In this document: positions 1 to 64,000 of the stretch, one piece after another
Numbering within the stretch: the stretch's first letter is position 1
How the letters are laid out: each line of letters opens with the position of its first letter
From: an uncultured Alphaproteobacteria bacterium
GTDB taxonomy: Bacteria > Pseudomonadota > Alphaproteobacteria > Rs-D84
DNA: 64,000 bases
Reading direction: 5' to 3'
Assembly: GCA_949878575.1 (NCBI GenBank)
Contig: CATLAX010000002.1
Span: forward strand, 129,378 to 193,377
Position numbers and translations under genes: made by a program
Notes under the pieces: generated by a model
The model's input: only the letters and a program-made list of their open reading frames with translations
The model's database searches: none
What the model was told of the DNA's origin: nothing

Positions 1-1042
1 AAATCATATCATTGTTGTATTCGGACAAATCTGATGCAGCGATAACAATATCGTATTTGCGCCCGGATGCGGCATTTGATATTATAGACTGTAACATAAC
101 CGCGCAATAAGGGGCATAGTTGTCATTTGTCGCCATCATAACCGCAACCGCGCTCTTGTCATCAAAGGCGGGAACCAATGCTTCTCTGCGCCCAATATCG
201 TACGCGGTGGAATTATAATTGCGCAGATCTTCTATGTTTGTCCCGCGGGGCGCAATTGACACGGCTGGAAACTCAATTAATTTATGCCCGCGCGACACCA
301 AATATTCCAGGTAAACGCCGCACATTCTTTCCCATACAAACGACAAGTAACGCGCCGTCGCACGCCAATTATCGTTAAATTCCGGGCGCGTTTCGTCAAT
401 CATATGCGACATGGTTTCGGTAATATGAAAGCAAAATTCGCACATTGCGTCAAACAGGTCCGCCTTCATTATCACCAAATTATGAAAATGCCCCATATTG
501 CCGCCGGACACCCGCAGCGCGGTCGGGTATACATCAGGAAAATCGCGCTTTACAATATCCATTGCGATGTCCCAGTGAAACGGCACATGCACTGATTTGA
601 ACTGTCCTTCAACCGTCGGTGCCGACCATTTGCCGACATCCAGACTGTTGGCGGTTAAAATATCCGCCGTTTTTAGCAGCCTGTTTATATTTTCAGAATC
701 CAGCCCCATGTCTTTTACAAGAAATTCGCGCGTATCGCGGATATCTTCCAGTGCGACATCATAATCAGGCCGCCCCGGATTTTTTAAATCCAGCAAGCGA
801 CGGTAATGCATGCAGCCCTTTACCTTTGCCTTGGAATTTTTCCACAGCCACCACAGTGCGGTATCCTCGGAATAAAAGCGATTTCTTGCAGAAATATTGT
901 CACCGGTGTCATCACCACGCATTCCCAAATCCGTTTTCGCCACGGCATGCCCCAGCTGCATGGGGGTTAAGGCATCGGTTTCCAAAATCAGCGACTTTTT
1001 ATGATAACATACCGCAATATCAATATTTGTATCTTTTTTCAT
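1..1042 (-). CDS. DUF4422 + GT8 glycosyltransferase, partial
   Basis: The gene runs off the left edge; about 347 codons are visible. The ATG at 1042 follows an AGGGG stretch. The N-terminal part (about residues 1-240, beginning MKKDTNIDIAVCYHKKS and containing MHYRRLLD and VPFHWDIAMD) matches the DUF4422 type of putative exopolysaccharide glycosyltransferase. Near residue 300 a second domain starts with VMMATNDNYAPYCAVML, the typical opening of a GT8 transferase, so this is a two-domain enzyme. It should add sugars to a surface polysaccharide at the cytoplasmic face of the membrane. It lies 24 bp downstream of a GT2 gene in a glycan cluster. Acceptor and donor sugars cannot be read from sequence. 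Confidence 0.8.
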   Translation of the reverse strand, partial: MKKDTNIDIAVCYHKKSLILETDALTPMQLGHAVAKTDLGMRGDDTGDNISARNRFYSEDTALWWLWKNSKAKVKGCMHYRRLLDLKNPGRPDYDVALEDIRDTREFLVKDMGLDSENINRLLKTADILTANSLDVGKWSAPTVEGQFKSVHVPFHWDIAMDIVKRDFPDVYPTALRVSGGNMGHFHNLVIMKADLFDAMCEFCFHITETMSHMIDETRPEFNDNWRATARYLSFVWERMCGVYLEYLVSRGHKLIEFPAVSIAPRGTNIEDLRNYNSTAYDIGRREALVPAFDDKSAVAVMMATNDNYAPYCAVMLQSIISNAASGRKYDIVIAASDLSEYNNDMI

Positions 1043-1066
1043 AACGACCACATGCCCCTACACATT

Positions 1067-2200
1067 TTAATACCGCACAAAAATTGGCAGCACATCCAGA
1101 AACTTATGCACATTTGCCAACGTATCGTTTTTCACTTTATAGCAGACAGACCAGACCGGCAACAGTCCGAACAGGCGCCAAACACGTTTGTCAGGCTTGC
1201 TGCGAACCTTTATCAGCGGAATAATCCCAAACAGCTTAACCCGCACATCACGCGAATATTTAACCAGGCATGCCATCAGCGACAATTCCGACCCGCCGCG
1301 CAAACAAACACCATACAGCGGGAACTTCGCAATATAGTCATCCTGATATTTGCATTTTGCAAACAGCCCTATGGATTCGCGTAGCAGCAAAACCTGCATG
1401 TTTAGGCTGTTGTTGCGCCAGAACATGTCACACATTAAATAATTAAATATCAAACCGAACGCCACATTATAAACATTCCGTTCAATATCATGATCGTTTA
1501 AGAAATCAATCATGATATTAAACGCCTCTATATTGCTTTTGACCTTTGCATCACTTAGCCTTTCGGAATCCAGGGACCCCGCCATGCGCCAGTAATAGTA
1601 ATAAGAAGGGGAATCTATCAACTCTATTCTTTCGGCCAGCATAACGGCTTTTAACAAAAACACAACATCCTGGGCGACGATTATGCCGGTTTGGAAATCA
1701 ATGGATTTTTCCTGTATAAAATCACGCCTGTAAATAGCGGACCAAAAAGTGTAATGAAAATACGCCCTGTTTGCGGCTATCTTTGCATGATCGGGCCCAC
1801 ATGCCCCCACACGCCCGTCATATCCGATAACCCGCGCCAGCCCCTTTACAATATCGGCCTTTGTTTTGGCAGCGCGGTTGTATAAATTTTCATAAAAATC
1901 AGCATCAACATAATCATCGGCGTCAACAAATCCGATGTATTCGCCGCGCGCCGCCGCCAGGCCCGCATTACGAGCAGCAGACGCCCCGGAATTATTCTGC
2001 ATCTCTATTATGTGCAACCGTTTGTCGCGCTTTTCATATTCACGCAAAATCTGCAGAGTATCGTCGGTTGATTTGTCATCAATACAGATTATTTCAATGT
2101 CCCGTAACGTCTGGGCCCGCAATGAATCCAGAGTATGCCGAATGCGTTCCTGGGCATTATAACATGGAACTATGACAGATACCTTTACATTTGAATTCAT
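1067..2200 (-). CDS. Family 2 glycosyltransferase
   Basis: 377 residues. The N-terminal GT-A fold begins VSVIVPCYNAQERI, with the IDDKSTDDT nucleotide-binding segment and the metal-binding FVDADDYV motif near residue 95, all classic for GT2 inverting transferases. The C-terminal half is unassigned and has no clear membrane helices, so the enzyme is probably soluble or peripheral. It is expected to transfer one sugar from a nucleotide-sugar donor to a growing surface glycan. The downstream DUF4422-GT8 gene and the upstream galE, ugd and uxs genes on the same strand suggest one glycan locus. Specificity is unknown. Confidence 0.9.
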   Translation of the reverse strand: MNSNVKVSVIVPCYNAQERIRHTLDSLRAQTLRDIEIICIDDKSTDDTLQILREYEKRDKRLHIIEMQNNSGASAARNAGLAAARGEYIGFVDADDYVDADFYENLYNRAAKTKADIVKGLARVIGYDGRVGACGPDHAKIAANRAYFHYTFWSAIYRRDFIQEKSIDFQTGIIVAQDVVFLLKAVMLAERIELIDSPSYYYYWRMAGSLDSERLSDAKVKSNIEAFNIMIDFLNDHDIERNVYNVAFGLIFNYLMCDMFWRNNSLNMQVLLLRESIGLFAKCKYQDDYIAKFPLYGVCLRGGSELSLMACLVKYSRDVRVKLFGIIPLIKVRSKPDKRVWRLFGLLPVWSVCYKVKNDTLANVHKFLDVLPIFVRY

Positions 2201-2243
2201 TACACCATCCTATGTTGCGAAAAAACAATCCGCCCAAACACGT

Positions 2244-3215
2244 TTAGTACTTTCTGTTCAATTCCCAGTTCCATGCCGTCTTTATAATATCCGTGATATT
2301 TGTATATTTTGGCGCCCAGCCCAATATTGTACGCGCCTGGCTGTTGTCTGCAAACAACCTGGCCGGGTCGCCCGCCCGACGCGGCGCGTATTTAACCGGA
2401 CACTTTTTACCACTGACCTGTTCGGCGGCGGTAATGATTTCTTTGACGGATGTTCCGATACCGGTTCCCAGATTTATGCAGCCGTTGTAATCATCCAGCT
2501 TTTCAACCGCCAGACAATGCGCCGACGCCAAATCTTCAACATGAATATAATCGCGAATGCACGTCCCGTCGGGCGTGTCATAATCCGTGCCGAAAACATT
2601 TATGTAATCACGTTCACCACTGACGGCCTTTAATACCAAAGGTATCAGGTGTGTTTCAGGACTGTGGCTTTCGCCTGTTTTTCCATCAGCGGCGCAACCG
2701 GCCGCATTAAAATACCGCAGCGCAATATACTGCAGGCCATAGGCACGCTTATAGTCAGCAAAAATCTGCTCTATCATCCATTTTGTGCGGCCGTACGGAT
2801 TAATCGGATTTTGCGGGTGCCGTTCATCAATCGGCGTATATTGCGGTTCGCCGTATGTTGCACAGGTACTGGAAAACACAATCTTTTTCACACCATGCGC
2901 CATCATCGCATGCAACAGATTCAGCGTTCCCGTCACATTGTTGTAATAGTATTTTTCCGGTTGCGCCACACTTTCGCCAACGTATGCAAAGGCGGCAAAG
3001 TGAATCACCGCATCAATCGGACTCTCTTGGAACAACGCATCCAATGAATGCACATCCAGCAAATCAGCATGCACAAATTTTGCGCGCGCATCAACCGCCG
3101 CACGATGCCCATAAATCAGATTATCCGCCACAACGACATCATGACCGTTGTCCAGCAAATATCTGACCGTATGAGAACCGATATAACCGGCACCGCCCAT
3201 AACAAGTATTTTCAT
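2244..3215 (-). CDS. galE: UDP-glucose 4-epimerase family (GalE or UDP-xylose 4-epimerase)
   Basis: 323-residue short-chain dehydrogenase fold with the NAD-binding GGAGYIG motif at residues 7-13, FSSTCATYG (catalytic Ser/Thr) and the Tyr-x3-Lys pair in NPYGRTKW. The family interconverts UDP-glucose and UDP-galactose by NAD-dependent 4-keto chemistry. Its start abuts the stop of ugd, so the two are in one operon. Because ugd and a UDP-xylose synthase sit just upstream, this copy could instead make UDP-L-arabinose from UDP-xylose; close GalE relatives do this in rhizobia. GalE versus Uxe cannot be decided by eye. Confidence 0.88.
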   Translation of the reverse strand: MKILVMGGAGYIGSHTVRYLLDNGHDVVVADNLIYGHRAAVDARAKFVHADLLDVHSLDALFQESPIDAVIHFAAFAYVGESVAQPEKYYYNNVTGTLNLLHAMMAHGVKKIVFSSTCATYGEPQYTPIDERHPQNPINPYGRTKWMIEQIFADYKRAYGLQYIALRYFNAAGCAADGKTGESHSPETHLIPLVLKAVSGERDYINVFGTDYDTPDGTCIRDYIHVEDLASAHCLAVEKLDDYNGCINLGTGIGTSVKEIITAAEQVSGKKCPVKYAPRRAGDPARLFADNSQARTILGWAPKYTNITDIIKTAWNWELNRKY

Positions 3216-4511
3216 TTATTTACCGATCCCTTTGCAGACAAAGTTATTTTCGGCCGCCTGGCGCGAATCAATCATATTGCGGCAGTCTATTATGTTCCGG
3301 TTTCGCATCAGTTTTGCAATTTTCCCCAAATCCATGTCTTTGAATTCGGGCCATTCCGTCAGCACCGCAACAACATCCGCGGATTCGGCCGCCGCGGCCG
3401 CAGACGATGCATACTTTATCGCATCGCCCAGAATGGCGCGCGCCGTTTCCGTGGCCTTTGGATCATATGCGGTGACATCGGCATTGCGCGATACCAGTTC
3501 GGAAATAATCTGCACGGCCGGACTTTCACGTACATCGTCCGTACCGTCTTTGAACGCCAGTCCCCAAACGGCGATTTTCGGATTCGGAATGTCTTTGACC
3601 ACATCCAGAATACGCGTTGCCATTTTTGATTTGCGGGCGTCGTTGCCGGCAATTGTCGCCTCTACCAGCGACAGGTCAACCCCCTCTTTGCGGGCCATAT
3701 ATGCCAGCGCATTTGTATCTTTTGGAAAACAGCTGCCGCCATATCCGGGGCCGGGATTTAAAAATCTGTTTCCAATGCGCGAATCCAGCCCCATGCCACG
3801 GGCCACATCATAAACATTTGCACCCACACGTTCACAGAAATCGGCAATTTCGTTTATATAATGAATTTTTACCGCCAAAAACGCATTTGACGCATATTTT
3901 ATCAATTCCGCGGATTTGCGCGTAACAAACAGGATGTTCGGCTTGTCCGGGAAAACATCGTACAGTTCACGAACCTTTGCCCGGGCCTGCTCTGATTCCG
4001 TTCCGACAACAATACGATCCGGATGAAAGAAATCATGCACGGCAAAGCCTTCGCGTAAAAATTCCGGCATGGAAATCGCATCAAACCGCGCCGTCGGATT
4101 CTTTTCACGAATAATCCGCTCAACATCATCACCTGTTCCAACCGGTACGGTGGATTTTGTCGCAATAACGGTATAGCCGGACAAATACTGCGCCAATTCA
4201 TCCGCCGCGGCGTGGATATATTTCATGTCCGCCTCTTTGGTGACCGGGTGCGGTGGTGTGCCAACGGCGATTATTACAAAATCCGCATCCCGTACCGCAG
4301 ACATGTCCGTGGTAAATCTAATATTGCCGTTTTTACGATTTTTATCAAACAGCTCTTCCAGGCCGTCTTCAAACAACGTTATTTTACCGTTGTTAAGGTC
4401 ATCTATCTTTTGCGGGATTTTATCAATGCAAACAACCCGATGCCCCAGTTCTGCAAACCCGACCCCCGTCGGCAATCCCACGTATCCGGTACCAATGATA
4501 GCTAAGTTCAT
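3216..4511 (-). CDS. ugd: UDP-glucose 6-dehydrogenase
   Basis: 431 residues. The N-terminal Rossmann motif is GTGYVG (residues 7-12), followed by a central dimerisation helix and the catalytic cysteine motif GGSCFPKD near residue 260; the C-terminal domain carries WGLAFKDGTDDVRES. The enzyme oxidises UDP-glucose to UDP-glucuronate with two NAD+. Length and motif order are normal. It sits directly between uxs (20 bp upstream) and galE (abutting), giving a UDP-Glc to UDP-GlcA to UDP-Xyl route. A UDP-ManNAc dehydrogenase is the main alternative but context favours Ugd. Confidence 0.9.
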   Translation of the reverse strand: MNLAIIGTGYVGLPTGVGFAELGHRVVCIDKIPQKIDDLNNGKITLFEDGLEELFDKNRKNGNIRFTTDMSAVRDADFVIIAVGTPPHPVTKEADMKYIHAAADELAQYLSGYTVIATKSTVPVGTGDDVERIIREKNPTARFDAISMPEFLREGFAVHDFFHPDRIVVGTESEQARAKVRELYDVFPDKPNILFVTRKSAELIKYASNAFLAVKIHYINEIADFCERVGANVYDVARGMGLDSRIGNRFLNPGPGYGGSCFPKDTNALAYMARKEGVDLSLVEATIAGNDARKSKMATRILDVVKDIPNPKIAVWGLAFKDGTDDVRESPAVQIISELVSRNADVTAYDPKATETARAILGDAIKYASSAAAAAESADVVAVLTEWPEFKDMDLGKIAKLMRNRNIIDCRNMIDSRQAAENNFVCKGIGK

Positions 4512-4531
4512 GTCCGTATCCTTTTATTGTC

Positions 4532-5488
4532 TTATCTTTGTTTTTCCTGTACTTTTGTTCTGAAATAAGCGATTGTCTTGTCCAGTCCCTCGCTTAATTT
4601 AACCTTTGGCTCCCACCCCAGTTTGGTCTTTGCCAGAGTTATATCCGGGCGACGCTGTGTCGGATCATCCGACGGCAGTGGCTTAAACACCAGCTTTGAC
4701 GGGCCGCCAACCTTGTCCACGACCATTTGGGCCAGTTCCAGCATTGTGAATTCGCCGGGATTTCCGCAGTTAACCGGCCCGGTAAATCCGGCCTCTGAAT
4801 TCATCATGCGTGTGATAACCTCTATCAAATCGCTGACATAGCAAAAAGAACGCGTCTGCTTGCCGTCACCGTAAATCGTGATGTCTTCGCCACGCAGTGC
4901 CTGGCAGATAAAGTTGGAAACAACACGGCCGTCTTTGGGATCCATTTTGTCGCCGTATGTGTTAAATATGCGAATTACCTTGATATCAACCCCCTCGTGA
5001 CGGTGATAGTCAAAGAACAGGCTTTCCGCGGCACGTTTACCCTCGTCATAACAGGCGCGAATGCCGATGGGGTTCACATTTCCACGATATGTTTCAACCT
5101 GGGGATGAACCAGCGGTTCGCCATAAACCTCAGATGTGGAAAACTGCAAAATGCGGGCGCCCTTTTCCTTGGCCAGTTCCAGCATGTTTATCGCACCAAA
5201 AACACATGTCTTTGTCGTGGTGATGGAATGTTTACCCTGGTACGCGGGCGGTGACGCCGGGCATGCTGCGTTATATATCTGGTCAATCGGTTCGCCTATC
5301 TTTAACGGCGCGCAAATATCGTGATTTATAAATTTAAAATTCGGATTATCGGCAATTTCCGCAATATTTTCCATATTGCCGGTATAATTGTTATCAACAA
5401 CGATTACACGATTGCCCTCTTTTATTAAACGAATTGCCAAATTGGAACCCAAAAATCCGGTCCCGCCAGTTATTAAAATTGTTTTCAT
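4532..5488 (-). CDS. uxs: UDP-glucuronate decarboxylase (UDP-xylose synthase)
   Basis: 318-residue extended SDR enzyme. It has TGGTGFLG at residues 7-14, the distinctive [12 protein letters not shown] segment near 75, STSEVYG, the catalytic Tyr-x3-Lys in [12 protein letters not shown] and the GRVVSNFI and [12 protein letters not shown] blocks, all typical of Uxs enzymes. It decarboxylates UDP-glucuronate to UDP-xylose, retaining NAD. It is the first gene of the ugd-galE operon; a 32-nt inverted repeat lies about 40 bp upstream. Pentose in the surface glycan is implied. Confidence 0.9.
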
Positions 5489-5529
5489 AACATTTTATCC
5501 CTTAACCCAGATACAATAAATTCCCATTT

Positions 5530-5561
5530 ATTTGGCATTAGTTGCCTAAACCGTGCCAAAT
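5530..5561. promoter_or_regulatory. Inverted repeat upstream of uxs-ugd-galE
   Basis: ATTTGGCA at 5530-5537 and TGCCAAAT at 5554-5561 form a perfect 8-bp inverted repeat with a 16-nt spacer, about 40 bp before the uxs start. This is the right place for an operator or an RNA hairpin controlling the sugar-nucleotide operon. No T-run follows on either strand, so a terminator is unlikely. The bound factor is unknown. Confidence 0.4.
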
Positions 5562-5701
5562 TACAAGGTCTTGAGCAGGCTATCATCTTAATTTAAATAT
5601 ATCAAGTAATTTTATACAAATAAATTACCAAAAAACCGTGAAAAAGGTAAGAAAAAACTCCTAAGAAAACATGAGACAAACTAAAATAAGGAAATAAAAA
5701 A

Positions 5702-5778
5702 TGGGGCGAGATACGCGACTCGAACGCGCGACATTTGGTACCACAAACCAACGCTCTACCAACTGAGCTAATCCCGCC
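5702..5778 (-). tRNA. tRNA-His (GTG)
   Basis: Cloverleaf on the minus strand with a 7-bp acceptor, D arm, anticodon stem TTGGT/ACCAA holding loop TTGTGGT (anticodon GTG) and T loop TTCGAGT. The extra G-1 is encoded at 5778 opposite C73 at 5705, the histidine identity element, and the 3' CCA is encoded. The alphaproteobacterial class often lacks genomic G-1:C73, so its presence is informative. Confidence 0.97.
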
Positions 5779-5849
5779 ATTGACGGCTAGTATAATATCG
5801 GAAAAAATCAATATTTCAACTGTTTTTTTGCCGACGGCCGATTTTAAAC

Positions 5850-5878
5850 AAATCCCCCCGTTTTTTTAGGGGGGATTT
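5850..5878 (-). terminator. rne intrinsic terminator
   Basis: A 10-bp perfect inverted repeat (AAATCCCCCC / GGGGGGATTT) separated by 9 nt lies just after the rne stop codon, with T-rich sequence beyond it on the minus strand. This is a strong rho-independent terminator for rne. Confidence 0.85.
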
Positions 5879-5883
5879 TATTA

Positions 5884-7677
5884 TCAACCAATCAGCTTTT
5901 TCCACAAACTTTGTTTTTCGGGCTGCTTTTTGCGACGACGGCGCGGCGCATTCATGGTTGTCTTTTTCGCATCCGTATGCTGTGCATTTTTCTTTTTCGC
6001 ATCAGTTGACGGGGCATACGCGGTCAGCAAATCGTCCGTCTTGTTCTGTTCCGGGGCGACACGTTGAATTGAATACTGGTCAATGTTCATCAGGCTGTCG
6101 TCACCGACAATCACGATTTCCGTGTCAAATTTGGCCTCCATCGCGGCCAGTTCCGCACGCTTGTGATTCAACAGGTAAATGGCCACATCGGTCGGCACCG
6201 TCATAATTATTTTCTGGGCCGATTTGGCCAGCAGTTTTTCCTGCAGATGACGGAACATGATAATCGCCGCCGTTTGAATGCTGGGGACGACACCCGCGCC
6301 CATGCAATGCGGGCATGCGACATAGGACGATTCCATAAAACTGCTGCGCAGACGCTGGCGCGACAGCATTAAAACACCAAAATTGTTTATTTTTGCAACC
6401 TGGGTGCGGGCGCGGTCGCGCTTCATAACCTCGCGCATTTTCAGTTCCAGTTTGCGGTTGTTCTTTTCCTCTTCCATATCAATAAAGTCAATCGCAACAA
6501 TGCCGGCCAAATCACGCAGGCGCAGTTGCAGGGCTATTTCCTCCGCCGCCTCTAAATTCGTGTTCAGGGCGGTCTGTTCAATATCCTTTTCCTTTATCGC
6601 ACGGGCGGAATTCACGTCAATGGTAACCATCGCCTCGGTCTGGTTAATCACCAGCGAACCGCCGGACGCCAACTGAACATACGGGCCATGCAATCCTTCC
6701 AGCTGCTTTTCCACGCCGGCCTTTACCATCAACGGAACAGCCGTATCCTTGTAATGAACCAGCTGCTTTTTGGGCGCACGGCCGTACATTTGTTGAAAAT
6801 ACTGTTTGGCGGCATCAAACGCCTCTTCGCCCTGAACAACCAGAACATCGTCCTTGTCCGCCAGAAAATCACGAACGACACGGCGCAACAATGAATCTTC
6901 CGTATGAATTGTTACCGGCGCAACGGATTCCAGCGTCGTTTTGCGGATTTCATTCCACAGATTTACCAGATAATCGTAATCGGCGGCAATGTCCGCAGGT
7001 TCGGCACCAAATGCCGCGGTACGCAGAACAACCGTCATTCCCTTTGGAATCTTTAAGCCATGCAGAATTTCACGCAGGCGCGCGCGTTCGGCCTTGTCTG
7101 ATATTTTTTTGGAAATTCCGTAACTGTTGCGCTTGCGCGAATTTGGCATCAGCACCGCAAAACGCCCCGCCAGCGACAGATAGGTCGTCATGGATGCGCC
7201 CTTGCAGCCGCGTTCTTCCTTAACCCCCTGAACCAGCAAAATCTGCTTTGGCTTTATAACATCCTGAATCTTAAATTCACGGGCGCGTTTCACAAATTCC
7301 TTGTTGTCTTCGCCGGCACTGTGGTCGTCGTATTCCGCAACCTCGTCCCCTTCGTCGTCCGGGTCGTCGTCATCTTCCACGATGTTGGCATGCGCCAGTT
7401 CCAACAGTTTTTTCTTTTGTTCGGCGGTTACCTGATAATAATCGGGATGAATTTCGGAAAAAGGCAGAAAACCGTTCTTGCCGGACCCGTAATCCACAAA
7501 CGCCGCCTGCAAAGACGGTTCAACGCGGATTACCTTTGCCAGATAAATGTTCCCTTTTATCTGAGGCTTTGTCGTTGTTTCAACGTCAAAATCAGAAACA
7601 CGATTCGTTGCGGTATCCAATACCACAACCCGCGTTTCTTCCGGGTGGACTGCGTCCACATATATTTTCTTTGACAT
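5884..7677 (-). CDS. rne: Ribonuclease E/G
   Basis: 597 residues from the ATG at 7677, chosen because AAAGGAT lies 6 nt upstream and MSKKIYVDAVHPEETRV is the conserved N-terminus. It has an S1 domain (about 35-120) split by the long acidic insertion seen in alphaproteobacterial RNase E, RNase H-like and 5'-sensor regions, the DNase I-like catalytic part with TIDVNSARA and AIDFIDMEE (metal-binding Asp residues) and the zinc-link CPHC. It initiates mRNA decay and processes rRNA and tRNA at AU-rich single strands. The C-terminal degradosome scaffold is almost absent: only a short basic tail remains, so RNase E here is close to catalytic-core size. A 200-nt untranslated leader precedes it. Confidence 0.93.
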   Translation of the reverse strand: MSKKIYVDAVHPEETRVVVLDTATNRVSDFDVETTTKPQIKGNIYLAKVIRVEPSLQAAFVDYGSGKNGFLPFSEIHPDYYQVTAEQKKKLLELAHANIVEDDDDPDDEGDEVAEYDDHSAGEDNKEFVKRAREFKIQDVIKPKQILLVQGVKEERGCKGASMTTYLSLAGRFAVLMPNSRKRNSYGISKKISDKAERARLREILHGLKIPKGMTVVLRTAAFGAEPADIAADYDYLVNLWNEIRKTTLESVAPVTIHTEDSLLRRVVRDFLADKDDVLVVQGEEAFDAAKQYFQQMYGRAPKKQLVHYKDTAVPLMVKAGVEKQLEGLHGPYVQLASGGSLVINQTEAMVTIDVNSARAIKEKDIEQTALNTNLEAAEEIALQLRLRDLAGIVAIDFIDMEEEKNNRKLELKMREVMKRDRARTQVAKINNFGVLMLSRQRLRSSFMESSYVACPHCMGAGVVPSIQTAAIIMFRHLQEKLLAKSAQKIIMTVPTDVAIYLLNHKRAELAAMEAKFDTEIVIVGDDSLMNIDQYSIQRVAPEQNKTDDLLTAYAPSTDAKKKNAQHTDAKKTTMNAPRRRRKKQPEKQSLWKKLIG

Positions 7678-7887
7678 ATAATAATCCTTTGGTTTCAGGC
7701 GCGTATGATATGGAAATAATCCGTTCCCGTGGGGCGGTCCAGCCCATGCCAAGGAATGGTGCCACGATACCCATCAGCACACTGCGAATTAAGGAAAATA
7801 TTGACAGTATAAACAGCAAATTATTTACCCCATGTCATACAAGCATATATAGCTTAGCATGGCGGAGCTTACCTGCGCAAGGTAAAT

Positions 7888-8913
7888 TTATCTGCCTTTT
7901 TTCCCGCGACGCGGCAAGGTCGGAATTTGGGGCAGTTTCTGCCGTACCTGCTCTTTCCAGCGGTGCATCTGGGCACGCAGCCAGCGTTCGTATATAAAGA
8001 ACAGGCCACCGACACCAATCAACGGCAACACATAATATATTATGCGGAACGCCAGCAGTGCACCGAATATATCCGCCTTGTCCACGGTATTCGGCAGCGC
8101 TACCAGGAAAATCGTTTCAAAAACACCGATGCCGCCCGGAACCTGGCTGAACACACCGGTTGTCTGGGCGATAACAAACAGGCCGATAAACACGCCAAAC
8201 GGAATATCCACAAACGGAATCATGCAAAAATAAAGCACCAGACCGGCCAAAATACTGTCCGTCATGCCCAGCAACATCTGGGTCACGGCCATTTTTGTAC
8301 TGGGCACTTGAAACTTTATCTGGCCTATTTTGATACTTTTACGGCGAAAAATCACGGTCACCGCAAAGTATGCCAGCACCGCCGCCAAACAGAACGCAAA
8401 CAGCGCGTTTATTCCAAAGCGCGCGCCCGGCGCCGCCCCCAGAATATCATGCGGAATTAAAAAATATCCGATTACCACGATTGAGGCGCACCCCAAAAAG
8501 TACGTAAAACCGGATATGGTCAGCATCTTTACAATATCACCCCCGCGAATGCGCCAGCGCGTATACAGGCGATACCGTATGGCACCGCCGCTGACCACCG
8601 CGTGGCCGGCATTATTGCTGATGGCAAAGCCCAGCATCCCGGCCAGCATCCATTTCCACCAGGAAACCTTTTTGTTTTCCCCAACATAATTCAATGCCAG
8701 GTAATCATACAGCGCCAGTGCAAAATACCCCGCCAAGCACGCCGCCGCCGCCAGCGCCAAATTCGGCAACGGAATGCTTAACACCGCGTGAAAAATATCG
8801 TGCAGACTGTAATTGCGCAACTGCCAGTACAACATGCCGGCAGCCAGAACAAAAAAGAAAATTCCAGAATAACTAACTATCTTTTTTAACAGCCGTTTGA
8901 CCTTAACAGACAT
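7888..8913 (-). CDS. YbhN/AglD-like multipass membrane protein (UPF0104)
   Basis: 341 residues, about eight hydrophobic helices, with the family segment SNNAGHAVVSGGAIRYRLY near residue 100 and a glycine-rich QVPGGIGVFE motif near 255. It belongs to the lysylphosphatidylglycerol synthase transmembrane-domain superfamily (the flippase-like half of MprF) without the aminoacyl-transferase domain. It may move lipids or lipid-linked sugars across the inner membrane; the substrate is unknown. It is followed by the 5' leader of rne, not obviously co-transcribed. Confidence 0.75.
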   Translation of the reverse strand: MSVKVKRLLKKIVSYSGIFFFVLAAGMLYWQLRNYSLHDIFHAVLSIPLPNLALAAAACLAGYFALALYDYLALNYVGENKKVSWWKWMLAGMLGFAISNNAGHAVVSGGAIRYRLYTRWRIRGGDIVKMLTISGFTYFLGCASIVVIGYFLIPHDILGAAPGARFGINALFAFCLAAVLAYFAVTVIFRRKSIKIGQIKFQVPSTKMAVTQMLLGMTDSILAGLVLYFCMIPFVDIPFGVFIGLFVIAQTTGVFSQVPGGIGVFETIFLVALPNTVDKADIFGALLAFRIIYYVLPLIGVGGLFFIYERWLRAQMHRWKEQVRQKLPQIPTLPRRGKKGR

Positions 8914-9042
8914 GAATATTCCTTACCTAATATGCGCCAGCGTATCAATATATATGGAAAAATGCAAACTTAAAAAAAATTGCATTCACAATCAGCGGTG
9001 TTATCATTATGTGGAATTTATCTTATACAAAGGATTTTTATT

Positions 9043-9759
9043 ATGATGCGTCCGTCAATGCGCAAGCCGAACCAAATGCGCCCGGTATCAATGGAAACAG
9101 GTGTAAACAAATGGGCCGAAGGGTCATGTCTGATAAAAATAGGCGGCACGCAGGTATTATGCACCGCATCCGTGGATTTCAACCAGCCCCTGTGGAAGCG
9201 CCAACAGAACAAGACCGGCGGATGGGTAACGGCGGAATATTCCATGCTGCCGCGCGCCAACAGCACGCGCAAGGGCCGCGAACAAATGATACGCGACCAC
9301 CGCAGTGCGGAAATATCGCGCTTAATCGGCCGCGCCCTGCGCAGTGTCGTTGACATGGAGCTACTCGGGCGGCACACAATCACCGTTGACTGTGACGTGA
9401 TTCAGGGCGACGGCGGCACGCGGTGCGCATCAGTTACGGGGGGATTTGTGGCGATGACGCTGGCCGTGCGTCATCTGATGAATGCGGGACGCCTGCGCAC
9501 CAACCCGATACGCGAACACGTTGCCGCGGTCAGCGCGGGTCTGTGGAACAATGAACTGGTTCTGGATTTGGATTACGAAGAAGACTGCGTTGCAGAACTG
9601 GATTCAAACTTTGTTATGGCCGATGGCGGAAAATTTGTTGAAATTCAAGCCACCGGTGAACAGCATCCGTTTGACCGGGAACAGCTGGCCACCCTGATGG
9701 ATATGGCGGCGACGGGATGCGCGGCATTGATTGATCTGCAAAAACAGGTTTTGGAATAA
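9043..9759 (+). CDS. rph: Ribonuclease PH
   Basis: 238 residues, the usual length, from the ATG at 9043 (a second ATG follows directly); AAAGGA lies 8 nt upstream. Conserved blocks include MRPVSMETG, the GTQVLCTASV strand, the phosphate-binding RGREQMIRDHRSAEISRLIGRALR region and the catalytic CDVIQGDGGTRCASVTGG. The enzyme trims tRNA 3' ends phosphorolytically. Unlike the frequently inactive E. coli K-12 copy, it is full length. It faces the M48 protease gene with only 2 bp between the stops. Confidence 0.96.
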   Translation: MMRPSMRKPNQMRPVSMETGVNKWAEGSCLIKIGGTQVLCTASVDFNQPLWKRQQNKTGGWVTAEYSMLPRANSTRKGREQMIRDHRSAEISRLIGRALRSVVDMELLGRHTITVDCDVIQGDGGTRCASVTGGFVAMTLAVRHLMNAGRLRTNPIREHVAAVSAGLWNNELVLDLDYEEDCVAELDSNFVMADGGKFVEIQATGEQHPFDREQLATLMDMAATGCAALIDLQKQVLE

Positions 9760-9761
9760 AA

Positions 9762-11054
9762 TTATTTCTTATTTAAAATATCACCGGATTTGATAAATTC
9801 CGGACTGTCGTGCGGCAATGATTTCTGGGCTTTTTTGGCGTACGCGCGCGCCTTTTTGTCATTTCCCATCATCGCATAGTATTCCGCCATGGCCCAGTGC
9901 GCCCGCCCATCGTCACCGTATGCACGCGCCAACACCCAATAGGTCAGCGGCGACGGCGACGTCAAATTCGCCCGCAGACACAATTCCCGCGCCCGATCGT
10001 TGTCGCCGGCCGCCGCCCGGTCTGTTAACACCAGCGCCAGCGCCGTCTGAATCTGGGGCGCGGCGTCGCCGAATTTCAACGCATTGTCATACGCCGCAAC
10101 CGCCGCGGCATAATTTCCGGCGGCAAATTCCGCATCCCCCAGCAATTCATAGAAATAAGCATTTTTAGGCTGGCGCCGGGTCAGTTCCTGAGTCTGTCTG
10201 ATTGATGCGTCCAGATTTCCGCCGCGCATATCGGATATGGCGCGCGCGTACAGCGCCGCATCCGACGTATCGGACGCCGGATACAAATCCGCAATCCGCG
10301 ACGGGGAATCCAGATAACCGACAAGTTTCGCCCGGACAAGTTCATACTTTTTCCCGTACTTTGTGTCAGCACTGTTATACTTGCCCGGATGCGCGGCAAT
10401 ATATTCACGCACGTTTTTCAACCGTTCTGCGGTTAAAGGATGGTTTATTCTGTTCGGATTAATTTTTGTTTCCGCCGCACCGGTGATGTCGCGCATCTGT
10501 TCAAAAACAACGACAAACGCATCGGGGTTCTGGCCGGCGCGCCGCATCAAATCCAGCCCCAGGTTATCGGCCATGCGTTCTTCGTCACGCGAAAAAGACA
10601 GCATTCCCTGGGTCGCGACACCGCCGGCCCCGGCCAGCACCCCCGCCCCCAGCGACGGTTCCCCGGATGCCGCCATTAACCCGATGCCCAGCGCCTGAAT
10701 CAGCAGAGCGCGCCGCATTTCCGCCGCCATGCGGTCCGCCATTTGGGCCATATGCCCGCCGATTGTATGCCCCAGCTCGTGCGCGACAACCGCCTGCAGG
10801 GCGGCGGGCGATTTGATTTGTGTCAACAGACCTGTATAAATATATATATCTTCGCCCCCGGAAACAAACGCGTTGAAATCATCGTCGTGAACAATATGAA
10901 TCTTTAGCCGCGCGGGCGATATGTTCGCGGCGGACGCAATTGGCGACACCAAATCCGCCAGCAGGCGCTCCGTCTCTGTATCGTTAATCAGTGTCGCCCC
11001 GCGCAGCGGTGAAACAACAAACATACAGCATAAAATCACCAGAAATTTACGCAC
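9762..11054 (-). CDS. Periplasmic M48 metalloprotease with TPR repeats (BepA/YfgC-like)
   Basis: About 430 residues. I favour the GTG at 11054 because GGGG sits 9 nt upstream and it gives a clean signal peptide (RKFLVILCCMFVVSPLRG). The zinc site is HELGHTIGGH near residue 115 with a downstream Glu region, followed by a hydrophobic amphipathic stretch and C-terminal TPR-like repeats (about 300-430). Such proteases sit in the periplasm and quality-control outer-membrane beta-barrel and LptD assembly. The start overlaps the recG stop by 8 nt, so it is translationally coupled to recG. Confidence 0.88.
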   Translation of the reverse strand: MRKFLVILCCMFVVSPLRGATLINDTETERLLADLVSPIASAANISPARLKIHIVHDDDFNAFVSGGEDIYIYTGLLTQIKSPAALQAVVAHELGHTIGGHMAQMADRMAAEMRRALLIQALGIGLMAASGEPSLGAGVLAGAGGVATQGMLSFSRDEERMADNLGLDLMRRAGQNPDAFVVVFEQMRDITGAAETKINPNRINHPLTAERLKNVREYIAAHPGKYNSADTKYGKKYELVRAKLVGYLDSPSRIADLYPASDTSDAALYARAISDMRGGNLDASIRQTQELTRRQPKNAYFYELLGDAEFAAGNYAAAVAAYDNALKFGDAAPQIQTALALVLTDRAAAGDNDRARELCLRANLTSPSPLTYWVLARAYGDDGRAHWAMAEYYAMMGNDKKARAYAKKAQKSLPHDSPEFIKSGDILNKK

Positions 11055-13101
11055 TGATTGTATCCCCACGGTCAAAAATATACATCAGGTCACGTGTCCA
11101 GCCGTCGTCCGTCGTGCCGTCCATTGCCGCCCGCGATGCCAGGCGAAACAAATCACGATGCATGCGATAGTCTACAAAATGATACTGAATCCATCCGCTT
11201 TGCCGGGTACCGATTAGTTCGCCCACGCCGCGCATCATCAAATCCTGTTCGGCAATGGCAAAACCGTCATCCGTTTCACACAGCACGTCCAGACGGCGCA
11301 GGCCGTCATCGCCAACCGCGCGCCCGAACAACAATATACAATAAGACTGCAGATTGCCGCGCCCGACGCGCCCGCGCAGCTGGTGCAGGGCGGCCAGGCC
11401 AAAGCGTTCCGCATTTTCAATAACTATTATCGTTGCACGCGGCACGTCAATGCCAACCTCTATCACGGTTGTTGCAACCAAAATCTTCATCGCGGAATTA
11501 TCGTCGGCAAATTCCGCCATGACCGCATCACGGCGCTTTTTATCCATCTGGCCGTGAACCAGACCCACGGACGGGAAATATTTTTCCAGATATTCATGGC
11601 GCGCAGACGCCGCGGTCATGGTGGTGTCTTCCCCGTCCTCTACCAGTGGACAGACCCAAAAAACCTTTGCCCCGGCGGCAATCTGGGGCGCCAGATGCGC
11701 CGTTAATTCGTCAATTCGCGACATTGGAATCTTAGATGTCCTTATCGGCAGACGGCCGGCCGGCTTTTCATTTATCACGGACACATCCATATCGCCATAC
11801 ATCGTCATGGACAGCGTTCGCGGTATCGGCGTCGCCGACAGCGCCAGCATATCCGGATGCGCGCCCTTGGCACGCAGAGCCTCGCGCTGGGCCACGCCAA
11901 AGCGATGCTGTTCGTCTATGACAACCAGACCCAAATCCTTGTATTCAACGTCATCTGAAAACAGTGCGTGTGTGCCGACGACAATGCGCGTGCGGCCAGA
12001 GCGCAGCGATATTAACTTCTCGCGGCGCGCGGCGCCCTTGTCCCGGCCAGTTAAAACATCGCACACAATGCCGATTTTATCGCACATCGGTTTTAATTTT
12101 GCATAATGCTGCTGGGCCAGTGTGTCCGTCGGCGCCAACAGGGCCGTCTGGCCCGCCCGTTCCGCCATGTGCACCGCCGCCGCCAGGGCGACGATTGTCT
12201 TGCCACTGCCGACATCGCCCTGAACCAGGCGCATCATCGGAATGTCGCGCGACATGTCCGCAAATATCTCGTCCAGTGTTCTGCGCTGCGCCCCCGTCAA
12301 TTCAAACGACAGCGATGCATAAAACCGGTCCATTAAATCATATTTTTTCGCCCGAACCGCGCGGCGGTTTCGCACATCCAGACGCGCGCGACGGCTGATT
12401 GCAATGGCCGACTGATGCGCCAACAATTCGTAATATGCCAGCTTTGCCGGCGCCGCCGCATTTGGCAGTAATGCATCCGCACTGTCCGGGAAATGAATGT
12501 CATGCAATGCATCAAAAAATTCGCGGGTGTTTTCATCCGCCCCGGCCAGCCTGTCCGGCAACGCCGCAAAAACCTGGTCGCGAATATTTGCAAATGTCTT
12601 TTGTGTCACGCCCTCGCCCGCGGGATATATTACCTGCATTGACGGGATACGCGATATGTTTTCAAGCTCTTCTATAAATTCCGGATGATTTATTATGTTG
12701 CGGGTGCCGCTGCGCTCCAGCTTTCCGCTGACGATACGCCACGCGCCCACGGGCAGCTTTTTCAACCAATATTCCAAAAAATTAGAATTAAAAAACTGTA
12801 TCGTCACCACATCGCCCGCACGGTCCGCACAAACAATCTGGGTCGGCACGCGCCGGCCGCGGAAAGACCGCGCCGTGCGAACAGACTTTACCTGCAGCTC
12901 AATGGTTATTGTTTGGCCGGGCGTGGCGGCGGACGCACAATCCGTAACCGTTCGCGGTCGCACCCCGGACGGCCGGTGCAGCATAAAATCCAGCACGCGC
13001 CGACCGCCGATTACATCGTTTAAGCGCGCGGCCAGAACGGGGCCAACCCCCTTAACAAACTGCAGATCGGTATTTAGAAAATCAAACAGGTCTTTCTTCA
13101 T
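11047..13101 (-). CDS. recG: ATP-dependent DNA helicase RecG
   Basis: 684 residues from the ATG at 13101, which gives the conserved start MKKDLFDFLNTDLQFVKGVGP. An N-terminal wedge/OB domain is followed by a superfamily 2 helicase core with Walker A GDVGSGKTIVALAA, DEQHRFGV (motif II), SATPIPRTL (motif III), and the C-terminal motifs ATTVIEVGIDVPRA and QLRGRVGRG. RecG remodels stalled replication forks and reverses Holliday structures. Length is close to that of E. coli. It is first in an operon with the M48 protease. Confidence 0.96.
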   Translation of the reverse strand: MKKDLFDFLNTDLQFVKGVGPVLAARLNDVIGGRRVLDFMLHRPSGVRPRTVTDCASAATPGQTITIELQVKSVRTARSFRGRRVPTQIVCADRAGDVVTIQFFNSNFLEYWLKKLPVGAWRIVSGKLERSGTRNIINHPEFIEELENISRIPSMQVIYPAGEGVTQKTFANIRDQVFAALPDRLAGADENTREFFDALHDIHFPDSADALLPNAAAPAKLAYYELLAHQSAIAISRRARLDVRNRRAVRAKKYDLMDRFYASLSFELTGAQRRTLDEIFADMSRDIPMMRLVQGDVGSGKTIVALAAAVHMAERAGQTALLAPTDTLAQQHYAKLKPMCDKIGIVCDVLTGRDKGAARREKLISLRSGRTRIVVGTHALFSDDVEYKDLGLVVIDEQHRFGVAQREALRAKGAHPDMLALSATPIPRTLSMTMYGDMDVSVINEKPAGRLPIRTSKIPMSRIDELTAHLAPQIAAGAKVFWVCPLVEDGEDTTMTAASARHEYLEKYFPSVGLVHGQMDKKRRDAVMAEFADDNSAMKILVATTVIEVGIDVPRATIIVIENAERFGLAALHQLRGRVGRGNLQSYCILLFGRAVGDDGLRRLDVLCETDDGFAIAEQDLMMRGVGELIGTRQSGWIQYHFVDYRMHRDLFRLASRAAMDGTTDDGWTRDLMYIFDRGDTISA

Positions 13102-13197
13102 TACACCAAAGAATGTAACGAAATCCGCCTGATTATTCAATAATAAAAAAGATATTGCGCATTTCCGCAAGAAACATTATAATATGCCTAAAATAAA

Positions 13198-13222
13198 CCA
13201 ACGATAAGGTTGGCTTTTTTTA
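13198..13222 (+). terminator. Terminator-like hairpin without an obvious upstream gene
   Basis: CCAAC and GTTGG form a short stem with a GATAA loop, followed by a T-run on the plus strand. No plus-strand gene ends here, so it may close a short unannotated transcript beginning in the recG 5' region, or act as a leader element for the cysteine-rich gene at 13299. Confidence 0.4.
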
Positions 13223-13298
13223 TTTTTACAAAAAACTTAGATTCCCGCATGATGTTGCCCCCGCTTTTATGCCTAATTAAACTGTTGGTTTTTGTGCG

Positions 13299-13613
13299 AT
13301 GATTGTGGCGGCGATGCCATATACGGCAAATGCGACATCTGTATCAACATGCCTTACTGACACACAAGCGTGTGCGGGAAAAAACAGTGGCTGTGCACAC
13401 CCTACAGGCCAATACAGCGCATATTCTTGTATCAGCGGATGGACATTATCAGGCACAACATGTTACCGTTCATCCACCACCGGCAGTGACAGTACCGGTA
13501 ACTATAAAATGGAATATACGTCTTGTGCCGCAACCCGTCATCAATGTTATACATATACTACATCATGCGGAACAATGGATTTGTATTGTAAAGCTGCTAC
13601 TACTGGAAGCTAA
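13299..13613 (+). CDS. Small cysteine-rich, possibly secreted protein; signal sequence damaged
   Basis: 104 residues beginning MIVAAMPYTANATSVSTC with about ten cysteines and motifs such as SGWTLSGTTCYRSS. Composition (Ser, Thr, Gly, Cys) is that of an exported protein, and ANA resembles a signal-peptidase site, but the basic n-region and hydrophobic core expected before it are missing: an in-frame stop lies 10 codons upstream. A frameshift in the first codons would explain this. No Shine-Dalgarno is clear. Not recognised as a family; it may be a decaying relative of the secreted cysteine-rich proteins near 35-37 kb. Confidence 0.4.
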   Translation: MIVAAMPYTANATSVSTCLTDTQACAGKNSGCAHPTGQYSAYSCISGWTLSGTTCYRSSTTGSDSTGNYKMEYTSCAATRHQCYTYTTSCGTMDLYCKAATTGS

Positions 13614-13614
13614 A

Positions 13615-13649
13615 AAACATCCGCGGTTATTTGATAACCGCGGATTTTA
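13615..13649. terminator. Bidirectional terminator
   Basis: ATCCGCGGTTAT and its complement around a TTG loop form a 12-bp stem with A-rich and T-rich flanks, serving both the plus-strand cysteine-rich gene and the minus-strand phage operon. The stop codon of the last phage gene lies inside the stem. Confidence 0.8.
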
Positions 13650-13884
13650 TTAGTGTTACATCTTCCTTGATGCCGTCTATTTTCATCTGCAACTGGCCTA
13701 TGCCGGTTTCCAGTATCGTCGCGCGATTTTCAAGGGCGGTTATACGATGCTCGTTTCGCTCTATTTCGGCCAGGGATGAATCCTGGCGGGCGACCCAGTA
13801 AATCATCCCGGCAACGAAGACTATTAAAAACCATCCGTCACGCAAAATATAAAAAAAGCCCATTATTCCGTTTTCTTTTTTCAT
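13627..13884 (-). CDS. Phage-module membrane/coiled-coil protein
   Basis: 85 residues from the ATG at 13884 (MKKENGIMGFFYILRDGW). One transmembrane helix (about residues 15-35, FLIVFVAGMIYWVA) is followed by a charged coiled coil (residues 40-80, with heptads such as RITALENRATILETGIGQL). It is the last gene of the phage operon and overlaps the bidirectional terminator. The layout resembles small spanin- or holin-associated proteins but no family is recognisable. Confidence 0.6.
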   Translation of the reverse strand: MKKENGIMGFFYILRDGWFLIVFVAGMIYWVARQDSSLAEIERNEHRITALENRATILETGIGQLQMKIDGIKEDVTLIKSAVIK

Positions 13885-13885
13885 G

Positions 13886-14080
13886 TCATAATTTTCCCCG
13901 TCGGGCCAGGTTTTCAATTTGGTGAACCAGGGCGCGCTGCGCTTCCAGCCCGCGCAATTCCGCATCCGTGGCCCCCGCCCCCAGCGTGCGTTCTATCGTA
14001 ATATGACGCAGATGCTGCAGCACCGCCGCACCGGCCGCGGTCGCGAAACAACGCGCGTAATTCTGTTCCATGTCCTGCAT
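13886..14080 (-). CDS. Bbp19-like small phage protein
   Basis: 64 residues containing ARCFATAAGAAVLQHLRH and an ATDAELRGLEAQRALVHQIE segment, the pattern of the Bbp19-type proteins encoded after the portal gene in alphaproteobacterial podophages and gene-transfer-like clusters. Function is unknown. Its start shares a base with the portal stop and its stop lies 1 nt before the next start, so all three are coupled. Confidence 0.7.
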   Translation of the reverse strand: MQDMEQNYARCFATAAGAAVLQHLRHITIERTLGAGATDAELRGLEAQRALVHQIENLARRGKL

Positions 14081-15333
14081 TACGCCACCTCTTGCAGCGA
14101 CGCGGTCATGTTTTCGGCCGCGGCCATCTTTACAATCGGCGCCAGATATTTAAGCTCGGCATCACTGTGCAGCGTAATTCTGTCTATTGCGCCGCGACGC
14201 GACAGTATCTGCAGCCCGCGTTCCACCAACGGCCGTATAAATTCATGCAGCAGGCGCCCGTACGTCGCCCCCAAAATCCGAACCATATCGGCATTGCGCG
14301 CCAAAATTTCCGTCGCTGTCATTTCTTTTTCACTAAGCAGCCCCAGCCGATCCGCCAACATCGCATGACGTATCCGTTCGCGCAGATCTTTCAGTATCAG
14401 TTGCGACACGTCAAAATCAGCCCCGGACGCCAGCGGTGTCAAACCGGAACTGCCCACGGCCTTTGGTATTATCGCACCGGGCGTCAAATTTATATTCGCC
14501 AGATTTATAACACCGTCATCATCGGCCTGCCAGATGCCGGATACAGCAATTGTTGCGTTTTTCAGAACCAGTTCCACAACCTTGTTCGCCGTCTTGATAT
14601 CCGGCAACGCGCGCAAAACCGGGCCGCGGCCGTATTGTTCGCCACTGGCCACCGACCAGCGGAATATTATATACGGGCTGGTCTCAAAAGTGCCGGTGGA
14701 AACAATGTTGTTTTCCACGTCCCCGCCCGCATCCAGCCATGCGGTAAATTCCGTACCGACCAGGCATTGAACCAGGCGCAGCGGCATGTCCGGATCACGC
14801 TTAACAGATTCCCGGATGTCCGCCGGCGGTGTCCATGACGGATAACGCTGCATAACCTCAGAGGCCGGCATGGACGTTGTGTGAAACACCGCCCCCGGCA
14901 AAACCGCTATGTCATGCATCGGAATTGCGGTAAAAGAAAACGCCGATGCGGCGCCTATTGGGTTTTCCGCCATAAACAGGCACGCCGTCCCCAGCGTTAT
15001 CAAATCCATGTAACACTGGTGTACCGTCGTATAAAAATTTGAATCGTTTATATTCGCACGCAGCGCGGCAACCGCCGGCGCGGCATCCGGGGAATCGGCG
15101 CTTTCCGGAACCAGATCCAGCCACATTGATTCCGGCGGGGTCAGCAAAGAATACATTGCCGCCGCCAGATTGTCCGCAGAATCCGCCGCCGTTGCATCAA
15201 ACAGCGCGGCCGCATCCGCATCATCACGCGGCATCGTATACTTTATCGCCGAATCCCAGCGGTTTATCCACGGCGCACGCGCATCCAGCGCACGACGGTA
15301 CATTTTTTGTAATTGCCCAATATTGTTTTGCAT
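14080..15333 (-). CDS. Phage portal (head-to-tail connecting) protein
   Basis: 417 residues from the ATG at 15333, with AGGAG 8 nt upstream. The N-terminus (LQKMYRRALDARAPWINRWD), LLTPPESMWLDL, the TGTFETSPYIIFRW segment and the helix-rich C-terminal ATEILARNADMVRILGATYG match the T7-like head-tail connector family that forms the dodecameric DNA-translocation ring. It is about 100 residues shorter than typical members and lacks the usual C-terminal extension. It lies 25 bp after the terminase nuclease half. Confidence 0.88.
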   Translation of the reverse strand: MQNNIGQLQKMYRRALDARAPWINRWDSAIKYTMPRDDADAAALFDATAADSADNLAAAMYSLLTPPESMWLDLVPESADSPDAAPAVAALRANINDSNFYTTVHQCYMDLITLGTACLFMAENPIGAASAFSFTAIPMHDIAVLPGAVFHTTSMPASEVMQRYPSWTPPADIRESVKRDPDMPLRLVQCLVGTEFTAWLDAGGDVENNIVSTGTFETSPYIIFRWSVASGEQYGRGPVLRALPDIKTANKVVELVLKNATIAVSGIWQADDDGVINLANINLTPGAIIPKAVGSSGLTPLASGADFDVSQLILKDLRERIRHAMLADRLGLLSEKEMTATEILARNADMVRILGATYGRLLHEFIRPLVERGLQILSRRGAIDRITLHSDAELKYLAPIVKMAAAENMTASLQEVA

Positions 15334-15358
15334 GGTATTTCTCCTTTTGTGTTTATAT

Positions 15359-16207
15359 TTAGATTTTAAAATTTGTGTTCGCGGTAAATGTTTGAACACG
15401 CCCGCCCGCGGGGCGCAGCGGCCACGGCACAATGCTTAACGCACCGGCCAACGCATCCAGACCGTCGTCGTGCGTTACGGCGCCGATTGGACTCCATCCC
15501 AGCATTTCCGACATTAACAAAGTCTGGCGAACACGTTCATGCGCATACAGCCGCCCCGTGGTCAGCAGCGGTTCTATGGCATCCAAAATTCTTGATTCTT
15601 TGTTTTTGGTGTTTACTATCTTTTGAACAAATATATTCGCACCACGGCGGGCCGCGACATCCCGCATTATTTCCGGCAGCGCGTTTCCTATACCATTCGT
15701 CTCTATGGCGATACGGCGCAGCGCACGGCCGGCCATAAAATCCAGCACCATGTCGCACTGGCGCGCCAGCGGATGCGATTCACCGTCATCCACCGTTAAA
15801 TACAACACCTCATGAACAAATGCGCGACGTGTTGCGTCATTGCGGAACAACAACACGCAAACACTGCCGTCGGCGCGGCGTCTGCCGCCGGACGGATCCC
15901 AGTATACGGCCGCCCCGGTCACGGCGTCATCCCCGATGCGGGCGTGCGCCGCATCAAATTCCGCATTATAAAAATGCAAGGCGCCCGGGTCCAGCCGCAC
16001 TCGTTCCGGCGGAACGCATTCCAGCATCATTTGTGACAAAAAGTGTCGCCGGCCAACCGTTTCGCGCATTTCTTCTATACGCGCCACCGGAAACATTTCC
16101 GGCCAGGCCGGATTTCCGGCACTGTCCACGACTGGAATTTTCAACTGTTTGAACCCGCGTAAAAAAGGCGTTGAAATACCAAAATTTTTATATACTATAT
16201 CTGGCAT
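15359..16207 (-). CDS. Terminase large subunit, C-terminal nuclease half (split gene)
   Basis: About 282 residues if begun at the ATG at 16207, which overlaps the dnaB start on the other strand; homology begins near FGISTPFLRGFKQLKIP. It contains FPVARIEEMRETVGRRHFLSQM, the RNase H-like strand GAAVYWDPSGGRR (catalytic Asp), IAIETNGIG and the terminal THDDGLDALAGAL motif, all from the nuclease domain of phage TerL. The matching ATPase half is at 19513-20157; together they give about 475 residues, a normal TerL. It cannot cut and package DNA alone. Confidence 0.8.
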   Translation of the reverse strand: MPDIVYKNFGISTPFLRGFKQLKIPVVDSAGNPAWPEMFPVARIEEMRETVGRRHFLSQMMLECVPPERVRLDPGALHFYNAEFDAAHARIGDDAVTGAAVYWDPSGGRRRADGSVCVLLFRNDATRRAFVHEVLYLTVDDGESHPLARQCDMVLDFMAGRALRRIAIETNGIGNALPEIMRDVAARRGANIFVQKIVNTKNKESRILDAIEPLLTTGRLYAHERVRQTLLMSEMLGWSPIGAVTHDDGLDALAGALSIVPWPLRPAGGRVQTFTANTNFKI

Positions 16208-17759
16208 GGACTTTACTCCCAAAACATTGCCGACAAACGTTGAAGCCGAACAGGCCGTTCTGGCCGCGGTATTGATGAACAACCGCGCCTTGGAACGCGT
16301 GTCGGAATTTCTGCGACCAGAGCATTTTTCCCATCCCGCCCACCAGGAAATATACAAACTGGCGCAAAAGCAGTTTGCCGCCGGAATACCGTTTGATATA
16401 ATTACGGCAAAAAACTATCTTGACCAACAAGGCGTGCTGGAATCGGTCGGCGGCGTGGATTATTTGACACAGCTGGCCGGGGCCGGCGCCACGGTTGTAA
16501 ACGTTGACCAGTACGGACGCATCGTCTATGAAAACGCGTTGCGGCGCGAACTGATAAACATCGGCCAGGGAATCACGGACGCCGCGTTTGTAGAAGACCT
16601 TGACAATCCTGTGTCATCACAGATTGAACAGGCGGAACAGAAACTGTTTGACCTGTCCACGATGGGCGACACGGAACACGAGCCCGCATCCATTGCCGAC
16701 GCCCTGACCGAGGCCATGCGCGAGGCAGAGGTTGCATACAAGGCGGACGGAATGCTGTCCGGTTTGACAACGGGCCTGACCGCGCTGGACAAATCAATCA
16801 GCGGCCTGCACCATTCCGATTTGATTATCATTGCCGGGCGTCCCGCAATGGGAAAAACAACACTGGCAATGAACATTGCGTTTAATGCCGCAAATGCGAT
16901 TCTGGCCGGGCGGGCAAATGAAAATTACAAGGGCGCGGTCGTGTTTTTCAGTCTGGAAATGTCAAAATCCCAGCTGGCGGCGCGCGTACTGTCGTCACAG
17001 TCAAAGGTTCCGGCATCCGCCATGCGAGAAGGTAATTTAACGGACGAAGACTGGTTAAAAATGTCACAGTACGCCAACGCGTTAAGCCGCGTGCCGCTGC
17101 ATATTGACGACACGCCGGGCATGTCCGTACCCATGATGCGCACGCGCGCGCGGCGTCTGGCGCGCAAGCATGGCGGAATCGCCCTGATTGTAATAGACTA
17201 TCTGCAGTTAATGACATCACCTGGGGGCAAACGCAACGACAACCGTGTCCAGGAATTGTCCGAAATAACACGCGGGCTAAAAATGCTGGCCAAAGAAATG
17301 GACGTGCCGGTAATCGCCCTGTCACAGCTGTCGCGAAGCGTGGAATCACGCGACGACAAACGCCCGATGCTGTCCGATTTGCGAGAATCGGGGTCCATTG
17401 AACAGGACGCCGACATAGTAATGTTCACATACCGTGACGAATACTATCTGCAAAACCGTGACCCGTCGCAGCGTCTGTCCAGCACCCCCAGCGAGTCGCA
17501 GGTTGAAAACTGGCAGCGTCGTCTGGAACGCGCACGCGGCAAGGCAGAGGTTATTATCGGTAAAAACCGACACGGCCGCCCGGAAACAGTTCATTTGGCA
17601 TTCTTTGGCGATTGGAGTCTGTTTGACAACCTGGACGAACAGGCCGCCCGCGGCGACAACCCATTCGCGGATGCCGCAACCCCGACCAATGCGCCCGCAC
17701 CGGGATTTGACGACAACTCTTTTGACGCCAGCGCCATTCCGGACGACATGCCGTTGTAA
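16206..17759 (+). CDS. dnaB: Replicative DNA helicase DnaB
   Basis: 517 residues from the ATG at 16206, giving MDFTPKTLPTNVEAEQAVLA. The N-terminal helical domain (1-110) is joined by a linker to the RecA-like motor with Walker A GRPAMGKTTLA near 205, Walker B IVIDYLQLM, and SQLSRSVESRDDKRPMLSDL. The EQDADIVMF and IGKNRHGR blocks are standard. It looks like the chromosomal alphaproteobacterial enzyme rather than a phage helicase. It begins the three-gene block that interrupts the terminase gene, and its start codon sits exactly at the left break point. Confidence 0.95.
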   Translation: MDFTPKTLPTNVEAEQAVLAAVLMNNRALERVSEFLRPEHFSHPAHQEIYKLAQKQFAAGIPFDIITAKNYLDQQGVLESVGGVDYLTQLAGAGATVVNVDQYGRIVYENALRRELINIGQGITDAAFVEDLDNPVSSQIEQAEQKLFDLSTMGDTEHEPASIADALTEAMREAEVAYKADGMLSGLTTGLTALDKSISGLHHSDLIIIAGRPAMGKTTLAMNIAFNAANAILAGRANENYKGAVVFFSLEMSKSQLAARVLSSQSKVPASAMREGNLTDEDWLKMSQYANALSRVPLHIDDTPGMSVPMMRTRARRLARKHGGIALIVIDYLQLMTSPGGKRNDNRVQELSEITRGLKMLAKEMDVPVIALSQLSRSVESRDDKRPMLSDLRESGSIEQDADIVMFTYRDEYYLQNRDPSQRLSSTPSESQVENWQRRLERARGKAEVIIGKNRHGRPETVHLAFFGDWSLFDNLDEQAARGDNPFADAATPTNAPAPGFDDNSFDASAIPDDMPL

Positions 17760-17823
17760 TTATTCGCTTGCCTTGCACCTTAAAATTGACTAATATTTTG
17801 TCAAGAATATCAAGGAGTTCGCA

Positions 17824-18831
17824 ATGGCCCAGGAAGAAATAATTTTTCCAAACAACATACGCAATATCCGTTTGGCGGCAGGCATGAAAATGACCGAACT
17901 GGCGCGCCGCGCAAACCTGTCTTTGTCGGCGGTGTCAAAAATTGAAAAAGGCGTGCGGCGCCTTAATCAAAAACAACTGCTGAACATTTGCAACATTCTG
18001 GGTTGTAAACTGTCCGATATTTTCATCAAAGAATCCGACGATGTCGCCAGCCAATGGCAAAACGAAATAAAACGCCGCCTGAACGACAACGAAGACAGCG
18101 GCCTGAAAGTATTCGGCAGCGGAATCCGCAAAATACGCCAGCAGACGGGCAAAACCATCGCCCAGGCGGCCAAAGATGCGGGAATGACACTGTCTGTGTA
18201 CCACAAGATAGAAGTCGGCCAGCGCGAGGTATATGAAAACGAAATTGAACCTTTGGCAAAATCTTTTGCGTACAGTGTTGAATCCCTGTTTGACGAAATC
18301 GCAAAACTATACAAATCCGGCGATTTGAACAAGCAGATAAGCAAGGTTAAAGAACGCGTCAAATCTGTTCTTATTCCCGGCAACCCGCTGTCCGGCATTG
18401 ACATGCACGGCAGCCTGTACGGCGCCAAACTGTACGACAGTGCGCGAAAAAAACTTGTTCCGGTATTCGGAATGCCGGCCGGCAAATCCATTGCGTTTAA
18501 AAAGACCGACAAAACAATGATTGTCGCCCCAATGCCGTTGGAGGCACGCCCCGGAATATACGCGGTTATGCCGAATACAAAGCGCCTGGGCGGATTCATA
18601 CCAGAACAGTCGTACGTTTTTGCAGATTCATCCATTGCACCGGCGGCGGGCGATTTGGCCGTGTTTATTGACGCCGACTTTGATTCGTTGCCGGCGGATA
18701 CAGCGGCAAATGCACACATTGCCGTTGTCCGTACTGATTCCAAGGGCCGCACATATGGTCAGATTGCCGGGCCAGAGGAAAAAATTACGGGCAAATCCAT
18801 GCACAAGGTTATTATGATTGTCATGGAATAA
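17824..18831 (+). CDS. XRE-family regulator with two HTH domains and an S24-like C-terminus
   Basis: 335 residues. Two helix-turn-helix domains are visible, residues 9-65 (MKMTELARRANLSLSAVSKIEKG) split by AGMKMTE and residues 98-155 (TIAQAAKDAGMTLSVYHKIE), each typical of Cro/CI-type binding. After a basic linker, the last 150 residues (GDLAVFIDAD, HIAVVRTDSKG) resemble the LexA/CI dimerisation-peptidase fold, but I cannot identify a Ser-Lys dyad. AAGGAG precedes the ATG. Likely a DNA-binding repressor; whether it is a host gene or a prophage repressor is unclear. Confidence 0.8.
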   Translation: MAQEEIIFPNNIRNIRLAAGMKMTELARRANLSLSAVSKIEKGVRRLNQKQLLNICNILGCKLSDIFIKESDDVASQWQNEIKRRLNDNEDSGLKVFGSGIRKIRQQTGKTIAQAAKDAGMTLSVYHKIEVGQREVYENEIEPLAKSFAYSVESLFDEIAKLYKSGDLNKQISKVKERVKSVLIPGNPLSGIDMHGSLYGAKLYDSARKKLVPVFGMPAGKSIAFKKTDKTMIVAPMPLEARPGIYAVMPNTKRLGGFIPEQSYVFADSSIAPAAGDLAVFIDADFDSLPADTAANAHIAVVRTDSKGRTYGQIAGPEEKITGKSMHKVIMIVME

Positions 18832-18862
18832 CCATATTCAATATCATGCCAGGGGGGACATT

Positions 18863-19576
18863 ATGTTGAACGTCAAAGCCAGCACGGTTGCACAAAAACT
18901 GTTAAATCTTTATCGCCAGGAACACGTCATATTCGGCGGCTGGGCCGCAGTGAACAAGGTGTTCATGGCAGAGGCCACCCCGGATGTAATCGCCGCGTTG
19001 CGCGAACTGCCGACGGGGCGCAGCTTGGTCAAACATATTGAAAACCTGCAAAACGGGACGACAGCAATGGATTCCATTGAACAGGATTTGCTGCCGTATG
19101 GTGGCGCAATGAACCAAAGCATTGCCACACAGCCCATGGCCCCGGACCAGTGGCGCGATCTGGAATCCGTTATGAACGAATTTACCCCCGATCAGGCCGG
19201 ATTAGACCGTCTGGAAGAATCACCGGTCGTAAAAAAATTCGGCCCCGAATGGATTACCGGCGTGCGCGCGGCACTGGCCGAACGGCCTGATTTGCAAAGC
19301 AAATGGGATGTCGTCGCCCAAACGTACCGCGCATACCGCATGTGGAACAGCGCAATGGAAATTTTAAACACGCCTATTTCCGACCGTGTCCGCGCCCAGT
19401 TACAGGTTGACATGCCGGAATATGAAACATACCTGCCAATGTTTGGAACGGCCGGCGACGAACTGCTGGGCAAACTGCGAACATTTCTTAGCAGTGTAAA
19501 GACCGCATCCGCTCAAACAGAAGACACGTCACCCGTTGCCGCGGCCCCAGCCCCGTCATCGTCAGACGTACGATAA
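18863..19576 (+). CDS. Unknown protein downstream of the XRE regulator
   Basis: 237 residues from the ATG at 18863, with AGGGGGG 7 nt upstream. Mostly helical, acidic, no signal peptide or membrane segment, with a low-complexity Ala/Pro/Ser tail. I recognise no family. It is 31 bp from the XRE gene and probably in the same transcript. Its final 60 bp are antisense to the ragged end of the terminase ATPase half, so the last residues may have been shaped by the rearrangement that joined the two sequences. Confidence 0.65.
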   Translation: MLNVKASTVAQKLLNLYRQEHVIFGGWAAVNKVFMAEATPDVIAALRELPTGRSLVKHIENLQNGTTAMDSIEQDLLPYGGAMNQSIATQPMAPDQWRDLESVMNEFTPDQAGLDRLEESPVVKKFGPEWITGVRAALAERPDLQSKWDVVAQTYRAYRMWNSAMEILNTPISDRVRAQLQVDMPEYETYLPMFGTAGDELLGKLRTFLSSVKTASAQTEDTSPVAAAPAPSSSDVR

Positions 19577-20157
19577 ATAGTATCTATCGCATGCGGTGTT
19601 CCGATATATATCATTGTTCCGGACGGCGATAAAATAAAATCCAGTTCGCGCAGACGTTCACGCAGTTCCATGCGCTTGCGCACGGTGTTGCTGGTATTTG
19701 GAACCTCTACATCATCGCATATTATCAAATCTGCACGCATTCCGGTTATATTGCCATACAGGCCCTGGCATATCACGGACGGTTCGCGTATTCCTATCGG
19801 GCGGTTTACGGTTATACGCCCGGACGCCCATTCTTTTTTGTTTGAGGGCACCAATGAACTACATCGCGGATGATTTTCCAGTATGTGGCGGATATGCGCC
19901 ACCATACGCCCGGACAATGTTGTTTCCGCCGACAAAATCAGTATTCTGGTCTGGGGCCGCATTGTCAAAACACATGCGGCAAACACCCCCAGAACCGTTG
20001 ACTTTCCCGAATGCCGAAACGCCATTAACAGGCCCCGCCTGGGTTCCTGTTCCCAAACGTTCACCAAAAAGCGCATTATTTCACGATGATGACGCGGTGT
20101 TGAACATCCGACAATATTGTTCCATTCGTCCATAAACTGATAAAATTCCGTAATCAT
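19513..20157 (-). CDS. Terminase large subunit, N-terminal ATPase half (split gene)
   Basis: Packaging ATPase domain: AFRHSGKSTVLGVFA (P-loop, near residue 45), ILILSAETTLSGRM, Walker B ADLIICDDVEV, and GTMIYIGTPHAIDTIY (coupling motif). Homology stops after DTIY, about 19577; the remaining residues read through antisense of the neighbouring gene and are not terminase-like. Joining DTIY to KNFGISTPFLRGF of the half at 15359-16207 restores a continuous TerL. The gene is probably inactive unless the halves associate. Confidence 0.8.
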   Translation of the reverse strand: MITEFYQFMDEWNNIVGCSTPRHHREIMRFLVNVWEQEPRRGLLMAFRHSGKSTVLGVFAACVLTMRPQTRILILSAETTLSGRMVAHIRHILENHPRCSSLVPSNKKEWASGRITVNRPIGIREPSVICQGLYGNITGMRADLIICDDVEVPNTSNTVRKRMELRERLRELDFILSPSGTMIYIGTPHAIDTIYRTSDDDGAGAAATGDVSSV

Positions 20158-20181
20158 CTTTTATTTGTTTGGCGCAAAGTA

Positions 20182-20535
20182 TTAGCCGACCAGGTCATCA
20201 AACCTGGACAACAGTGATTTGACTATGTTCGGTTTTTTGGCATGCGCCTTTTTTAGCTTTTCAAGATTGCTGCGGCGCTTGTCAAGATACGGCTGCTCTG
20301 TTTCCTCCTGCAAACGTTTCAAAACCGCCTCTTCGGTCATGCCGCGCCCCGCCCCGGACATTCCGGACGCACCATATTTGGCGCGCTGAGATGCCAACGC
20401 TTTTTTTACCAGATTATTTTTTGCCTGTTCATCGGCCGCCATCTGTTCCAAAATCTGTTTGCGTTCGCTTTTGGCTTCTTTTTTTGCTTTTTTGTAGTCT
20501 AAAATTTCCGTTACATCAGATACTACCTGTCCCAT
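20182..20535 (-). CDS. Phage-module lysine-rich helical protein
   Basis: 117 residues, very rich in Lys, Glu and Ala, predicted mostly alpha-helical (EILDYKKAKKEAKSERKQI, then GASGMSGAGRGMTEEAVLKR). Charged, no membrane segment. It lies between the tail nozzle and terminase genes, with an AAGGAG before the start. Similar small proteins occur at this position in alphaproteobacterial podophages but no function is known to me. Confidence 0.65.
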   Translation of the reverse strand: MGQVVSDVTEILDYKKAKKEAKSERKQILEQMAADEQAKNNLVKKALASQRAKYGASGMSGAGRGMTEEAVLKRLQEETEQPYLDKRRSNLEKLKKAHAKKPNIVKSLLSRFDDLVG

Positions 20536-20552
20536 TTTTTACTCCTTATAAA

Positions 20553-22268
20553 TTAAATGGAATACCATCCGTCAACTGTTACCGACAATACGGTCACCGG
20601 CAGTGGCTCATCACCATGCAGGCGCCAAATGGGCGCCATGGTGTCATTATGCGTCCCCAGTATGTTTATACCGACATCACCGCTATACCCCGTGGAACCG
20701 GTGGCATAGCTTGCATTTGGCAACGTTACACGCATGCCGTTTACAAACAAAGACTTGGTATCCAAAACGCGCGCCGATATTTTGCGCACCCTTATTTTCC
20801 GGGGGTTATGGCCGCCCGTCCGCAGTGGCAGCGCCGCCGCGGAAAAAGAGAAGGCATACTGGCCGGCGTCAACATTTGTGGCGCGTGAAAACTTTTCCAA
20901 AAAGAATGTTGCGCCGCGCTGAACCACCACATGTGTTTCGCCGCCGATAACCGCAACAGACTTGAATTTACCCTGAGTCTTGTACGTGCACCACGCGGAT
21001 ATTCCCAGTGCCGAATTTTTGTTTAACACCGCCATATCACCCGATGCCATGACAACAAACAGCTGATGCGCGTCACCGTTATAGGCGATATCCACCGGAT
21101 CGTTCATCAGACTTTTGGCCAACGCACACAAATCTTTTGCGTTATATGTCTGGCTAAGCTCGTCCAGGGTCAATTCACGAATATCCTTTTTGGTCGCGGA
21201 TATGAAAACCGTTGCACCTTCAACCTTTTGCGGCGGCAGATAACGCGACGCGACGCTGCCGACGGATGTATGCTGCTTAATATCCACAACAGACGGCGTC
21301 AACGGCTTGCTGGAAATCGCCCATTCGCCCACAGACGTTAAAATCTGCAGGTTATCACTGCTGACAACGGTGCATATCTGCTGGCGTTGCTGCGACAAAA
21401 GGGTGATAAATATCGCCTCGTCATCCAGACCGGTGCCGACATTAAAATTATTATGACGACCAACCTGTGACATCCATACGCCCGCCGGCCAGTCGCGCGA
21501 ACCGCCGAACACCAGCCTGTCCTGATGAAAAGATATGCTGCACGGCCATCCGCGGGTTTTACTAAACACGGCCTCGCGCCAATCGTATACAGGGCCCGAC
21601 GGCAACGTATACGGTCCGTTTGTATATGCGGTGACAACCGTCGGACTTACATAGTTGGTCACGACCCACTGCCGCCCCAACAGATACACTCGCTCGTTCA
21701 CGTTGTCCTGTTTCCAAAAAGACTTGTCCGTGGTAAATGTCGCATAGTTATTACCGGCGGAATGCGCGCTGACAGTTATCTTTATATCCGCCGCATCGTC
21801 AAATTTCATAAACGGAATGTTTACTGTCATATCCGAATCATTTCGTGAAAAACCGAACGGTGACAGTGTAAATGTTGTTCCTGTTTTCTTTAAAACACGC
21901 GGCTGATAATCCGGATGAACAAATATCATCGTTCCAAACCGCTGGGCGTACTGCAGGCAATGCGCCACACCTGCCCCCCACGGGGTCAGCAGGTCACGAA
22001 CCAGCGCCCCGTTTGAATATATCAACAGATGCCCGTCCGTCAGCGCCAACAGATACTCCTCTGTTTCCGATACCGAAAAAGGTATCAGACGCGCATCGGA
22101 ACGAAGCGTTGCAACCGACGCCAGCCCGCACCGACGCGTCAAACCGCCGCCCGCAATCACATCCATGTTTTCAAGCAGGCTAAGCCCGTTAATATTGTCA
22201 CGTGCAAAAAACTCTGAATCAACCTGTCCGTCGGCAAAAGAATTTTGTGTTTTCATAAAATCTGCCAT
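20553..22268 (-). CDS. Phage tail nozzle / tail tubular protein B-like
   Basis: 571 residues from the ATG at 22268 (GGGAGG upstream). The N-terminus has the family signature NSFADGQVDSEFFARDN and LLENMDVIAGGGLTRRCGL, seen in podovirus nozzle proteins; the rest is beta-rich with WMSQVGRHNNFNVGTG and a GEWAISSKPLTPSV segment common in this class. It should form the distal tail tube through which DNA leaves the particle. It overlaps neither neighbour and follows the adaptor gene by 18 bp, in the expected order. Confidence 0.82.
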   Translation of the reverse strand: MADFMKTQNSFADGQVDSEFFARDNINGLSLLENMDVIAGGGLTRRCGLASVATLRSDARLIPFSVSETEEYLLALTDGHLLIYSNGALVRDLLTPWGAGVAHCLQYAQRFGTMIFVHPDYQPRVLKKTGTTFTLSPFGFSRNDSDMTVNIPFMKFDDAADIKITVSAHSAGNNYATFTTDKSFWKQDNVNERVYLLGRQWVVTNYVSPTVVTAYTNGPYTLPSGPVYDWREAVFSKTRGWPCSISFHQDRLVFGGSRDWPAGVWMSQVGRHNNFNVGTGLDDEAIFITLLSQQRQQICTVVSSDNLQILTSVGEWAISSKPLTPSVVDIKQHTSVGSVASRYLPPQKVEGATVFISATKKDIRELTLDELSQTYNAKDLCALAKSLMNDPVDIAYNGDAHQLFVVMASGDMAVLNKNSALGISAWCTYKTQGKFKSVAVIGGETHVVVQRGATFFLEKFSRATNVDAGQYAFSFSAAALPLRTGGHNPRKIRVRKISARVLDTKSLFVNGMRVTLPNASYATGSTGYSGDVGINILGTHNDTMAPIWRLHGDEPLPVTVLSVTVDGWYSI

Positions 22269-22286
22269 TTAATGCCTCCCGCTTTG

Positions 22287-22805
22287 TTAAAAACGCGTAC
22301 TGATTAAAGAAAAACCTTTGATTGCGTCAGGCTCGGACGTGGTGCTGTCTATGAACTTGGCAGACTGCAGCTCCGTTTCATACAGCGCGGCCAGCATTCT
22401 AAACACCGTCTGCTGGCCGGACAGCGGAATACAGAATTCCATCGCCAGACGCGTCGCCGCCAGCGATGCAAAATACCCCGGAAAAGATTCCGGCCCGACA
22501 CGCCCCAGCCCAACGATTGTCATTGTATCGCCGGGCGCGCCGATTCTGTCGCCGCGTATGTGACCGCCACTGTCAATAATGCGCAGACAGTCCACAGGAA
22601 TTAAAAAATCACCGTCGTCGTTTTTCGTCAGCGTAAAACGACGACACGCAAACCGCCACACATGCATTGCCAACAGCGCGTCTATTACCGGGTCAAACAG
22701 CGTGCGCGACAGCTGTGCCGCGACCGTGTCTTCTTCCAGCGACTGAATGGGCGCCTCGCCCAGTTTAAGTAATGCCATAGAGCATAAATCTATTTTCGTA
22801 AGCAT
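22287..22805 (-). CDS. Phage tail adaptor (tail tubular protein A-like)
   Basis: 172 residues from the ATG at 22805, preferred because AAAGGGG lies 6 nt upstream and LTKIDLCSMALLKLGEAPI is the family's usual start. A helical N-terminal half with ALLAMHVWRFACRR and a C-terminal helix bundle (FASLAATRLAMEFCIPL) match T7 gp11-like and GTA-like head-completion adaptors that join portal to nozzle. Its position between capsid and nozzle genes supports this. Confidence 0.8.
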   Translation of the reverse strand: MLTKIDLCSMALLKLGEAPIQSLEEDTVAAQLSRTLFDPVIDALLAMHVWRFACRRFTLTKNDDGDFLIPVDCLRIIDSGGHIRGDRIGAPGDTMTIVGLGRVGPESFPGYFASLAATRLAMEFCIPLSGQQTVFRMLAALYETELQSAKFIDSTTSEPDAIKGFSLISTRF

Positions 22806-22865
22806 AAACGCCCCTTTGTTTGTCATAAAAAACCGGCCGGCGTTTGCCGGCCGGATATGTTATTG

Positions 22866-23096
22866 TTAAGCCAGTGCGGCCAACGTGATTTTACCGTCCG
22901 TCACGCCAATCTTTTTTATCGTCGTATTGTCAGACGCGTTAATAATGATTACATCACCGACATTCATCAGTGTCTTTACACTGTCAAAATATCCGGCAGC
23001 GGTAATAACATTATTTTTTTCATTCGCCGCATAATGCCACAACGTAAAACCGTTTGCATACGCAATCACGGACAGGTTTTTATTTTGAAACGCCAT
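22866..23096 (-). CDS. Small capsid-associated phage protein
   Basis: 76 residues, beginning MAFQNKNLSVIAYANGFTLW, with GYFDSVKTLMNVGDVIIIN. This pattern recurs in proteins encoded immediately after podovirus major capsid genes; a decoration or head-fibre role is plausible but not shown. Beta-rich, no membrane segment. It lies 27 bp after the capsid gene. Confidence 0.7.
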   Translation of the reverse strand: MAFQNKNLSVIAYANGFTLWHYAANEKNNVITAAGYFDSVKTLMNVGDVIIINASDNTTIKKIGVTDGKITLAALA

Positions 23097-23123
23097 TTCT
23101 TTATCCTTTGGTTCTTTGTTGTA

Positions 23124-23975
23124 TTACTGCTGCGGTGTTGCAGGCTGAGTCTCGGTCTGGACGGCTTCGCTGCACTTTAAGCGAACAATACCGCTGTCCT
23201 CTATCAGGCAGGCGCCCTGCGACATGCTGTTGCTGATAAAGTGCGCGGCGCGTTCGCCATGCCATGAAATGTCTGTCTTGACCTCTTGGCCGCATGCATG
23301 ACCGATACAGGACGCGTGGTAAACAAAGCAGTCGCGATTTGTTCCCGTCACCGGCAAACCGTTGTGCAGCACCCACGTAATACCCAGCCATTTGCGGGCC
23401 TCGGCCCCGGCGGTCAGCGGTGTGTCACCTACATAATCCGCGGAAATAAATTCTTCCAACGACAGCAGTTCGTTCCACTGATGCACACCCACAACCGCAA
23501 AGCGGCGGCCGTCATCCGGCACATCCTTTGAATTAAGAGCCTCCAACGCGGACAGAATCAATTCTTTGCTTAACCCCTTGGAATAATCGCCAACGGACGA
23601 CGACGCCTGTTTCATTGCGTCAATAATCAGCTCGTCTGTCTTGCGCCCCAGTGCATACGCACCGGCAGATGCAACGACACGGCGCTCATCAACATTTGTT
23701 TTCAATTCATCCAACGCGTCAACCCAGTCGCCCGCATAGTAATCCTGCAACAGGCATTCAACCGGTTCATGATTCAAATTCATAACCGGAACAATGCCGT
23801 GACGTGATTTGGTGCTGGCGGTGCCGCGGCCTATTTTCTGGAATGTAGTGGACGCCCCCACAACACCCGTTTTACTGCGAACGGTTGCACGCAGTTTTGT
23901 GCCCATCTGCTGGTATGCCAAATGGACATCAGCTTCAAATTGTTTTACGAAGACTTGATCTACGGAAACTGACAT
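23124..23975 (-). CDS. Phage major capsid protein
   Basis: 283 residues. VSVDQVFVKQFEADVHLAYQ at the N-terminus, HGIVPVMNLNHEPVECLLQDY and DWVDALDELKTN in the E-loop and P-domain region, and RFAVVGVHQWNELLS in the A-domain fit the HK97-fold capsid proteins of this podovirus group. It builds the icosahedral head. Position after the scaffold gene is normal. The leader contains a GTGCGCA/TGCGCAC hairpin with a T-run directly before the ribosome-binding site, which could attenuate expression. Confidence 0.85.
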   Translation of the reverse strand: MSVSVDQVFVKQFEADVHLAYQQMGTKLRATVRSKTGVVGASTTFQKIGRGTASTKSRHGIVPVMNLNHEPVECLLQDYYAGDWVDALDELKTNVDERRVVASAGAYALGRKTDELIIDAMKQASSSVGDYSKGLSKELILSALEALNSKDVPDDGRRFAVVGVHQWNELLSLEEFISADYVGDTPLTAGAEARKWLGITWVLHNGLPVTGTNRDCFVYHASCIGHACGQEVKTDISWHGERAAHFISNSMSQGACLIEDSGIVRLKCSEAVQTETQPATPQQ

Positions 23976-24005
23976 AAAATTATTCCTCTTGTTGTTTCAA
24001 TAAAA

Positions 24006-24027
24006 AAGTGCGCAAAAAAATGCGCAC
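24006..24027 (-). terminator. Hairpin with T-run in the capsid leader
   Basis: GTGCGCA and TGCGCAC pair around a T/A-rich loop, followed on the minus strand by a T-run about 20 nt before the capsid Shine-Dalgarno. It may be a leaky terminator or a stability hairpin controlling capsid levels relative to upstream genes. Confidence 0.5.
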
Positions 24028-24167
24028 CGACACTGTACTTTTATTCATTCGGTTCTGCATATGAATGCGCCGATGAATAAAACATGCGGGTCCCGTTCGG
24101 GATTATCCATGCATATATTTAGTCGGACGTTTTTATAAAAAACCAATCCGACTGAATGCATGCATAA

Positions 24168-24217
24168 AAAAACCGGCATCATGCCGGATAAAAAATTCCC
24201 CGCATGCGCGGGGAAAT
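24168..24217 (-). terminator. Tandem terminators after the H1-like gene
   Basis: Two perfect hairpins, one with stem CCGGCAT/ATGCCGG and one with TTCCCCGC/GCGGGGAA, lie next to each other after the H1-like stop; the first transcribed (GCGGGG) is followed by T-rich sequence. They separate this gene from the capsid gene downstream. Confidence 0.65.
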
Positions 24218-24220
24218 AAA

Positions 24221-24580
24221 TTATTTTTTCTTAGCAGCCGTTTTTTTGCAACATGCTTTCTTTGCAGCCGGTTTCGCCGCTACTTTCTTTGCAACAGGCT
24301 TTTTCACCGCTACTTTTTTCGCAGCCGGTTTTGCCGCTACTTTTTTCGCAGCCGGTTTCGCCGCAACTTTTTTCGCAGCCGGCTTTGCCGCTACTTTTTT
24401 CGCAGCCGGTTTTGCCGCTACTTTTTTCGCCGCCGGTTTTGCCGCCACTTTCTTTGCAGCCGGTTTCGCCGCTACTTTTTTCGCAGCCGGTTTCGCCGCT
24501 ACTTTCTTTGCAGCCGGCTTTGCCGCGGGTTTCGCAGCAGGTTTTGCCGCCGCTTTCTTTTTCAATGAAAATAATGCCAT
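24221..24580 (-). CDS. Histone H1-like Lys/Ala/Pro repeat protein
   Basis: 119 residues from the ATG at 24580, chosen because AAAGGAG lies 8 nt upstream and it opens MALFSLKKKAAAKPAAK. The body is about nine tandem 9-residue units of the type KPAAKKVAA, resembling histone H1 C-terminal tails and bacterial H1-like proteins that bind and condense DNA without sequence specificity; it ends with a cluster of Lys and two Cys. It lies between scaffold and capsid genes but has its own terminators. It could be a host nucleoid protein inserted here or an internal virion DNA-condensing protein. The repeats make copy number prone to slippage. Confidence 0.8.
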   Translation of the reverse strand: MALFSLKKKAAAKPAAKPAAKPAAKKVAAKPAAKKVAAKPAAKKVAAKPAAKKVAAKPAAKKVAAKPAAKKVAAKPAAKKVAAKPAAKKVAVKKPVAKKVAAKPAAKKACCKKTAAKKK

Positions 24581-24683
24581 TCGTCTCTCCTTTATATTTT
24601 TTGGATAGAACAAATTTTTTTGTTCTTAATTTATATTTTATATGAAACTCAAAAATTAGTAAAGAAGAAAGTAACAATTTTTT

Positions 24684-25340
24684 CTATGAATACAACTTTT
24701 TAAACCCGTTTTCTATTTTTCTAACATACTCAGGATCAGCATCACGCCAATATTTTGGATCGCGCATCATGCGTCTCAAATCAGCATCAGAAAAATTTTC
24801 AACAGAATTTTTTTCCGTTCTGACATCCGGTTCCATTGACTGCATCATTCTGTACAGCCCTTGAATTCCGCGGGATGTAGAACACAGTGCATCAAACGCA
24901 TCCGCCGGCAAAAAGCGCGTACCGAAATCATTTATTGCACGCATTGCGTCCATCATTTTTTCCGTGGAACCAAAAAATTTTTTTAGTTCTTCACATTCGC
25001 GAGCCTCGTTCTGCATTCCGAACAAATCCGACAACACCGGCGATAAAAATTCTTCCGCCATCTGATAAATCTTTTCAACCTGCGTCGTTGTCAGACCTAT
25101 TTCATGAAAACGTTCGCGAACATTTTCATCGTCAAACATCGCACAAACCGGATATTCCGCCGCACTGTCCGGCACACCGATTGCATGATTGAATTTTGTT
25201 TTTACATCGTCATCCGAATCTGCAGACGGCACACTTACCATCGTGCCAATTTTCTTTTCAAGTTCTGTATAAGATTTCAACAGAGCTTCTGAATTAATCG
25301 TGCCGTCCTTGTTTAAAAATTTTTCCGGAACATTACTCAT
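24684..25340 (-). CDS. Phage capsid scaffold (assembly) protein
   Basis: 218 residues from the ATG at 25340 (AAAGGAAAAG upstream). Acidic and helical, with LNKDGTINSEALLKSYTELE at the N-terminus and the C-terminal signature DLRRMMRDPKYWRDADPEYV, typical of podovirus scaffold proteins that template procapsid assembly and are then lost. The start overlaps the holin-like stop, so they are coupled. Location before the capsid gene is as expected. Confidence 0.8.
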   Translation of the reverse strand: MSNVPEKFLNKDGTINSEALLKSYTELEKKIGTMVSVPSADSDDDVKTKFNHAIGVPDSAAEYPVCAMFDDENVRERFHEIGLTTTQVEKIYQMAEEFLSPVLSDLFGMQNEARECEELKKFFGSTEKMMDAMRAINDFGTRFLPADAFDALCSTSRGIQGLYRMMQSMEPDVRTEKNSVENFSDADLRRMMRDPKYWRDADPEYVRKIENGFKKLYS

Positions 25341-25551
25341 TTTCTTTTCCTTTTGTTTTGCTTGATTTACGCAAGAAATAAATTCCACCCAAAGTAAAAA
25401 TCGCCTGCAACATTGCAAAGACATCACTGTCGCCGACCAGATACGCCGCCACGGCTGACAATATTCCGACCCCGGACATTATTTGTGTACGCCGGTCTGC
25501 AAAAAATCCGCCGCGAATTATTTTTTTCGTAACAATTCTATAATCAGACAT
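25333..25551 (-). CDS. Holin-like small membrane protein
   Basis: 72 residues from the ATG at 25551. Two hydrophobic segments, about 24-41 (QIMSGVGILSAVAAYLVG) and 45-60 (VFAMLQAIFTLGGIYF), are flanked by basic residues, with a charged C-terminal tail (KSSKTKGKENE). Size and topology suit a phage holin that opens the inner membrane for the endolysin, whose gene overlaps its start by 8 nt. No specific holin family is recognised. Confidence 0.65.
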   Translation of the reverse strand: MSDYRIVTKKIIRGGFFADRRTQIMSGVGILSAVAAYLVGDSDVFAMLQAIFTLGGIYFLRKSSKTKGKENE

Positions 25552-25954
25552 AAAACAACATTCCCCCATGTTCGGCGATATAACCCAGCGACGTGGCCCA
25601 GCACGGTATTTCACCATCATGATGGAAACGTGTCGCCCCGTTGCACCAATCGCCCAGAGAACCGTTTAACATTTTTTGCACAACGCGCAGGCACATTTGA
25701 AAACCGGCGTCGTTTGCCGGCACACGCCAACGAAAATGATACGGCGACGCACTGTCACGCGATGTAAACATTTCCATATTTCGCACAATATCAACCGGCG
25801 CCGCCCCTGCGGCAACAGCCGCATTTTTTATCATTGACGCCAGCGCCTCTACCGCGACCAGGGATGATGCCCCTGTTTCCGCATATATTGTACGCGCAAT
25901 TTCGTATCTGTCTTTGCGAGATAAATCCGGATTTGCAATCACACTCAGATGCAT
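25544..25954 (-). CDS. Endolysin, SleB-like cell wall hydrolase
   Basis: 136 residues from the ATG at 25954 (GGGGGG upstream; longer starts are possible). The segment ARTIYAETGASSLVAVEAL contains the conserved Glu of the SleB/CwlJ hydrolase family, and FHHDGEIPCWA is the usual C-terminal block. It should cleave host peptidoglycan at lysis. It lacks a signal peptide, consistent with holin-dependent release. It is the first gene of the phage operon in this window. Confidence 0.8.
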   Translation of the reverse strand: MHLSVIANPDLSRKDRYEIARTIYAETGASSLVAVEALASMIKNAAVAAGAAPVDIVRNMEMFTSRDSASPYHFRWRVPANDAGFQMCLRVVQKMLNGSLGDWCNGATRFHHDGEIPCWATSLGYIAEHGGMLFYV

Positions 25955-26106
25955 TTGGCCCCCCACGTTTGCATTGACATAAAAAAATCCGCGCATGATG
26001 CACGGATACAAAAAAACATAAAAAAATCCGCACGATGTGCAGACAAAATTTTTACTGTTTATGTTTTACACATTATCATAAACATCATAAAAAGTCAAGA
26101 TTTATT

Positions 26107-26793
26107 TTACAGCATTTGAATTTCATCACCATATCCCAAAATACGTTCCCCGTCATGCGACAGAATCACGGCGCCGTTTTCATCAATTCCCATCAGCTGC
26201 GCCGCAACCCCGCGATACATGACATTTTTGTTTAATCCGTCGGCCAACGCCATCCACCGCGTACGAACGTGCGAAAAATCCGCATCACGCCATTTGTCCA
26301 AATTCCGCATTACAGCCCCCAAAACGTCCATTGCATTCGCGCGGGAATATTTGTTAAGACGCGTTGTAGTATATGCGGCGGCAACCCTGGGGTTTGATGT
26401 TATGTTTACCCCGATGCCGACAATCACAAAGTCTTTAAGATATTCAATCAATATTCCGGATATTTTCCGGCCGTCAACCATTATGTCGTTTGGCCATTTT
26501 ATGCGCGCGTTCGCCCCAAAAGAAATCAAAGATTCCGCAACAGCAACCGCCGCCGCATAAGATATCCGCGCATCGCGCACGGGGGAATGAAAAATAAAAC
26601 TGACATACAAATTTCCGTGATGAGACACCCATGTGCGCCGGTACCGCCCGCGTCCCGCGCTTTGTGCGGCGGCAACAACCGCGGTATGATCCGATGCACC
26701 GTTGCGCGCAATCAGGTTTTGCGCATAAGTCTGCGTACTGGGTATCTTGCCAAAAAACAACAGTTTATAGTTTGCCAAGTCTGTAAATTCCAT
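26107..26793 (-). CDS. birA: Biotin-[acetyl-CoA-carboxylase] ligase
   Basis: About 229 residues; ATG at 26793 is the likely start, with another ATG two codons earlier. The catalytic loop GRGRYRRTW, the KWPNDIMVDGRKISGILIE block and the C-terminal SH3-like domain define BirA. It attaches biotin to the carrier protein of acetyl-CoA carboxylase. It lacks the N-terminal DNA-binding domain of E. coli BirA, so it is a class I ligase without repressor function. Its start overlaps the previous gene by about 29 bp. Confidence 0.93.
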   Translation of the reverse strand: MEFTDLANYKLLFFGKIPSTQTYAQNLIARNGASDHTAVVAAAQSAGRGRYRRTWVSHHGNLYVSFIFHSPVRDARISYAAAVAVAESLISFGANARIKWPNDIMVDGRKISGILIEYLKDFVIVGIGVNITSNPRVAAAYTTTRLNKYSRANAMDVLGAVMRNLDKWRDADFSHVRTRWMALADGLNKNVMYRGVAAQLMGIDENGAVILSHDGERILGYGDEIQML

Positions 26794-27202
26794 TGTCATT
26801 AATTATAAAATCCCGGCCGTATGCCCGCCGCAACTGATAGATGGCCGTGTCAACGGTATGTGTCGCGGCATCCGGCGAATAGCCCAGGGCTTTTTTTATC
26901 TCTGCCGCGCCCGTTCCACCGGTTTTATACAACAGCGTTACAATCTTTTCCTGCAGGCGGGGCAACACGACACCATTGCCCAAAACACGCTGAATTATCT
27001 GAGTATTGTCAACCGCGTTAAGTAAAATTGCCTTTAATTCAATCGGACTAATTTTTTCCGTCACCCCCAGGCAGTCAAAATTCACCACCATGGGCCCCGG
27101 CGCATCGGCCAGTACCGCACCCATTCCGCCCAGAATAGCGCGCCATGTGTTATCGGCGGTATATACGCAAATACCATTTAACATATATGTAAGATAATCC
27201 AT
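26765..27202 (-). CDS. Unknown protein with winged-helix-like C-terminus
   Basis: 145 residues from the ATG at 27202 (MDYLTYMLNGICVYTADNTW); in-frame ATGs at 27220 and 27235 would add up to 11 residues and no start has a convincing Shine-Dalgarno. The C-terminal 70 residues (KIVTLLYKTGGTGAAEIKKA, then VDTAIYQLRRAYGRDFIIND) have the pattern of the OmpR-type winged helix used by response regulators. The N-terminal part is unrecognised and no phospho-acceptor Asp is obvious. It overlaps birA and is probably co-transcribed with it. Confidence 0.65.
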   Translation of the reverse strand: MDYLTYMLNGICVYTADNTWRAILGGMGAVLADAPGPMVVNFDCLGVTEKISPIELKAILLNAVDNTQIIQRVLGNGVVLPRLQEKIVTLLYKTGGTGAAEIKKALGYSPDAATHTVDTAIYQLRRAYGRDFIINDNGIYRLGKL

Positions 27203-27277
27203 GGAAACGCGACTGTCCATAAAAAAAGCCGCCATGCGACTGCACAGCGGCCGTAGCGTCAGAACCTGTTTATTTCA

Positions 27278-27517
27278 TCATCTGTCGGGTTCTTGGTCAA
27301 TATACTTGGTAAAATCCTGTATTTTTGACCCCGTTGATGACAAAATCTTAGATATGCTGTTTGTGGAAGGCCAGCGTGGTTGTCCTTCCTTGGACCAACG
27401 CTTGCTTTTGTTAAAGGTTGTTGGATCCAAACCGCTACATTTTGCCAGGCCTGAACAAGACATATTATGAGCCATGGCAAAGCGTTCTATTGCGCGCCAA
27501 ACATCTTCGTGTGTCAT
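27278..27517 (-). CDS. Stand-alone HTH domain of an S24-type repressor
   Basis: 79 residues, with AGGAG 7 nt before the ATG. DVWRAIERFAMAHNMSCSGL, then KCSGLDPTTFNKSKRW and the RWPSTNSISKILSSTG helix, match the N-terminal DNA-binding domain of alphaproteobacterial S24 (CI/LexA-like) regulators. The peptidase domain that normally follows is absent: the frame ends 10 residues after the HTH. It is either a truncated repressor or a natural small regulator; it lies just outside the phage module, which would suit a relic phage repressor. Confidence 0.75.
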   Translation of the reverse strand: MTHEDVWRAIERFAMAHNMSCSGLAKCSGLDPTTFNKSKRWSKEGQPRWPSTNSISKILSSTGSKIQDFTKYIDQEPDR

Positions 27518-27711
27518 TTTCCATCTCCTGTTATATCAGCGCCCAATCCCTAATATTCGTTGGCTTAATACACCGGAACAAGCCGCTGATTCAAAAAAAT
27601 TTTATGAAAATTAGCCTGACCAGACAACAAGTAGCTTTTCCTAGGACTTTATAGAAAAAACAAGCGGTTGCCCAACAAAACAAATACTAAAAAATATTTT
27701 TGACAATTCTC

Positions 27712-27740
27712 TTGACAAATAATAAAAAATGTATTACATT
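27712..27740 (+). promoter_or_regulatory. Sigma-70-type promoter of the CU-rich sRNA
   Basis: Perfect -35 TTGACA at 27712-27717, 17-nt AT-rich spacer and TACATT at 27735-27740 as -10. Transcription should begin near 27747. Confidence 0.65.
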
Positions 27741-27746
27741 TCGATT

Positions 27747-27942
27747 CGTCAAAGGAACAAAGCCAATGACCGGGTGCCGCAAGGCTTCCGCAGGGTCCGG
27801 GGATTCAGACTCCCTCCTACATTCTCTCTCCTCTGGACCTTGGGCCCTGAAAACATATTTTAGAATGCCCATTTCTTTTTCTCCTTTCCTTCCTTTCGGG
27901 GCATTCGGAAACACCGCCGGGGCAACCTGGCGGCGTTTTTTT
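27747..27942 (+). ncRNA. Probable trans-acting sRNA with CU-rich loops
   Basis: About 195 nt between the promoter and a GC hairpin plus seven T residues (27914-27942). Two long hairpins can be drawn: one closed by CAGGG/CCCTG (27791-27795 with 27845-27849) around a loop containing CCCTCC and TCTCTCTCCTCT, and one closed by GAATGCCC/GGGCATTC (27863-27870 with 27899-27906) around a 27-nt loop made almost only of C and T. Such loops are complementary to Shine-Dalgarno sequences, as in several alphaproteobacterial sRNAs. It does not match 6S, 4.5S, RNase P or tmRNA by eye. A minus-strand frame across it has no family features. Confidence 0.65.
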
Positions 27943-28008
27943 ATACAAACGTAAAAAATGCGGCGAACAACCGCCCGCCGCATAAAAATCACAATTTCAC
28001 AAAAATAA

Positions 28009-28188
28009 TTAGTGAGATACTTTTGCCTCTGTCATGACCACATGCTTACGCAATTTGGGATCATACTTACGGAATTTCATTTTGCCCGCAGTATTCTCAG
28101 ACTTTGTATTCTTTGTTGTGATATAGAAGTACCCTGTTTCGTTATTACGCAACTGAACGACTTCTTTGCTACCTTTCTTGGATGCCAT
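28009..28188 (-). CDS. rpmG: 50S ribosomal protein L33
   Basis: 59 residues, too short for many gene finders: MASKKGSKEVVQLRNNETGY, then YITTKNTKSENTAGKMKFRK and KYDPKLRKHVVMTEAKVSH. This is the complete L33 of the large-subunit E site region. It lacks the paired CxxC zinc motifs, so it is the zinc-independent form. The gene stands alone between the sRNA and tRNA-Leu. Confidence 0.95.
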   Translation of the reverse strand: MASKKGSKEVVQLRNNETGYFYITTKNTKSENTAGKMKFRKYDPKLRKHVVMTEAKVSH

Positions 28189-28260
28189 TTTATTATGCCT
28201 TTTATTATTCTGCCACGGATTATGGGATAAAATTTATTGAAAATCAAGTCTTTTTTATTG

Positions 28261-28345
<85 letters not shown>

Positions 28346-28358
28346 TGCTTTTATTTTC

Positions 28359-28472
28359 TTAATATACCGGATAATTGCGCGGATACGCATCGTTTGGATG
28401 CGCCAGATCTGATTTCACACCGCATCCCGCCAATATTACCAGTAACATTAAAGACAAAGCCAATGATTTCAT
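28359..28472 (-). CDS. Small LptM-like lipoprotein
   Basis: 37 residues: a signal peptide MKSLALSLMLLVI followed by the lipobox LAGC and a short tail GVKSDLAHPNDAYPRNYPVY. The LAGCG-x-K-x-DL pattern is that of LptM (YifL)-type lipoproteins, which in E. coli bind the LptDE translocon. The gene ends just 14 bp upstream of tRNA-Leu. Short length limits certainty; the lipobox itself is clear. Confidence 0.7.
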   Translation of the reverse strand: MKSLALSLMLLVILAGCGVKSDLAHPNDAYPRNYPVY

Positions 28473-28599
28473 GCGCTTATTATAAAAACAAATAAATGTG
28501 CGTGTCAAATAATAGATTTAAAGAAAAGGATCCTATTAACCATTCCAACATGTGCGGCTAATATTTCCATATTCAAAAAAACAACCACAGGAGAACGAA

Positions 28600-30372
28600 A
28601 TGTATCTTAGCAACGGAAATTATGAGGCATTTGCCAACCCGTTAAAACCCGCGGGCGTAGAGAAAAAATCGGCATACATCATCGGCGGCGGCCTGGCCGG
28701 CTTGGCGGCGGCGGTATTCTTAATCCGCGACGGCCGCATGCGCGGCAACAAGATTCATATATTTGAAGAACTGGCCCTGCCGGGCGGCAGCATGGACGGA
28801 ATATACAATCCGCAGCGCGGCTATATAATCCGCGGCGGCCGCGAAATGGAGGCACACTTTGAAACCCTGTGGGATTTGTTTCGCTCCATTCCGTCACTTG
28901 AAAACCAGGATGTATCCGTACTGGATGAATTTTACTGGCTAAACAAGGCCGACCCCAGCTTTTCCCACACCCGCGTGATTGAACGCCGCGGCAAGCGTCT
29001 GCCGACAGACGGCAAATTAACCCTGACCCAGGGCGCGATAAAAGAATTAATCAACCTGGCCATGATGCGCGAAGAAGATTTGAACGACGTTCAAATAAAC
29101 GACGTTTTTAGTGAAGAGTTTTTTGATTCAAACTTTTGGCTGTACTGGGCGACAATGTTTGCATTTGAACGCTGGTCATCCGCCATGGAAATGCGCAGAT
29201 ACATATTGCGCTTTATCCATCATGTGGGAACACTGGCCGATATGTCCGCATTGAAATTTACAAAATATAACCAGTATGAATCTTTGATTACGCCGCTGGT
29301 CAATTTTCTGGACGCCCGCGGGGTAAAGTTTCACTATGACACGCGTGTGACAAACGTTGTAACAAAATCAGCGCGCGGGAAAATTACCGCAACAGAAATT
29401 CAGGCCGTATCCGGTGGACGTAAAAAGAACATAAAACTGACGCCGGACGACCTGGTGTTTGTAACAAACGGATCCATTACGGAATCCACGACATACGGCA
29501 CCAACGATACGCCCGCCCCCGCGCCCGACGGCATCGGTGGCAGCTGGACATTATGGAAAAACATTGCCGCTCAGAATCCGGCGTTTGGCCGACCAGAAAA
29601 ATTCTGTGAAAACATACCGGTTGCAAACTGGGTTATGTCGGCGACAATTACATTCAAGGACGACCGCATTGTTCCGTATATTGAAAAAATATGCAAAAAG
29701 AACCCGCACAGCGGATCCATCGTCAGCAGCGGACCGGTCACCATCAAAGATTCCAACTGGCTGTACGGTTTCAGCATTTCCCGCCAACCGCATTTCCGCA
29801 AACAAAAAAAGAACGAGATAATCGTCTGGACGTACGGTCTGCTGTCGGACACGAAAGGCAATTATGTAAAAAAGAAAATAACGGAATGCACCGGGGCGGA
29901 ACTGTGCGCGGAATTACTGTACCACATGGGCGTCCCCACGGCAGAAATAGAAGACATCGCACACAATTCCGCCAATACCGTTCCGGCCCACATGCCGTTT
30001 ATTTCCACCTATTTTATGCCCCGCGCCATCGGCGACCGACCGTTGGTTGTACCGACAGGATCGGTCAACCTGGCGTTTATCGGAAATTATGCGGAAACAA
30101 AGCGGGACACGGTGTTTACAACGGAATATTCCGTCCGCACCGCGATGGAGGCCGTATACACCCTGTTAAACATAGACCGCGGCGTTCCGGAGGTATTTGA
30201 TTCATGCTTTGACGTCCGTGTGTTGCTGCGCAGTATTTATTATTTGAACGACCGCAAACCGCTGCGTGACATTGACATGCCGTGGCTGGTTCGTGTTTTG
30301 GGCAAACAGGGATTGAAAAAAATCAGCGGAACATACCTGGAACAATTGTTACATGAAGCAAAACTGGTATAA
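28600..30372 (+). CDS. ohyA: Oleate hydratase
   Basis: 590 residues from the ATG at 28600 (CAGGAG 7 nt upstream). The FAD-binding motif [42 protein letters not shown] and [20 protein letters not shown] are hallmarks of the myosin-cross-reactive antigen family. These FAD-dependent enzymes add water to the cis-9 double bond of oleate or linoleate, giving 10-hydroxy fatty acids, usually as detoxification in gut bacteria. Full length, monocistronic, closed by a bidirectional terminator. Unusual in alphaproteobacteria but known in several. Confidence 0.95.
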
Positions 30373-30378
30373 CGCCAC

Positions 30379-30405
30379 AAAAAAACGCCCAAACGGGCGT
30401 TTTTT
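30379..30405. terminator. Bidirectional terminator between ohyA and lpxI
   Basis: AAAAAACGCCC / GGGCGTTTTTT around an AAAC loop; works for both converging genes. Confidence 0.85.
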
Positions 30406-31234
30406 ATTCCATGGCCACAATAAATATCTTTGCGTCATCGGCCGCCTTTATAACGGCGGGCTTGTCCACGACAAAACACGTTTTTGCGTTTACTACAATT
30501 CCACGCAGATGCGCCGCCGTAACCGCACGCACCGTATCAACACCAATGGCCGGAATATCTATTCTCAAATCCTGGCCGGGTTTTGTCATTTTGGCAAAAA
30601 CCCCGCTGCTTTTTTTCATGTCACGGCGCATATCCACCACACGACGCAGCATGTTTGCCGTTCCCTCGGCCGCCTCTACACCGATTACCTGCCTGTCCAC
30701 CACGACGGACGCCCCTATATCCTCGGCCCCGATGACATGCGACACGGCAACTGCACGCTCAATATCGGCGGCATCACGCGCAGCAGGCTTTGCCTTTGTC
30801 ATGACCCCAGGTCGCTCAAACGTCAAATCAGGCGCCAAATCCTGGGCCGCAACAATTTCAAAACCGCGCTTTTCCAAAACCTTGTTTAATGCCACCGCCA
30901 TTGAATCATACCCTTTTTGATGTCTTTTTATACTTATCAGCGCGCCTATTGTCCACCAGTCGGGACGAATATCGGACAGTTTCGGATGCCCTATGGCCCC
31001 GACAAACGTCAATTTTCGTATTCCCCGGCGTTTAAACTCGCGTATTGCCGCGCCGCCGCCGCCCAGCCGCACCACCATATCCGGTTTCAGCCGCGGATCA
31101 TAAAAATTTTTCAGTCCAACGATAAAAACATCCCACCCGGCCGCGCGCAATGCATCACGCGTAAAGAACGGCAAATCCAGCGCCCCCGCCACCAGCGCGA
31201 TTTTTTTATCACAGCTTTTTTCTTTTTTCTTCAT
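30404..31234 (-). CDS. lpxI: UDP-2,3-diacylglucosamine pyrophosphatase LpxI
   Basis: About 276 residues from the ATG at 31234; upstream in-frame starts (31252) are possible and no strong ribosome-binding site decides. It has the LpxI domain order: N-terminal KIALVAGALDLPFFTRDALR, the VRLGGGGAAIREF loop, GYDSMAVALNKVLEKRGFE, and the C-terminal DUF1009 part with QDLRIDIPAIGVDTVRAV. It hydrolyses UDP-2,3-diacylglucosamine to lipid X in lipid A synthesis, replacing LpxH. Here it is outside the usual lpxA-lpxI-lpxB cluster, which is notable. Confidence 0.9.
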   Translation of the reverse strand: MKKKEKSCDKKIALVAGALDLPFFTRDALRAAGWDVFIVGLKNFYDPRLKPDMVVRLGGGGAAIREFKRRGIRKLTFVGAIGHPKLSDIRPDWWTIGALISIKRHQKGYDSMAVALNKVLEKRGFEIVAAQDLAPDLTFERPGVMTKAKPAARDAADIERAVAVSHVIGAEDIGASVVVDRQVIGVEAAEGTANMLRRVVDMRRDMKKSSGVFAKMTKPGQDLRIDIPAIGVDTVRAVTAAHLRGIVVNAKTCFVVDKPAVIKAADDAKIFIVAME

Positions 31235-31324
31235 ATCCGTAATAGTACGCATAAATAGGGCTGGAATCAAGTTTCAATTTTTGTTAGAATTTTGTAAAAC
31301 CATATTTATTCGGGAAGAAAAGTT

Positions 31325-32095
31325 ATGAAAAAGACACCTTTTATAATTGCAATACTGTGTTCGGTATGTGCAAATACCGCATCCGCCGCATACAGCGACC
31401 GCCAGTTTAAATCAGAGGTTACGCGCGGTCTTGACATAATAGGGGCGCACGCCAACGTAAATATCATAGAAGACGCGGCCCCCGGCGAACTGGGGCTGGA
31501 GGTATATCAGACCGTAAACGCCGTTGATACAAACGATTTAAAACTGTTTGTTCCGACATCAATGTATGTTCGCGCCGGTGCGGGTTTAAATCTGGGCTTT
31601 GCCACGGACAAGGCGAAATTTGCCGGCAAAGAATACGAAAGCAGCGGCAGCTGGACCACCCAAATCGGCCTGGGATGGAATCTGTCATCGTACGTTCGCA
31701 CAGAAATTGATTTCCAGGAATCAACATTTGAATTTTCAGATTTAAAAAAGCGCCAGGCAACGTATCAGACACTGGGCGGCATGCTGTATTTTGATTTGGC
31801 ACGCCGATATGTTCAAACCGGCGACATCACGCGCCGCCGCGTATTTGTACCGTTTATCGGTGTGGGTGCGGGATTCGGCCACTATGAATTTGAAGGCACC
31901 GGCGGTGCAGACGGCTTTGTAATTGCCGCGCCTCGCGCCCAGGTTGGATTTAACCTGGCGCTGACGGACTTAATCGGCATAGACGTCGCGTACCAGTATC
32001 AGATGATGATAGGCAACGGATTCGGCTGGGACGTGCGTGCCGGCGGCGTTGACAACATCAGCAATGTAATGGCGTCTTTCCGTGTGAATTTTTAA
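31325..32095 (+). CDS. Outer-membrane beta-barrel protein A
   Basis: 256 residues. Signal peptide MKKTPFIIAILCSVCANTASA followed by alternating hydrophobic strands (YVRAGAGLNLGFATDKAKF, RTEIDFQESTFEF, PFIGVGAGFGHYEFEG) and a C-terminal strand ending SFRVNF, the terminal-Phe signal recognised by the BAM complex. Probably an 8-stranded OmpA/Opa-like porin or adhesin. The downstream gene encodes a related barrel, 19 bp away, so they likely form an operon. Confidence 0.8.
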   Translation: MKKTPFIIAILCSVCANTASAAYSDRQFKSEVTRGLDIIGAHANVNIIEDAAPGELGLEVYQTVNAVDTNDLKLFVPTSMYVRAGAGLNLGFATDKAKFAGKEYESSGSWTTQIGLGWNLSSYVRTEIDFQESTFEFSDLKKRQATYQTLGGMLYFDLARRYVQTGDITRRRVFVPFIGVGAGFGHYEFEGTGGADGFVIAAPRAQVGFNLALTDLIGIDVAYQYQMMIGNGFGWDVRAGGVDNISNVMASFRVNF

Positions 32096-32114
32096 GCTGG
32101 GGGAAAATTAAATC

Positions 32115-32768
32115 ATGAAAACAAAATACTTAATCGCAACCGCTGTATGTTTAATGCCAACCATCGCGTGTGCCGCAATACCATACCGCGCCCAGCAGAA
32201 CCGCATGCCGGCGGCATCCGCACCCGATGGCCGTGATGCAGAGGCACTGGCCCGCATGCATCGCTTTTACGTGGGTGGAATGTATGATTTTTCCATGTGG
32301 CAAAGCCGCACGGATAAAAACGACATTCATGCGTCCGGCAAAAACACATCTTCTTTTGAGGCGGTCGCCGGCATCCGCGTATACGACACATTTCGTCTGG
32401 AGGCGAACTATGTCCGCACCCGCGCGAAATGGAACGGTTTTTCACTGGACGGCGACACCGGTTTTATAAACGCTATTGTTGATGCCAGAATTGACAACCT
32501 GTACCGCCTGTTTTATAAGCAGCATCTGGTACCGTACGTTGGTGTCGGCGCCGGTCTGTCATGGAACAAGGCGACCGATGCGCACATAGACGACAAAATC
32601 CGCCCCGCCCTGGCCGCGATGGCGGGTCTGGGCATTGAACTGGGCGAATATTTCACCATAGATTTGGGATACCGCTATACATACATGTTCACGCCAAAAT
32701 TTGACGTCATATCCGACCTGGCGCCGACAGCGCATCAGTTTCGGGCGGGCGCACGTGTAAATTTCTGA
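32115..32768 (+). CDS. Outer-membrane beta-barrel protein B
   Basis: 217 residues. Signal peptide ending ACA, strands such as FYVGGMYDFSMWQSR, FRLEANYVRTRAKWNGF, PYVGVGAGLSWNKA and FTIDLGYRYTYMF, and terminal Phe (GARVNF). It is a shorter paralogue of the preceding barrel, with the same order of strands. Its stop shares one base with the next start (TGATG), implying translational coupling to an RNA methyltransferase, an odd functional pairing. Confidence 0.8.
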   Translation: MKTKYLIATAVCLMPTIACAAIPYRAQQNRMPAASAPDGRDAEALARMHRFYVGGMYDFSMWQSRTDKNDIHASGKNTSSFEAVAGIRVYDTFRLEANYVRTRAKWNGFSLDGDTGFINAIVDARIDNLYRLFYKQHLVPYVGVGAGLSWNKATDAHIDDKIRPALAAMAGLGIELGEYFTIDLGYRYTYMFTPKFDVISDLAPTAHQFRAGARVNF

Positions 32769-33691
32769 TGAAAACATGTCCGTTTTTTGGAAAGTGCGGC
32801 GGGTGTAAGTTTGATTTTACATCCGCCGAATATAAAAACGCCAAGACCGGGGCGTTACGCGGCATAACCCCGACGGATGATGCGGTATGGCTGGCGCCCG
32901 GCGCGCGCAGACGCGTTGATTTTTGCTTTGCCGGCGGCCAGTTCGGCCTGTACGCCACAGGCAGCAAGGATATTGTCCCCGTACGTCACTGTCCGAATGC
33001 GACGCCGGAAATAAACAAGATTCTGCCCGCCCTGGCGGCGATGCCGTGGTCGGGGGCGGGTGCGGCACTGGTAACACTGTGCGACAACGGCATAGATGTC
33101 GCGGTTACATCGGATGTTCCGTACTGCAGCGCGGAATTCAAGCGCGCGGCGGCCACCCTGCCCGTTATTCGTATAACATGGAACGGCAACGTCATAAAAC
33201 AGACGGCAACGCCGATTATAAAGTTTGGCAACACGGCGATAGAATACCCGACCGGCGCATTTTTGCAACCGGGGCGCCCGGGCGAAGATGCAATTCGCCA
33301 AATGGTTGTCACGGCCGCCGCCGGCGCCCGGCATGTGGCGGATTTATTCTGTGGTCTGGGAAATTTTACGCACGCACTTGATGCGGATGGTTTTGACATC
33401 ACCGGCCCGTTTTGCCGGCGTGATTTGTTTAAAAAGCCGCTGACCCCGGGCATGCTAAGCACATATGACTGCGTGGTGATGGATCCGCCGCGCGCAGGCG
33501 CCCGCGCCCAATGCGAAATTCTGGCAAAATCCGATGTTGCAAAAATAATATACGTATCGTGCAATCCGGCGACATTCGCCCGTGATGCAAAAATATTGCA
33601 GAACGGCGGATATAAACAAACGCGCCTGATTCCCGTTGACCAGTTTGTCGGCAGCACTCACTGGGAATTATTCAGCGTGTTTGAGAAATAG
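32768..33691 (+). CDS. Compact RlmD/RumA-type RNA m5U methyltransferase
   Basis: 307 residues. The N-terminal CPFFGKCGGCKF carries the cysteines of the iron-sulfur site; the C-terminal SAM-dependent part has FLQPG, DLFCGLGNFTHALD (motif I), VVMDPPRAGA and the catalytic cysteine in YVSCNPATFARDA. It should methylate uridine C5 in rRNA or tRNA. It lacks the usual N-terminal TRAM domain (the first Cys is residue 4) and the linker after motif I is short, so it is about 100 residues smaller than E. coli RlmD; this compact form is common in alphaproteobacteria. Confidence 0.85.
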   Translation: MKTCPFFGKCGGCKFDFTSAEYKNAKTGALRGITPTDDAVWLAPGARRRVDFCFAGGQFGLYATGSKDIVPVRHCPNATPEINKILPALAAMPWSGAGAALVTLCDNGIDVAVTSDVPYCSAEFKRAAATLPVIRITWNGNVIKQTATPIIKFGNTAIEYPTGAFLQPGRPGEDAIRQMVVTAAAGARHVADLFCGLGNFTHALDADGFDITGPFCRRDLFKKPLTPGMLSTYDCVVMDPPRAGARAQCEILAKSDVAKIIYVSCNPATFARDAKILQNGGYKQTRLIPVDQFVGSTHWELFSVFEK

Positions 33692-33717
33692 CAGATTTTA
33701 CATACAACATACAAAAA

Positions 33718-33737
33718 CACCGTCCAAACGGACGGTG
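33718..33737 (-). terminator. Hairpin with T-run next to the tRNA-Glu fragment
   Basis: CACCGTCC/GGACGGTG with an AAAC loop; the T-run is on the minus strand. It directly follows the 20-bp tRNA-Glu 3'-end copy at 33747-33766. Confidence 0.6.
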
Positions 33738-33746
33738 AATCATTTC

Positions 33747-33766
33747 TGGCAGCCCCAACCAGATTC
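33747..33766 (-). repeat. Duplicate of the tRNA-Glu 3' end
   Basis: Twenty bases starting TGGCAGCCCC are identical to 33902-33921, the 3' end of tRNA-Glu including CCA. A 135-bp spacer without coding features separates them. This is the signature left by integration into a tRNA gene (att site) or of a lost second tRNA-Glu copy. Confidence 0.65.
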
Positions 33767-33880
33767 CCTCGGCGCGGACGCGCCTGTGGGGCATTCGTAA
33801 CGCATCGGCCGTGCTTTGCCGGCCGATGCTACTCATAGTCGTACAGCATCAAATCTGCCGTGGGGCAAAATAAAAACCAC

Positions 33881-33896
33881 CCGGTGGGTGGTTTAT
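33881..33896 (-). terminator. tRNA-Glu terminator
   Basis: ACCACCC/GGGTGGT hairpin directly downstream of tRNA-Glu with T-rich flank on the minus strand. Confidence 0.7.
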
Positions 33897-33901
33897 TATT
33901 T

Positions 33902-33977
33902 TGGCAGCCCCAACCAGATTCGAACTGGTGTTCTCGCCTTGAAAGGGCGGTGTCCTAGGCCTCTAGACGATGGGGCC
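33902..33977 (-). tRNA. tRNA-Glu (TTC)
   Basis: 76 nt; acceptor GGCCCCA with TGGGGCT, anticodon loop CTTTCAA, T loop TTCGAAT, G73 and encoded CCA. Its 3' 20 nt are duplicated 155 bp downstream. Confidence 0.95.
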
Positions 33978-34072
33978 AAAACTGCCGACGGATTATAACC
34001 GGCATTTCCCGTTATGTCAAGGAAAATGTGCCGCGGCCGCGCAATTTGCACGCGGCCGCACCGGTATGTTTA

Positions 34073-34594
34073 CTATTCGGCTGTATCGGCAACAACCTCT
34101 GATTCCACAACGGTTTCAGCATCCGCCGCATTTTGCGCATCGCCGCCGTCGGTCGCATCAGATTCCGCCGCCGCGTCATCCGCAACATCCGCATCGTCTG
34201 TGGCGGGGGCCTCTATTTCCGTAAAGACGAATTCTTTGCCGTCGCCGTTTCTAAGAATCAACTGACCATTTTTCAAGTCGTACGTTTCAACCGTGGCCAA
34301 GAACTGCAGATATTCCTGTTCGGCCAACATTGCCTGTTCCGGTCCCATCATCATGGTTGTAGCCATTTCACCGAACTGCATTTTATTTCCGTCAACAACG
34401 TACGGTCCGTGATACAGATTTACAATCTGGCCGCCGGCCTGCATTTCATTTTCATCAAACGTCAGCGTGATTTGCGTTCCGCCCATATCGGCTGCAAAAT
34501 TTGCACCGCGCAGTTCGTCCGGATTCGGCGCATTATCGCCGCACGCGGCCAGTGCCAGTGCACATGCGCATGCCGCAAAGAGTTTCATTTTCAT
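34073..34594 (-). CDS. META-domain lipoprotein (HslJ-like)
   Basis: 173 residues from the ATG at 34594 (GGAG 7 nt upstream). Signal peptide MKMKLFAACACALA with lipobox LAAC, then a META domain (about 30-120: LRGANFAADMGGTQITLTF, MMMGPEQAMLAEQEYLQFL, LKNGQLILRN) and a 55-residue acidic Ala/Asp/Glu tail. META lipoproteins are outer-membrane or periplasmic and linked to stress and drug tolerance (HslJ). The long acidic tail is unusual. Monocistronic. Confidence 0.82.
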   Translation of the reverse strand: MKMKLFAACACALALAACGDNAPNPDELRGANFAADMGGTQITLTFDENEMQAGGQIVNLYHGPYVVDGNKMQFGEMATTMMMGPEQAMLAEQEYLQFLATVETYDLKNGQLILRNGDGKEFVFTEIEAPATDDADVADDAAAESDATDGGDAQNAADAETVVESEVVADTAE

Positions 34595-34690
34595 TGTTTT
34601 TCTCCATTGTATGTAAAACACGCGGATTATTATAACGATATGGCAAAGCAAACACAAACAAAAAAACACCGCGATATGCGGTGTTAATTC

Positions 34691-34767
34691 TGGCGGGATT
34701 GAAGGGGCTCGAACCCTCGACCTTCTGCGTGACAGGCAGACGCTCTAACCAGCTGAGCTACAACCCC
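34691..34767 (-). tRNA. tRNA-Asp (GTC)
   Basis: 77 nt; acceptor GGGGTTG/CAATCCC, anticodon stem TCTGC/GCAGA with loop CTGTCAC, G73, encoded CCA. Confidence 0.96.
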
Positions 34768-34837
34768 AAGGCGTTACGTATAATATACTGCCTTTTATAT
34801 AAATGCAAGAGTTTTTTTTCACAAATGATAAATTTGC

Positions 34838-34866
34838 TTGCCACAAATTTGTAATTGCTATATCAT
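34838..34866 (+). promoter_or_regulatory. Promoter of structured RNA copy A and the DGR operon
   Basis: TTGCCA at 34838-34843, 17-nt spacer, TATCAT at 34861-34866: one mismatch each from consensus. Predicted start near 34873, exactly at the first hairpin of the RNA. Confidence 0.7.
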
Positions 34867-34872
34867 TTTTTC

Positions 34873-35048
34873 TGTCGCAGGGGATTTCTGCGACCAGGCG
34901 TCGGAACCTGTATAAGAAGTGTCCGTGGTGGACAAAAAACATCTCCAACCCCAGGTTGGAGGGCGGTGAATATATTGAATAAACCCGCTATGTCTTCTTA
35001 TATAGTTTCGAACCTCCAACCACTTGCGATAGCACCAGGTGGTTTATT
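34873..35048 (+). ncRNA. Structured RNA family 1, copy A (DGR operon leader)
   Basis: Helices in order: GTCGCAG/CTGCGAC; P1 CAGG/CCTG with an 8-nt loop (34895-34910); P2 TATAAGAAG (34911-34919) with CTTCTTATA (34994-35002); P3 GTCC/GGAC; P4 CTCCAACC/GGTTGGAG (34943-34961); P5 GCGG/CCGC around the conserved TGAATATATTGAATA loop (34963-34988). The CCTCCAACC strand at 35013-35021 can also pair with GGTTGGAG and overlaps the terminator arm AACCAC, which pairs with GTGGTT at 35039-35044. The next gene starts at 35072, so a cis attenuator is likely. Confidence 0.75.
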
Positions 35049-35071
35049 TTGTAACGAATGTAGGGCAAAGT

Positions 35072-36028
35072 ATGAAGTTCGGAACATTTTTATTTCTGGC
35101 GACAATTCCCGGTATGGCCAGCGGGGCCCAAATTGTAAAATTTGGTGCAAAATTATGTGACGACGGCAATCAACTAAGCTCCGGCACATGCATGGAAAAA
35201 GAGCGCGGGGCCTGTCCCGCCGGGTATTATGTAACACCGATAAATTCCGCAACATATGCCAGCGTGACATTAAAAAATCAATGCATGAATTCTTATAACA
35301 AGACGGAATTGCCGGCAATATTTCATCCGATATACAATGGTGTGCTGATAAAATTCGGCGCAACGCTGTGCGGCGGCGGGCAACAATTAGCCGCCGGCCA
35401 GTGCCAGGACAAGGTTCAAGGCCGCTGTCCGGATGGCTTTTACAAAACCCCGATTGCCCAGTCCACGTTTTCATCACCATCGGCCCAGTTACAGGAATGC
35501 ATGAATTCATACAACCAGTATGAACTGGCGGAATATTTAAGCGCAATATACAACGGTGTTTTGGTTCCGTTCGGGGCCAAATTGTGCGGCGCGGGCCAGT
35601 ATCTGGCGGACGGCGAATGCACATCGCACGATCGCGGCGAATGCCCCGCCGGATTTTATCAGGCAACGCCCGCCGCAGATACGTTGACAACACCGGAAAT
35701 GGGGGTCTGCGCCACGGGATATTCATCATACGCGTTACGGGCGAACTGCGACGCGGGCGAGGTTTCCAACGGCCTGTGTGCGGTATTGTGTACGGGCGGC
35801 CTGCGGTATACAGGGCTGGGGACATGCGCGACATTATGTCCGTATGACGGCGGCCACTTAAAAACATCCGCCGGCGTGTCATGGCCGATGTATTCGGAAA
35901 AACTAATAACGCCGTCGTTGGGTATGCGAACCGCGGACGGGTCGTGTTACATAAACTTTTTACCGGGTGCGGGTGCGGGAATAAACATAAAATCCGCAGA
36001 CGGGAAAACATATCACATAACGGATTAA
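35072..36028 (+). CDS. Secreted cysteine-rich three-repeat protein, DGR operon
   Basis: 318 residues from the ATG at 35072 with signal peptide MKFGTFLFLATIPGMASGA. Three tandem repeats of about 75 residues follow, each opening with V/IKFGA-K/T-LC and containing a GQxLxxGxC step and CPAGYY/CPDGFY; a divergent cysteine-rich C-terminal domain ends the protein. About 25 cysteines suggest a disulfide-stabilised extracellular or surface protein. It is the first gene after structured RNA copy A, 15 bp before a second secreted protein and in one operon with the DGR target. No known family is recognised. Confidence 0.75.
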   Translation: MKFGTFLFLATIPGMASGAQIVKFGAKLCDDGNQLSSGTCMEKERGACPAGYYVTPINSATYASVTLKNQCMNSYNKTELPAIFHPIYNGVLIKFGATLCGGGQQLAAGQCQDKVQGRCPDGFYKTPIAQSTFSSPSAQLQECMNSYNQYELAEYLSAIYNGVLVPFGAKLCGAGQYLADGECTSHDRGECPAGFYQATPAADTLTTPEMGVCATGYSSYALRANCDAGEVSNGLCAVLCTGGLRYTGLGTCATLCPYDGGHLKTSAGVSWPMYSEKLITPSLGMRTADGSCYINFLPGAGAGINIKSADGKTYHITD

Positions 36029-36043
36029 CAAGAGGGAAAGCAA

Positions 36044-36526
36044 ATGAGGAAACTATCAACAGCCGTTATTTTTTCACTGTTATGCTGGCCGGGACACGCG
36101 GCGACGACGTGCCTGCATAACCGCACGGCCGTATTCATAATAAAAAAATCCGTGGATCCGGTATCGGTATCGTCAAACGCATCAGAAATGACGTTCAGCA
36201 TGACGTTGGACTATGAAACATTGCCGGGCCAGGCATCGTCAAAAACGCTGGGTGGTCTGGCCACCTGTAACGAGATAACGACCGACACGTCCGATGCGGC
36301 GGCCAAGACGGGTTCTGCAAACGTTTACCTGCGCGCCAGCAGCGCGGACGTCGGCACGCAATGCTGGTGCAGTTTAACCGGCCCGGTCACAACATGGTGG
36401 GTGTATTTAAAGGCGTTTGACAGCGAGGATGCATGCCAATCCGGGTGCGCGGCGGCGTGTGCGAACGCGGCAAAGGCAAACACGGACAATTTCCGCACGA
36501 ACGGCCTGTATCAGGCAATATGGTAA
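36044..36526 (+). CDS. Secreted non-variable paralogue of the DGR target
   Basis: 160 residues; GAGGG 8 nt before the ATG; signal peptide ending GHA. The C-terminal 60 residues (TQCWCSLTGPVTTWWVYLKA, then SEDACQSGCAAACANAAKAN) align with the corresponding part of the DGR target (CWCQMTHPLKSRW, then the variable region), so both share a fold with a conserved CWC and a C-x3-C-x3-C-like core. No similarity to the template repeat is seen at DNA level, so this copy is not diversified. It might be a partner or an invariant homologue. Confidence 0.72.
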   Translation: MRKLSTAVIFSLLCWPGHAATTCLHNRTAVFIIKKSVDPVSVSSNASEMTFSMTLDYETLPGQASSKTLGGLATCNEITTDTSDAAAKTGSANVYLRASSADVGTQCWCSLTGPVTTWWVYLKAFDSEDACQSGCAAACANAAKANTDNFRTNGLYQAIW

Positions 36527-36548
36527 AGGGTAACAAAAGGGGAAACAG

Positions 36549-37001
36549 ATGAAAAAAATATTAATGTGTTTGTGCATGTGCATGGCGTTGCGCCCGGCCG
36601 CCGCCACAACAATGTGCGCCGAAGACGACGTTGTTGCAGGCGCCCTGGACCCGATGATAAACGGTACGAATCATACGAGTAATTCTGAGATATTTGAATG
36701 GTCGGCGGTATTTCCATACGGAACGGTATGGGGTATCGCCACATGCGTGGATACATCCGGCACAACATATGGTGCCGTGGATGAACTGCGCGATTCAAAT
36801 GGTGAAATCGCCACCGGCGGGGAACGCACCGGCAGGTATTGTTGGTGTCAAATGACCCATCCGTTAAAGTCGCGTTGGTTGTTCCGGCACGCCGGCTCCT
36901 CGGTTGCCGCTTGCGGGTCCTCCTGTGCGGACCACTGCGGTCTCAACGTGCGCGACAACTCCGTTCTGCGCGCGGGCGTGTTCGGGTCGGTCGGCGATTG
37001 A
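36549..37001 (+). CDS. DGR target protein, secreted, with C-terminal variable region
   Basis: 150 residues; AAGGGG upstream; signal peptide MKKILMCLCMCMALRPAAA. An N-terminal invariant part is followed by CWCQMTHPLKSRW and then the variable region (about residues 107-149) whose codons correspond to adenine-rich positions of the template. The gene ends 6 bp after the end of TR homology, as usual for DGR targets. The template in the same frame encodes Asn-rich sequence (NCANNCGNNVRNN), so up to about a dozen residues can vary. The variable domain is cysteine-rich and does not show the classic C-type lectin pattern, so its fold is open. Likely a surface binding protein. Confidence 0.88.
   Translation: MKKILMCLCMCMALRPAAATTMCAEDDVVAGALDPMINGTNHTSNSEIFEWSAVFPYGTVWGIATCVDTSGTTYGAVDELRDSNGEIATGGERTGRYCWCQMTHPLKSRWLFRHAGSSVAACGSSCADHCGLNVRDNSVLRAGVFGSVGD
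36869..36995 (+). repeat. DGR variable region (VR)
   Basis: 127 bp aligning without gaps to 37187-37313. Fifteen mismatches; thirteen lie at template adenines (A to G, C or T) and two are G-to-T. The last 31 bp, starting CTGCGCGCGGGC, are identical and free of adenine in the template, the expected initiation-of-homology segment. Confidence 0.92.
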
Positions 37002-37020
37002 TAAATCGGTATGCGGCGCC

Positions 37021-37043
37021 GCCATGTGCCAACGGCACATGGC
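37021..37043 (+). other. Perfect hairpin downstream of VR (possible DGR cruciform)
   Basis: GCCATGTGCC and GGCACATGGC form a 10-bp perfect stem with an AAC loop, 26 bp after VR. In the Bordetella phage DGR a hairpin in this position is required for efficient retrohoming. There is no T-run, so it is not a normal terminator. Confidence 0.6.
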
Positions 37044-37186
37044 CGGAAACGGGGGGGGGTTCGGGGGCGGCGGCCCCGCCCCCGCAGGTATGCGCCGCAG
37101 GCGCCGAAATTTTTTGGAAATTCCCGGGTAAAATCGGGAATGGGGTGTGATGCCGATACGTTGACCGTCACGCTTGCATACGGCTT

Positions 37187-37313
37187 GTCGCGTTGGGTGT
37201 TCCAGAACGCCAACTCCTCGGTTGCCGATTGCAGGTCCAACTGTGCGAACAACTGCGGTAACAACGTGCGCAACAACTCCGGTCTGCGCGCGGGCGTGTT
37301 CGGGTCGGTCGGC
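37187..37313 (+). repeat. DGR template repeat (TR)
   Basis: 127 bp donor copy with 21 adenines, 13 of which differ in VR. It lies in a 580-bp gene-free interval between target and accessory gene, on the same strand as the reverse transcriptase, as in most DGRs. The RNA containing it is the template for mutagenic cDNA. Frames open across this interval are not supported as proteins. Confidence 0.92.
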
Positions 37314-37584
37314 TCCTTGGGGAATGGTAACTGTATGAATACAAGGAATTACAGTTTGGCTAACCTGCAGGACAAAGTGCATAGCGCACTTTTCAGACGT
37401 TACGTCTGTTTATTATGCCTTCCTTATCAAAGGCGGGGCATCACATCCCGGATCAATGCGGACAAAAACGCATTATCCGAACAAACAACGCAGGAAACAT
37501 CCGGGCTGGTAACCGCTTTACTTTACCCGGCGAACGTCCGGATGTTTGATTCAATTAAACACTATAACGTGGGGATATATTAAT

Positions 37585-37911
37585 ATGACAATAGACGATA
37601 TAAAAAAACTAGACCGGGACAGCTGCCCCAAATTTTCCGTCTTTGCACGCGACAAACTGCCCATGCCGGGTGATAAAAAGTTTATGAACGATATTTTAAA
37701 CCGCGAAATTACCATCACAGATTTTAGAATTTCCGGTTCAAAAAAACGAAACGGAACAGACTGTCTGCAGTTGCAGTTCTTGATGGATGACGCCGTATGT
37801 GTCGTATTTACCGGCAGCAGTGTCTTAATAGACCAGATTCAATCGTCCAAAGAAAACATACCGTTCCGAACAACCGTTGTAAAGATAGACAAATATTATT
37901 CCTTTTCATGA
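37585..37911 (+). CDS. Putative DGR accessory, ssDNA-binding-like protein
   Basis: 108 residues from the ATG at 37585. The body, KFMNDILNREITITDFRISG, then DCLQLQFLMDDAVCVVFTGS and PFRTTVVKIDKYYSF, is beta-rich and resembles small OB-fold-like proteins found in phages and beside some reverse transcriptases. It sits where the helical Avd accessory protein is found in other DGRs, yet is clearly not Avd. Its TGA overlaps the RT start (ATGA), so the two are made together. A nucleic-acid-handling role is inferred. Confidence 0.65.
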   Translation: MTIDDIKKLDRDSCPKFSVFARDKLPMPGDKKFMNDILNREITITDFRISGSKKRNGTDCLQLQFLMDDAVCVVFTGSSVLIDQIQSSKENIPFRTTVVKIDKYYSFS

Positions 37912-38933
37912 AAACCCATAAACACCTGTGGGAACAGTTTATTTCCCCGGAAAACCTGGACCTGGCCGCACGGCGCGCCGTACGCGGCAAACGCGGACGC
38001 AGATCCACGCGCCGGTTCCTGCGACATCGCGCACAGCGCTTGGAAAAACTGCGCGAAATGCTGATACGCGGCGAATTTACAACCGGAAAATACCGCATAT
38101 TTACCATATTTGAACCCAAAAAAAGAAATATTTACATGTTGCCGCTGTACCCGGATCATCTGGTGCATCACGCACTGATGAACATACTGGCCCCGATTTG
38201 GCAGAATCTGTTCATATCCGATTCATACGCATGCATTCCGGGACGCGGCCTGCACACCGCATCACAGCGGTGCGTCGCAATGCTGCGGAAAAACAGATAC
38301 GTGCTGCAATGCGACATCAGCAAATTTTACCCCAGTATAAATCACGACATCATGATGAAAATCATCCGCAGAAAAATTTCAGACCCGCGAATACTGGCAT
38401 TGCTGCACGACATTGTCTATTCAACAGAGGGCCAGCGCGGAATGCCCATCGGAAATTTAACCAGCCAGTGGATGGGAAACCTGTACATGAACGATTTGGA
38501 CATGTTCGTGAAACACAATATGCGCGTGAAAAACTATATCCGGTACTGTGACGATTTCTGCATATTTGACAACGACCGGGAAAAACTGGTGCGGTACAAA
38601 AAAATACTGCAGGAATTTTTGGCACGCGAACTGGATCTGCGCTTTTCCAAGGCCTTTATAAAGAACACGAACGAAGGCGTGAACTTCATCGGGTACAGGC
38701 ACTTTAAAAACCACGTCGTCTTAACACGGGCCGGCGCAAAAAAAATGCGCAGAAAAATACTAAACCTGGCCCGGCACCCGGAAATATCCCCAAATTCCAA
38801 ATCATGCATCGCCGCGTTTTGGGGATGGACGCGGTGGTGCTGTTGCAAAAATATGCGCCGGCGCATAAACGAAATGGTGGAACAAAACGCCCCGCCGGAA
38901 TTCGCACACTTTTTTAAAATGAATTTCAATTAA
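37908..38933 (+). CDS. DGR reverse transcriptase
   Basis: 341 residues from the ATG at 37908. The RT palm motifs are in order: LQCDISKFYPSINHDIMM (motif A, catalytic Asp), MPIGNLTSQWMGNLYMNDLD (the DGR-type GNLTSQ block, unlike the QGSPLSP of group II introns), YIRYCDDFCIF (catalytic YxDD) and NFIGYRHF. No maturase, protease or integrase domain. It copies the TR transcript with errors at adenines and directs the cDNA to VR. Coupled to the accessory gene; followed by a terminator at 38934-38957. Confidence 0.95.
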   Translation: MKTHKHLWEQFISPENLDLAARRAVRGKRGRRSTRRFLRHRAQRLEKLREMLIRGEFTTGKYRIFTIFEPKKRNIYMLPLYPDHLVHHALMNILAPIWQNLFISDSYACIPGRGLHTASQRCVAMLRKNRYVLQCDISKFYPSINHDIMMKIIRRKISDPRILALLHDIVYSTEGQRGMPIGNLTSQWMGNLYMNDLDMFVKHNMRVKNYIRYCDDFCIFDNDREKLVRYKKILQEFLARELDLRFSKAFIKNTNEGVNFIGYRHFKNHVVLTRAGAKKMRRKILNLARHPEISPNSKSCIAAFWGWTRWCCCKNMRRRINEMVEQNAPPEFAHFFKMNFN

Positions 38934-38957
38934 AAATCCCCGCCAACGCGGGGATTT
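38934..38957. terminator. Terminator after the DGR operon
   Basis: AAATCCCCGC and its complement GCGGGGATTT around CAAC, T-run on the plus strand and A-run on the other side; it also closes gapA transcription. Confidence 0.85.
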
Positions 38958-38962
38958 TTGTT

Positions 38963-39964
38963 TTATTTAATCAGACGCCCCATCGCAACGGCCGTATCGC
39001 CCATGCGGTTTGAAAAGCCCCATTCGTTGTCATACCATGCGGTCACATGAACCAGACGGTCGCCCAGAACCTTGGTCTGGCCGGCATCAAATACGGAACT
39101 GTGCGCGTCATGGGTGAAATCAACGGATACCAACGGTTTTTCATTGTAACCAAACGTGCGGGACTCGGCCTTTTTCATCGCCGCATTTACCGCGTCAACC
39201 GTCGCGTCGCGCGCCACGTTCACAACCAGTTCAACAACGGAAACATCCGGCGTCGGCACGCGGATTGCCATCCCGTCCAGTTTCCCGGCCAGTTTCGGCA
39301 ACACCAGACCTATCGCCTTGGCCGCGCCGGTGCTGGTCGGAATCATGGACATTGCGGCCGCACGCGCACGGCGGAAATCCTTGTGATTTTTATCCAGCAA
39401 CTGCTGGTCGCCGGTGTACGCATGAACTGTCGTCATCCAACCGGAAATTATACCGAACGTGTCGTCCAAAACCTGGGCCACCGGGGCCAGGCAGTTTGTA
39501 GTGCATGATGCGTTTGACACGATTAAATCCGTCGGCTTTAACGTATCCTGGTTCACGCCGTATACGATTGTCGCATCGGCGCCCGCAGACGGCGCGGATA
39601 CCAGCACGCGCTTTGCCCCCGCGTCCAGATGAACGCGCGCCTTGTCCGCGGCGGTGAATATCCCCGTGCATTCCATCACAACGTCTATGTTCATTTCGCC
39701 CCACGGCAATTTCATCGGGTCGCGTTCCGCCAGACATTTGATTTTCTGGCCTCCCACAATAATCGTGTCGCCATCCAGTGTCACAGGCATCGGCAGTTTG
39801 CCGTGCACGGAATCATATTCCAACAGATATGCGTTCTGTTCAGCCGGCGCCAAATCATTTACCGCCACAAATTCAATATCATCACGACCGGATTCCAACG
39901 CCGCACGCAACACCAGACGACCGATGCGGCCAAAACCGTTTATTGCAACTCTTACTTTTGACAT
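38963..39964 (-). CDS. gapA: Glyceraldehyde-3-phosphate dehydrogenase
   Basis: 333 residues from the ATG at 39964 (AAAGGA 8 nt upstream). Rossmann motif INGFGRIGRLVLRA, catalytic cysteine in SNASCTTNCLAP near 152, the GTSTGAAKAIGLVLP segment and WYDNEWGFSNR near the C-terminus. It oxidatively phosphorylates glyceraldehyde 3-phosphate with NAD+ in glycolysis. Standard length; stands alone, away from pgk. Confidence 0.97.
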   Translation of the reverse strand: MSKVRVAINGFGRIGRLVLRAALESGRDDIEFVAVNDLAPAEQNAYLLEYDSVHGKLPMPVTLDGDTIIVGGQKIKCLAERDPMKLPWGEMNIDVVMECTGIFTAADKARVHLDAGAKRVLVSAPSAGADATIVYGVNQDTLKPTDLIVSNASCTTNCLAPVAQVLDDTFGIISGWMTTVHAYTGDQQLLDKNHKDFRRARAAAMSMIPTSTGAAKAIGLVLPKLAGKLDGMAIRVPTPDVSVVELVVNVARDATVDAVNAAMKKAESRTFGYNEKPLVSVDFTHDAHSSVFDAGQTKVLGDRLVHVTAWYDNEWGFSNRMGDTAVAMGRLIK

Positions 39965-40066
39965 TCTTTTTCCTTTCCTTAAATTTATTGCACCGGCGTA
40001 TTGTAGCACCACAAAAAGCAATATTACAATTGAATTTTGCAAACACCGCATTTATACTCATAATTA

Positions 40067-40942
40067 ATGAAACACGATTCCTATATCATTGCAGGGCCGA
40101 CAGCATCCGGAAAATCAGACTTTGCACACCAACTGGCGCAAAGGCTGGGCGGCGTTATAATAAATTGCGACAGCGTTCAGATATACCGCGATATTGAAAC
40201 AATATCAGCCAGTCCGTTTGCCGGCCGAAACATCACGGATGATATTGACGGCGTGCCGTATCGGCTGTTTTCTGTTTTGCCACTGGCCACACAAATCAGC
40301 GTTGCAGATTACCAGACCATGGCACGGCGCGAATACGACGCCGCACGTGCCGGTGGCCGCCCCGCCATATTTGTCGGCGGAACGGGGTACTATATTGGCG
40401 CACTGTTAAACGGAATTTCACCCATGCCAGATATTGGCCCCGATGCGCGACGCCGCGCAAGAGACATGGTCGCGCATGACATAACCGCGGCACGCAAAAT
40501 ACTGCCCCCGGAATTTAAAGCAACCGACCCCCAGCGTGTTGCCCGCGGACTGGAGGTGTTTTTTCAAACCGGCCGGCATATTACGGAATTTCAAGCGCTC
40601 CCCGCACGCGGCGCCATAATGCCGCGCCCGAAAACAATACTTATCAATCCGCCCGCGGATGTTTTGCGCACCCGCATCGCAACGCGTATTGAAAAAATGA
40701 TGTCAGGCGACGCCATCGCAGAGACACAAAGAATTATCGCCAACAAATGGAATGAAAACCGTGCAATCGGGGCGGCGGAACTGTGTGCGTATCTGCGCGG
40801 GGAAATATCACGGGACGAATGCATTACATCATGGCGAACAAAGACAAATCAATACGCCAAACGCCAGCGCACATGGTTCCGAACACAATTCGCCGCCGAC
40901 ATAACGGTCACAGATGCGACCCAGATTGATGCAATTATATAG
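40067..40942 (+). CDS. miaA: tRNA dimethylallyltransferase
   Basis: 291 residues. P-loop AGPTASGKSDFAHQLA, NCDSVQIYRDI (Asp general base), VGGTGYYIGAL, and C-terminal TNQYAKRQRTWFR define MiaA, which transfers a dimethylallyl group to A37 of UNN-decoding tRNAs. Full length. It is divergent from gapA with 102 bp between starts. Confidence 0.96.
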   Translation: MKHDSYIIAGPTASGKSDFAHQLAQRLGGVIINCDSVQIYRDIETISASPFAGRNITDDIDGVPYRLFSVLPLATQISVADYQTMARREYDAARAGGRPAIFVGGTGYYIGALLNGISPMPDIGPDARRRARDMVAHDITAARKILPPEFKATDPQRVARGLEVFFQTGRHITEFQALPARGAIMPRPKTILINPPADVLRTRIATRIEKMMSGDAIAETQRIIANKWNENRAIGAAELCAYLRGEISRDECITSWRTKTNQYAKRQRTWFRTQFAADITVTDATQIDAII

Positions 40943-41006
40943 TCATGTGCGCATTTCCCCACCGCCCCGGCATGCCGTCAAAATGCATAGTTCTTGCAAA
41001 AAAATT

Positions 41007-41032
41007 AACGCCGGCATAATCACCGGCGTTAT
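41007..41032. terminator. Bidirectional terminator after miaA
   Basis: TAACGCCGG and CCGGCGTTA pair around CATAATCA; it separates converging miaA and the unknown gene. Confidence 0.75.
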
Positions 41033-41055
41033 ATAAATTAACCTTGTTATAACGG

Positions 41056-41532
41056 TTATTTCTGTTTTGAGCGTTGCAATGCCGCCATATACGCCGCATT
41101 GCGCGATGCACGTGCCAAACGTTTGCGCGCCTGGGCGGCCAGCATGTTTTGAATATAAAAGAAATTATCCCACAGCTGACTTTTTAACGCCATCTTGGCC
41201 TCTTTACGTGTGACATATGCCGGATTGCGCATGATATACGCAGACAAATAATCCGCAACACGTATGACAAACGCTTCTAAAAATTGCGGATGGGTGTATC
41301 TGCTGTCGTCACCCATGGTGCGGATAAACGTCTTGGCATGCAGTATCAGTTCGTCTTCTATCTGCAGGCTGTATCTTATTTCCGCACGCCATCTGTTGCG
41401 TAAATTCTCAAACGTGGAATATGACGGGCCGTATTTCTGATATATCATATTTGATACTTCCGGGACATATACGTCGCCAAAATATACCTGAACCGCGCTC
41501 TTTGGGATGTTGTTTTTATTGTTCGTTGCCAT
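41056..41532 (-). CDS. Unknown helical protein
   Basis: 158 residues from the ATG at 41532 (GGAGG upstream). Predicted alpha-helical and basic at the C-terminus (AAQARKRLARASRNAAYMAA); no signal peptide, no membrane segment, no family recognised. The N-terminal lead MATNNKNNIPKSAVQVYFG is polar. It follows the kinase-like gene by 57 bp and may be co-transcribed. Confidence 0.7.
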   Translation of the reverse strand: MATNNKNNIPKSAVQVYFGDVYVPEVSNMIYQKYGPSYSTFENLRNRWRAEIRYSLQIEDELILHAKTFIRTMGDDSRYTHPQFLEAFVIRVADYLSAYIMRNPAYVTRKEAKMALKSQLWDNFFYIQNMLAAQARKRLARASRNAAYMAALQRSKQK

Positions 41533-41589
41533 AGAAGCCTCCATATCGCACAAACAATTAATAACACCAAAAATATATTTTGTCAATAA

Positions 41590-42312
41590 TTAATCTGATT
41601 TTTTATTAAGCTCAAAATAACGGCGCTTTATTGATTCCCCTATTCCGGATTCCCTTATCTTTTTGGAAAAACGAACACAGTTCTCAAATTCCGTCTGCAA
41701 TGTACCCCAACCCGAATATTCCCAGTCTATCACACCAGCAACCGTCATTGTCTTTGAATCTATTATAACATTGTTGCATATGTCATTGTGATTCCAACCG
41801 TCACCCGGACGGTCTTTTAAATCATCAATGCCGGCGGGATGCGCCGTGTGAATGGAATGGATGAAACCGCCAATCTGCGCCCCCCACCGCGACGCATAAC
41901 GTGAAATCGTACGCGCTGAAAAAGTATTCATGTTGCGGCCGTGAATATAATCATACTTATAAAAAGTATACCCGCCGGTACGTACAACCTCTATCCGCGG
42001 GATGCGCACAGACGCAAAATCAGCCAGGGCGTTCGTTATTCTCTGTTCCCGCATAACCTTGTCCGCAGGACGCGTTTCATCATAAAATTTGCGTATTTTA
42101 AACACATAGCGCCGGTCAACTATAAACCCGATGTTCCAGCCGCCCTTTATCATTTTTGTACGGGCAAAATTTAATTCCGGATACGCCGCACGCAAAGCAT
42201 TATACTTTGCACGCCAATCATACAGGCGCCGCCGCCGAATATCAGCACGACGCGCCGCCCCCGGCACCATGCAGCACAATAAATCACATACCTCAAAAAA
42301 CAATTTCCACAT
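41590..42312 (-). CDS. Aminoglycoside/choline kinase-like phosphotransferase
   Basis: 240 residues. N-lobe glycine region KGGWNIGFIVDRRYVFKIRK (ATP-binding Lys), hinge YDYIHGRN, catalytic loop GWNHNDICNNVIID (H-N-D-x4-N) and IDWEYSGWG (metal-binding Asp) are the APH/ChoK fold signature. Such small kinases phosphorylate choline, sugars or LPS-linked residues; substrate unknown. No resistance role should be assumed. Divergent from priA, 49 bp apart. Confidence 0.8.
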   Translation of the reverse strand: MWKLFFEVCDLLCCMVPGAARRADIRRRRLYDWRAKYNALRAAYPELNFARTKMIKGGWNIGFIVDRRYVFKIRKFYDETRPADKVMREQRITNALADFASVRIPRIEVVRTGGYTFYKYDYIHGRNMNTFSARTISRYASRWGAQIGGFIHSIHTAHPAGIDDLKDRPGDGWNHNDICNNVIIDSKTMTVAGVIDWEYSGWGTLQTEFENCVRFSKKIRESGIGESIKRRYFELNKKSD

Positions 42313-42360
42313 GAAACAAATGGTATTGAAAAAAAGAAAAAAAACAAGTATTTTGTGCTT

Positions 42361-44568
42361 ATGTTCAATGCAGGCGATATTGTAAAAATCTTGATTCCAA
42401 ATGTTGTAAACACCGGATACGACTATCGTCTGGGCGGTGATGCGGAACTGGGGTCTTATGTGCGGGTAACCGTTATGGGCCGGCCGTACGTGGGTATAGT
42501 ATACGGACTGGGCGATGGCAAAATACCGCCGGAAAAAATAAAGACAACCGGCGAAATTTTCCCTTATAAAATGCCGATAACCGACCTGCAGTGGATTCAG
42601 AAAATGTCACAATGGACGCTGATGGCGCCGGGCGCTGTATTGCGACTGGTCATCAATGTGCCGGATGCGTTTGCCCCCCCGCGGACAGAGGCGCTGTATG
42701 TCATGACTGATGCATCCGCCGGACGCATGACCGAATCACGCCAGGCGGTGGCGGACGCATTTGCCGGGAACGACAACACGCCGATGTCCATATCAGACAT
42801 TCAAAACATCGCCCACGTTAACCGCAGTGTTATAAACACAATGATAAAAAAAGGCTGGCTGGCCCAGACGGACGCACGCGCCACCGCACCGACAGATTTT
42901 ATACACAACTATACGGACACGGGATGCGTCACACTAAACACGGAACAGCAGGCCGCCGCAGACGCAATCGGCGGTGCGGTTGACAATGGCGGATTTGCCG
43001 TGTTTTTGCTGGACGGAATCACCGGCAGCGGGAAAACCCAGGTTTACTTTGACGCCGCATGGCGTGCATACAGCCGGGGCGAATCCGTATTGTTAATGAT
43101 GCCGGAAATTGCCTTAACCGCACAGTTTATGGAACGCTTTACCCGCAGGTTCGGGGCCCCGCCCGTCGTATGGCACAGCAATTTAACCGCGGCGCGGCGG
43201 CGTGAAATATGGCGCGGCGTACTGCGCGGTGATGTGCGAATGGTTGTCGGCACGCGTAGCGCGCTGTTTCTGCCGTGGCAAAAACTGGGACTGATTGTGG
43301 TGGACGAAGAACACGACACGTCATACAAACAGGAAGAAATGGGAAACTATCACGCGCGCGACATGGCGGTATTGCGCGCCAGAATCGCCGGGTTCCCCAT
43401 AATATTGGCCAGTGCAACGCCGGCCGCGGAAACGTTAAAAAACGCGGCGGACGGAAAATATCACCATCTGCGCCTGACATCACGTTTTGGCGGGGCGACA
43501 CTGCCCACGATTGAAACCATTGATTTGCGGACCGCACGCCCCGCCCCGTACCGTGCGCCCGATGCCGCGGCCGACAGCGATGATGTGCCGGGGGCGCTGA
43601 CCCCCGAATTATGCGATGCAATCGGCCAGACATTGGCGGCGGGGCGCCAGACGATGCTGTTTATAAACAGGCGCGGCTTTGCCCCGATTACACAATGCAA
43701 AAAATGCGGATACGTTGCAATGTGTCCGGATTGCAGCGTGGCCATGACATATCATAAACGCATGGGCAAACTGTTGTGCCACATGTGCGGCCGCACCGCA
43801 CCGATGCCGCCCGCATGCCCCGATTGTGGCGGCGCAATTTCATCGCGGGGGGCGGGACTGGAAAAGATAGAGGAAGAAGTGGCCGCAAAATTCCCCGCCG
43901 CCCGCACCGCATGTGTATCCAGCGACACGATTATGTCGCGCGCGGCGCTGGAACGTCTGGTGCATAAAATGGAGGCCGGCGAAATAGACATTATCATCGG
44001 AACCCAGATTCTGGCAAAGGGCCATCACTTTCCAAATTTAACCCTGGTCGGCGTGGTGGATGCGGACATGGGGCTGTTCGGCACAGATTTCCGCGCGGCC
44101 GAACATACTTTTCAACAATTGTTCCAGGTGGCGGGCCGCGCCGGACGCGGCGATACGCCGGGCCGCGTACTGATGCAAACATATCAGCCGAACCATCCCG
44201 TATTGCGCGCGATATGCGATTGTGACCGCAACGCATTTATGGCGTCTGACATGGATGCACGGCGCGTGGCGAAAATGCCGCCGTACGGCCAGTTAATCGC
44301 ACTGATAATAGAGGGCGAAAAAGAATCCGTGCTGCAACAGTTCTGCGGCCAGATGGCGGCGGCGGCGCCAAAACTGGCGGGGGGACGCATAATGGGGCCG
44401 GTGCCGGCACAAATTTATCAGATACGCAACATGTACCGCATGAGATTTCTAATATCCGGCGACGCCCGCGCCAGCCTGCAGCCGGTTGTCGCCCACTGGC
44501 TGGGCAAGGTACGGCCGCCTGCAAACATCCGCATCAAAATAGACGTCGGCCCGCAGAATTTCATGTAA
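42361..44568 (+). CDS. priA: Primosomal helicase PriA
   Basis: 735 residues from the ATG at 42361 (a GTG two codons earlier is possible; neither has a strong ribosome-binding site). N-terminal 3'-OH-binding domain, then a helicase core with GITGSGKTQVYFDAA, VVDEEHDTSYKQEE and SATPAAET, and the zinc-binding insertion CKKCGYVAMCPDCSVAM with LLCHMCGRTAPMPPACPDCG. PriA reloads the replisome at repaired forks. The length and all eight cysteines are normal. Confidence 0.96.
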   Translation: MFNAGDIVKILIPNVVNTGYDYRLGGDAELGSYVRVTVMGRPYVGIVYGLGDGKIPPEKIKTTGEIFPYKMPITDLQWIQKMSQWTLMAPGAVLRLVINVPDAFAPPRTEALYVMTDASAGRMTESRQAVADAFAGNDNTPMSISDIQNIAHVNRSVINTMIKKGWLAQTDARATAPTDFIHNYTDTGCVTLNTEQQAAADAIGGAVDNGGFAVFLLDGITGSGKTQVYFDAAWRAYSRGESVLLMMPEIALTAQFMERFTRRFGAPPVVWHSNLTAARRREIWRGVLRGDVRMVVGTRSALFLPWQKLGLIVVDEEHDTSYKQEEMGNYHARDMAVLRARIAGFPIILASATPAAETLKNAADGKYHHLRLTSRFGGATLPTIETIDLRTARPAPYRAPDAAADSDDVPGALTPELCDAIGQTLAAGRQTMLFINRRGFAPITQCKKCGYVAMCPDCSVAMTYHKRMGKLLCHMCGRTAPMPPACPDCGGAISSRGAGLEKIEEEVAAKFPAARTACVSSDTIMSRAALERLVHKMEAGEIDIIIGTQILAKGHHFPNLTLVGVVDADMGLFGTDFRAAEHTFQQLFQVAGRAGRGDTPGRVLMQTYQPNHPVLRAICDCDRNAFMASDMDARRVAKMPPYGQLIALIIEGEKESVLQQFCGQMAAAAPKLAGGRIMGPVPAQIYQIRNMYRMRFLISGDARASLQPVVAHWLGKVRPPANIRIKIDVGPQNFM

Positions 44569-44577
44569 CGTATACGG

Positions 44578-45801
44578 CTAGCGCAGCCCGAAACAACGCT
44601 CAAACCAATGGCGAATCTCTGTCCGTCTATGACGGCCGGGCACAAACATACAGATAACTCGTGCCAATATTTTTGCAACCGTACGCCGCCACCTGTTATC
44701 ATAAACCATGGCCGATTTTGCCAGCAAACGTTCATATTCCGCCGTTTCTGCATTATCCGGCCGTAAATCCGCGGTGTTGTATTTAAAACCCTCGTCGTCA
44801 AAGAATTTTTTCATCCAACGCGTCACACCGACAATTTGTGGTGCCAGCACCCAGTGCCCCGTGGGTTTGCGTTCCGTACTGCCCCATATCAGGGTAAAAT
44901 CCGCACCGGATGTTTGATTTACAACCTCTTGGGCGATGGCGCTGTCATCTTTTTCATCCGTACTGATTCGTGTATTGCGCTTTATTTGAATAACCCGGCC
45001 GCCAGGTTTCATAAATACGGCCAGATGCAGTGCCGTCCCGGCCAGCCCCGCCAAATGCGTCGCGCCCGCAACACATGAGATTTGTTCCGCCAAAGGCAGC
45101 GTTTCAGGACATACTATCCTGTAACCGTTTTTAGCAAAAATGTTTTGAACAACCTCTTCCCCGTATGTTTTGCGCTTTCCCATGGCCGTGCGGGACATAT
45201 AAATCTTTTTATCACGCCCGGGCCGGCCGGCATTTTTGGCAACAGTCTGCCAAACAGCGCGCTGTTGCGCGGATGTTGTTTTATACAGATTGTACCCTTG
45301 GTCCGGCATATATACATTACGAAAACGTGTCGGTTTGTCCAGAATTACAACATTTTCCTCTGCAATGCCGAACAAGCCCAACATTTCCATTACAAAGCGC
45401 GGCACAGAATTTATTTTCCTTGATGGGACAAAAACAAACTTTGCATTTTTATATTTTTCATCCAAAAAAGGATAAAGGCGATTCATGCCCTCTAATAAAA
45501 AATGCCCGAAATGATGAAACAGGCCAAAGCCGCAATACACGGCATCACAGTCACATTCCACAATATCCCGCCGCCGCGGCTTTGTAATATGACGCGGGAC
45601 AACATCGTCGCCGCGCATGCACCTTGATTCCGGAATATAATTTAAATCGGCATCAAACGCACCAAAACCCTCGTTCATGAAATCCGGGTAAATAACACCA
45701 TGCGGGAAACATTGTATTTTCAAATCACCGGCGATTGTTATTTTGCCGGCATTATGCCTTACCTGTGTGGCGTATTCCGCGGGTGCATATATTTTTACCA
45801 T
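44578..45801 (-). CDS. GT61-family (DUF563) glycosyltransferase
   Basis: 407 residues from the ATG at 45801 (GGGGA 6 nt upstream). HHFGHFLLEGMNRLYPFL near residue 100, YMSRTAMGKRKTYGEE, the LAEQISCVAGATHLAGLAGT segment and FMKPGGRVIQI are the conserved DUF563 blocks, shared with plant xylosyltransferases and bacterial capsule enzymes. It probably adds a sugar, possibly xylose given the UDP-xylose pathway at the left edge, to surface glycan. The link to that distant cluster is inference. Confidence 0.85.
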   Translation of the reverse strand: MVKIYAPAEYATQVRHNAGKITIAGDLKIQCFPHGVIYPDFMNEGFGAFDADLNYIPESRCMRGDDVVPRHITKPRRRDIVECDCDAVYCGFGLFHHFGHFLLEGMNRLYPFLDEKYKNAKFVFVPSRKINSVPRFVMEMLGLFGIAEENVVILDKPTRFRNVYMPDQGYNLYKTTSAQQRAVWQTVAKNAGRPGRDKKIYMSRTAMGKRKTYGEEVVQNIFAKNGYRIVCPETLPLAEQISCVAGATHLAGLAGTALHLAVFMKPGGRVIQIKRNTRISTDEKDDSAIAQEVVNQTSGADFTLIWGSTERKPTGHWVLAPQIVGVTRWMKKFFDDEGFKYNTADLRPDNAETAEYERLLAKSAMVYDNRWRRTVAKILARVICMFVPGRHRRTEIRHWFERCFGLR

Positions 45802-45919
45802 AATCAATCCCCTAATTGTTAATATTTTTATCCCAAAATCTTAATAAAAACAACCCCTATTCCTTGAAAAAAATCATTTTTATCATTATAATATTCATAT
45901 CAAATACAAAGGAGATATT

Positions 45920-46255
45920 ATGTTCGTTGAATATTTGGCACTGTTTTTGGTTTTCATGCTGCTGTGTGCGTTTATATGCGCGGTTATATGCATTCCCGTC
46001 TTTATTGCGAACGCGCGCGGAATCTGCGGCAATCAAAAGACCATTATCATGGTTTTGTCGTGGCTGGGCATATTTTTTGGCGTGACATGGATTGTTGCGC
46101 TGGTTCTGTCACTGGTCTGGCGCGGGGCCGGCGAATGCTACAGTTGCGGATGCCGCCTGGATGAACTGGAAAAACTGTCAAAACTGTACAAGTCCAAGGT
46201 TATATCAAAGGCGGAATATGACAAAATGAAGGCCAAATTAATGGCAGACAAATAA
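45920..46255 (+). CDS. Superinfection-immunity-type membrane protein with SHOCT tail
   Basis: 111 residues; AAAGGAG upstream. Two to three membrane helices (AICAVICIPVFIANARG, then TIIMVLSWLGIFFGVTWIVA), with the ARGICGNQKTI loop typical of the T4 Imm-like superinfection immunity family, a CYSCGC cysteine cluster and a C-terminal SHOCT helix pair (LEKLSKLYKSKVISKAEYD). In phages this domain blocks DNA entry; in many bacterial chromosomes it is a small membrane protein of unknown role. Closed by its own terminator. Confidence 0.75.
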   Translation: MFVEYLALFLVFMLLCAFICAVICIPVFIANARGICGNQKTIIMVLSWLGIFFGVTWIVALVLSLVWRGAGECYSCGCRLDELEKLSKLYKSKVISKAEYDKMKAKLMADK

Positions 46256-46256
46256 A

Positions 46257-46279
46257 AAAGCCCCAAACGGGGCTTTTTT
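46257..46279. terminator. Terminator after the immunity-like gene
   Basis: AAAAAGCCCC/GGGGCTTTTT around AAA. Confidence 0.85.
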
Positions 46280-46283
46280 TATT

Positions 46284-46529
46284 TTAGCGAGAGTTTTGTT
46301 TTTTCTGAGCGATAATTTTTTCACTCTCCTCTTCTTTCGCCTTTTTCTTTTTCAGACGCAGAATCGCATCTAAAAATTTATCAAGAATCGTCGGTCTTTC
46401 AAAACGTGCGTTTTCTTCGGCCTCGGCACGCTTTAACTTTTCGTCAGCGGCCTTTTTTAATTCCTGCTCCATTTTGTCATCATGAAAACGCAGATTTTTA
46501 TCCACCACCACAATTTCGTCTTTGTCCAT
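46284..46529 (-). CDS. Small charged unknown protein
   Basis: 81 residues with AAGGAG before the ATG. Extremely charged (Lys/Glu), predicted as one long helix or coiled coil (MEQELKKAADEKLKRAEAEE). No family recognised. It follows virB11 by 43 bp on the same strand. Confidence 0.6.
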   Translation of the reverse strand: MDKDEIVVVDKNLRFHDDKMEQELKKAADEKLKRAEAEENARFERPTILDKFLDAILRLKKKKAKEEESEKIIAQKKQNSR

Positions 46530-46571
46530 TTTTTGCTCCTTAGTTTTTTTGTTACTTATCCTTTCCGTATG

Positions 46572-47531
46572 TCACACAACCTCTGTCACGGCACGCAGGG
46601 CGCCGTCACGAGACAGTTGCACAACGCGAATCTTTTTCTTCATTTCCGCAATCAAGTCCGTGCGGTTATATGCCGGCTGTGTATGCAGGATACGGTCGGC
46701 GAATGCGGCATATGCGGCCTCGGCACTTTCGGCATGAATTGTCGTATAAAAGTGGTCGTGCCCCGTCCCCAGCATTTCCCACAGCACGGACGCGTTATCG
46801 GTTGATATTTCCCCGCCGATAATTACATCGGGCGTCATACGCACCACCAAATCCAACAGACGCGCATAATTGAAATCGTTGTTTTGTTCCGTACGCGACA
46901 ATACAAAATGCACCCGGTTTAACTGCGGCACGCGTATCTCGCGCGCGTCTTCCACCGTTATGACGCGGCTGTTTTGATCAATCAGCTTCAGCATATGGTT
47001 CAAGAAAGTCGTTTTACCTGTTGCGGTGGCGCCACTGATTAAAATCGGACTGCCGTCGTTTATGGCCTGCATCAGACGATCGTACGGGTCATCGGGACGA
47101 ACGGACTCTCTTGGTTTTACTTTTAGCAGATTTTCCCCCCGTTTCAAGTGATAATTCTCAAAACTGGTATCCGGTGCGTTTCCGCCGCGAATATTCATCG
47201 CCACGCCGCCTGTGACGTCGTTTTCGTCATATTGAACATTCGGACCGGCAATTGCAGAGAATCTGTGATTCCCCGGCAGTGTTGCATAAACAACCGGCAC
47301 GCCATGGGTCGGGTCAAACGGCCGTTCATAAATATTTGCGACGGTATGAATCAGGTCTATCAAATACTGCTTGCTCAGGCTTTCCGCCTTGTACGCCACC
47401 CACGGCACGCGCGCGCCGTGCAGGCGCATCCAAACCTCGCCCGCGTGGTTGATGGCGATTTCTTCAACAAAGCTGGGTTTGTAAAATTCTTCCAGCGGGC
47501 GCAGCAAAGATTCCAAAACAACATTTGGCAT
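46572..47531 (-). CDS. virB11: VirB11-family secretion ATPase
   Basis: 319 residues. N-terminal domain followed by a RecA-like hexameric ATPase with Walker A SGATATGKTTFLNHML, Asp box VITVEDAREIRVPQL, Walker B PDVIIGGEISTDNA and His box YTTIHAESAEAA. VirB11 energises type IV secretion at the inner-membrane face. No other vir/trb gene is nearby; scattered vir loci are typical of Rickettsiales and their relatives. A TrbB/TadA ATPase is the alternative. Confidence 0.85.
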   Translation of the reverse strand: MPNVVLESLLRPLEEFYKPSFVEEIAINHAGEVWMRLHGARVPWVAYKAESLSKQYLIDLIHTVANIYERPFDPTHGVPVVYATLPGNHRFSAIAGPNVQYDENDVTGGVAMNIRGGNAPDTSFENYHLKRGENLLKVKPRESVRPDDPYDRLMQAINDGSPILISGATATGKTTFLNHMLKLIDQNSRVITVEDAREIRVPQLNRVHFVLSRTEQNNDFNYARLLDLVVRMTPDVIIGGEISTDNASVLWEMLGTGHDHFYTTIHAESAEAAYAAFADRILHTQPAYNRTDLIAEMKKKIRVVQLSRDGALRAVTEVV

Positions 47532-47606
47532 GCTTTTATTTTATCATAAATCCACGCTTGAATCAAAAAGCTTTATTTGGTAAAATTCAATAAAAAGAGA
47601 GATACG

Positions 47607-48170
47607 ATGAACAGATTCATGATTTTCGCGATTACATCGGCGGCATTGCTGGCCGGTTGCAACACGGGCAAGGATACGCCGTACAACACAACGGATTTTG
47701 CACAGGGCGGACCTGATGCGCCGCTGTACAACGAAAGAACCAGCGAATTCATGCAGTCTGACAATCAATACGCAAACATTGATTCATACAAGCCCAAAAC
47801 GGCTGAGGAAAAAGAACAGAACAGCAACCGCTGGACAACGGCGCGAATGGAAACCCGCTGGCAGGAATACAAGGGGGCGATGGTGCGCGTTCAGATACTG
47901 CTGGGCAATACGGATATGCGTGAAATGCGCCTGCGCCTGATGCAAAGCGCGGACGGCATGGACATTGACGGTGACGCACGCAGCATTCTGGCAAAGGTTG
48001 CGGATTATGAAATGAAACGCGTATGCGGCCGCAACGCGGACAGCATTGTCATGGTATACGACCGTCCGTCGTTTGACGCCATGCGCCCGACACCATATTA
48101 TGATTACCGTATAGAGGCCGAGGGTGCAACCATGCGCGAATACGGTTTCAGATGCGTTTATGCAAATTAA
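47607..48170 (+). CDS. Lipoprotein of unknown function
   Basis: 187 residues from the ATG at 47607 (AAAGAGAGA upstream). Signal peptide MNRFMIFAITSAA with lipobox LLAGC (modified Cys at residue 18), then a mixed charged domain (EEKEQNSNRWTTARMETRWQ, MVYDRPSFDAMRPTPYYDYR) and single C-terminal Cys. No family recognised. The terminator at 48190 closes it. Confidence 0.75.
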   Translation: MNRFMIFAITSAALLAGCNTGKDTPYNTTDFAQGGPDAPLYNERTSEFMQSDNQYANIDSYKPKTAEEKEQNSNRWTTARMETRWQEYKGAMVRVQILLGNTDMREMRLRLMQSADGMDIDGDARSILAKVADYEMKRVCGRNADSIVMVYDRPSFDAMRPTPYYDYRIEAEGATMREYGFRCVYAN

Positions 48171-48189
48171 AGACTGGACTGGGAACAAA

Positions 48190-48219
48190 AAAAGCGCTAT
48201 GTTAACAGCGCTTTTTTAA
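48190..48219 (+). terminator. Terminator after the lipoprotein gene
   Basis: AAAAAGCGCT/AGCGCTTTTT hairpin with T-run. Confidence 0.85.
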
Positions 48220-48241
48220 TAAACAACAAAAAGGGGAAAAC

Positions 48242-48571
48242 ATGAAAAAATTTATGTCTGCGGCCGCAATGTGCGGTGCCTTGATGCTGGGCGGATGCGA
48301 CAGCAACGCCGGCGCCCAGAATGGCGACACGGTTGTAATTGATTTTGCGGGTTTCTTGGGCGAAGAACAGTTTGAAGGCGGCACGGCCACAGGTTTCCCG
48401 TTAAAGCTGGGCAGCGGCCAGTTCGTACCGGGCTTTGAAGAACAGGTTGTCGGAATGGAGAAAGGCGAAACACGCGACATCAAAATCACATTCCCGCAGG
48501 ACTATGTTCCGCAGCTGGCCGGCAAGGACGTTGTGTTCAAGGTCACCGTTCAGGATATTATCAAAGAATAA
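48242..48571 (+). CDS. FKBP-type peptidyl-prolyl isomerase, lipoprotein
   Basis: 109 residues; AAGGGG upstream. Signal peptide with lipobox LGGC (Cys at 19), then a minimal FKBP domain (GDTVVIDFAGFLGEEQFEGG, FPLKLGSGQFVPGFEEQVVG, MEKGETRDIKITFPQDY). It resembles the PPIase module of trigger factor and should speed proline isomerisation in periplasmic or outer-membrane proteins. Most active-site aromatic positions appear present. Very compact, no dimerisation segment. Confidence 0.88.
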   Translation: MKKFMSAAAMCGALMLGGCDSNAGAQNGDTVVIDFAGFLGEEQFEGGTATGFPLKLGSGQFVPGFEEQVVGMEKGETRDIKITFPQDYVPQLAGKDVVFKVTVQDIIKE

Positions 48572-48585
48572 TACAATGACACAAA

Positions 48586-48612
48586 AACCGCCCATGGGCG
48601 GTTTTTTTATGC
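48586..48612 (+). terminator. Terminator after the FKBP gene
   Basis: AAAACCGCCC/GGGCGGTTTT with T-run. Confidence 0.85.
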
Positions 48613-48660
48613 ACAAAATCCCATGCGGCCATAACAATTACGCTTATTGCCCGGCAATAA

Positions 48661-48690
48661 ACAATCCCCGCCACGGCGGGGATTGTTTAT
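48661..48690 (-). terminator. parC terminator
   Basis: AACAATCCCCGCC/GGCGGGGATTGTT hairpin at the parC 3' end; near-perfect 13-bp stem. Confidence 0.8.
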
Positions 48691-50918
48691 TTTCCAAATT
48701 TTCCACTGCGCGGGAATCCGACCGGCACCGTGCGGCCCTGGGATGCGCGGCGGCCAACCCACGGCGCGACATCGTCCAACCGGGTCGTTCCGCGCCCCGT
48801 CGTCCAACCAAATCCGTCCGCCGCATTATAGAACATTACGTCCAGGACATATGTCCGCTCGGCATTGTATTTCTGTAAAATCACACCCTTGCCACGTGAC
48901 ATTGTCGGAATTTCCGCGGTCTGGAATATCAACAGTTTGTCATTGCTGCCCGATATTGCGATTGTGTCGCCGGTAACCGGCACGCACATAATCGCCGGAT
49001 TTTTGTCATCCGTATTCATTATCTGTTTGCCGGTGCGCGTCTGGGCCAGACAGTTTTCACCCGCAACAATAAATCCCGTGCCATGACGCCCGACCAGCAG
49101 ATATTTCGCCGCCATGTCCAGAACAAATGCGCGAACAATATCCTCGTCCGCGGCAATGTCCGCCATCATTCGCACGGATTCGCCAAACCCGCGGGCGGAC
49201 GGCAAATCACGCGCCAGCAGCGTGAACATTTTCCCGCGTGATGTAAACAGATTGATTTTATCCGTTGACATCGCATGGAACGCGGTCTGCAATTCGTCGC
49301 CTTCCTTAAACTTTAAATCCAGCGAGTTCAAATCCAGATGTCCCTTGGCCGCGCGAATCCATCCCATTGTGGACAGTATGACGGTCAAAGGCTCTTTTTC
49401 AATAAACTCTTCCGCATTTACAACAATTTCTTCGGTCTGTTCCGCCCATGTCGTGCGGCGGCGTCCCAGTACGGTCTTTTTGTCATACGCCTTTTTAATA
49501 TCGGCGAACCAGGCCTTTATCTGGGCGTTTTGCAAATCCTCTGACCCCATTAAAGCCATCAGCTGTTCCTGTTCGGCGCGCAGTGCGGCGTCTTCGCGGC
49601 GAATTTCCATTTCTTCCAGTTTGCGCAACGCACGCAGACGGGTGTTCAAAATCGCCTCTACCTGAACCTCTGTTAACTTAAATTCTGCAATCAACGCAGC
49701 CTTGGCGTCATCTTCTGTCCGGATGATTTCAATCACCCTGTCCAGATTCAAATAAACTATTAACAACCCGTCCAGAATTTCCAACCGCCGCGCAATATTG
49801 CCCAGCCGCCATGCGGTACGCCGGCGCAGAACATTTTTCTGGTGCGCGATAAATTCACGCAGCACGTCGCCAATACCCATTACACGCGGCGCGCCGTTTG
49901 AATCAATAACGTTGAAATTCATATTGAACCGCGATTCCAAATCAGTCATCGCAAACAGATGCGCCATCATTTTATCCAGCGGCACATTACGGCTTTTGGG
50001 TGTGATGACAATGCGCACATCCGTTGTGGATTCATCCGTAATGTCATCCACCAGCGGCAGTTTTTTCGCATCAATCAGCGCGGCAATCTGTTCAACCAGT
50101 TTGGATTTCACAATTCCGTACGGAATTTCCGTAATCACCGCCTGTTGCGCGCCGCGTTCCAGTTCCTCTATATTCCAGCGCGCACGCACGCGAAACGCGC
50201 CGCGGCCCGTTTCATAATTCTTTACAATGGTGTCAAAATTATCAATCAGCACACCGCCTGTCGGGAAATCCGGCCCGACCATTTTTTTCATAATCTGCGC
50301 TGTTGTGGCATCGGGCCTGTCCACCACCAGGGTTAATGCATCGCACACCTCTGCCACGTTGTGGGTCGGAATATTTGTCGCCATACCGACCGCAATGCCC
50401 ATTCCGCCGTTGGCCAGCAAATTCGGAAACGCCCCCGGCATGACGGTCGGTTCAACGGTTGTGCCGTCAAAATTCGGCATCATGTCAACGCTGTCTTCGT
50501 CCAGGCCGTCCATAATCATCATGGCGGCATCCGTCATTTTGGATTCCGTATAACGGTACGCCGCCTGGGGGTCGCCGTCAATATTGCCAAAATTACCCTG
50601 GCCGTCTATTAATGGATAACGCACGGAAAAATCCTGGGCCAGGCGAACCATTGCGTCATACACGGAACTGTCGCCGTGGGGGTGATAATGACCCAAAACG
50701 TCACCGACAACGGTCGCACATTTGCGAAATGCGGCCGCAGGCGACAATTTCTGGCGCAGCATGGAATACAGTATGCGGCGATGCACGGGTTTTAAACCGT
50801 CGCGTACATCGGGCAACGCACGTGAAACAATCGTGCTGACCGCATAGGACAAATAACGTTCCGACAGGGCGTCCGCCAGCTGTTGTGAATCAATATTTTC
50901 AATAATTTTGTTACTCAT
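48687..50918 (-). CDS. parC: DNA topoisomerase IV subunit A
   Basis: 743 residues from the ATG at 50918, giving [20 protein letters not shown]. Winged-helix region [19 protein letters not shown], catalytic tyrosine in AAYRYTESK near 120, tower domain with ATNIPTHNV, long coiled coil, and C-terminal beta-pinwheel. Absence of the GyrA box (QRRGGKG) favours ParC over GyrA. It passes DNA duplexes to decatenate daughter chromosomes with ParE, which is not in the window. A structured RNA cluster lies head to head with its start. Confidence 0.93.
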
Positions 50919-51000
50919 GATGTATGAAAATCTAGAACATTTGAAAAAAAATAACAACAGTTTTTTATTGTCCCAACAACAGTATTATATAATAATGTAT

Positions 51001-51090
51001 TCGGTTGGAGGCCCGTGAATATATTGAATAGTCGGGTCAATTATACGATTGTGATTAACCTCCAACCACCATGTTTATTACGTTTTTTAT
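51001..51090 (+). ncRNA. Structured RNA family 1, copy B (minimal)
   Basis: Only the core is kept: GGTTGGAGG (51003-51011) pairs with CCTCCAACC (51059-51067), enclosing P5 CCCG/CGGG (51012-51036) around the conserved TGAATATATTGAATA loop. A TATAAT box at 50988-50993 lies just upstream, but no clear -35. The P1 and P4 5' strands and the terminator hairpin are missing, though a T-run follows. Confidence 0.55.
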
Positions 51091-51119
51091 TTTACATTCT
51101 GCATTTTATAATATATAAT
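51091..51119 (+). promoter_or_regulatory. Promoter of structured RNA copy C
   Basis: TTTACA at 51091-51096, 17-nt spacer, perfect TATAAT at 51114-51119. Confidence 0.75.
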
Positions 51120-51125
51120 TCGTTT

Positions 51126-51296
51126 GTGGCAGTGTAAATACTACCATGGGGTTTCATATCCCCCAATCTAGCGCCTGAGTGGGCGAAACCACTCCAACAG
51201 TCATGTTGGAGGGTGGTGAATATATTGAATAAGCCACACTATGCTAGATTGTAGTTATGAACCTCCAACCACTTTTATAGTGGTTTTTATTTTTGA
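51126..51296 (+). ncRNA. Structured RNA family 1, copy C
   Basis: P1 GGGG/CCCC with loop TTTCATAT (51148-51163); P2 AATCTAGC (51165-51172) with GCTAGATT (51243-51250); P4 CTCCAAC/GTTGGAG (51192-51211); P5 GTGG/CCAC around TGAATATATTGAATA (51213-51237); competing CCTCCAACC at 51262-51270; terminator AACCAC/GTGGTT (51267-51285) followed by TTTATTTTT. It ends before copy D rather than a gene, so it may also act as a free sRNA. Confidence 0.75.
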
Positions 51297-51297
51297 T

Positions 51298-51326
51298 TTT
51301 ATACTTTTTTATGTTAAACTTATAAA
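51298..51326 (+). promoter_or_regulatory. Promoter of structured RNA copy D
   Basis: TTTATA, 17-nt spacer and TATAAA; weaker than the other copies. Confidence 0.5.
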
Positions 51327-51328
51327 TA

Positions 51329-51510
51329 GCATCAGAATTTTCTGATGCCGGAGTGTCATAACTCCTGAATCTAGCGTCCTTCACAAGGATGAACAAATCT
51401 CCAGCCTGCCTGGTTGGAGGGCCCGTAAATATGTTGAATAGCGGCACTATACTAGATTATAGTTATGAACCTCCAACCACTTGAAATAATTCCAGTGGTT
51501 TTTGTTTTTT
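51329..51510 (+). ncRNA. Structured RNA family 1, copy D
   Basis: 5' hairpin GCATCAGAA/TTCTGATGC; P1 GGAG/CTCC with loop TGTCATAA (51350-51365); P2 AATCTAG/CTAGATT (51368-51374 with 51452-51458); P4 CTCCAGCC/GGTTGGAG with one G-U pair (51399-51419); P5 CCG/CGG around TAAATATGTTGAATA (51423-51444); competing CCTCCAACC (51470-51478); terminator AACCAC/GTGGTT with a long T-run. The next gene begins at 51530. Confidence 0.75.
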
Positions 51511-51529
51511 ATAAACAGGGGGCCACATT

Positions 51530-51808
51530 ATGCAGAAAAAGAAAAACGATAAAAACGCAATTCCGCAAATGCCGGAAATGCCCGTGCCGAACATTCCGCC
51601 CATCCCGCACAGCGAATATCCGTCGCCATTGATTAACAAGCTGTGCACTTTTTACAACCGTTATCCGGATTATGAAACCAGCATCATTGACATTTCCGTG
51701 TTGGCGCGGCTGGCCCATACGGAATTAAACAAATTTATATCGCGCCCGCATAAAAAGGTCACACAAATATACTTTGACAAAGACCCAACGGAACATTGGA
51801 CGGTATAA
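51530..51808 (+). CDS. Small unknown protein behind the RNA cluster
   Basis: 92 residues; GGGGGCC 7 nt before the ATG. A proline-rich N-terminus (MPEMPVPNIPPIPHSEYPSP) precedes a small helical domain (SIIDISVLARLAHTELNKFI). No family recognised, no signal peptide. It is the first gene after structured RNA copies B-D, 20 bp beyond the copy D terminator, so it is the presumed regulated gene. Confidence 0.6.
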   Translation: MQKKKNDKNAIPQMPEMPVPNIPPIPHSEYPSPLINKLCTFYNRYPDYETSIIDISVLARLAHTELNKFISRPHKKVTQIYFDKDPTEHWTV

Positions 51809-51810
51809 AA

Positions 51811-51840
51811 AAGCCGCGGAATATTCCGCGGCATGTTTTT
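51811..51840 (+). terminator. Terminator after the 92-residue gene
   Basis: GCCGCGGAATATTCCGCGGC palindromic hairpin with A- and T-rich flanks; usable from both strands. Confidence 0.75.
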
Positions 51841-51852
51841 TAACCGTCACGC

Positions 51853-52182
51853 TTAACGAGTGCGGCCCGTATCCAGCGACTGCAACCGGTTCCATACACC
51901 GTGCAGCTGCTCTATTTTTTTGCACAAAACCTGTTTGTCGCCCAAATACGGATCATAAAACGATGTCGCCACCAAATGCCGACGACGAATGGTCTGGCTT
52001 TCCGTAATGTTCTGTAATTTCTGCGTCAAATACAGTTCCAGTTTGGAACCGGATATGGCGCGTTCCGACATTCCGGTCAATTTATCAACCCAGAATGCGT
52101 ATTCCTTAATCAATGCACGACGACCCGATATTTTTATCATCGCATTACGAAACCGCAATTTTAATTCCACTATCTTTGTCAT
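51853..52182 (-). CDS. Small basic unknown protein
   Basis: 109 residues from the ATG at 52182 (AGGGGG 8 nt upstream; an ATG two codons earlier is possible). Basic and helical, with RFRNAMIKISGRRALIKEYA and RAISGSKLELYLTQKLQNIT. No family recognised and no membrane segment. Confidence 0.6.
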   Translation of the reverse strand: MTKIVELKLRFRNAMIKISGRRALIKEYAFWVDKLTGMSERAISGSKLELYLTQKLQNITESQTIRRRHLVATSFYDPYLGDKQVLCKKIEQLHGVWNRLQSLDTGRTR

Positions 52183-52260
52183 TACCATACCCCCTATATT
52201 TTTGTCGCACAATATTAGTACAAAAATTCGGAAAGTCAATAGAGGTATAAAAATAAAAAA

Positions 52261-52286
52261 ATATCCCGCACGTGGCGGGATATTTA
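52261..52286 (-). terminator. rpsU terminator
   Basis: ATATCCCGC/GCGGGATAT hairpin with A/T-rich flanks after the rpsU stop. Confidence 0.75.
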
Positions 52287-52293
52287 TTTTTTA

Positions 52294-52500
52294 TTAGAAG
52301 CCAAAGACCATTCTTTGTTTTGACTGGCGCTTTTTTTCATTACGGACAGCCTCTTCCTTCAAACGCTTGCGCTTTGTGGTCGGTTTTTCATAACGCTGGC
52401 GTTCTTTCATTTCGCGGTACAGGCCCTCTTTCTGAGATTTACGTTTTGCAACGCGCAACGCCTGTTCAACGTTATTGTCGCGAACCAGAACTTTTACCAT
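52294..52500 (-). CDS. rpsU: 30S ribosomal protein S21
   Basis: 68 residues from the ATG at 52500: [20 protein letters not shown] followed by the typical basic C-terminal helices ([20 protein letters not shown]). S21 binds near the 16S 3' end and aids initiation. A GGGGGTG lies about 10 nt upstream. It is 42 bp downstream of tRNA-Ala. Confidence 0.96.
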
Positions 52501-52541
52501 ACTATATTCACCCCCTTTGCGGCGTTTGTCTTTTGTTATCT

Positions 52542-52617
52542 TGGTGGAGCCAATCAGACTCGAACTGACGACCCCCTGCTTGCAAAGCAGGTGCTCTACC
52601 AACTGAGCTATGACCCC
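52542..52617 (-). tRNA. tRNA-Ala (TGC)
   Basis: 76 nt; acceptor GGGGTCA/TGGCTCC with G-U pairs at 3 and 5, anticodon stem CCTGC/GCAGG with loop TTTGCAA, A73 and encoded CCA. Confidence 0.96.
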
Positions 52618-52672
52618 AATGCGGACTTGATTCTATACATTTATACCACTCTTGTCAATAAAATCTTTGGAC

Positions 52673-52701
52673 TGGACAGATTTTATTTGCCCGCCTATAA
52701 T
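52673..52701 (+). promoter_or_regulatory. Promoter giving a leaderless ABC-exporter mRNA
   Basis: TGGACA at 52673-52678, 17-nt spacer and perfect TATAAT at 52696-52701. Transcription is predicted at 52707-52708, the A of the ATG, and no Shine-Dalgarno exists between the -10 box and the start. Confidence 0.65.
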
Positions 52702-52707
52702 CCCGGC

Positions 52708-54519
52708 ATGGCAAAAAAAATATATAACAAAATAAAAAAACTTATCAAAGGCGACCCAGATGCGGGCCGTATTAAATGGTCTCTGTACGCCCGCGTCTGG
52801 CAAGAAATTGGGCGTCCATACATAAAATGGCTGATACTGGGGATTATATTCACGCTGCTGGCCGCCGGCGCCGAAGGATATACGATAACACTGGTTCAAC
52901 AGGTTGTAGACAAGGCCTTTATCGGCAAAAGCATGGAGGCGATTTATATTTTAGGCGCCCAGGTTATACTGGCGTTCGGCCTGAAAGGTGCATTTACATA
53001 TGCGCGCGCACTGGTCGTGGCAAAGGGTGGTCTGGTCGCGCATGCGGGGTTGCAAAACAAGATTTTCCGGCATATGACGCGCATGAACCTGGCGCGATTT
53101 TACGGCGACGGAATCGGGAAAAACTTAAACTATTTTACCGTGCAAAGCGGCGCCGTGCTTAGCCTGGTGACAACAACCGTTTTAAAATTGATACAAAATG
53201 TCGCAACACTGGCCATGACACTGGGGTTAATGTTCTGGTATGCGCCCCAGATGTGCGCGGTGCTGCTGTTTTTGGGCCCGATGATCATGATTCCGATGAC
53301 GCTGATTATGCGCAAACGGCGGAAACTGTCGCGGCAATCGTTCAAAATCGCAAACAGCGTGACCCAGCGCTTAAACCAGACTCTGCACGGGATAAAAACA
53401 ATACAGTCTTTTGCCGGCGAGACGCGCGAACAAAAAAGTTTCGCAAATGTTGTCAACGAGTCTGTCGTAAACTCGTACAAAAGCACCCAGGCAAACGCGT
53501 TGCGGTCGCCGCTGATGGAATTTATGATTTCAATCGGGCTGTGCGTGGCGATGATTATGGGCGCGCACTTTATCGCATCGGGCCAGATTACGACCGGTGA
53601 TTTCACGGCGTTTCTGTTGGCGCTGACGGCGGCGTACAAACCGGCAAAAAGCATTACGGGTACCGGCGACACGGTTCAACACGGCCTGTTGGCGGCAGAG
53701 GTGCTGTTTGAATTCTTAGACAGCAAGCCCGATATTGTAGACGCACCGGATGCCGCGCCCTTAAAACGCGGAAAAATGTCCGTGTCGTTTGACAACGTTT
53801 CGTTTGAATATGTGCCGGGCGAACCGGTGTTGCAGAACATTTCGCTGAATGTGCCGGCGGGGCGCGTTTGCGCACTGGTCGGGCCATCGGGGGGCGGAAA
53901 AACAACGCTGTTCAATCTGTTGGAACGGTTTTATGAACCACAATTCGGAAAAATCACAATAAACCGGCGCGATATTCGCAAATACACCCTGCAATCCCTG
54001 CGCGAAAATATCGCAGAGGTATCACAAAACGTATTCCTGTTCAACACCAGTATTGCGGAAAACATAAAATACGGCAACCCGAACGCCACAGACGAACAGG
54101 TCATCGCCGCCGCACGCGCCGCAAACGCCCACGATTTTATTCTGGACTTTCCGGATGGGTATGATACAAATGTTGGCGAAGGGGGGGCATTGCTGTCCGG
54201 CGGGCAACGCCAGCGCATCGCCATTGCACGCGCTATTTTAAAAGATGCGCCGATACTGTTGCTGGATGAGGCTACATCTGCACTGGACACGCAAAGCGAG
54301 AAGTTAATTCAAAGCGCACTAAACGATTTAATGCGCGGTCGCACAACGTTTGTTATCGCCCACCGCTTGTCAACGGTTTTGGATGCGGATATAATCTGTG
54401 TGGTCAAAGACGGGAAAATCGTGGAACAAGGCACGGATGAAGAATTGTGCAAACTGGGCGGGGAATATAAAAAACTGCGCGATATTCAATTCGGGCCAAC
54501 CAAAAAGAGTAAAAAATGA
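52708..54519 (+). CDS. MsbA-like ABC transporter (fused TMD-NBD)
   Basis: 603 residues from the ATG at 52708. Six membrane helices (about 35-330), then a nucleotide-binding domain with Walker A GPSGGGKTTLFNLLE, Q-loop VSQNVFLF, signature LSGGQRQRIAIARAI, Walker B ILLLDEATSALD and H-loop IAHRLSTV. It is a homodimeric exporter of the lipid A/drug type. Membership in the MsbA subgroup is inferred from length and order; the cargo is not certain. Apparently leaderless. Its stop overlaps the next start (ATGA). Confidence 0.9.
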   Translation: MAKKIYNKIKKLIKGDPDAGRIKWSLYARVWQEIGRPYIKWLILGIIFTLLAAGAEGYTITLVQQVVDKAFIGKSMEAIYILGAQVILAFGLKGAFTYARALVVAKGGLVAHAGLQNKIFRHMTRMNLARFYGDGIGKNLNYFTVQSGAVLSLVTTTVLKLIQNVATLAMTLGLMFWYAPQMCAVLLFLGPMIMIPMTLIMRKRRKLSRQSFKIANSVTQRLNQTLHGIKTIQSFAGETREQKSFANVVNESVVNSYKSTQANALRSPLMEFMISIGLCVAMIMGAHFIASGQITTGDFTAFLLALTAAYKPAKSITGTGDTVQHGLLAAEVLFEFLDSKPDIVDAPDAAPLKRGKMSVSFDNVSFEYVPGEPVLQNISLNVPAGRVCALVGPSGGGKTTLFNLLERFYEPQFGKITINRRDIRKYTLQSLRENIAEVSQNVFLFNTSIAENIKYGNPNATDEQVIAAARAANAHDFILDFPDGYDTNVGEGGALLSGGQRQRIAIARAILKDAPILLLDEATSALDTQSEKLIQSALNDLMRGRTTFVIAHRLSTVLDADIICVVKDGKIVEQGTDEELCKLGGEYKKLRDIQFGPTKKSKK

Positions 54520-55616
54520 ATGACAACGAAATACAGGAAATCATAGGCGCTATTTTAAAAGACGCCAGACTGCAGAAAACAGTTGTTGAGATTGTACGGG
54601 ATTTTATTGCAAAAAAGCAGGAACAGGCCGCAGAAAACAACGCGGCAAGGGGATGGGATAAAATATCCGACGGCGCCCTGCGCCAGGCGTATCATTACAG
54701 ACGCAGAAAAGGCAAGGATATAGAACCGGAACTGGCCGCGGAAATGGCGCGCCGTTTTAAGGGGTTTGACGCAGAGGCCCGCTGCTTTTCACACCGCGGC
54801 CGCAAGGCGGCGGCACCAAATCCGTACAAAGAACTGTCTAAAAACGATCTGGCGGCCAAATATCATGTAATGCGGATGCGCGGCGAAGAAATAGACGACG
54901 ATTTGAACGCCGAACTAAAACGCCGCTTTAACAGATATGATTCAGAGACACGCACATTTCGGGAAGATATGCGCGGTAAAAAAACAAAACCGTTGCAGGA
55001 TTTGGCAGACAACACGTTAAAGACAAAATACTATGCAATGCGCCGTGCCGGAAAAAAGATACCTGCTGACATGAATGAAGAACTGGCACGCCGTTTCCCG
55101 AATTACAACAAAGAAACGTGGGAGTTTGTAAATTTGCGCGGCGGATATGTTATCGCGGAAGAACCCAAACCCGCACAACCCAAACCAGCGCCGACGCCGA
55201 AAAAAACAAAAACAGAAAACGGCGATTTAATCGTTGAAACAAAAATGACTAAAATCAGTCCGGACGGCGTGTTTTACGACGTATACGTCAACGGGAAACG
55301 TATTTTACGCAATAATGTTGACACAAAGGTTCAAACGTTTTTGGACGGGACAGTGTTGGGCGTATACGGCATTGCGACAGATATTGCAGAACTGCCGACA
55401 AAACCGTCATGGCAGATTTATGATGCCAATCTGCACCGCCGCACGTTTGACAACACCGACAGCATCACAAAAAAACAGGTGTACATCAAATCTATACGCG
55501 AAACAGGCGACGGCACACTGGATTTGTGGGTCAGCAACAATATGCATGTGTACCCGTCAAAGAAGGATTTGGGCCGCATATTCAAAATAATGACAGAAAA
55601 CGAAAAACAAAAATAA
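54516..55616 (+). CDS. Unknown three-repeat cytoplasmic protein
   Basis: 366 residues; translation coupled to the ABC exporter through ATGA. Three repeats of about 55 residues near 45-200 share a pattern of Leu-x3-Tyr-x2-Met/Arg-Arg, Gly-x2-I, then ELARRF and Y-x2-Et-x2-F. A proline-rich linker (KPAQPKPAPTPKKTK) leads to a beta-rich C-terminal domain (VFYDVYVNGKRILRNNVDTK). No family recognised, no signal peptide. Fate linked to the transporter is inferred from coupling only. Confidence 0.65.
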   Translation: MNDNEIQEIIGAILKDARLQKTVVEIVRDFIAKKQEQAAENNAARGWDKISDGALRQAYHYRRRKGKDIEPELAAEMARRFKGFDAEARCFSHRGRKAAAPNPYKELSKNDLAAKYHVMRMRGEEIDDDLNAELKRRFNRYDSETRTFREDMRGKKTKPLQDLADNTLKTKYYAMRRAGKKIPADMNEELARRFPNYNKETWEFVNLRGGYVIAEEPKPAQPKPAPTPKKTKTENGDLIVETKMTKISPDGVFYDVYVNGKRILRNNVDTKVQTFLDGTVLGVYGIATDIAELPTKPSWQIYDANLHRRTFDNTDSITKKQVYIKSIRETGDGTLDLWVSNNMHVYPSKKDLGRIFKIMTENEKQK

Positions 55617-55641
55617 AAACGGGGCGGCGCCCCGTTTTTTT
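55617..55641. terminator. Bidirectional terminator
   Basis: AACGGGGCG/CGCCCCGTT with T-run on the plus strand and A-rich flank, between the repeat protein and the XRE gene. Confidence 0.8.
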
Positions 55642-55894
55642 ACAAATCGCGTTCGCACCAGAAATCCAGACCGAACGTAAATATTTTCAACATCAGACGG
55701 TCGTGGATTCGCAACGCCCCGTTTTCATATTTCGCCCATATATTGGGCGGCACGCCCATGCGCGCGGACAGGCGCTCCTTTGATATTCCCATCAGCATCC
55801 GCGCCTTCTTTAATGTTTCACACGCCGGACGGTATGTATTCTGTTCTATCTTATGCGAATGAATACAGGCCTTGCGCGCGTTTGTTTTTCTCAT
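55640..55894 (-). CDS. XRE-family helix-turn-helix protein
   Basis: 84 residues from the ATG at 55894, where GGAGG lies 6 nt upstream. TYRPACETLKKARMLMGISK and ERLSARMGVPPNIWAKYENG form one HTH domain with an N-terminal basic arm; the fold fits a small transcription regulator. It is preceded by structured RNA copy E with its terminator, so its expression may be attenuated by that RNA. Confidence 0.75.
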   Translation of the reverse strand: MRKTNARKACIHSHKIEQNTYRPACETLKKARMLMGISKERLSARMGVPPNIWAKYENGALRIHDRLMLKIFTFGLDFWCERDL

Positions 55895-55916
55895 TTTTGC
55901 CTCCATCGGTTTTTAT

Positions 55917-56075
55917 TAAAAAACTTACCGCCCGTGACGAATGGGCGGTTGGAGGTTCAAGACTACTAAAAGATAGTGCTGTTTATTCATATATATCACA
56001 GCCCTCCAACCGGTTGTGGAGTTATTAAAACTTTTAGGAGGCCTTGACACCTCACACCGGGGGTCACCCGATGCA
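55917..56075 (-). ncRNA. Structured RNA family 1, copy E
   Basis: Minus-strand copy. P1 GAGG/CCTC with loop TGTCAAGG (56053-56038); P2 CTAAAAG (56037-56031) with CTTTTAG (55972-55966); GGTTGGAGG (56011-56003) with CCTCCAACC (55955-55947); P5 GCTG/CAGC (56002-55978); terminator arms ACCGCCC/GGGCGGT (55949-55927) and T-run. P3 is missing. The terminator arms differ from copies A, C and D but still pair, supporting selection on structure. The XRE gene begins 23 nt later. Confidence 0.75.
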
Positions 56076-56081
56076 ATGGGA

Positions 56082-56109
56082 ATTATAACAGAAAAACAGC
56101 GATTTGCAA
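56082..56109 (-). promoter_or_regulatory. Promoter of structured RNA copy E
   Basis: TTGCAA (56109-56104), 16-nt spacer, perfect TATAAT (56087-56082). Confidence 0.65.
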
Positions 56110-56116
56110 ATATTTA

Positions 56117-56210
56117 CTGGATTGCTTCGCTTATCACCCACGCGAATAAATTCGCGTGGGGCCCGATGGCGCTCGCAATGACAATAGCGGGGTCTGACGC
56201 GGCAATCCAG
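56117..56210. repeat. Palindromic repeat element (MITE-like)
   Basis: CTGGATTGC at 56117-56125 and GCAATCCAG at 56202-56210 are perfect inverted ends; a nested CCACGCGAA/TTCGCGTGG hairpin and a CGCAATGACA motif lie inside. The motif pair GCAATGACA and ATTGC(TTCG) recalls dispersed palindromic repeats common in Rickettsiales and other gut bacteria. Confidence 0.55.
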
Positions 56211-56213
56211 AAT

Positions 56214-56240
56214 AAAAACGGGGCAATGCCCCGTTTTTTA
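56214..56240 (-). terminator. clpB terminator
   Basis: AAAACGGGGC/GCCCCGTTTT hairpin directly after the clpB stop. Confidence 0.85.
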
Positions 56241-58295
56241 TTTGACGACCAGGTCTTTGCCGGCCACATCAACATCAACCGTACCGCCGTCACCAACGTC
56301 ACCGGACAATATCAAATCGGCGATTTTATCTTCAACCTCCGACATAATCAGACGCTTTAACGGGCGCGCACCAAACGCGGGATCATATCCGCGTTCCGCC
56401 AGCCATTTTATCGCCTTGTCCGATATGTGCAGGCCAATGTGGCGTTCCGCCAGGCGCTTTTCCAGATTTCGCAGTTGAATCTTTACAATGCCGCCCATGA
56501 CATCCTTGCCCAGCTTGTTAAAGAACACTATCTCGTCAATGCGGTTTATGAATTCCGGACGAAAATGTTTCTTTACCGCATCCATATCCGGCAGATTGCT
56601 GGTCATGATGATTATGGTGTTTGAAAAGTTCACGACGTGTCCCTGGCCGTCGGTCAGACGTCCGTCGTCCAGTATCTGCAAAAATACATTGAACACATCC
56701 GGATTGGCCTTTTCTATTTCATCAAACAGCAGCACCTGGTACGGGCGACGGCGCACGCTTTCGGTTAAAACACCGCCCTGTTCATATCCGACATATCCGG
56801 GAGGACTGCCGATAAGGCGCGCAACGGAATGAGGTTCCATATATTCACTCATGTCTATTCGCGTCATGGCCGTGTCGTCATGGAACAGATATTCGGCCAG
56901 CGCCTTTGCAACCTCTGTCTTGCCGACGCCGGTCGGGCCCAAAAACATAAAGCTGCCGGCGGGGCGGCGCGGATCGGACAGGCCAGCGCGACTGCGCCGG
57001 ATTGCGCGCGCAATAACCGACAACGCCAGATCCTGGCCCACGACACGGTTACGCAGTTTGTCTTCTATGTTCAACAGTTTTGACTGCTCTTCACCGCTTA
57101 ACTTGTCTGCGGGCACACCCGTCCATTTGCTGACCACGGCCGCGATATGTTCCGGCAGGACAGTTTTGTATTCGCGGGCATCCGCGTTCATTTTCTTAAT
57201 TTCTTCCTCCAGCTGCGGAATCTTGCCGTATTGCAGCGCGGACGCCTTTTCATAATCGCCGTTTCGCATTGCGGTTGCAACCTCGGCCTTGGCGGCGTCC
57301 AGTGCGGCCATTGCATCGGACAACGCCCGCATTTTTTTCTGTTCCGCCTGCCAGGCCTGCGTTAACTCGCGCGATTCCGCCTCTGTTTCCTTTATAATCC
57401 CTTCCAGCTCTTTCAGGCGCTTTTTGGACTCTTCGTCTTTTTCTTTTTTCAGCGCCTGCTGTTCTATTTTCAACTGCATTAAACGGCGGTCAACCTCATC
57501 CAGCTTTTCCGGCTTTGACGCGATTTCAATGCGGACACGGGCGGCAGCCTCGTCAATCAGGTCTATCGCCTTGTCCGGCAAAAAACGATCCGTAATATAC
57601 CGGTCGGACAATTTTACCGCAGATACCAGCGCACTGTCCGAAATACGGACACCATGATGCCCTTCATACTTTTCTTTTAATCCGCGCATAATGGACACAG
57701 TATCTTCAACACTGGGCTCGTCAACATAAACAGGTTGAAAACGCCGGGCCAGCGCCGGATCCTTCTCAATATACTGGCGGTATTCATCCAACGTTGTCGC
57801 ACCCAGACAGTGCAGTTCGCCACGCGCCAGCATAGGCTTTAACAGATTGCCGGCATCCATGCTGCCCTCGCCTTTGCCGGCCCCGACCAGAGTGTGCAGT
57901 TCGTCAATGAACAGTATTATCTGGCCGTCGGAATCTTTTACCGCCTTTAATATAGCCTTTAAGCGGCCTTCAAACTGGCCGCGGAACATTGCGCCCGCCA
58001 TCAGGGCCCCCATGTCCAGACTTAACAGTTTTTTGTTCAGCAAATTTTCCGGCACGTCACCCGTAATAATACGCGTGGCCAGACCCTCTACAATCGCTGT
58101 TTTCCCGACACCGGGATTTCCGATTAACACCGGGTTGTTTTTTGTTCGCCGCGACAACACCTGTATCGTGCGGCGAATTTCTTCGTCGCGCCCGATGACA
58201 GGATCCAGTTTGCCGTCCGCCGCCAGTTTTGTAAAATCTGTCGTATATTTGGCAATCGCCTGTTCGGGCGTTTCCTGCATTTCTTCCGGATTCAT
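56238..58295 (-). CDS. clpB: ClpB disaggregase lacking the N-terminal domain
   Basis: 685 residues; an excellent AGGAGG 7 nt before the ATG at 58295 shows the start is real. It contains AAA1 ([16 protein letters not shown]), the long middle coiled-coil domain (about 255-375) and AAA2 ([18 protein letters not shown], with SPPGYVGY pore loop). The usual 150-residue N-domain is missing, and between TSNL and [10 protein letters not shown] about 15 residues are gone. The middle domain identifies ClpB, which with DnaK extracts proteins from aggregates. N-domain-less forms arise in other bacteria by internal initiation. Confidence 0.92.
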
Positions 58296-58331
58296 AAAAT
58301 CCTCCTATTGTTATTTTTTTCGTTAACAGAT

Positions 58332-58359
58332 ATATAGTTGCAGTTTTTTATCTTTCAAG
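58332..58359 (-). promoter_or_regulatory. Probable sigma-32 heat-shock promoter of clpB
   Basis: CTTG (58359-58356), 17-nt spacer, then ACTATAT (58338-58332), one mismatch from the alphaproteobacterial heat-shock consensus CTTG-N17-CYTATNT. It lies about 40 bp before clpB. Confidence 0.55.
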
Positions 58360-58445
58360 TTACAGGAATGAAAACCGTCGTTTTTAATTGCAGACAAATA
58401 TTTTTTTAGCTATCATAAAATCATACAATACCACAGCGGGACGCC

Positions 58446-59900
58446 ATGAATGAATTCACCGCGAATGATATCGCACAAATAAACGGCCACGGCCTGAATC
58501 TGGACACGGTTCTGCAGCAAATGGCCAAATTTCAAACAGGTTTTCCATGGGCCGACATTGTATCACCCGCACTGGCGGGCGACGGAGTAAACCTGATTTC
58601 CGATACGGACAAAGAACATTACATACAATACTATCTGCAAAACAAATCAAAATACAAAATCGTAAAATTTGTGCCGGCATCAGGCGCGGCCACACGTATG
58701 TTTCAACACTTGTTTGAATTCCTGCAGACAGGCATAATGAACGACGACACCCGCGCAACATTGAACAATCTGGATAAATTTGCGTTCCGGGAAGAACTGG
58801 CCCGGTATATATCGCCAAACTCAACCGATGCTGACAAAATTCGCGCGATTGTTGACACAAACGGCTTAAATTACGGCAACCTGCCAAAGGCGCTGCTAAT
58901 GTTTCACAAATACGCCGACGGGGCCCGCACGGCACTGGAAGAACACATGGCAGAGGGCGCACAATACGCACAATCCGACGGAATTGTGCGCCTGCATTTC
59001 ACAGTGTCCCCCGAATACAGGCACTTGTTTCACGAATTGATTGAACATGTGCGCGAACATTACGAGGCCGGTTTTGGCGTACATTTTGAAATATCCATGT
59101 CGGCCCAGAAACCGTCAACTGACACCATTGCGGTCACGCCTGAAAACCGGCCGCTGCGGAATCCGGACGGTTCACTGCTGTTTCGGCCGGCGGGACACGG
59201 GGCGCTGATTGAAAATCTAAACGATATTGACGCCGATTTGATATTTATAAAAAATATTGACAACGTGTGTCCGGACAGCGCGCGCGGCGACACCATTGAA
59301 TACAAGCAAATGATGGGCGCGATACTGATGCACACCCAGAATCAGATTTTTGACGCAATACGCCAAATAGACCGCGGAACCGCGAACAAGGACAAAATCC
59401 GCAAATTTATTGAACAAAACCTGGGAATGCGTATTGACGCGGATACGCACGATATGGCCGCAATGCGCGCAATACTGGACAGGCCGCTGCGGGTGTGCGG
59501 CATCATACGCAATACCGGCGCGCCGGGCGGCGGGCCGTTCTGGGTGCGGGGGCAGCGGGGCGTGTCACTGCAGATTGTTGAACCCGGACAAATCGCACCA
59601 GACAAAATATCCATATTAAAAGACGGCGAATGGTTCAGCCCGACCGACATAGTCTGCGCTGTGCGCGACATAAACGGTAAAAAATATGATTTGAACAAAT
59701 ACGTTGATACAAACGCCGGATTTATAGTCAGCAAGTCAAAAAACGGCGTGCCACTGCGCGCGATGGAACGTCCGGGCCTGTGGAACGGCGCAATGGCCGA
59801 TTGGAACACGGTTTTTGTTGCAGTTCCGGGCACCACGTTCACCCCCGTAAAAACGATTTGCGATTTACTGGACGCAGGACATGTAAACACCGGCATGTAA
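58446..59900 (+). CDS. DUF4301 family protein
   Basis: 484 residues. Conserved blocks VPASGAATRMFQHLFEFL, FHFTVSPEYRHLF-like, PAGHGALIENLNDIDADLIF, FIKNIDNVCPD and GAPGGGPFWVRG match the DUF4301 family, whose fold resembles nucleotide-sugar pyrophosphorylases. Most members are from Bacteroidetes, so transfer is possible. The glycine-rich PASGAATRM segment could bind a nucleotide-sugar. Substrate is unknown. Start is ATG at 58446, spacing to clpB promoter region 150 bp, divergent. Confidence 0.8.
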   Translation: MNEFTANDIAQINGHGLNLDTVLQQMAKFQTGFPWADIVSPALAGDGVNLISDTDKEHYIQYYLQNKSKYKIVKFVPASGAATRMFQHLFEFLQTGIMNDDTRATLNNLDKFAFREELARYISPNSTDADKIRAIVDTNGLNYGNLPKALLMFHKYADGARTALEEHMAEGAQYAQSDGIVRLHFTVSPEYRHLFHELIEHVREHYEAGFGVHFEISMSAQKPSTDTIAVTPENRPLRNPDGSLLFRPAGHGALIENLNDIDADLIFIKNIDNVCPDSARGDTIEYKQMMGAILMHTQNQIFDAIRQIDRGTANKDKIRKFIEQNLGMRIDADTHDMAAMRAILDRPLRVCGIIRNTGAPGGGPFWVRGQRGVSLQIVEPGQIAPDKISILKDGEWFSPTDIVCAVRDINGKKYDLNKYVDTNAGFIVSKSKNGVPLRAMERPGLWNGAMADWNTVFVAVPGTTFTPVKTICDLLDAGHVNTGM

Positions 59901-59973
59901 AATGTAAAAACATTACTTGACTTTTTTGGTTTTTTGTTATAAATTGCGTGCCAGTTATCAAAGGATTATTAAT

Positions 59974-60342
59974 ATGCCACGAGTATGTAAAGTTACGGGT
60001 AAGAAAACAGAAGTCGGGATGAACGTTTCCCATTCTATGCGTCATACAAAGCGCACCTTCTTGCCAAATCTGCAAAAATTAAAGTTCCACAGCGACATTT
60101 TGAACCGCGATTTTTCGCTGCGTATTTCTACGGCGGGCCTGCGCACATTGACAAAGCATGGCGGCTTGGACGCCTATGTTATGGCAAAACCGGTATCACG
60201 CCTGACAGATGAAATGGCCGCAATCAAGAAAGCGATTGAAAAGAAAGTCGGCAAACCGGCAGCACCTGCAAAAAAACCTGCGCACAAGGCAAATCGCAGT
60301 GCGCGCTTGGTAAAAAAGGTTGAATCCAAGAAAGCCGCTTAA
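59974..60342 (+). CDS. rpmB: 50S ribosomal protein L28
   Basis: 122 residues from the ATG at 59974 (AAAGGA upstream). MPRVCKVTGKKTEVGMNVSH, KRTFLPNLQK and the FSLRISTAGLRTLTKHGGLD block are canonical. The C-terminal 45 residues form an Ala/Lys/Pro-rich extension (KPAAPAKKPAHKANRSARLV) longer than E. coli L28, reminiscent of the H1-like repeat protein at 24.2 kb. It precedes tRNA-Leu by 18 bp. Confidence 0.95.
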   Translation: MPRVCKVTGKKTEVGMNVSHSMRHTKRTFLPNLQKLKFHSDILNRDFSLRISTAGLRTLTKHGGLDAYVMAKPVSRLTDEMAAIKKAIEKKVGKPAAPAKKPAHKANRSARLVKKVESKKAA

Positions 60343-60360
60343 AACTGCACCTGCAGTTTT

Positions 60361-60445
60361 GGCCCCGTGGCGGAATTGGTAGACGCGCTTGACTCAAAAT
60401 CAAGTTCTGCAAGGAGTGTCGGTTCGAGTCCGACCAGGGCCACCA
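60361..60445 (+). tRNA. tRNA-Leu (CAA)
   Basis: 85 nt with long variable arm; acceptor GGCCCCG/CAGGGCC with one C-A mismatch, anticodon stem CTTGA/TCAAG with loop CTCAAAA, encoded CCA. Confidence 0.95.
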
Positions 60446-60454
60446 GAAATAAAA

Positions 60455-60481
60455 AGCACCCCGCAAAGCGGGTGTTTTTTA
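60455..60481 (+). terminator. Terminator after tRNA-Leu
   Basis: CACCCCGC/GCGGGTG around AAA, then a T-run. Confidence 0.85.
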
Positions 60482-60682
60482 TTTCGGGCCGTGCCGGCCA
60501 AGAACCGAAGGCAATAATCCGACCAGCAATCGGGCCCCGTAAAATGTTAATTTTGTGGGAGATTTTCCATTGTAACAAAACATTTTATTTCTGTTCATCG
60601 CCATATGACCGGCCCTATATCCATACAATATTTTATATTTAATATATGGGAATAAAAATTTTATTTTTTATGCATTTTTTGC

Positions 60683-60711
60683 TTGAAATAAAATATTTTT
60701 TTGTCTATATT
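60683..60711 (+). promoter_or_regulatory. Promoter of structured leader family 2, copy 1
   Basis: TTGAAA, 17-nt spacer and TATATT at 60706-60711. Transcription is predicted near 60718. The 200 bp between tRNA-Leu and this promoter hold no gene I can support. Confidence 0.7.
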
Positions 60712-60717
60712 GTCTAT

Positions 60718-60917
60718 ACAAAACCTTTGGTTCCCTGTTTGGGCGGGCTGCGTTTGTGGACTTTTTACAACGCAAGTCGGGGTGTTGCAAATATTTGCAA
60801 TATCTGAATGTACGTTGCGAATTTTTTGACTTTTGTCGCGACGAACCAATCAAAAAAAGAATTAAGAACCAAATAAATCTGCAAAAGCGTGATTTGTTTG
60901 TTTGATTGCAAAGGGGA
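60718..60917 (+). ncRNA. Structured leader family 2, copy 1
   Basis: Closing helix TTGGTTC (60727-60733) with GAACCAA (60843-60849) encloses four hairpins: CCC/GGG; TGCGTTTGT/ACAACGCA; TTGCAAA/TTTGCAA; GTTGCGA/TCGCGAC. Between them lie segments identical in copy 2: GGGCGGGCTG, GCAAGTCGGGGT and CAATATCTGAATGTACG. CAATCAAA (60847-60854) overlaps the closing helix and is complementary to TTTGATTG (60901-60908), 1 nt before the Shine-Dalgarno region of the next gene, suggesting a switch in translation. Confidence 0.75.
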
Positions 60918-60922
60918 AGAAA

Positions 60923-62011
60923 ATGAAGTTGTATAGAAAAGTTGTTCCTTATATTTTGTTAGGGTCGGCGGCTATATTTAATCATAATTCCGCCAATGCA
61001 CAGAATCAAACATCCGCACCAGATTTTAATATTTCCCAGGATCTGGTTGCAAAGGCGTCGTATAAAATAAACGAAATCAACAACTATGCAATTACACAAT
61101 CACGTCTTATTGCACGCGCTCAAAACACCCGCGACATGTATATTGACAACATGCTGGGTGCGCAAAAACGTCTGGCGCCGTATTTGGGCAAAAAGGGCTA
61201 TAAAAAAGCAGTAAGCCAGGAATTACCGGGGGCACCGGTTGGACTGCACTGCGTTTACGGCCAATATACACAGTTAATGCGCGCATTAAACGAAAGCGGG
61301 GATACACTGAACGTAATCCCACGGGGCGCGAACAGCGCATGCCTCCAGTTTAAGAGCATTATGGGCAAAAAGTATTCAAAACCAGAATACGGCGGCGCCA
61401 TCCACGAAGGCCATGTTTATGAAACAGATTCCGCATACAATGCGGCATTAGCAAAATATTTGGCCACGCGCGGACTGTCACTGGACAAGCCGTCACCCAA
61501 ACTGGAAGAGGCAAAAAAAGCGTTTGCCAAAAACAATTTCTCTGCGGAACACATAAATCCGGGTTCAATATGGATTGTACCGCGTTTTCGCGGCGCAAAG
61601 AACAAGTTCCACGCCATAATGTTTCTGGGCCGCGGCCGCGTTGAAAACGGTAATTTTATTCCGGATGAAAAAGGCCGCTATATGTTCGCCGCACACAACA
61701 GCGAAAGACTGGGCGACCTGTTTAATTCCTGGGACACGTCCAATGTATTCAGTGCGGATATAGAGAAAATTTTGACCGTTGAATACGGAAAAGAGTTAAA
61801 ACGCCTTGAATCCATGTCGCGCGAAAAGATGATTGAATACATCATCGCCGGCACACCGGTAAAGGCTGCAGATTTGATGCCACTGCCGCGTTCTGAACTG
61901 ATACGCATGGTACAAGCCAAGTATTTTGGAGACGACATCAAAAGAGCGATTGCACCGCAACAACAGGTGGCGCAAATCGCGATGCAACAAATGCATCAAG
62001 ACCGGGTATAG
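60923..62011 (+). CDS. Secreted protein of unknown function 1
   Basis: 362 residues from the ATG at 60923 (AAAGGGG upstream). Signal peptide MKLYRKVVPYILLGSAAIFN through NSANA. The mature part begins acidic and helical (LVAKASYKINEINNYAITQS), then has PGAPVGLHCVYGQYTQLMRA, GSIWIVPRFRGAKNKFHAIM with a HAIMFLGRGR segment suggestive of an NlpC/P60-like or amidase fold around a histidine, and a Gln-rich C-terminus. No catalytic assignment is secure. It has its own structured leader shared with the next gene. Confidence 0.7.
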   Translation: MKLYRKVVPYILLGSAAIFNHNSANAQNQTSAPDFNISQDLVAKASYKINEINNYAITQSRLIARAQNTRDMYIDNMLGAQKRLAPYLGKKGYKKAVSQELPGAPVGLHCVYGQYTQLMRALNESGDTLNVIPRGANSACLQFKSIMGKKYSKPEYGGAIHEGHVYETDSAYNAALAKYLATRGLSLDKPSPKLEEAKKAFAKNNFSAEHINPGSIWIVPRFRGAKNKFHAIMFLGRGRVENGNFIPDEKGRYMFAAHNSERLGDLFNSWDTSNVFSADIEKILTVEYGKELKRLESMSREKMIEYIIAGTPVKAADLMPLPRSELIRMVQAKYFGDDIKRAIAPQQQVAQIAMQQMHQDRV

Positions 62012-62023
62012 GCCCGGCCCCGC

Positions 62024-62047
62024 AATACATGCATGTTTTTGCATGTA
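62024..62047 (+). other. Palindromic hairpin between the two secreted-protein genes
   Basis: TACATGCA/TGCATGTA around TGTTTT-type loop; it may end the first transcript or belong to the copy 2 leader. No T-run follows. Confidence 0.4.
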
Positions 62048-62054
62048 CTGCAAA

Positions 62055-62240
62055 AGAACTTTGGTTCCCCGTTCCGGGGCGGGCTGCCGTGCAGGCAAGT
62101 CGGGGTACTGCGGATTCCCGCAATATCTGAATGTACGCTGTAAACTTAACTTTCTATTACGGCGAACCAATCAAAACATAAACAAAAAATATCTGGAAGT
62201 GCGCATGTGTTTTGCGCGCCCAGTTTGATTGCAAAGGAGT
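62055..62240 (+). ncRNA. Structured leader family 2, copy 2
   Basis: Same architecture as copy 1 with compensatory changes: closing TTGGTTC (62061-62067)/GAACCAA (62164-62170); CCCCG/CGGGG; TGCC/GGCA; TGCGG/CCGCA; CGCTGTAA/TTACGGCG. CAATCAAA (62168-62175) again can pair with TTTGATTG (62224-62231), directly before AAAGGAG. No clear promoter of its own is visible; it may be read from upstream. Confidence 0.72.
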
Positions 62241-62246
62241 AAAAAA

Positions 62247-62963
62247 ATGAAAGCAAAATTCACACTGCCATATATTTTGGGGGGACTGATGGGCCTGGTG
62301 GCCACATCCTCCATTTCCGATTCAATGGCGGCGCCAACACCGAACATTAGCCGTCACAGCATTGTGAAACCGGATACAATGTTCCAAGTCGTGGATTCGT
62401 TGCATGTGGATACGGTGGCACTGCCATTCTTCATGCCGCGGCCGTTCAAATCCATTGACCGAAAGCAGGATATTTTATACATATGCGAAAACGGCGACAC
62501 AATTTGCCGCAGCCGCGGCAGCCGTGCATGGCGCAACAACAACCCGGGCAACATAGTATACGGCAAATTTGCCCTTGATAATGGCGCAATCGGCAAAGGC
62601 GGCCAATTTGCGGTATTTCCGAACGAAGAAACCGGACGCACGGCGTTGACAGAACTGTTGAAAGGCGACGGCTATCGCAACCTGACGATTGCACGCGCGA
62701 TTTCAAAATACGCCCCGCCCCACCAAAACAACGTTACGTTGTACAGACAGAAACTAAAGCGCATGACAGGTTTAAATCTGGACATGAAGCTGTCCCAGCT
62801 GACACCGGAACAAATGGAAAAAGTCGTTGACGCCATCTGTGTCATAGAAGGCTGGACACCGGGCAAAGAGAAAGTTATGGCGGCAACAAAACCGGCAGCC
62901 GCCAACAGCGAAGTGGCAATGGCTAAGATTTTGCGCGATTCGCTGCGTCAAAAAACAATATAA
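62247..62963 (+). CDS. Secreted lysozyme-like (phage structural P5-type) protein
   Basis: 238 residues from the ATG at 62247 (AAAGGAG 7 nt upstream). Signal peptide to about residue 28 (SSISDSMAA). The mature domain has AWRNNNPGNIVYGKFA, AVFPNEETGRTALTELLKGD and SKYAPPHQNNVTLY, the pattern of virion-associated peptidoglycan hydrolases such as phage P5-type proteins. It could remodel or attack peptidoglycan outside the cytoplasm. Catalytic Glu not assigned with certainty. Shares its leader type with the gene at 60923. Confidence 0.75.
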   Translation: MKAKFTLPYILGGLMGLVATSSISDSMAAPTPNISRHSIVKPDTMFQVVDSLHVDTVALPFFMPRPFKSIDRKQDILYICENGDTICRSRGSRAWRNNNPGNIVYGKFALDNGAIGKGGQFAVFPNEETGRTALTELLKGDGYRNLTIARAISKYAPPHQNNVTLYRQKLKRMTGLNLDMKLSQLTPEQMEKVVDAICVIEGWTPGKEKVMAATKPAAANSEVAMAKILRDSLRQKTI

Positions 62964-62984
62964 TTTATATAAAGGCCTGTCCGG

Positions 62985-63020
62985 CAAAAAAACACCGCTT
63001 GTTTAAGCGGCGTTTTTTAT
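62985..63020. terminator. Bidirectional terminator
   Basis: AACACCGCTT and AAGCGGCGTT form the stem, T-run on both sides; separates the hydrolase gene from zapA. Confidence 0.8.
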
Positions 63021-63295
63021 TGTGATATTTTATGTTTTATTTCACGAATACGGGCCAAAATTTCACGCAAATCATCATCTGTAACAGACGGCGCCGGCCT
63101 GTTGTTAACCTCGTCCGCTAAAACTATGCACAATGTGGCCAACAGGGCGTTTTCCTGTAACGGGCCAATTTTGTCCAAAATTTCACGCGCACGCGCATCA
63201 ACTTTTTTGCCCAGCTCTATCAGGCGCGCCTCTTGCCCGTCTTCACATCCCATCGGATAGTTCTTATTTACAATCGGTATTGATACAACGCTCAT
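63017..63295 (-). CDS. zapA: Cell division protein ZapA
   Basis: 92 residues. VSIPIVNKNYPMGCEDGQEA and the ARLIELGKKVDARAREILDK helix match ZapA, which crosslinks FtsZ filaments at the division ring. C-terminal coiled coil follows. The start overlaps the stop of the upstream coiled-coil gene (ATGA), the common alphaproteobacterial zapA arrangement. Confidence 0.92.
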   Translation of the reverse strand: MSVVSIPIVNKNYPMGCEDGQEARLIELGKKVDARAREILDKIGPLQENALLATLCIVLADEVNNRPAPSVTDDDLREILARIREIKHKISQ

Positions 63296-63501
63296 TCATA
63301 CTTCTTTAATATATCTATGGATTTGTCAATCATTTCCGCGGCACGCGCATTTTTATCCCGCAGATTTTTAACCTGCTCGGTTAAAATGGCAACCTCTAAA
63401 TCCGTTTGACGACCGGCAATTACCGCCGCACCGCGCAATTTTGACGCAGCCTCTTCCAGGGCGGACAACTCTTGAAAAATCTGATGCTTTATATCGGCCA
63501 T
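63292..63501 (-). CDS. Small coiled-coil protein upstream of zapA
   Basis: 69 residues, almost entirely one coiled coil (QELSALEEAASKLRGAAVIA, then VAILTEQVKNLRDKNARAAE). It resembles the DUF4164/ZapB-like protein often encoded before zapA in alphaproteobacteria. Likely a division-ring partner; translation is coupled to zapA. Confidence 0.75.
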   Translation of the reverse strand: MADIKHQIFQELSALEEAASKLRGAAVIAGRQTDLEVAILTEQVKNLRDKNARAAEMIDKSIDILKKYE

Positions 63502-63585
63502 AATATGGCAGTTTAAGATATTTTTTATATGCGTTCAACACTAAAATATGATATAATAATCCAGAATTGTTGGGGGGCTTGTTTT

Positions 63586-64000
63586 ATGAAAACTAAAATC
63601 ATCTATATTTCCGGCAGCGAAGTTTTTGAAATGACGGATATCCGTGCCGCATTTGAAGAAGTGCGCGGCACTTTGGGGCTGGGCTCAGATACCGTGTTAT
63701 TCGGCGTTCCGGTAGATAGTGACAGCATGAATGAAAACAAAAACTCCGCCGCAACACCGACATGTGCTATTGACACACCCAATACGATTACAGACGAACA
63801 ATCCGAACAAGTTACGGACGCAACCCCAACCGACATTCCCAACAATATTGATATTATAGATACGGACATAAAAACAGACGACCGGCCCGCAGACATGCCG
63901 GAAAAAAATATTCCGGCCGCAGATATTGAACCGGCCGCGCCTGTAAAGAAAACACGCGGACGCCCGCGCAAAACGGCCCCCGTCGTCCAAGAGGCTGCGC
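63586..64000 (+). CDS. Unknown protein with AT-hook-like segment, partial
   Basis: The ATG at 63586 follows GGGGGG and opens MKTKIIYISGSEVFEMTDIR, followed by AAFEEVRGTLGLGSDTVLFG and a long acidic low-complexity region, then VKKTRGRPRKTAP, an AT-hook-like basic motif. The gene runs off the right edge. The conserved N-terminus is seen in other alphaproteobacteria next to zapA but its role is unknown; DNA binding is only suggested by the RGRPRK motif. A TATAAT lies about 30 bp upstream. Confidence 0.65.
   Translation, partial: MKTKIIYISGSEVFEMTDIRAAFEEVRGTLGLGSDTVLFGVPVDSDSMNENKNSAATPTCAIDTPNTITDEQSEQVTDATPTDIPNNIDIIDTDIKTDDRPADMPEKNIPAADIEPAAPVKKTRGRPRKTAPVVQEAA

What the first reader, a model, noticed from the sequence alone, without database searches (positions are those of the whole stretch)
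34838..38957. Complete diversity-generating retroelement in a bacterial chromosome
Target gene with a 127-bp variable region, template repeat, accessory gene and DGR-type reverse transcriptase in order on one strand. VR (36869-36995) and TR (37187-37313) align without gaps; 13 of 15 mismatches are at template adenines, and 13 of 21 template adenines differ, the DGR fingerprint. The RT has GNLTSQ and YCDD. The target has a signal peptide and no phage structural genes are adjacent, so a cell-surface binder may be diversified.
Basis: partly seen in the sequence, partly recalled or inferred. Interest (0 to 1): 0.93.

Follow-up and report, generated by a model that had tools for sequence, protein, structure and literature searches.

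The report
Retroelement that randomises a helix face
A bacterium with a genome of about one million bases carries a complete diversity-generating retroelement whose reverse transcriptase likely rewrites, at template adenines, one face of a predicted helix in a predicted secreted protein, a predicted display surface unlike the lectin fold that such elements are known for.

Summary
It is a chromosomal diversity-generating retroelement (DGR); 40 of 49 related reverse-transcriptase loci (this one included) show an adenine-biased repeat pair. Database relatives that are near-identical outside the VR differ mostly at template-adenine codons (66/108, against 19/252 other VR codons and 10/783 outside), so the class looks active; activity of this very copy is not shown. 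(2) The accessory protein is a predicted OB fold and does not match Avd. (3) RNA with covarying hairpins follows the TR. (4) In six relatives the template also matches target-domain copies on other contigs. The domain is nearly confined, as far as searched, to one family of roughly 1 Mb alphaproteobacteria (112 of 142 genomes; outside the genus only 2 weak matches in a 385-genome class sample). An unnamed structured RNA, 25 copies in this genome, leads the operon.

The parts
34893..35045 (+). structured leader RNA of the operon (about 150 nt, multibranch, then a terminator-like hairpin to about 35056); family not found in Rfam
   Evidence: RNA fold z -4.33, 1 of 200 shuffles folds as well; 19 of 37 predicted pairs with compensatory changes in 10 sequences; model R1 finds it here at 155 bits and 25 times in the genome; no Rfam family at gathering score, only weak sub-threshold hits
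35072..36028 (+). Cys-rich predicted secreted protein, first gene of the operon, function unknown
   Evidence: tblastn matches in 10 of 48 related loci; no Pfam family over cut-off
36044..36526 (+). paralog of the target with the same CWC...C...C...C domain but no VR
   Evidence: 24% identity to the target, E 6.7e-8; tblastn matches in 9 of 48 related loci
36549..37001 (+). DGR target protein, 150 aa, signal-peptide-like start; five strands then two helices in the model
   Evidence: translation; AlphaFold2 mean pLDDT 88.4, 92-98 in the ten-residue blocks from 31 to 140
36869..36995 (+). variable region (VR), residues 107-149 of the target; last 31 nt (36965-36995) identical to TR
37021..37043 (+). 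perfect hairpin starting 25 nt after the VR (10-bp stem, 3-nt loop), like the stem-loop downstream of the BPP-1 target site
   Evidence: in close relatives (L046-L048, L050, L086) a hairpin of different sequence at the same offset
37187..37313 (+). template repeat (TR), 21 adenines in 12 codons, none of which can mutate to a stop
37314..37470 (+). conserved spacer RNA downstream of the TR with two covarying hairpins; likely recruits the RT and primes cDNA synthesis (inferred)
   Evidence: alignment A4 of 21 loci; 92.6% of cells paired, 6 of 13 pairs with double changes, covariation score reached by 0 of 500 shuffles
37585..37911 (+). accessory protein, 108 aa, predicted OB fold; overlaps the RT start (ATGA)
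   Evidence: homologs in 41 of 49 RT loci, in 37 of them upstream of the RT on its strand; AlphaFold2 pLDDT 91; best VIA matches are OB folds and SSB/PriB
37908..38933 (+). DGR-type reverse transcriptase, 341 aa
   Evidence: matches in 45 of 142 genomes of the family at E <= 2e-39, this one included
38931..38960 (+). terminator-like hairpin (ATCCCCGC...GCGGGGAT then T run) closing the operon
   Evidence: read directly

Best explanation
This is a complete chromosomal diversity-generating retroelement whose reverse transcriptase would copy the 127-base template with errors at adenines and likely paste the copies into the end of the target gene, randomising one face of a predicted helix in a predicted secreted protein. 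Shown: the anatomy, the adenine fingerprint here and in relatives, VR-centred divergence between near-identical target proteins of related bacteria, and the covarying RNA after the TR. Predicted: the target folds into five strands followed by a helix (residues 119-136); the window's template adenines fall in codons 121, 123, 125, 128, 129, 132, 133 and 136 of that helix and in 113, 114, 116 and 137 beside it; over the family their mean direction is 156 degrees from that of the adenine-free helix residues and 106 degrees from that of Cys 122, 126 and 130. Inferred: those cysteines pair with Cys 66, 98 and 100 of the sheet and staple the helix, so that up to about 1.8e12 protein variants could be displayed without unfolding. 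Inferred: the TR transcript with its 3' hairpins recruits RT and the OB-fold accessory, which would hold RNA or cDNA in place of Avd; retrohoming is helped by the hairpin after the VR. Inferred: the exported proteins serve as binders with changing specificity.
For: TR/VR statistics. RT family. Adenine-biased pairs in 40 of 49 loci; control bases C/G/T 0/3/0 of 49 against 29 for A in the narrower scan. Activity in relatives: 9 protein pairs sharing no member, with at most 3 of 87 differences outside the VR, differ at 66 of 108 template-adenine codons, 19 of 252 other VR codons and 10 of 783 outside codons. Fold: pLDDT 92-98 in the blocks from 31 to 140; helix-face test p = 0.0008 over residues 119-136; over 54 aligned sequences C100, W110, C122, C130 and R141 are invariant and C66, C98 and C126 at least 90% conserved; 1 of 370 adenine-bearing template codons can give a stop. 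Accessory: 41 of 49 loci, OB-fold-like. Downstream RNA covariation and VR hairpin. Same neighbour (GAPDH) after the RT in 5 close relatives.
Against: Two of 15 mismatches are at template G, while most pairs in relatives have none, so this copy may have been quiet for some time. The nearest database relative (P0001) differs at only two VR residues, one an adenine-site change (N133D) and one not (V139G). The scan that found the relatives' pairs favours adenine mismatches by construction. The adenine pattern fits a 4-residue repeat (90 degrees) slightly better than an ideal helix (100 degrees), and over the wider stretch 117-137 the helix test gives only p = 0.01; all the TRs are homologous, so this is one observation. 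The cysteines themselves are 106 degrees, not opposite, from the adenine side. VR hairpins are not universal (18 of 42 VRs, and 10 of 42 TRs, have a perfect stem of 7 or more within 70 nt). In one search the number of pair types does not exceed the shuffles (355 of 500 reach it). Export, display and ligand are untested. The relatives are metagenome assemblies where named, in which a VR may be a consensus of variants.
Confidence: 0.85

Rival explanations
1. The element is a true DGR but inactive in this strain: the VR is a frozen variant.
For: Two non-adenine mismatches; P0001, the closest relative, differs at two VR residues only; no further VR in the genome.
Against: RT, accessory and TR are open or intact and the VR hairpin is perfect; the spacer RNA keeps the family's pairs; one of the two differences from P0001 is at a template adenine; sister lineages look active.
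Confidence: 0.25
2. The variable domain is a divergent C-type lectin and the helical model is wrong.
For: A survey of over 30,000 DGRs reports that annotated VR regions were systematically lectin folds and expects uncharacterised ones to be so too (PMC8144416; Results parts 1 and 2 of 3 seen). The Foldseek PDB search could not be run.
Against: pLDDT 92-98 in the blocks from 31 to 140 with an order opposite to the lectin fold described in PMC6328139 (passages): all strands first, chain ending in helices. The adenine spacing fits a helix side independently of the model. Best match to any solved chain by sequence profile is E 0.027, judged chance.
Confidence: 0.07
3. The diversified protein is an antigen or phage receptor whose variation mainly evades recognition, rather than a binder that searches for ligands.
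For: Predicted export and one-side variation fit either role; two predicted outer-membrane barrel genes lie nearby, one of them under its Pfam cut-off.
Against: AAC is the main mutable codon (236 of 370), which a 2026 study links to residues useful for antigen recognition (PMC12875486, abstract and passages); two of nine scanned targets carry collagen-like or Listeria-Bacteroides repeats. None of this is decisive.
Confidence: 0.3
4. VR and TR are an ordinary tandem duplication that drifted.
For: None beyond the duplication itself.
Against: p = 1e-10 for the adenine bias, adenine-biased pairs in 40 of 49 loci, control bases nearly negative.
Confidence: 0.01

Closest known systems
Bordetella phage BPP-1 DGR (mtd, avd, TR, brt)
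   Same: Template-adenine mutagenesis, RT with YxDD, stem-loop after the target site, structured spacer RNA 3' of the TR (BPP-1 features from PMC12875486 passages); the GxxxSQ motif of its RT and its C-terminal VR are recalled or from PMC10743442 passages
   Different: Host chromosome, not phage; accessory lies between TR and RT and is a predicted OB fold with no bAvd profile match; target is not a lectin fold on its model
C-type lectin DGR variable proteins (Mtd, TvpA, AvpA, TaqVP)
   Same: Variable residues on one surface (predicted here), invariant 3' end of the VR, AAC as main mutable codon
   Different: Those carry the VR in a lectin fold, with its invariant end on the last strand or a surface hairpin (PMC6328139 passages; PMC10743442 passages); here the VR covers one strand and two helices in the model
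DGRs with remote targets (mentioned in PMC8144416, Results part 1)
   Same: One template matching several separate target genes, seen here in six relatives
   Different: In the window's own genome only the cis target matches
Single-stranded DNA-binding OB folds (SSB, PriB)
   Different: No sequence similarity to a solved chain (best E 0.55); nucleic-acid binding untested

Membership tests
Diversity-generating retroelement | RT of the DGR lineage with GxxxSQ and YxDD motifs (motifs recalled) | tested here: met
   GNLTSQ and YCDD read; PHROG 1423 E 7.6e-105; RTs of 159 phage records matched below 60% identity, five Bordetella records among them
Diversity-generating retroelement | TR/VR pair with mismatches confined mainly to template adenines | tested here: met
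   13 of 15 mismatches at A, p 9.8e-11
Diversity-generating retroelement | VR at the C-terminus of a target ORF with an invariant 3' end and a hairpin downstream | tested here: met
   One codon separates the VR from the stop codon; last 31 nt identical to TR; hairpin 37021-37043. Over all 42 pairs 18 VRs, and also 10 TRs, had a perfect stem of 7 or more within 70 nt, so the hairpin is not universal nor exclusive
Diversity-generating retroelement | Accessory gene beside TR and RT | tested here: met
   Here at 37585-37911; homolog in 41 of 49 loci, 37 of them directly upstream on the RT strand
Diversity-generating retroelement | Retrohoming demonstrated with TR unchanged | not testable with these tools
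   No strain reads; indirect support from protein pairs of relatives
C-type lectin DGR variable protein | Topology: termini pair as strands, two helices precede the sheet, VR runs to the C-terminal strand | tested here: not met
   Model: strands 41-45, 50-55, 58-67, 97-104, 110-115, then helices 119-136 and 138-146 against the description; a prediction, not a structure
C-type lectin DGR variable protein | Structural match to solved lectin-fold variable proteins | tested here: inconclusive
Avd accessory family | Match to the bAvd profile | tested here: not met
   Pfam-A scan of the accessory: no bAvd match at E <= 1
Avd accessory family | Helical bundle (recalled) | tested here: not met
   Model is mainly beta with OB-fold order of strands; a prediction
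Prophage-borne DGR | Phage genes adjacent | tested here: not met
   10 flanking ORFs scanned are cellular; one search found no relative in viral contigs (a search for close relatives), though more distant phage RTs exist, best 43%

The most novel reading that the evidence does not exclude
A clade-wide class of cellular DGR that does not use the lectin fold: one face of a disulfide-stapled helix is the randomised surface, an OB-fold partner takes the place of Avd, a conserved hairpin RNA follows the template, and one template writes into several members of a dispersed family of exported proteins, giving bacteria with genomes near 1 Mb an antibody-like repertoire.
Probability: 0.65. Interest if true: 0.87.

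Novelty: new variant of a known kind. Interest (0 to 1): 0.76.

Why it matters
Lectin folds have been taken as the scaffold for massive DGR variation: a survey of over 30,000 elements found annotated VR regions systematically tied to them (PMC8144416). A helix-face scaffold with its own cysteine core would show that evolution solved the same problem in a second way, and would offer a small new display scaffold (about 110 residues, nearly stop-proof codons). An OB-fold accessory would make the role of the partner protein, and how cDNA is held or delivered, directly testable against Avd systems. Reduced genomes that keep such machinery and a multigene target family point to strong selection for variable exported proteins in this group of alphaproteobacteria, several of whose named members come from animal guts.

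Tried and rejected

Rows dropped or chosen: 5 of 49 rows (P0021, P0033, P0045, P0047, P0048) were left out for gaps, frame changes or lost cysteines; adenine codons there are those of the window's TR, an approximation for relatives; two of the nine pairs differ at only one or two VR residues. In one search, 16 of 42 pairs were not anchored (wrong frame picked by the script, cut contigs or other target types); the anchor itself required the three cysteines, so their presence in all 26 is no finding; two of the 26 (L057, L062) are shifted by one residue before Cys 122. In one search the 38 pairs leave out the window, L045 and L066, and two TRs (L055, L070) are counted twice among the 26 used for codons; L080's pair is only 48 nt and doubtful. 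In one search, 2 of 37 copies had no TR and one (L136) is the cis copy, leaving 34, picked by me from the listed domain matches. Nine of 49 loci had no adenine-biased pair, several of them cut by contig ends. The shuffle p of 0.000 printed for rows without a hairpin is an artefact and was not used.
Full report
What is in the sequence. VR 36869-36995 and TR 37187-37313 align without gaps over 127 nt; 15 positions differ, 13 at template A, and 13 of the 21 template adenines differ (hypergeometric p 9.8e-11). The VR ends one codon before the stop codon of a 150-aa ORF (36549-37001). Downstream come the TR, a 108-aa ORF (37585-37911) and a 341-aa reverse transcriptase (37908-38933) whose start overlaps the stop of the ORF before it. 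A search of the whole genome, 945,057 bases in two contigs and 94.6% complete, with the TR finds one TR and one VR.

It is a DGR, and a cellular one. The RT matches RVT_1 and a phage RT family. In 142 genomes of the same family, 50 have an RT match at E <= 0.001, of which 45 (this one included) are at E <= 2e-39. I read 48 regions around RT hits of 46 genomes plus one archaeal locus (L045); a scan for ungapped repeats that tolerates adenine mismatches found a pair in 40 of these 49 loci. Over 38 pairs that met its thresholds (the window, L045 and L066 left out), mismatches fall on 499 of 972 template adenines and 20 of 3915 other bases. The scan is biased by design, so I repeated it, narrower and on one strand, privileging each base in turn: A 29, C 0, G 3, T 0 of 49 loci; by their counts two of the G hits are the same adenine pairs read from the VR side. 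The ten flanking ORFs scanned are cellular: an MCRA-family protein, two predicted outer-membrane barrels (one under its cut-off), a tRNA methyltransferase, a META-domain protein, GAPDH, an IPP transferase, an APH-family protein, PriA and a T2SSE ATPase. In 5 close relatives (L046, L048, L049, L050, L086) GAPDH follows the RT as it does here; in L047 the neighbourhood is rearranged. Nine of the ten named relatives are metagenome-assembled Alphaproteobacteria, Rickettsiales or proteobacterium records, from goat rumen and sheep rectum among others; the tenth is the archaeal contig. One source names an accessory homolog from Candidatus Enterousia merdequi.

Is it active? In sister lineages, likely, judged from proteins. 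Among the target and its 48 database homologs, after dropping 5 rows, 49 pairs of proteins differ at no more than 3 of 87 positions outside the VR. Nine pairs that share no member differ at 66 of 108 template-adenine codons, 19 of 252 other VR codons and 10 of 783 outside codons (Fisher p 2e-26 for the first two); two of the nine, the window's own among them, differ at only one or two VR residues. For the window's species the only near relative, P0001, differs at two VR residues: N133D, a template-adenine site, and V139G, where the window and not P0001 departs from the TR. Two non-adenine mismatches in the window VR suggest it has not been fully overwritten recently.

One template, several genes in relatives. 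The target domain is a multigene family: 112 of 142 genomes of the family have it, with up to 27 matches in one genome, the scoring limit of that search, and many of these genomes had no RT match. In a sample of 385 genomes of the class only 5 match, three of them the same genus and two weak. I fetched dispersed copies from genomes with a known TR: 8 of 34 copies, in 6 of 13 genomes and on contigs other than the RT's, match the TR with 7-18 adenine mismatches and at most 2 others, for example 15/24 adenines and 0/96 other bases in L099 of G071. A whole-genome search with the TR of G071 lists 9 matches, the TR itself and eight others from 90% down to 73-74% identity, which reads as live targets and older decayed ones. 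In the window's genome there is only the cis target, plus an undiversified paralog next to it and one further domain match on contig C1 that does not align to the TR (L138). Nine whole targets of relatives were scanned: one carries collagen repeats (L081, 9.8e-16) and one a Listeria-Bacteroides repeat after its VR (L055, 1e-6); the rest had nothing over cut-off.

An unexpected RNA. The operon starts with a strongly folded leader (z -4.33) that has relatives in front of related genes in other loci, shows compensatory changes in 19 of 37 predicted pairs of 10 sequences and ends in a terminator-like hairpin. A covariance model finds 25 copies in this genome and at least one in 58 of 60 genomes of the family, up to 49. 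It is not in Rfam at gathering thresholds. It is not specific to the DGR: ORFs downstream of twelve copies looked at are varied.

How it most likely works. The operon transcript carries the TR and its 3' hairpins; RT, probably with the OB-fold partner, makes cDNA with errors opposite adenines; the cDNA replaces the VR, anchored by the identical 31 nt at its 3' end and helped by the hairpin. The exported protein then presents a different helix face. All these steps are inferred from known DGRs. Against this stand the quiet look of the window's own VR and the lack of any structure or binding data.

Verdict. Real, complete and non-phage; ordinary in kind, new in scaffold and accessory as far as predictions and the searches made can tell. 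I would file it as a DGR, not as a lectin-type variable protein and not as an Avd system.

Noticed in passing
34893-35045, 50917-51502 (three tandem copies, +), 55925-56055 (-), and 20 more places in the genome: A dispersed ~150-nt structured RNA with a terminator-like tail, absent from Rfam at threshold, 25 copies in a 945-kb genome and found in 58 of 60 family genomes. Function unknown; downstream genes vary.
   Followed up: partly
L099, L101 (G071), L112 (G119), L114 and L116 (G072), L131 (G095), L134 (G050), L135 (G093): Copies of the target domain on other contigs match the same genome's TR with almost only adenine mismatches, so one template likely serves several dispersed genes.
   Followed up: partly
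112 of 142 genomes of the family: The CWC/three-cysteine-helix domain is a multigene family even in genomes without an RT match, up to 27 matches (the scoring limit) in a genome near 1 Mb.
   Followed up: partly
L073, L076, L084, L088, L090, L091, L092: RT loci of the same bacterial family with adenine-biased TR/VR pairs but targets that do not match the domain profile, so at least one other DGR type exists in the group.
   Followed up: no
P0019, P0035, P0040 (database proteins): Target proteins whose VR runs on into sequence like that found after the TR, as if VR and TR had fused by deletion or assembly collapse.
   Followed up: no
L086 (G089) and L089 (G036): RT matches in two relatives are broken (two pieces in different frames; a fragment with a stop), suggesting decay of the element in some lineages or assembly errors.
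   Followed up: no
36044-36526: Undiversified paralog of the target directly upstream of it, kept next to the target in several relatives; a possible constant partner.
   Followed up: partly
L045:8001-9026: A 32% identical RT in a groundwater Aenigmatarchaeota contig with a small adenine-biased repeat pair.
   Followed up: no
31325-32768: Two neighbouring predicted outer-membrane beta-barrel genes a few kilobases upstream, kept near the element in L047, L048 and L050.
   Followed up: no
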